From Burkholderiaceae bacterium (lineage in GTDB: Bacteria > Pseudomonadota > Gammaproteobacteria > Burkholderiales > Burkholderiaceae_D): 8,855 nucleotides of DNA. Numbering within the stretch: the stretch's first letter is position 1; each line of letters starts with the position of its first letter. Made by a program: the position numbers and the translations under genes. Shown piece after piece: positions 1 to 8,855 of this stretch. The stretch lies in contig JAIELO010000398.1 in NCBI GenBank assembly GCA_019752915.1, positions 1 through 8,855 of the forward strand, read 5' to 3'. Below the pieces are notes generated by a model that made no database searches, had not been told where the DNA came from, and saw only the letters and a list, made by a program, of their open reading frames with translations.

Positions 1-678
1 CACTCGGCCGAACGGGTGGGGCTGGTCTGCCCGCTGACGGTCGATGAAATGGAGGCACTGGTGGTGGAAGGCGTCGCCAAATTCCCGCCCGATGCCGAAC
101 TGTATGTGCGCCCGCTAGTGTTCGGTACCGACGGTCTGCTGGTGCCGGTGGCCGAGAAAAGTGCCTTCGCCCTGACCCTGTTCGATGCGCCGCTGCCGAA
201 ATTTCACGGCTTCTCGGCCTGTCTGTCGGCACTGCGCCGTCCGGACCCGTCGATGGCACCCACCGATGCCAAGGCCTCGGCGCTGTATGCCAACTCGACC
301 AAGGTGATCCGTGAAGCGCAGCAGCGCGGTTTTGATACGGCCGTGGTGTGCGATAGTCTGGGTAACGTGGCCGAGTTTGCATCGGCCAATCTGTTCCTGG
401 TGACGCCCGAAGGGGCGGTGGTAACCCCGGTCGCCAACGGTACTTTCCTGTCCGGAATTACGCGCGCCCGCGTAATCGCCCTGCTGGCGCAGGAAGGCAT
501 CACGGTGCAGGAGCGTACCGTGCGGCCGGAAGAGCTGGCTACGGCAACAGAAATCTTCAATACCGGTAACTACGGCAAGGTATCGCCGTGCATCCGCTAT
601 GAAGCCCGGGCGCTGCCGATCGGGCCGATTGCCTCACTGGCCCATACGCGCTACATGGCGTTTGCCGGTCTGGACTAA
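1..678 (+). CDS. ilvE: Branched-chain amino acid aminotransferase (class IV), C-terminal part
   Basis: Partial gene: the frame is open from base 1 and its start lies upstream, so the GTG at 16 is not the true start. The visible 225 residues match fold-type IV PLP aminotransferases of the IlvE type, which transfer the amino group between Leu/Ile/Val and 2-oxoglutarate in the cytoplasm. Landmarks in order are a YVRPLVFG strand (like the YIRPLIF of E. coli IlvE), the probable Schiff-base lysine in DAKAS (codon 271-273), a VAEFASANLF segment whose Glu (codon 373-375) matches the conserved PLP-ring-contacting Glu, and a phosphate-binding GTFLSGITR loop. The segment after the lysine reads ALYANS instead of the commoner GNY, so the exact substrate (branched-chain versus another class IV amino acid) is not certain. 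It is convergent with the small gene at 707-853, with only 28 bp between them and no clear terminator. Confidence 0.85.
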   Translation, partial: HSAERVGLVCPLTVDEMEALVVEGVAKFPPDAELYVRPLVFGTDGLLVPVAEKSAFALTLFDAPLPKFHGFSACLSALRRPDPSMAPTDAKASALYANSTKVIREAQQRGFDTAVVCDSLGNVAEFASANLFLVTPEGAVVTPVANGTFLSGITRARVIALLAQEGITVQERTVRPEELATATEIFNTGNYGKVSPCIRYEARALPIGPIASLAHTRYMAFAGLD

Positions 679-706
679 CGGGCCAGCCCGCGCCCGGCAT
701 ACTCTG

Positions 707-853
707 CTAAAGGCCGCGCCCGTTGATCAGTCGCAGCAAGACCATGATGACGGCGACCACCAGCAGTATATGGATGAAGCCGCCGATGGTGTAGGACGTT
801 ACTAGCCCCAGCAGCCAGAGGATGATAAGTACCACAGCGATGGTGTACAGCAT
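707..853 (-). CDS. Lmo0937-type small membrane protein (48 aa)
   Basis: A 48-residue ORF starting MLYTIAVVLIILWLLGLVTS and ending RLINGRGL. It has two hydrophobic stretches (residues about 3-20 and 24-42) around a YTIGG turn, and a short basic tail. This pattern is that of the lmo0937 (DUF5670) family of tiny two-helix membrane proteins, whose function is unknown; they often sit among stress genes in proteobacteria. The start is fixed by AAGGAG at 860-865, 6 nt before the ATG. A 9-bp hairpin lies just upstream in the predicted leader (875-899), and the palindromic promoter motif at 977-990 lies further upstream. I assign the family from the sequence pattern only. Confidence 0.85.
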   Translation of the reverse strand: MLYTIAVVLIILWLLGLVTSYTIGGFIHILLVVAVIMVLLRLINGRGL

Positions 854-874
854 GTCGATCTCCTTATGAGGATG

Positions 875-899
875 CGCGTCCGCTGCAACGGCGGACGCG
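875..899 (-). promoter_or_regulatory. Leader hairpin upstream of the Lmo0937-type gene
   Basis: CGCGTCCGC (875-883) and GCGGACGCG (891-899) form a perfect 9-bp GC-rich stem with a 7-nt loop. In the minus-strand transcript it ends 9 nt before the Shine-Dalgarno at 865-860. There is no T-run on either strand, so it does not look like an intrinsic terminator. It may stabilise the mRNA or tune translation of the small gene; this role is inference. Confidence 0.5.
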
Positions 900-948
900 G
901 GGCGGGTGTTAGCAAGGCCAGTATTACGTCGGTCTGCTGCTGGTGCCC

Positions 949-990
949 ATTGTCACCAGCGCAGCAGTGGTCGTCCGTACGCTAGCGTAC
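949..990 (-). promoter_or_regulatory. Predicted promoter with palindromic operator for the Lmo0937-type gene
   Basis: The operator-like repeat GTACGCTAGCGTAC (977-990) is a perfect 14-bp palindrome. Reading the minus strand, exactly 22 nt separate it from GACAAT (954-949), a 4/6 match to the -10 consensus. This would start transcription near 942, put the repeat at about -41.5 and give a leader of about 89 nt. The same repeat and the same 22-nt spacing recur at four other predicted promoters in the window. The repeat directly follows the stop codon (991-993) of the glycine-zipper gene. Confidence 0.6.
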
Positions 991-1581
991 TTAATCCGCG
1001 CGCAACTGACCGTGTTCGATGCGTACCGCATCACCTTCATGCCAGTCCGGCTGGTTCGCCTGTTGCAGCACGCGGTGCTTACCGTTCTCCATACGGACCG
1101 TAATTTCCCAGTGGCGGGTGCTCTGCATCTTGCCCTCGACCTGATTGCCCGCGACCGCACCGCCGACCGCACCGGCGACGGTGGCCAGTTGACGGCCATG
1201 TCCGCTACCGACCTGATTGCCCAGCAAACCACCGAGGATGGCGCCGCCCGCAGCGCCGACACCGCTGGCCTGTCCGCGTTGCTCGACGCTGCGGATCGTA
1301 GTGATCACGCCGCAGGTACTGCAGGCACTGCGTTGGGCCAGCGCCGTAGGGGCGGGCGTGCTTCGGTCGTCGCTGGCAGAGCTGGCGCGGGCTGGCGCGC
1401 TTGCCACGGGCCTGTCCGCCGCTTCGGCAGCCGCACGCGCAGCCTCTTCACGCGCCTGAGTGTTGGGCAGCCAGCCCATGATGGCGGCCGTGCCAACGCC
1501 GCAGAACAGGACGACAGCCAGTGCCGCGCTCAGCAGCAGAGGATGGAGGCGCTGGCGTTGCGAGGTGGTGGGGAGATCCAT
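991..1581 (-). CDS. Membrane-anchored glycine-zipper 2TM domain protein
   Basis: A 196-residue protein. Residues 14-36 form an N-terminal membrane segment with no lipobox or obvious cleavage site. An Ala-rich, charged linker follows (about 42-85), then a CSTCG motif (87-91), then a glycine-zipper region (about 107-148) of GxxxG repeats in two blocks, AILGGLLGNQVG and AGAVGGAVAGNQVE. The C-terminal tail (about 157-196) begins HWEITVRMENG. The order CxxCG, zipper, hydrophilic tail is typical of glycine-zipper 2TM (SlyB-like) envelope proteins, whose biochemical role is poorly defined. The reading frame runs upstream well past this point, but the ATG at 1581 has AAGGA 7 nt before it and opens the membrane segment, so I chose it. 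It is divergent from the Crp/Fnr gene and shares its palindromic operator. Confidence 0.85.
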   Translation of the reverse strand: MDLPTTSQRQRLHPLLLSAALAVVLFCGVGTAAIMGWLPNTQAREEAARAAAEAADRPVASAPARASSASDDRSTPAPTALAQRSACSTCGVITTIRSVEQRGQASGVGAAGGAILGGLLGNQVGSGHGRQLATVAGAVGGAVAGNQVEGKMQSTRHWEITVRMENGKHRVLQQANQPDWHEGDAVRIEHGQLRAD

Positions 1582-1616
1582 GTTGTTGTCCTTGTAGTGT
1601 TCGTGTAGGTGGGCAG

Positions 1617-1658
1617 ATTTTCCACCAAGACAGTTTTTTCTTCCGTGCGTTAGCGTAC
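1617..1658 (-). promoter_or_regulatory. Predicted promoter of the glycine-zipper gene (leftward side of shared operator)
   Basis: Read on the minus strand, the repeat is GTACGCTAACGCAC (1658-1645), one mismatch from a perfect palindrome. It is followed after 22 nt by GAAAAT (1622-1617), a 4/6 match to the -10 consensus. The predicted start is near 1610, giving a leader of about 29 nt that contains the AAGGA ribosome site. The repeat would be centred near -41.5. Confidence 0.5.
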
Positions 1659-1686
1659 ATACGGCGTATGTTTGCACCAGTACGCT
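1645..1686 (+). promoter_or_regulatory. Predicted autoregulated promoter of the Crp/Fnr gene (rightward side of shared operator)
   Basis: The repeat GTGCGTTAGCGTAC (1645-1658) is followed after 22 nt by TACGCT (1681-1686), a weak -10 that keeps the first T, the A and the last T. The matching start would fall at about 1693, which is the first base of the chosen ATG. A second palindrome, ACATACG-G-CGTATGT (1657-1671), overlaps the end of the first by 2 bp and occupies the -35 to spacer region, where it could act as an additional operator. This promoter is weaker evidence than the one at 4941. Confidence 0.45.
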
Positions 1687-1692
1687 CGTGGC

Positions 1693-2442
1693 ATGTCTAT
1701 TCCAAGCACGATGCTTTGCGCTGATGAGCTCAGTAGGCTGTGCCTGCCGCAGAATCGTCTCCTTGCCAGTCTGCCCGAGTCGGAGCGCGGTAGTCTGCTG
1801 GCCAGTTGCATCCTGCGGCGTGTACAGGCCGCCGAAGTGCTGGCGGAGCCCGGTCAGGTGATGCCGCAGATCTTCTTCCCGCTCGATACGCTGGTGTCTC
1901 TGCTGGCCGTCGCGGAAGGGCGCATGACGCTCGAGGTGGTGCTGGTGGGACAGGAGGGCATGGTTGGTGCCTCGGCAGCGCTGAGCGCGCGCCCCGCGCA
2001 GTTTCGTGCGGTGGTGCAGCGGGCTGGCTGGCTGGTCTGTCTCGAGGCAACACAGTTCCGGCGCGCTTTCGAACGGATGCCGTCCTTGCAACGGCAGGTT
2101 CAGCGTTACACGGATGTGCTACTGGCGCAAGCACTGCAGATTGCCATGTGCAGCCGCTTTCACATACTGGAGGCGCGGTTGGCCCGTTCGCTGCTCATCA
2201 CCCGCGAGCGCTTGCGCCTGGAGAAGTTCCATCTGACACATGAGTTTCTGGCCCAGATGCTGGGGGTGCGGCGGGTCGGTGTGACCAAAGCCGCCTCGGC
2301 TTTGCAGCACAAACAGCTGATCTGCTATAGCCGCGGCAATATCGAAATGCTCGATGCAGCAGGGCTGGCAGCCGTTGCCTGCCCCTGCTACTCGCTGGTA
2401 AAAGAGGATGGCGCCCTCGGCGTCGGGCAGGTGTATCGCTAG
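1693..2442 (+). CDS. Crp/Fnr-family transcriptional regulator
   Basis: A 249-residue protein with an N-terminal cyclic-nucleotide-binding-like beta-roll (about 20-130), a dimerisation helix (about 131-158) and a C-terminal winged helix. The helix-turn-helix spans about 181-210 (LTHEFLAQMLGVRRVGVTKAA), followed by the wing YSRGNIEMLD and a CPCYSLVKE tail. It belongs to a divergent Crp/Fnr group common in proteobacteria. I see no cAMP-binding RGE signature and no Fnr-type N-terminal cysteine cluster, so its signal is unknown. The recognition helix reads RRVGVTK where E. coli Crp has SRETVGR, so the Crp Glu181 position is Val. The ATG at 1693 lacks a Shine-Dalgarno; alternatives are TTG 1672 and ATG 1711, neither better supported. 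It is convergent with the gene at 2474-2698 and is the likely regulator of the palindrome-bearing promoters. Confidence 0.88.
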   Translation: MSIPSTMLCADELSRLCLPQNRLLASLPESERGSLLASCILRRVQAAEVLAEPGQVMPQIFFPLDTLVSLLAVAEGRMTLEVVLVGQEGMVGASAALSARPAQFRAVVQRAGWLVCLEATQFRRAFERMPSLQRQVQRYTDVLLAQALQIAMCSRFHILEARLARSLLITRERLRLEKFHLTHEFLAQMLGVRRVGVTKAASALQHKQLICYSRGNIEMLDAAGLAAVACPCYSLVKEDGALGVGQVYR

Positions 2443-2473
2443 TCCGCCCGGCGCTTCAGTAGATTGAGCGGGC

Positions 2474-2698
2474 CTAGCGGGGTGGTTTGCTGACTTGATT
2501 GCCGATCACGCCACCTACGGCAGCACCACCGACGGCGCCGGCTGCGCTGCCGCCCGTCAGTACCGAACCGGCGACAGCGCCGACCCCGGCACCGATGGCG
2601 GTGTTCTGATCGCGCGCCGACATATTGCTGCAGGCGCTCAGGCTCAAGCTACTGGCAAGCAGCAGGCTGCTGCCAAGGATGCGTAGGAATTGTTTCAT
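2474..2698 (-). CDS. OsmB-like small glycine-zipper lipoprotein
   Basis: A 74-residue precursor. It has a basic N-terminus (MKQFLR), a hydrophobic core and a lipobox LSAC with the acylated Cys at residue 23, leaving a mature peptide of about 52 residues. Residues 35-68 are almost wholly Gly, Ala, Val and Ser in GxxxG spacing (IGAGVGAVAGSVLTGG, then AVGGAAVGGVIGNQV), the pattern of OsmB and other glycine-zipper lipoproteins. OsmB itself is osmotically induced in E. coli; here induction is only inferred. GGAG lies 7 nt before the ATG. The gene is the second glycine-zipper envelope gene in the window and has a copy of the shared palindrome about 118 nt upstream. Confidence 0.85.
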   Translation of the reverse strand: MKQFLRILGSSLLLASSLSLSACSNMSARDQNTAIGAGVGAVAGSVLTGGSAAGAVGGAAVGGVIGNQVSKPPR

Positions 2699-2788
2699 GA
2701 TGTTCTCCGGAATGACGCGGGCGTGGATGATGACCTATGGCGCCAGGCGTACACAGCACTTGGACGCCACAGGCACTCGCATGAAAAT

Positions 2789-2830
2789 AGGCTAGCAGGA
2801 TTCGATGATGTGCTCTGTTCGCTAGCGCAC
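2789..2830 (-). promoter_or_regulatory. Predicted promoter with palindromic operator for the OsmB-like gene
   Basis: On the minus strand GTGCGCTAGCGAAC (2830-2817) has an AGCGAAC half-site in place of AGCGTAC. It is followed after 22 nt by TAGCCT (2794-2789), a weak -10 keeping the first T, the A and the last T. A TATTTT 5 nt further on (2789-2784) is an alternative. The predicted leader is about 84 nt. The repeat contains the TAG stop codon of the AsmA-family gene (2824-2822), so operator and coding end overlap. Confidence 0.45.
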
Positions 2831-4831
2831 TTTGCGCGGCACCGCGCGCTCTGCCCCGAGCAGCGCGGCGCAGTCGTTACCTTCTGCGCTACCGTTGCTG
2901 ATCAAGGGCAGCAATGCCGCGATCGGTGCCACGCTGGCCAGTGCCAGAGCACCGCCGGCGCGCAGTGCCAGCACGCCTTTGTCGATGCTGACGACGGGCT
3001 GTTTGAAGCTGCCGCGCAGATAGATGGGCGCGCGTAGCGAGAATATGCGCACGCCTTTCGATTGCGGCCGCAACGTCAGGTTCAGCTGCTCATTGCGCAG
3101 ATTGACGCTGCCACTGGCATCGACACGCGCTTCGTTGGTATCGGCGGCCCAGACGCGCGTCTGCATCAGGCCCTGCGTCACGCTGAAGTCCCCCAGCATG
3201 CAATGCAGTTGCACCGGCTTGTCGCCCACCAGCTTGGTCAGCACGACGCTGCCGAGGTTCAAGCCCATCTCTTCGAGCAAGAGTTTCGAGACGCTGCCTT
3301 GCGTGACGACGCTACGCAGCGTGCCATTGGCGCTGCCGAGCAGGCTGGCGATCGAGTTGCCGCTGGCCTGTAGCGTCAGGTCGGCGTTGACTTCGCCCAC
3401 CGTGGCCTGCATCGCGTCGATGCGCGGGAATAGCTGGTTTAGCCGCAGGTGGCTGGCCCTCGCTTGCAGCTGGGCGGCGATGGCATCAGGTCCGTGCTGG
3501 CCGCTGCCGTCCAGCTGCAAGGTGGCCTGAAAGCGCCCGCCGGCGATCTCGAATTGCAGGGGAGCGAGTTGTAGCACACCATCACGCAAGCTGATCAGGG
3601 TATTGACTTGCGTGATGGGCAAATCGCCATCGCGGGTGATGTGGTCGGCGCGGTAGCGCACCTCGGCGTCCAGCGCGCGCCAGCGCACTCGATGAAACGC
3701 TTCGACGGGTAATACTTTATTGTCCGGTTGTACGGCGGCGACGCCGCGCGCCTGTTTGCTGCGGTTGGAGTCGGCGCCGATCAGCGGTGCCAGATCGTTC
3801 AGGCGCAGCAAGCTGGAGTGGAGGGCGCCGCTCAGGCGCGGTCTCGGCAGTTGCGCGCCATAGCGGTAGTCCAGCGAGCCGGCAAGGTCGGACTCGCCGA
3901 CTTTGCCCGTAAAACGCTGGTATTGCCAGTGGCTGGCCTGTGCGCCCAGTTCGCCATGCAGATGGCCCGACGTGGTGAAGGCCGGGGTCTCCGGCAACAG
4001 CACGCCGGTCAAGCCGTACAGTCGTGCCATGCTGGGCCCGGACAGGGTGAGCTGGGCATCAATGCTGGTCAGGCTGGCCGGGCGCGTCAGCGTGCCCAGC
4101 ACGGCGATTCGGCTGCCGCCTACCGTCAGCAGCCCTTCCAGCGGATACGGCTGGAGTTGCTGTTGCAGCCCCAGCACAGCGCCGGCCTTGCCGCTGCCGC
4201 TGACGGGCTGCTGCTTCCAGTGGCCCTGCAGTTGCCACCCGATACCGTAGCGAGGATCGGCATCCAGCGTCTGCAGATTGGCGATGAGGTCGAGCTGCTG
4301 CACGGCGTCGTGCAGCTCGATGCGCGCCGCGCTAAATTCGATCGAACGCAGTTCGAGGGTCCATGCTCCCGCTGCGCGGGCGGGCGGCGTTTGCCAGTTG
4401 CTACGCCCGTCTGTCTGACGTACCAGTTGCAGCTGCGGCCGGGTGAAGCGCAGCAGTGGGATGCTCAGACGGTGCTGGAGTAGCGGGAGTAATTCCAGCT
4501 CGACCAGCACCCGTTCGATGCTGGCCAGTTCGCCCATAGCGGCCATGCCGGGCGGATTGCCCAGATGCAGGTCATACGCTTCCAGATGTGCCTGGGGCAG
4601 ATAGTCGCGCCAGCCGCGGCGTTGCGCGGTGCCGGCCGGCAGTGTCCAGCGCAGCAACAGCTCGCCACGGATGGCGACGGGACGCTGTAGCGCCAGACTG
4701 AGTTTTTCATTCAGCCAGGGGCGGGCGCGGTTCCAGTCCGCCATCTGTAGCCAGAGCAGGCCGCCCAGCAGCAGCGCGCACAACAGCCCGAGCGCGCTGA
4801 AGGTGATGGTTCTGGTTCGGCCTGGCTGCAT
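2822..4831 (-). CDS. AsmA-family protein
   Basis: A 669-residue protein of the AsmA type: large proteins anchored in the inner membrane whose repeated beta-strand groove spans the periplasm and which are implicated in outer-membrane lipid homeostasis. A single membrane segment at residues 9-29 follows a basic N-terminus. The family-typical start of the periplasmic part is seen at about 37-62 (ARPWLNEKLSLALQRPVAI). The conserved C-terminal block begins LNLTLRPQSKGVRIFSLRAP and runs through YLRGSFKQPVVSIDKG, ending in an Ala/Leu-rich stretch and a basic tail. An ATG six codons upstream (4849) is in frame, but it has no Shine-Dalgarno, whereas AGGAG lies 7 nt before the ATG at 4831, so I chose 4831. 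No convincing promoter is visible; the palindrome at 4941-4954 lacks a -10 on this side. Confidence 0.9.
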   Translation of the reverse strand: MQPGRTRTITFSALGLLCALLLGGLLWLQMADWNRARPWLNEKLSLALQRPVAIRGELLLRWTLPAGTAQRRGWRDYLPQAHLEAYDLHLGNPPGMAAMGELASIERVLVELELLPLLQHRLSIPLLRFTRPQLQLVRQTDGRSNWQTPPARAAGAWTLELRSIEFSAARIELHDAVQQLDLIANLQTLDADPRYGIGWQLQGHWKQQPVSGSGKAGAVLGLQQQLQPYPLEGLLTVGGSRIAVLGTLTRPASLTSIDAQLTLSGPSMARLYGLTGVLLPETPAFTTSGHLHGELGAQASHWQYQRFTGKVGESDLAGSLDYRYGAQLPRPRLSGALHSSLLRLNDLAPLIGADSNRSKQARGVAAVQPDNKVLPVEAFHRVRWRALDAEVRYRADHITRDGDLPITQVNTLISLRDGVLQLAPLQFEIAGGRFQATLQLDGSGQHGPDAIAAQLQARASHLRLNQLFPRIDAMQATVGEVNADLTLQASGNSIASLLGSANGTLRSVVTQGSVSKLLLEEMGLNLGSVVLTKLVGDKPVQLHCMLGDFSVTQGLMQTRVWAADTNEARVDASGSVNLRNEQLNLTLRPQSKGVRIFSLRAPIYLRGSFKQPVVSIDKGVLALRAGGALALASVAPIAALLPLISNGSAEGNDCAALLGAERAVPRKVR

Positions 4832-4940
4832 GATGACGCTCCTGTGCATTGGGTGCTGCCTAGCTTACTCCGGTTGTGCGAAGCGGTGGCGTGTGTTGCC
4901 GCACGCTGGTCAGTGGACGCTGCAGCAGATCGGGAAGTAC

Positions 4941-4982
4941 GTGCGCTAGCGTACTGAAACCGTTGCGTCTTGCGTCTATAAC
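4941..4982 (+). promoter_or_regulatory. Predicted promoter with palindromic operator for the six-gene envelope operon
   Basis: The best promoter in the window. The repeat GTGCGCTAGCGTAC (4941-4954) abuts a -35-like CTGAAA (4954-4959, 4/6). A 17-nt spacer follows, then TATAAC (4977-4982, 5/6). A start at about 4989 would place the centre of the repeat (4947.5) at -41.5, the class II activator position of Crp and Fnr. The spacer holds a tandem duplication of TTGCGTC (4963-4969 and 4970-4976). The Shine-Dalgarno AAGGAG at 5003-5008 lies downstream, before the ATG at 5016. Confidence 0.65.
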
Positions 4983-5015
4983 AAGCTATCGAAATGATTT
5001 TCAAGGAGAGCGAGT

Positions 5016-5420
5016 ATGAAACAGGCAAGCGTGAGTCTACCCCCCGGTAGTGTGGTCTGGATGCCAGCGATGCTGCTGGCGCTGCTGTTATCCGGTTGTG
5101 CCAGTGATAAAACCCCGGCCACTGCCGATGTTGCCGTGTCGCAGGCGGCCGTGGCAGCAGCCACCAGTGCCGGTGCGGCCACTGTCGCGCCGGACGAGAT
5201 GCAGGCGGCGCGCGACAAGTTGACGCGTGCCAATAAGGCGCTGGCAGACCACGACTACCGCACGGCAACGGACTGGGCCAATCAGGCCGCTGCCGATGCC
5301 CAGCTGGCGCAGAGCAAGGCCAACTCGGCCAAGGCCGCCACGGCGGCGGAAGAGCTGCAGAAGAGCATACAGGCATTGCGCGAAGAACTTGCACGTTCGC
5401 CAACGACTAACAAACAATAG
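5016..5420 (+). CDS. DUF4398 domain lipoprotein
   Basis: A 134-residue precursor with a long N-region, a hydrophobic core and a lipobox LSGC with Cys at residue 28. The mature part is Ala-rich and helical: residues about 58-105 (PDEMQAARDKLTRANKALAD and onward) match the DUF4398 pattern, a helical hairpin of unknown function often found next to or fused with OmpA domains. The tail (about 107-128) continues as a predicted coiled coil. AAGGAG 7 nt before the ATG fixes this start over the internal ATGs nearer the lipobox. It is the first gene of the six-gene operon. Its stop codon forms part of the ribosome site of the next gene, 9 nt downstream, so translation is probably coupled. Confidence 0.87.
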   Translation: MKQASVSLPPGSVVWMPAMLLALLLSGCASDKTPATADVAVSQAAVAAATSAGAATVAPDEMQAARDKLTRANKALADHDYRTATDWANQAAADAQLAQSKANSAKAATAAEELQKSIQALREELARSPTTNKQ

Positions 5421-5429
5421 GAGAATGTG

Positions 5430-6359
5430 ATGACGATTAGCTATAGTAAGAAGCTGCGCGTACTGCCGGCGGCGCTGGTGTTGAGTTTGCTGGTGGTCGC
5501 TTGCAGTTCGGTGCCCGTCAGTACCAGTCAGCTGGACCGCGCCCGTGGCGATTATGTGGCGGCGCAGAATGATCCGGCAGTCGCCAGTTCGGCTCCGCTG
5601 GAGTGGCGTGCTGCCAGTGAGGCGCTGGACCGCGCCAACAACGCGGCCAGCCGCCGCGAACGCAGCGAAGCGATCGATCAGCTGGCCTATCTGGCGCAGC
5701 AGAAAATTGCAACCGCGCAGGAAGTGGCGCGCCAGAAGCAGGCTGAAGCCAGTGTGGCGCAGGCCGGGCAACAGCGCGACGCCTTGCGTCTGCAACAACG
5801 CACGGCGGAGGCAGATCAGGCACGTAGTGCTGCCGATCGCGCCCGAAGTGCTGCCGAACAGGCGCGCAGTGCGGCCGAGCAGGCCCGGGCGCAGGCCGCG
5901 GCTGCCACCGGCAGTGCGCGCGAAACCGAAGCCCGTAATGCCGCGCTTCAGCAGCAACTGGCTGACCTGCAGGCCAAGCAGACCGAGCGCGGTATCGTGA
6001 TTACCCTCAACGATGTGCTGTTCCAGATTGATCGCGCCGAGCTCAGTCCGGACGGTATGCGCACCGCGCAGAAGCTGGCCGATGTGCTGACGCAAGCGCC
6101 TCAAAGCGTGGTGCTGATTGAAGGCTTTACCGATAGCACCGGTTCGGCCGACCATAATCTGCAGCTTTCGCAGCGGCGTGCCGATGCCGTGCGCGCGGCG
6201 CTGGTGGGGCTGGGTGTGCCACAGGAAAAGATCACCACGCGTGGCTATGGCGAGGCATATCCGGTGGCCAGCAATGTCGATGCACCGAGCCGTCAGCTAA
6301 ATCGTCGGGTAGAAATTGTCATGTCGCAAAATGGCGCACCGATTGCCAGTCGTCGCTAA
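5430..6359 (+). CDS. OmpA-family lipoprotein with N-terminal DUF4398 domain
   Basis: A 309-residue precursor with a signal segment (about 9-24) and a possible lipobox VVAC (Cys25). Residues about 33-108 form a second DUF4398-like helical domain (EALDRANNAASRRERSEAID and onward). A coiled-coil region about 110-187 contains four consecutive 7-residue units of the QARSAAE type (codons 5817-5900). The C-terminal OmpA-like domain (about 188-298) carries GFTDSTG with Asp235 and LSQRRADAV with Arg250, equivalent to E. coli OmpA Asp271 and Arg286, which hold the diaminopimelate of peptidoglycan, and ends RQLNRRVEIV. It most likely tethers the outer membrane to peptidoglycan by a helical arm. AGGAG 6 nt before the ATG at 5430 rules out the in-frame GTG at 5427. 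Confidence 0.9.
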   Translation: MTISYSKKLRVLPAALVLSLLVVACSSVPVSTSQLDRARGDYVAAQNDPAVASSAPLEWRAASEALDRANNAASRRERSEAIDQLAYLAQQKIATAQEVARQKQAEASVAQAGQQRDALRLQQRTAEADQARSAADRARSAAEQARSAAEQARAQAAAATGSARETEARNAALQQQLADLQAKQTERGIVITLNDVLFQIDRAELSPDGMRTAQKLADVLTQAPQSVVLIEGFTDSTGSADHNLQLSQRRADAVRAALVGLGVPQEKITTRGYGEAYPVASNVDAPSRQLNRRVEIVMSQNGAPIASRR

Positions 6360-6376
6360 CGAGGGGAGTGTGCATC

Positions 6377-6913
6377 ATGAATGAGAATACGGAATCCCAC
6401 GCCGGCGGTATCGATGTCAACGCGATTCGCGCGGCGGCACGCAATCTGAAAGACGGTGCAGTGACGGCCGGCTATCAGGGCGATCGTGTCGCCGTGCTGG
6501 CCATGCTCAACGATGCGCTGGCTACCGAACTGGTCTGCATATTGCGCTACAAACGCCACTACTACACGGTCACAGGGCGCGAGCATGCGCCCATCAAGGC
6601 CGAGTTTCTCGAACACGCCCTGCAGGAGCAGGAACATGCCGACTGGCTGGCCGAACGCATCGTCCAGTTGAATGGTCAACCTGATTTCAATCCGGCAACA
6701 TTGCTCGCACGTAGTCATGCCGAGTATGATGTCTGTGAGGATGTGCAATCGATGGTGCAAGCCAATCTGATCGCCGAGCGGGTAGCGATAGAATCCTACC
6801 GGCAGATGGTGGCGCAGATCGGCGACAGCGATCCCACGACACGGCATTTGCTGGTCAAAATCATGGCCGTCGAGGAGGAGCACGCTGACGATATGCGCGA
6901 CCTGCTGGAATAA
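6377..6913 (+). CDS. Ferritin-like (bacterioferritin-type) protein lacking the haem ligand
   Basis: A 178-residue four-helix ferritin-like protein. A complete set of di-iron ligands can be placed against E. coli Bfr: Glu51 (LATELV), Glu84 and His87 (EQEHADW), Glu134 (IAERVAIES), Glu166 and His169 (VEEEHA), matching Bfr Glu18, Glu51, His54, Glu94, Glu127 and His130. The haem-binding Met52 of Bfr is replaced by Gln85, so I predict a non-haem protein. It probably oxidises and stores iron or scavenges peroxide in the cytoplasm. The N-terminus is about 30 residues longer than Bfr. The in-frame GTG at 6368 lies inside the ribosome site; ATG 6377, 8 nt after AGGGGAG, is preferred. It follows the OmpA gene by 17 nt. 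Confidence 0.85.
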   Translation: MNENTESHAGGIDVNAIRAAARNLKDGAVTAGYQGDRVAVLAMLNDALATELVCILRYKRHYYTVTGREHAPIKAEFLEHALQEQEHADWLAERIVQLNGQPDFNPATLLARSHAEYDVCEDVQSMVQANLIAERVAIESYRQMVAQIGDSDPTTRHLLVKIMAVEEEHADDMRDLLE

Positions 6914-6914
6914 T

Positions 6915-6939
6915 GCAAAATTGGTATTTTGCTGTACAG
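6915..6939. promoter_or_regulatory. AT-rich inverted repeat plus CTGTACAG palindrome in the operon's largest gap
   Basis: Just after the ferritin stop codon, GCAAAAT (6915-6921) and ATTTTGC (6926-6932) form a perfect 7-bp inverted repeat around TGGT. It is followed by the 8-bp palindrome CTGTACAG (6932-6939). A possible promoter overlaps it: TTTTGC (6927-6932), 16 nt, CATACT (6949-6954). This could be a secondary promoter or operator for the downstream YqjD/YqjE/YqjK-like genes, or an mRNA processing or stability hairpin. The sequence does not decide between them. Confidence 0.35.
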
Positions 6940-6974
6940 TGAAGACTTCATACTACCGGAATAGGAGCTAAATC

Positions 6975-7277
6975 ATGCTGGAACAAAACATCAGTACCGT
7001 GAACAACGACGTGAAAACGCTGGTCAAAGATGCGCAGGCATTGTTCACCGCCGCCACGGCGCTGACGGGCGAAAAAGCCGACGAATTGCGTGGTCGCGGT
7101 ATGCGCGCACTCGATTCGGCGCTGGCCAAAGCGCAGGAAGCGCAGCAGAGTGCCATCGCTGCCGGCAAAGAAGCGGCCAAACATGCCGACGAGTACGTCA
7201 AAGAAAACCCATGGCGTTCGATCGCTGCCGCGGCGGGTATCGGTCTGCTGATCGGTGTCATCATCGGTCGCAAGTAA
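6975..7277 (+). CDS. YqjD/ElaB-family (DUF883) membrane-anchored protein
   Basis: A 100-residue protein with the hallmark layout of the ElaB/YqjD family: a long amphipathic, Ala/Lys-rich helix (about 5-75), the signature YVKENPWRS (74-82), and a single C-terminal membrane helix rich in Gly (83-98) ending in GRK. In E. coli YqjD is a stationary-phase inner-membrane protein that binds ribosomes through its cytoplasmic part; whether this homologue does so is untested. AGGAG lies 7 nt before the ATG. It precedes the YqjE-like gene by 6 nt, the same order as in the E. coli yqjD-yqjE-yqjK cluster. Confidence 0.9.
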   Translation: MLEQNISTVNNDVKTLVKDAQALFTAATALTGEKADELRGRGMRALDSALAKAQEAQQSAIAAGKEAAKHADEYVKENPWRSIAAAAGIGLLIGVIIGRK

Positions 7278-7283
7278 GCCATC

Positions 7284-7664
7284 GTGACAGAGTCTTCTCA
7301 ACGCCCGCCCGGCCTGATCGCTTCGCTGGGCAATGTTGCCCGCAATAGCCTCGGGCTGCTTCTGACGCGGCTGGAACTGGCCGCGCTGGAATTGTCCGAA
7401 GTGCGCAATCACTTGCTGTTGCTGGTGCTGGTGTTCGCGCTGGCGGTGGTGGCGGGGTGTTTTGCGCTGGCCTATGCCACGGTGACCATTGTGTATCTGG
7501 CGTGGAACGTGCTGGGCTGGCTGATCCTGCCACTGATGACGGGCGTGTTTCTGGTGCTGGCGCTGGGCCTGGTCCTGTATGCGCGGCGTCTGATTCGTAG
7601 CGGCAAGCTGTCAATGCCGGCCACCATGGCGGAGCTGAAATCAGACCGCGATATGCTGCTATGA
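7284..7664 (+). CDS. YqjE-like phage-holin-superfamily membrane protein
   Basis: A 126-residue protein with an N-terminal amphipathic segment (about 10-40; LLLTRLELAALELSEVR is characteristic of the YqjE/holin-X group), two membrane helices (about 43-68 and 76-100) and a basic, hydrophilic C-terminus. Databases often label such proteins 'phage holin family', but the context is a chromosomal stress operon. The start is a GTG only 6 nt after the stop of the YqjD-like gene, with no strong Shine-Dalgarno, suggesting translational coupling. Confidence 0.85.
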   Translation: MTESSQRPPGLIASLGNVARNSLGLLLTRLELAALELSEVRNHLLLLVLVFALAVVAGCFALAYATVTIVYLAWNVLGWLILPLMTGVFLVLALGLVLYARRLIRSGKLSMPATMAELKSDRDMLL

Positions 7665-7675
7665 GGGGAGGGGCG

Positions 7676-8047
7676 ATGAGCAAGGAAGCACAAGCTGCCG
7701 CTCTGGCAGCCGAGAAGCAGCGATTGATCCGCGAAGGCGAGTTGTACCGGATCAAGGTGGTGCATGCCAAAGCCTTGGTTGGCAATGCCTTGCAGCCGGA
7801 TGCACTGGTGCATGGCGCTGTCGAGCATGTAGTGTGTCTGGCGCAATCGCGGCTGGGCGGACTGCTGCAACCGGGTGGTTTGCAAGGGCTGGATGTGAAA
7901 TGGCTGATGCCGTATGCACTCACCGTCGGCTCCTACATCATGCGCAAGCGTATGCTGAAGCCGGCGCTGGTGCTGACGCTGGCAGCCGGTGTGGCCGCAG
8001 CCTGGGTACGGCGGCGTCGAACGGGCACGCCTACCGAGCAGGAATAG
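7676..8047 (+). CDS. YqjK-position hypothetical membrane protein
   Basis: A 123-residue protein that I do not recognise with certainty. Its place after YqjD- and YqjE-like genes is that of E. coli yqjK. The N-terminus (1-50) is a charged helix (AAEKQRLIREGELYRIKVVH), the middle (51-75) is Gly/Leu-rich, and a C-terminal hydrophobic segment (about 96-111) ends in four Arg, suggesting a cytoplasmic protein with a C-terminal membrane anchor. An ATG at 7661 overlaps the previous stop but has no ribosome site, while GGAG lies 5 nt before the ATG at 7676, so I chose 7676. The operon's terminator follows 6 nt after the stop codon. Confidence 0.75.
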   Translation: MSKEAQAAALAAEKQRLIREGELYRIKVVHAKALVGNALQPDALVHGAVEHVVCLAQSRLGGLLQPGGLQGLDVKWLMPYALTVGSYIMRKRMLKPALVLTLAAGVAAAWVRRRRTGTPTEQE

Positions 8048-8053
8048 AGTTTG

Positions 8054-8077
8054 AACGCCGCTTTTGCGGCGTTTTTT
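8054..8077 (+). terminator. Intrinsic terminator of the six-gene operon
   Basis: AACGCCGC (8054-8061) pairs perfectly with GCGGCGTT (8066-8073) around a TTTT loop, and the stem runs into six consecutive T (8072-8077). It lies between the YqjK-like gene and the patatin gene, and separates the operon from it. Confidence 0.93.
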
Positions 8078-8092
8078 CGTTGGAGTTTGCAG

Positions 8093-8855
8093 ATGAGTAA
8101 AACGGGCGATGCATTAAATCCGGCACGTATGCGGGTGGTACTGGTGTTGCAAGGCGGTGGTGCCCTGGGAGCGTATCAGGCCGGGGTGTTTCAGGCCATG
8201 CACGAACACCATCTCGCGCCGGACTGGATCGTTGGTACCTCGATTGGCGCGATCAATGCCGCGATTCTGGCCGGTAATCCGCACGAAACCCGGCTGGCAC
8301 GGCTCAGGGAGTTCTGGGAGGGCGTGGCGCACCGCGATAGTTATGATATGCGCCGCGTGTCCGATCAGCAGCGCCGCTCGAACGTCTTGCTGCAAACCTG
8401 GGATACGCTGCTGCGTGGCGTGCCGGGTTTTTTCCGGCCACGCTGGCTCAGCATGTTCCCGCTGGGGACAGCGGTGGCGCCCGAACAGGCCAGTTTTTAT
8501 GACACCAGCGAACTCGGCACAACGCTGAATCGCCTGATTGACTGGGATTATCTGAACCAGCCGGGCGGTATGCGCCTAACCGTGAATGCGCTCAAGGTCA
8601 CCTGCGGTACTTTGCGCAGTTTCGATAACCGCCAGCTCACCATTAATGCCGATCACATCCGTGCCAGCGGCGCTTTGCCGCCGGGCTTTCCCGCGGTGCG
8701 CGTTGATGGCGAGCTGTACTGGGATGGTGGTCTGTATTCGAATACACCGCTGGAAACCGTGCTCGATGATGGCGCCAACGTCGACACGCTATGTTTCATG
8801 GTCGATCTGTGGAGCGCCGACGGGCGCGAGCCGACCACGCTCGATGAAGTACAGA
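8093..8855 (+). CDS. Patatin-like phospholipase (DUF3734-type), N-terminal part
   Basis: Partial gene: 254 codons are visible and the frame is still open at the window edge. It encodes a patatin-family serine lipid acyl hydrolase. The oxyanion-hole loop GGGALGAYQ lies at residues 21-29, the nucleophile elbow GTSIGA has Ser50, and the catalytic Asp211 sits in WDGGLYSNTPL, giving the complete Ser-Asp dyad. ASGALPPGFPAVRVDG (191-206) just before it is typical of the bacterial patatins that carry a C-terminal DUF3734 domain, which would lie beyond the window. There is no signal peptide. GGAG lies 7 nt before the ATG at 8093. It lies behind the strong terminator with only 15 nt between, so a promoter of its own is not obvious; it may depend on read-through or on a promoter inside the upstream gene. 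Confidence 0.93.
   Translation, partial: MSKTGDALNPARMRVVLVLQGGGALGAYQAGVFQAMHEHHLAPDWIVGTSIGAINAAILAGNPHETRLARLREFWEGVAHRDSYDMRRVSDQQRRSNVLLQTWDTLLRGVPGFFRPRWLSMFPLGTAVAPEQASFYDTSELGTTLNRLIDWDYLNQPGGMRLTVNALKVTCGTLRSFDNRQLTINADHIRASGALPPGFPAVRVDGELYWDGGLYSNTPLETVLDDGANVDTLCFMVDLWSADGREPTTLDEVQ

Follow-up and report, generated by a model that had tools for sequence, protein, structure and literature searches.

A conserved 14-bp operator at a fixed distance from −10-like hexamers, and its likely Crp/Fnr-type activator, at an envelope-stress locus of a Burkholderiaceae bacterium

Why does one 14-bp palindrome recur four times within 8,855 nucleotides of a Burkholderiaceae genome, among small envelope and stress genes and the gene for a Crp/Fnr-type regulator (hereafter crp)? 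An earlier note on this stretch of DNA, referred to as the window, took the palindromes for the marks of a local regulon. To our knowledge, small stress proteins of this kind are widespread, yet few of those in this bacterial group have been linked to a regulator. We consider it likely that the palindromes are copies of a single operator bound by the crp product, which would act as a class II activator of its own gene and of a stress regulon. What sequence comparison establishes is that the operator exists and is conserved, that it keeps a strict distance from a −10-like hexamer, and that it turns up again at unlinked stress genes of relatives.

Operator copies and predicted promoters in the window

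The four palindromes are present where the earlier note had placed them and share a core (Table 1). The sequence GTNCGYTAGCGNAC occurs at four places in the source genome (a draft of ~2.7 Mb, 2,714,634 bases, 61% complete), all four inside the window; a control pattern gave no forward and one reverse match. With up to three mismatches allowed on both strands, the window holds 14 palindrome matches versus 2.47 expected, a number reached by none of 200 shuffles. All four copies do lie upstream of small envelope or stress genes or of crp, as had been claimed, but two of them also touch stop codons: operator 1 abuts that of the glycine-zipper gene, and operator 3 reaches that of the AsmA gene. Operators 2 and 4 are intergenic.

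Table 1. Operators, genes and predicted promoter elements of the window
Feature	Position	Strand	Remarks
DUF5670 small protein gene	707..853	-	predicted target
Predicted -10 GACAAT, DUF5670 gene	949..954	-	offset 22 from operator 1; start predicted at 942
Operator 1	977..990	.	GTACGCTAGCGTAC
Glycine zipper 2TM (Rick_17kDa_Anti) protein gene	991..1581	-	predicted target
Predicted -10 GAAAAT, glycine-zipper gene	1617..1622	-	offset 22 from operator 2; start predicted at 1610
Operator 2	1645..1658	.	GTGCGTTAGCGTAC; divergent glycine-zipper and crp promoters on either side
Predicted -10 TACGCT, crp	1681..1686	+	offset 22 from operator 2; start predicted at 1693, the A of ATG
Crp/Fnr-type regulator gene (crp)	1693..2442	+	likely operator-binding protein
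OsmB-like glycine-zipper lipoprotein gene	2474..2698	-	predicted target
Predicted -10 TAGCCT, OsmB-like gene	2789..2794	-	offset 22 from operator 3; start predicted at 2782
Operator 3	2817..2830	.	GTTCGCTAGCGCAC; overlaps AsmA gene stop codon
AsmA-family gene	2822..4849	-	
Operator 4	4941..4954	.	GTGCGCTAGCGTAC
Predicted -10 TATAAC, DUF4398 operon	4977..4982	+	offset 22 from operator 4; start predicted at 4989
Predicted operon, first half	5016..8047	+	DUF4398 lipoprotein, DUF4398-OmpA lipoprotein, ferritin-like protein
Predicted operon, second half	5016..8047	+	DUF883 (ElaB/YqjD type), PF07332 membrane (YqjE position), small protein (YqjK position)

The tetramer CTAG occupies three of the four operators (982, 2822 and 4946) and is indeed scarce, both in 400 kb from two relatives (103 versus 265 expected) and in the window (9 versus 12.8). 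The core proposed earlier needs amending: most relatives examined show a centre other than YTAG. The conserved core is GTNCG-N4-CGNAC, and CTAG, lying outside it, is dispensable as judged from these alignments. CTAG was accordingly rejected as the key element. That the copies are chance palindromes, an effect of DNA modification or of CTAG, or an RNA hairpin is scarcely credible: the scarcity of CTAG, its presence in three copies and the capacity of copies 1 and 4 to pair as RNA would suit such a reading, but CTAG is not conserved, the hexamer spacing described below is fixed, and RNA folding is no better than that of shuffles (z 0.65, −1.09, 0.11 and −0.61). As these z-scores lie near zero and Rfam gave nothing at its gathering thresholds, a hairpin or terminator was rejected.

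What the earlier note missed is a 22-nt geometry, from which five predicted promoters in the window follow. Operator 2 would serve the glycine-zipper gene and crp at once, and the crp message, with its predicted start on the ATG, would be leaderless. The OsmB-like protein scored 88.1 bits against NF007830, below the cut-off of 98. The genes at 5016..8047 are read as one operon because of their tight same-strand spacing. AsmA was rejected as a target in the window, where no −10 hexamer faces it at offset 22, although in relatives 21 of the 67 sites between the AsmA and DUF4398 genes do have a hexamer on the AsmA side.

Conservation of the operator and its fixed spacing in relatives

Among the matches listed, 57 genomes of the same genus held a crp orthologue, and 55 were fetched (all except G017 and G041). 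In every one of these 55 loci an operator precedes crp, and operators recur at the same promoters as in the window. Without any motif being supplied, GTACG-N4-CGTAC emerged as the top five-base dyad, intergenic in 35 of 56 loci and coding in none. The search pattern itself demanded eight operator bases in the crp-upstream alignment; the two half-site bases outside that demand do not vary across the 55 sites either, nor do most bases of the TTCC...ATACA flanks. The third half-site base is A in 46%, G in 37% and T in 17%, C being barred by the pattern. In a set overlapping the 55, all 62 named loci, at identities of at least 57%, carry an operator within 350 bases of crp. Operators in the 55 loci fall 326 times outside protein-matched sequence versus 6 times within, and the crp regions of six genomes hold 58 operators in 392 kb, 37 with a hexamer, against 4 in 400 kb of control, none with a hexamer.

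Of the 326 intergenic copies, 277 have a −10-like hexamer whose first base lies exactly 22 nt from the palindrome (runner-up offset, 83). By promoter, it is found there at 55/55 crp, 54/55 glycine-zipper, 52/52 DUF5670 (3 of 55 sites, more than 200 bases away, being left out), 25/32 OsmB-like and 29/30 ilvE-divergent sites in relatives, against means of 1.6 to 4.0 hexamers per offset for these five classes. The DUF4398 slot follows nAnnnT at offset 22 in merely 3 of 81 sites, and 33 of 81 are counted via TATAAC.

With the start assumed 7 nt past the hexamer, the operator centre falls at −41.5, the position of a class II activator; under the same assumption, 277 of the 326 operators have their centre there. 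Binding would be expected to activate transcription. That the crp product instead represses, by covering the −35 region of promoters otherwise accessible to RNA polymerase, seems very unlikely. The operator does overlap the −35 region, and some Crp/Fnr proteins repress as well, NtcA at rbcL and gor among them (excerpts of PMC3898017); however, the fixed −41.5 is the activator position for NtcA and CAP (excerpts of PMC3898017 and PMC7192510), the NtcA-repressed promoters described in the former carry their box downstream of −35, and the −35 of the crp promoter reads CATACA, not TTGACA.

Recurrence at unlinked stress genes

Elsewhere in the genomes of relatives, an exact operator plus hexamer precedes the gene of an Ala/Lys-rich protein in 27/27 orthologues, CsbD in 20/30 (9/30 without an exact operator), the DNA ligase LigD in 14/30 (15/30 without) and a Pyrid_ox_like protein in 5/19 (13/19 without). 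Of one set of 30 loci the 19 closest were examined, the 11 most distant (L460-L470) being left out. All four counts include the genes from which each search began; at control genes the combination was found in 0 of 278. The operator also precedes genes for a BON protein, a second glycine-zipper protein and other stress proteins in relatives. Together with CsbD, these bear out the earlier idea of a local regulon with members elsewhere.

A promoter enrichment visible in genome scans had also been anticipated, with the motif occurring equally often inside genes taken as an argument against a regulon. Among the matches listed for the source genome, the bare 14-mer shows no enrichment (70 forward versus 96 for the control), and forward matches to GTRCG-N4-CGTAC exceed control in just 5 of 61 relatives' genomes. 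Outside the crp locus of four relatives, 15 of 23 strict matches lie within predicted genes. For the bare motif the anticipated enrichment is thus absent and the outcome is the adverse one; as a target finder the scan was rejected as unspecific in the source genome and in relatives. Of 20 further sites hand-picked among the matches listed in relatives, 8 have no hexamer at 22, nor does an operator of relative G005 (C88:18023). Judged from these sequences, it is the motif with its −10 spacing that marks targets, not the bare 14-mer.

The likely binding protein and known systems

The crp product matches PF13545, the Crp-type C-terminal helix-turn-helix (46.8 bits, cut-off 27), and has an N-terminal cyclic-nucleotide-binding-like barrel, as expected of the Crp/Fnr superfamily. 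Its sensor fold is CRP-like, and Foldseek alone and VIA-align each gave CRP/FNR-type rows only, among the matches listed. Cys153, His157, Cys230 and Cys232 are invariant across 24 aligned sequences, from which we would guess at a redox or metal signal. Cys9 and Cys17 are also present, most orthologue rows beginning at about residue 20, too late for an FNR-type cysteine comparison. The protein probably binds GTNCG-N4-CGNAC and would, through operator 2, activate itself.

Another regulator, such as a paralogue with an LGVRRESIT helix, could be the main binder of a genuine operator, with crp merely one target. A crp orthologue is missing from two relatives, G005 and G033 (closest matches, among those listed, E 2e-34 and 6e-34, none in the locus), yet both retain operators with hexamers, in the locus as well as at CsbD and LigD. 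Either some other protein must bind at these sites or crp was lost recently. Their 22 PF13545 matches above cut-off, 16 of them with the locus read, include an LGVRRESIT paralogue in both. This alternative is nevertheless unlikely, given that the operator stands upstream of crp without exception in the same-genus loci and upstream of the own gene of GVRREGVT-helix proteins of other families in 10 of 19 loci, but of LGVRRESIT paralogues in none of 3 checked (L212, L214 and L216). Four proteins with other helices likewise had none. In a third relative, G008, another LGVRRESIT-type gene has an operator with hexamer (6450271) ~500 bases ahead of it, the interval holding an 80-aa reading frame; this paralogue may therefore itself be a target.

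With the crp product as the preferred binder, a wider general or envelope stress regulon would be switched on by it. We offer only tentatively, at a little under an even chance, that it is the general stress master switch of Oxalobacteraceae-type bacteria, self-amplifying through its leaderless message, sensing through the invariant Cys/His residues and playing an RpoS/EcfG-like role. The precise rule offered here (operator, 22 nt, −10 hexamer) predicts a regulon under one Crp/Fnr protein that unites envelope lipoproteins, a ferritin-like protein, CsbD, LigD and stress proteins lacking a known role, and would allow stress genes to be predicted by sequence alone in Duganella, Massilia, Janthinobacterium and their kin. 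Open-access full texts, searched partly by title among the matches listed, yielded no description of such a Crp/Fnr stress programme, and no match to the operator strings.

The general stress regulons of RpoS, sigma-B and EcfG include targets such as OsmB, ElaB/YqjD, CsbD and LigD; here, in contrast, targets are marked by a Crp/Fnr-type operator, not by a sigma-factor promoter. SdrP/TTHA1359 of Thermus and DdrI of Deinococcus are Crp-type regulators of another phylum with another operator, and differ from the present case, in which the predicted regulon comprises CsbD, LigD, BON, glycine-zipper and OmpA-type genes. Like the operator found here, that of FNR is 14 bp long (TTGAT-N4-ATCAA), and that of CAP is TGTGA-N6-TCACA; the operator letters here differ from both. 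The −41.5 centre is shared with class II CAP/FNR promoters (for CAP, an excerpt of PMC7192510). NtcA, the cyanobacterial global nitrogen regulator, is alike in its Crp/Fnr fold, in a dyad of 14 bp whose outer letters are GT(A)...(T)AC and in a recognition helix of the form R-V-x-V-T (STRVTVTR, resembled by RRVGVTK here). In excerpts of PMC3898017 its GTA-N8-TAC site lies at −41.5 and is accompanied by a TAN3T box, the gap being 22 nt at nirA and hetC, the same geometry as found here. Unlike NtcA sites, the present operator has a fixed inner CG...CG; the two proteins share 17 to 20% identity, with a phmmer match of E 0.016 only, short of clear orthology; and envelope and stress genes, not nitrogen genes, make up the predicted regulon here.

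Conservation of the operator around crp

The four 14-bp palindromes (operators 1–4; see table) reported in the earlier note are present in the window sequence where that note had placed them. Across the 2.71-Mb own draft genome, GTNCGYTAGCGNAC has four exact occurrences, all inside the window; because this draft is 61% complete and split into 448 contigs, further copies may be missing from it. The bare motif shows no enrichment in this genome, with 70 matches vs 96 for the control, and of 61 genomes of relatives only 5 have more matches to GTRCG-N4-CGTAC than to its control.

By protein search, the 249-aa product of crp, the window's Crp/Fnr-type regulator gene, has close orthologues (E below 1e-80) in 57 of 59 same-genus relatives. 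In 16-kb stretches around crp, taken from 55 same-genus loci and one more distant, the order DUF5670, glycine zipper, crp, OsmB-like, AsmA, DUF4398, OmpA, ferritin-like, DUF883, YqjE, YqjK is largely common, interrupted by local insertions and losses. When all short inverted repeats were counted, GTACG-N4-CGTAC ranked first among five-base dyads: 35 of 56 loci have it between genes, and none has it in coding sequence; the degenerate GTNCG-N4-CGNAC recurs at crp, DUF5670, DUF4398, the OsmB-like gene, a second glycine-zipper gene and a gene divergent from ilvE. An operator lies upstream of crp in 55/55 same-genus loci, within a nearly invariant block, TTCC-GTGCGTYASCGTAC-ATACA, of which eight invariant bases were demanded by the search pattern and the remaining ones were not; most other flanking columns are variable. 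In all 62 loci sharing 57% identity or more, a set overlapping the 55, it lies no more than 350 bases upstream of crp, as it does in one of the five more distant loci L164–L168. Named loci with crp belong to Duganella, Pseudoduganella, Rugamonas, Massilia, Janthinobacterium, Telluria, Undibacterium and Herminiimonas.

Coordinates of features in the window and in loci (L-numbers) of relatives
Feature	Sequence	Position	Remark
Operator 1	window	977–990	
Operator 2	window	1645–1658	between divergent glycine-zipper gene and crp
crp	window	1693–2442 (+)	
Operator 3	window	2817–2830	
Operator 4	window	4941–4954	
GC-rich hairpin, then T run (by eye)	window	8051–8080	closes DUF4398-to-YqjK gene run; patatin-like gene directly after
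Divergent OmpA barrel and 205-aa protein genes	G010, L198 and L199	about 4859–4977 (L198); 4183 (L199)	each with own operator and hexamer
Two operators 25 bases apart	G008, L183	1501–1539	precede a large gene
Operator and hexamer (G008:C1:6450271)	G008, L195	2072	precede an 80-aa reading frame

A -10-like hexamer at a fixed distance

A feature absent from the earlier note is a -10-like hexamer at one fixed distance from the operator. When nAnnnT was scored at every offset between 8 and 44 nt, the peak fell at 22 nt from the palindrome (offset 22) at crp (55/55), the glycine zipper (54/55), DUF5670 (52/52, three farther sites left out), the OsmB-like gene (25/32), the AsmA side (21/67), the second glycine zipper (24/62) and the ilvE-divergent gene (29/30). 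In the DUF4398 slot, offset 22 holds TATAAC in 33 of 81 sites and nAnnnT in only 3. Overall, 277 of 326 intergenic operators carry nAnnnT, TATAA or TACAA at offset 22 on at least one side, vs 83 at the next best offset and a median of 31. The window hexamers are GACAAT, GAAAAT, TACGCT, TAGCCT and TATAAC, and operator 2 is flanked on both sides at equal distance.

Protein-matched sequence (383 kb) holds only 6 operators, none with a hexamer. Six crp regions totalling 392 kb contain 58 operators, 37 with nAnnnT at offset 22; a control 400 kb from elsewhere in two of the six genomes contains 4, all of them outside intergenic sequence and lacking the hexamer. Of random 380-base windows from this control, 0.33% contain an exact operator and 0.7% a one-mismatch operator with hexamer.

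With transcription assumed to start 7 nt downstream of the hexamer, the operator would be centred on -41.5 and the crp transcript would begin at its own ATG; in 27 of 55 loci an ATG occupies the exact predicted base. At LigD genes (L381–L410), an ATG lies 48 bases downstream of the first base of 11 of the 15 exact operators, so LigD may, like crp, have a leaderless message.

Predicted targets beyond the window

The strict motif gave 32 forward matches in four relatives vs 10 for the control, and 26 vs 13 in reverse, amounting to 41 distinct sites, 18 of them at the crp locus. Of the 23 outside that locus, 8 fall between predicted genes and 15 within them. Among 20 further sites, hand-picked from the matches listed in the relatives' genome scan, 12 have the hexamer at offset 22, three of them apparently by chance, and 8 lack it.

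Within the crp locus, operators also precede genes for a BON protein, a second glycine-zipper lipoprotein and an OmpA barrel protein, and likewise those for a PF10136 'site-specific recombinase' protein and for a 205-aa protein that is unassigned and, in G010, has no Pfam match.

The large gene behind the twin operators of G008 resembles, by eye, that of a glucan synthase; its G014 relative (L379) is also preceded by an operator, and a 342-aa part of that relative has no Pfam match.

Among unlinked genes, operators precede those for an Ala/Lys-rich protein that is apparently secreted, for CsbD, for the DNA ligase LigD and for a Pyrid_ox_like protein; a fifth product matches YflT below threshold. 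In counts that, for the first four, take in the genes that prompted each search, operator and hexamer precede 27/27 Ala/Lys-rich orthologues (0/3 distant paralogues), 20/30 CsbD, 14/30 LigD and 5/19 Pyrid_ox_like genes (operator in 21, 15 and 6 of the last three), with one-mismatch operators plus hexamer at an additional 8, 8 and 5. Among 278 control genes (400 bases upstream), one has an exact operator, none an operator with hexamer and two a one-mismatch operator with hexamer. The own draft holds no match to these four proteins, which may reflect its incompleteness.

The Crp/Fnr protein as candidate activator

The window regulator has a Crp-type helix-turn-helix by domain match and a confident CRP/FNR-type structure model. 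Its recognition helix, LGVRRVGVTKAASALQ, recurs unchanged in 112 of 146 aligned rows; the rows take in paralogues and distant relatives, and some genomes twice. In an alignment of the window protein with 23 relatives down to 37% identity, including homologues from MAGs labelled Gemmatimonadetes and cyanobacterium, R193, R194, V197 and T198 are invariant, as are Cys153, His157, Cys230, Cys232 and Tyr233, which may form a redox or metal sensor site. Elsewhere in the order, 10 of 19 loci from other families whose protein has a GVRREGVT helix carry the operator upstream of the gene for that protein; none of four with other helices does.

Contrary evidence, besides the missing enrichment of the bare motif, comes from G005 (L189) and G033 (L190), relatives in which crp is absent and the locus otherwise largely kept. 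The best crp matches elsewhere reach E 2e-34 (37% identity) in G005 and 6e-34 in G033, and the RRVGVTK helix occurs in none of the 16 PF13545 proteins examined, of 22 in the two genomes. Both keep hexamer-bearing operators in the locus as well as at CsbD and LigD: either another protein took over or crp loss is recent. In G008, a paralogous Crp/Fnr gene with an LGVRRESIT helix follows the G008:C1:6450271 operator by about 500 bases, a hint that such proteins may form a network.

No paper on this regulator/operator system was found in full-text searches of an open-access library. PMC3898017 describes NtcA binding GTA-N8-TAC at -41.5 with a TAN3T box, and PMC7192510 places CAP class II sites at -41.5. 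The NtcA helix aligns with the regulator helix as STRVTVTR. Helix conservation, the GVRREGVT loci and the NtcA and CAP class II parallels together support, but do not prove, that the window Crp/Fnr protein binds the operator and activates; it is probably self-activating. Our verdict on the system overall is an NtcA-like operator/promoter geometry with a different half-site, serving a predicted stress/envelope regulon.
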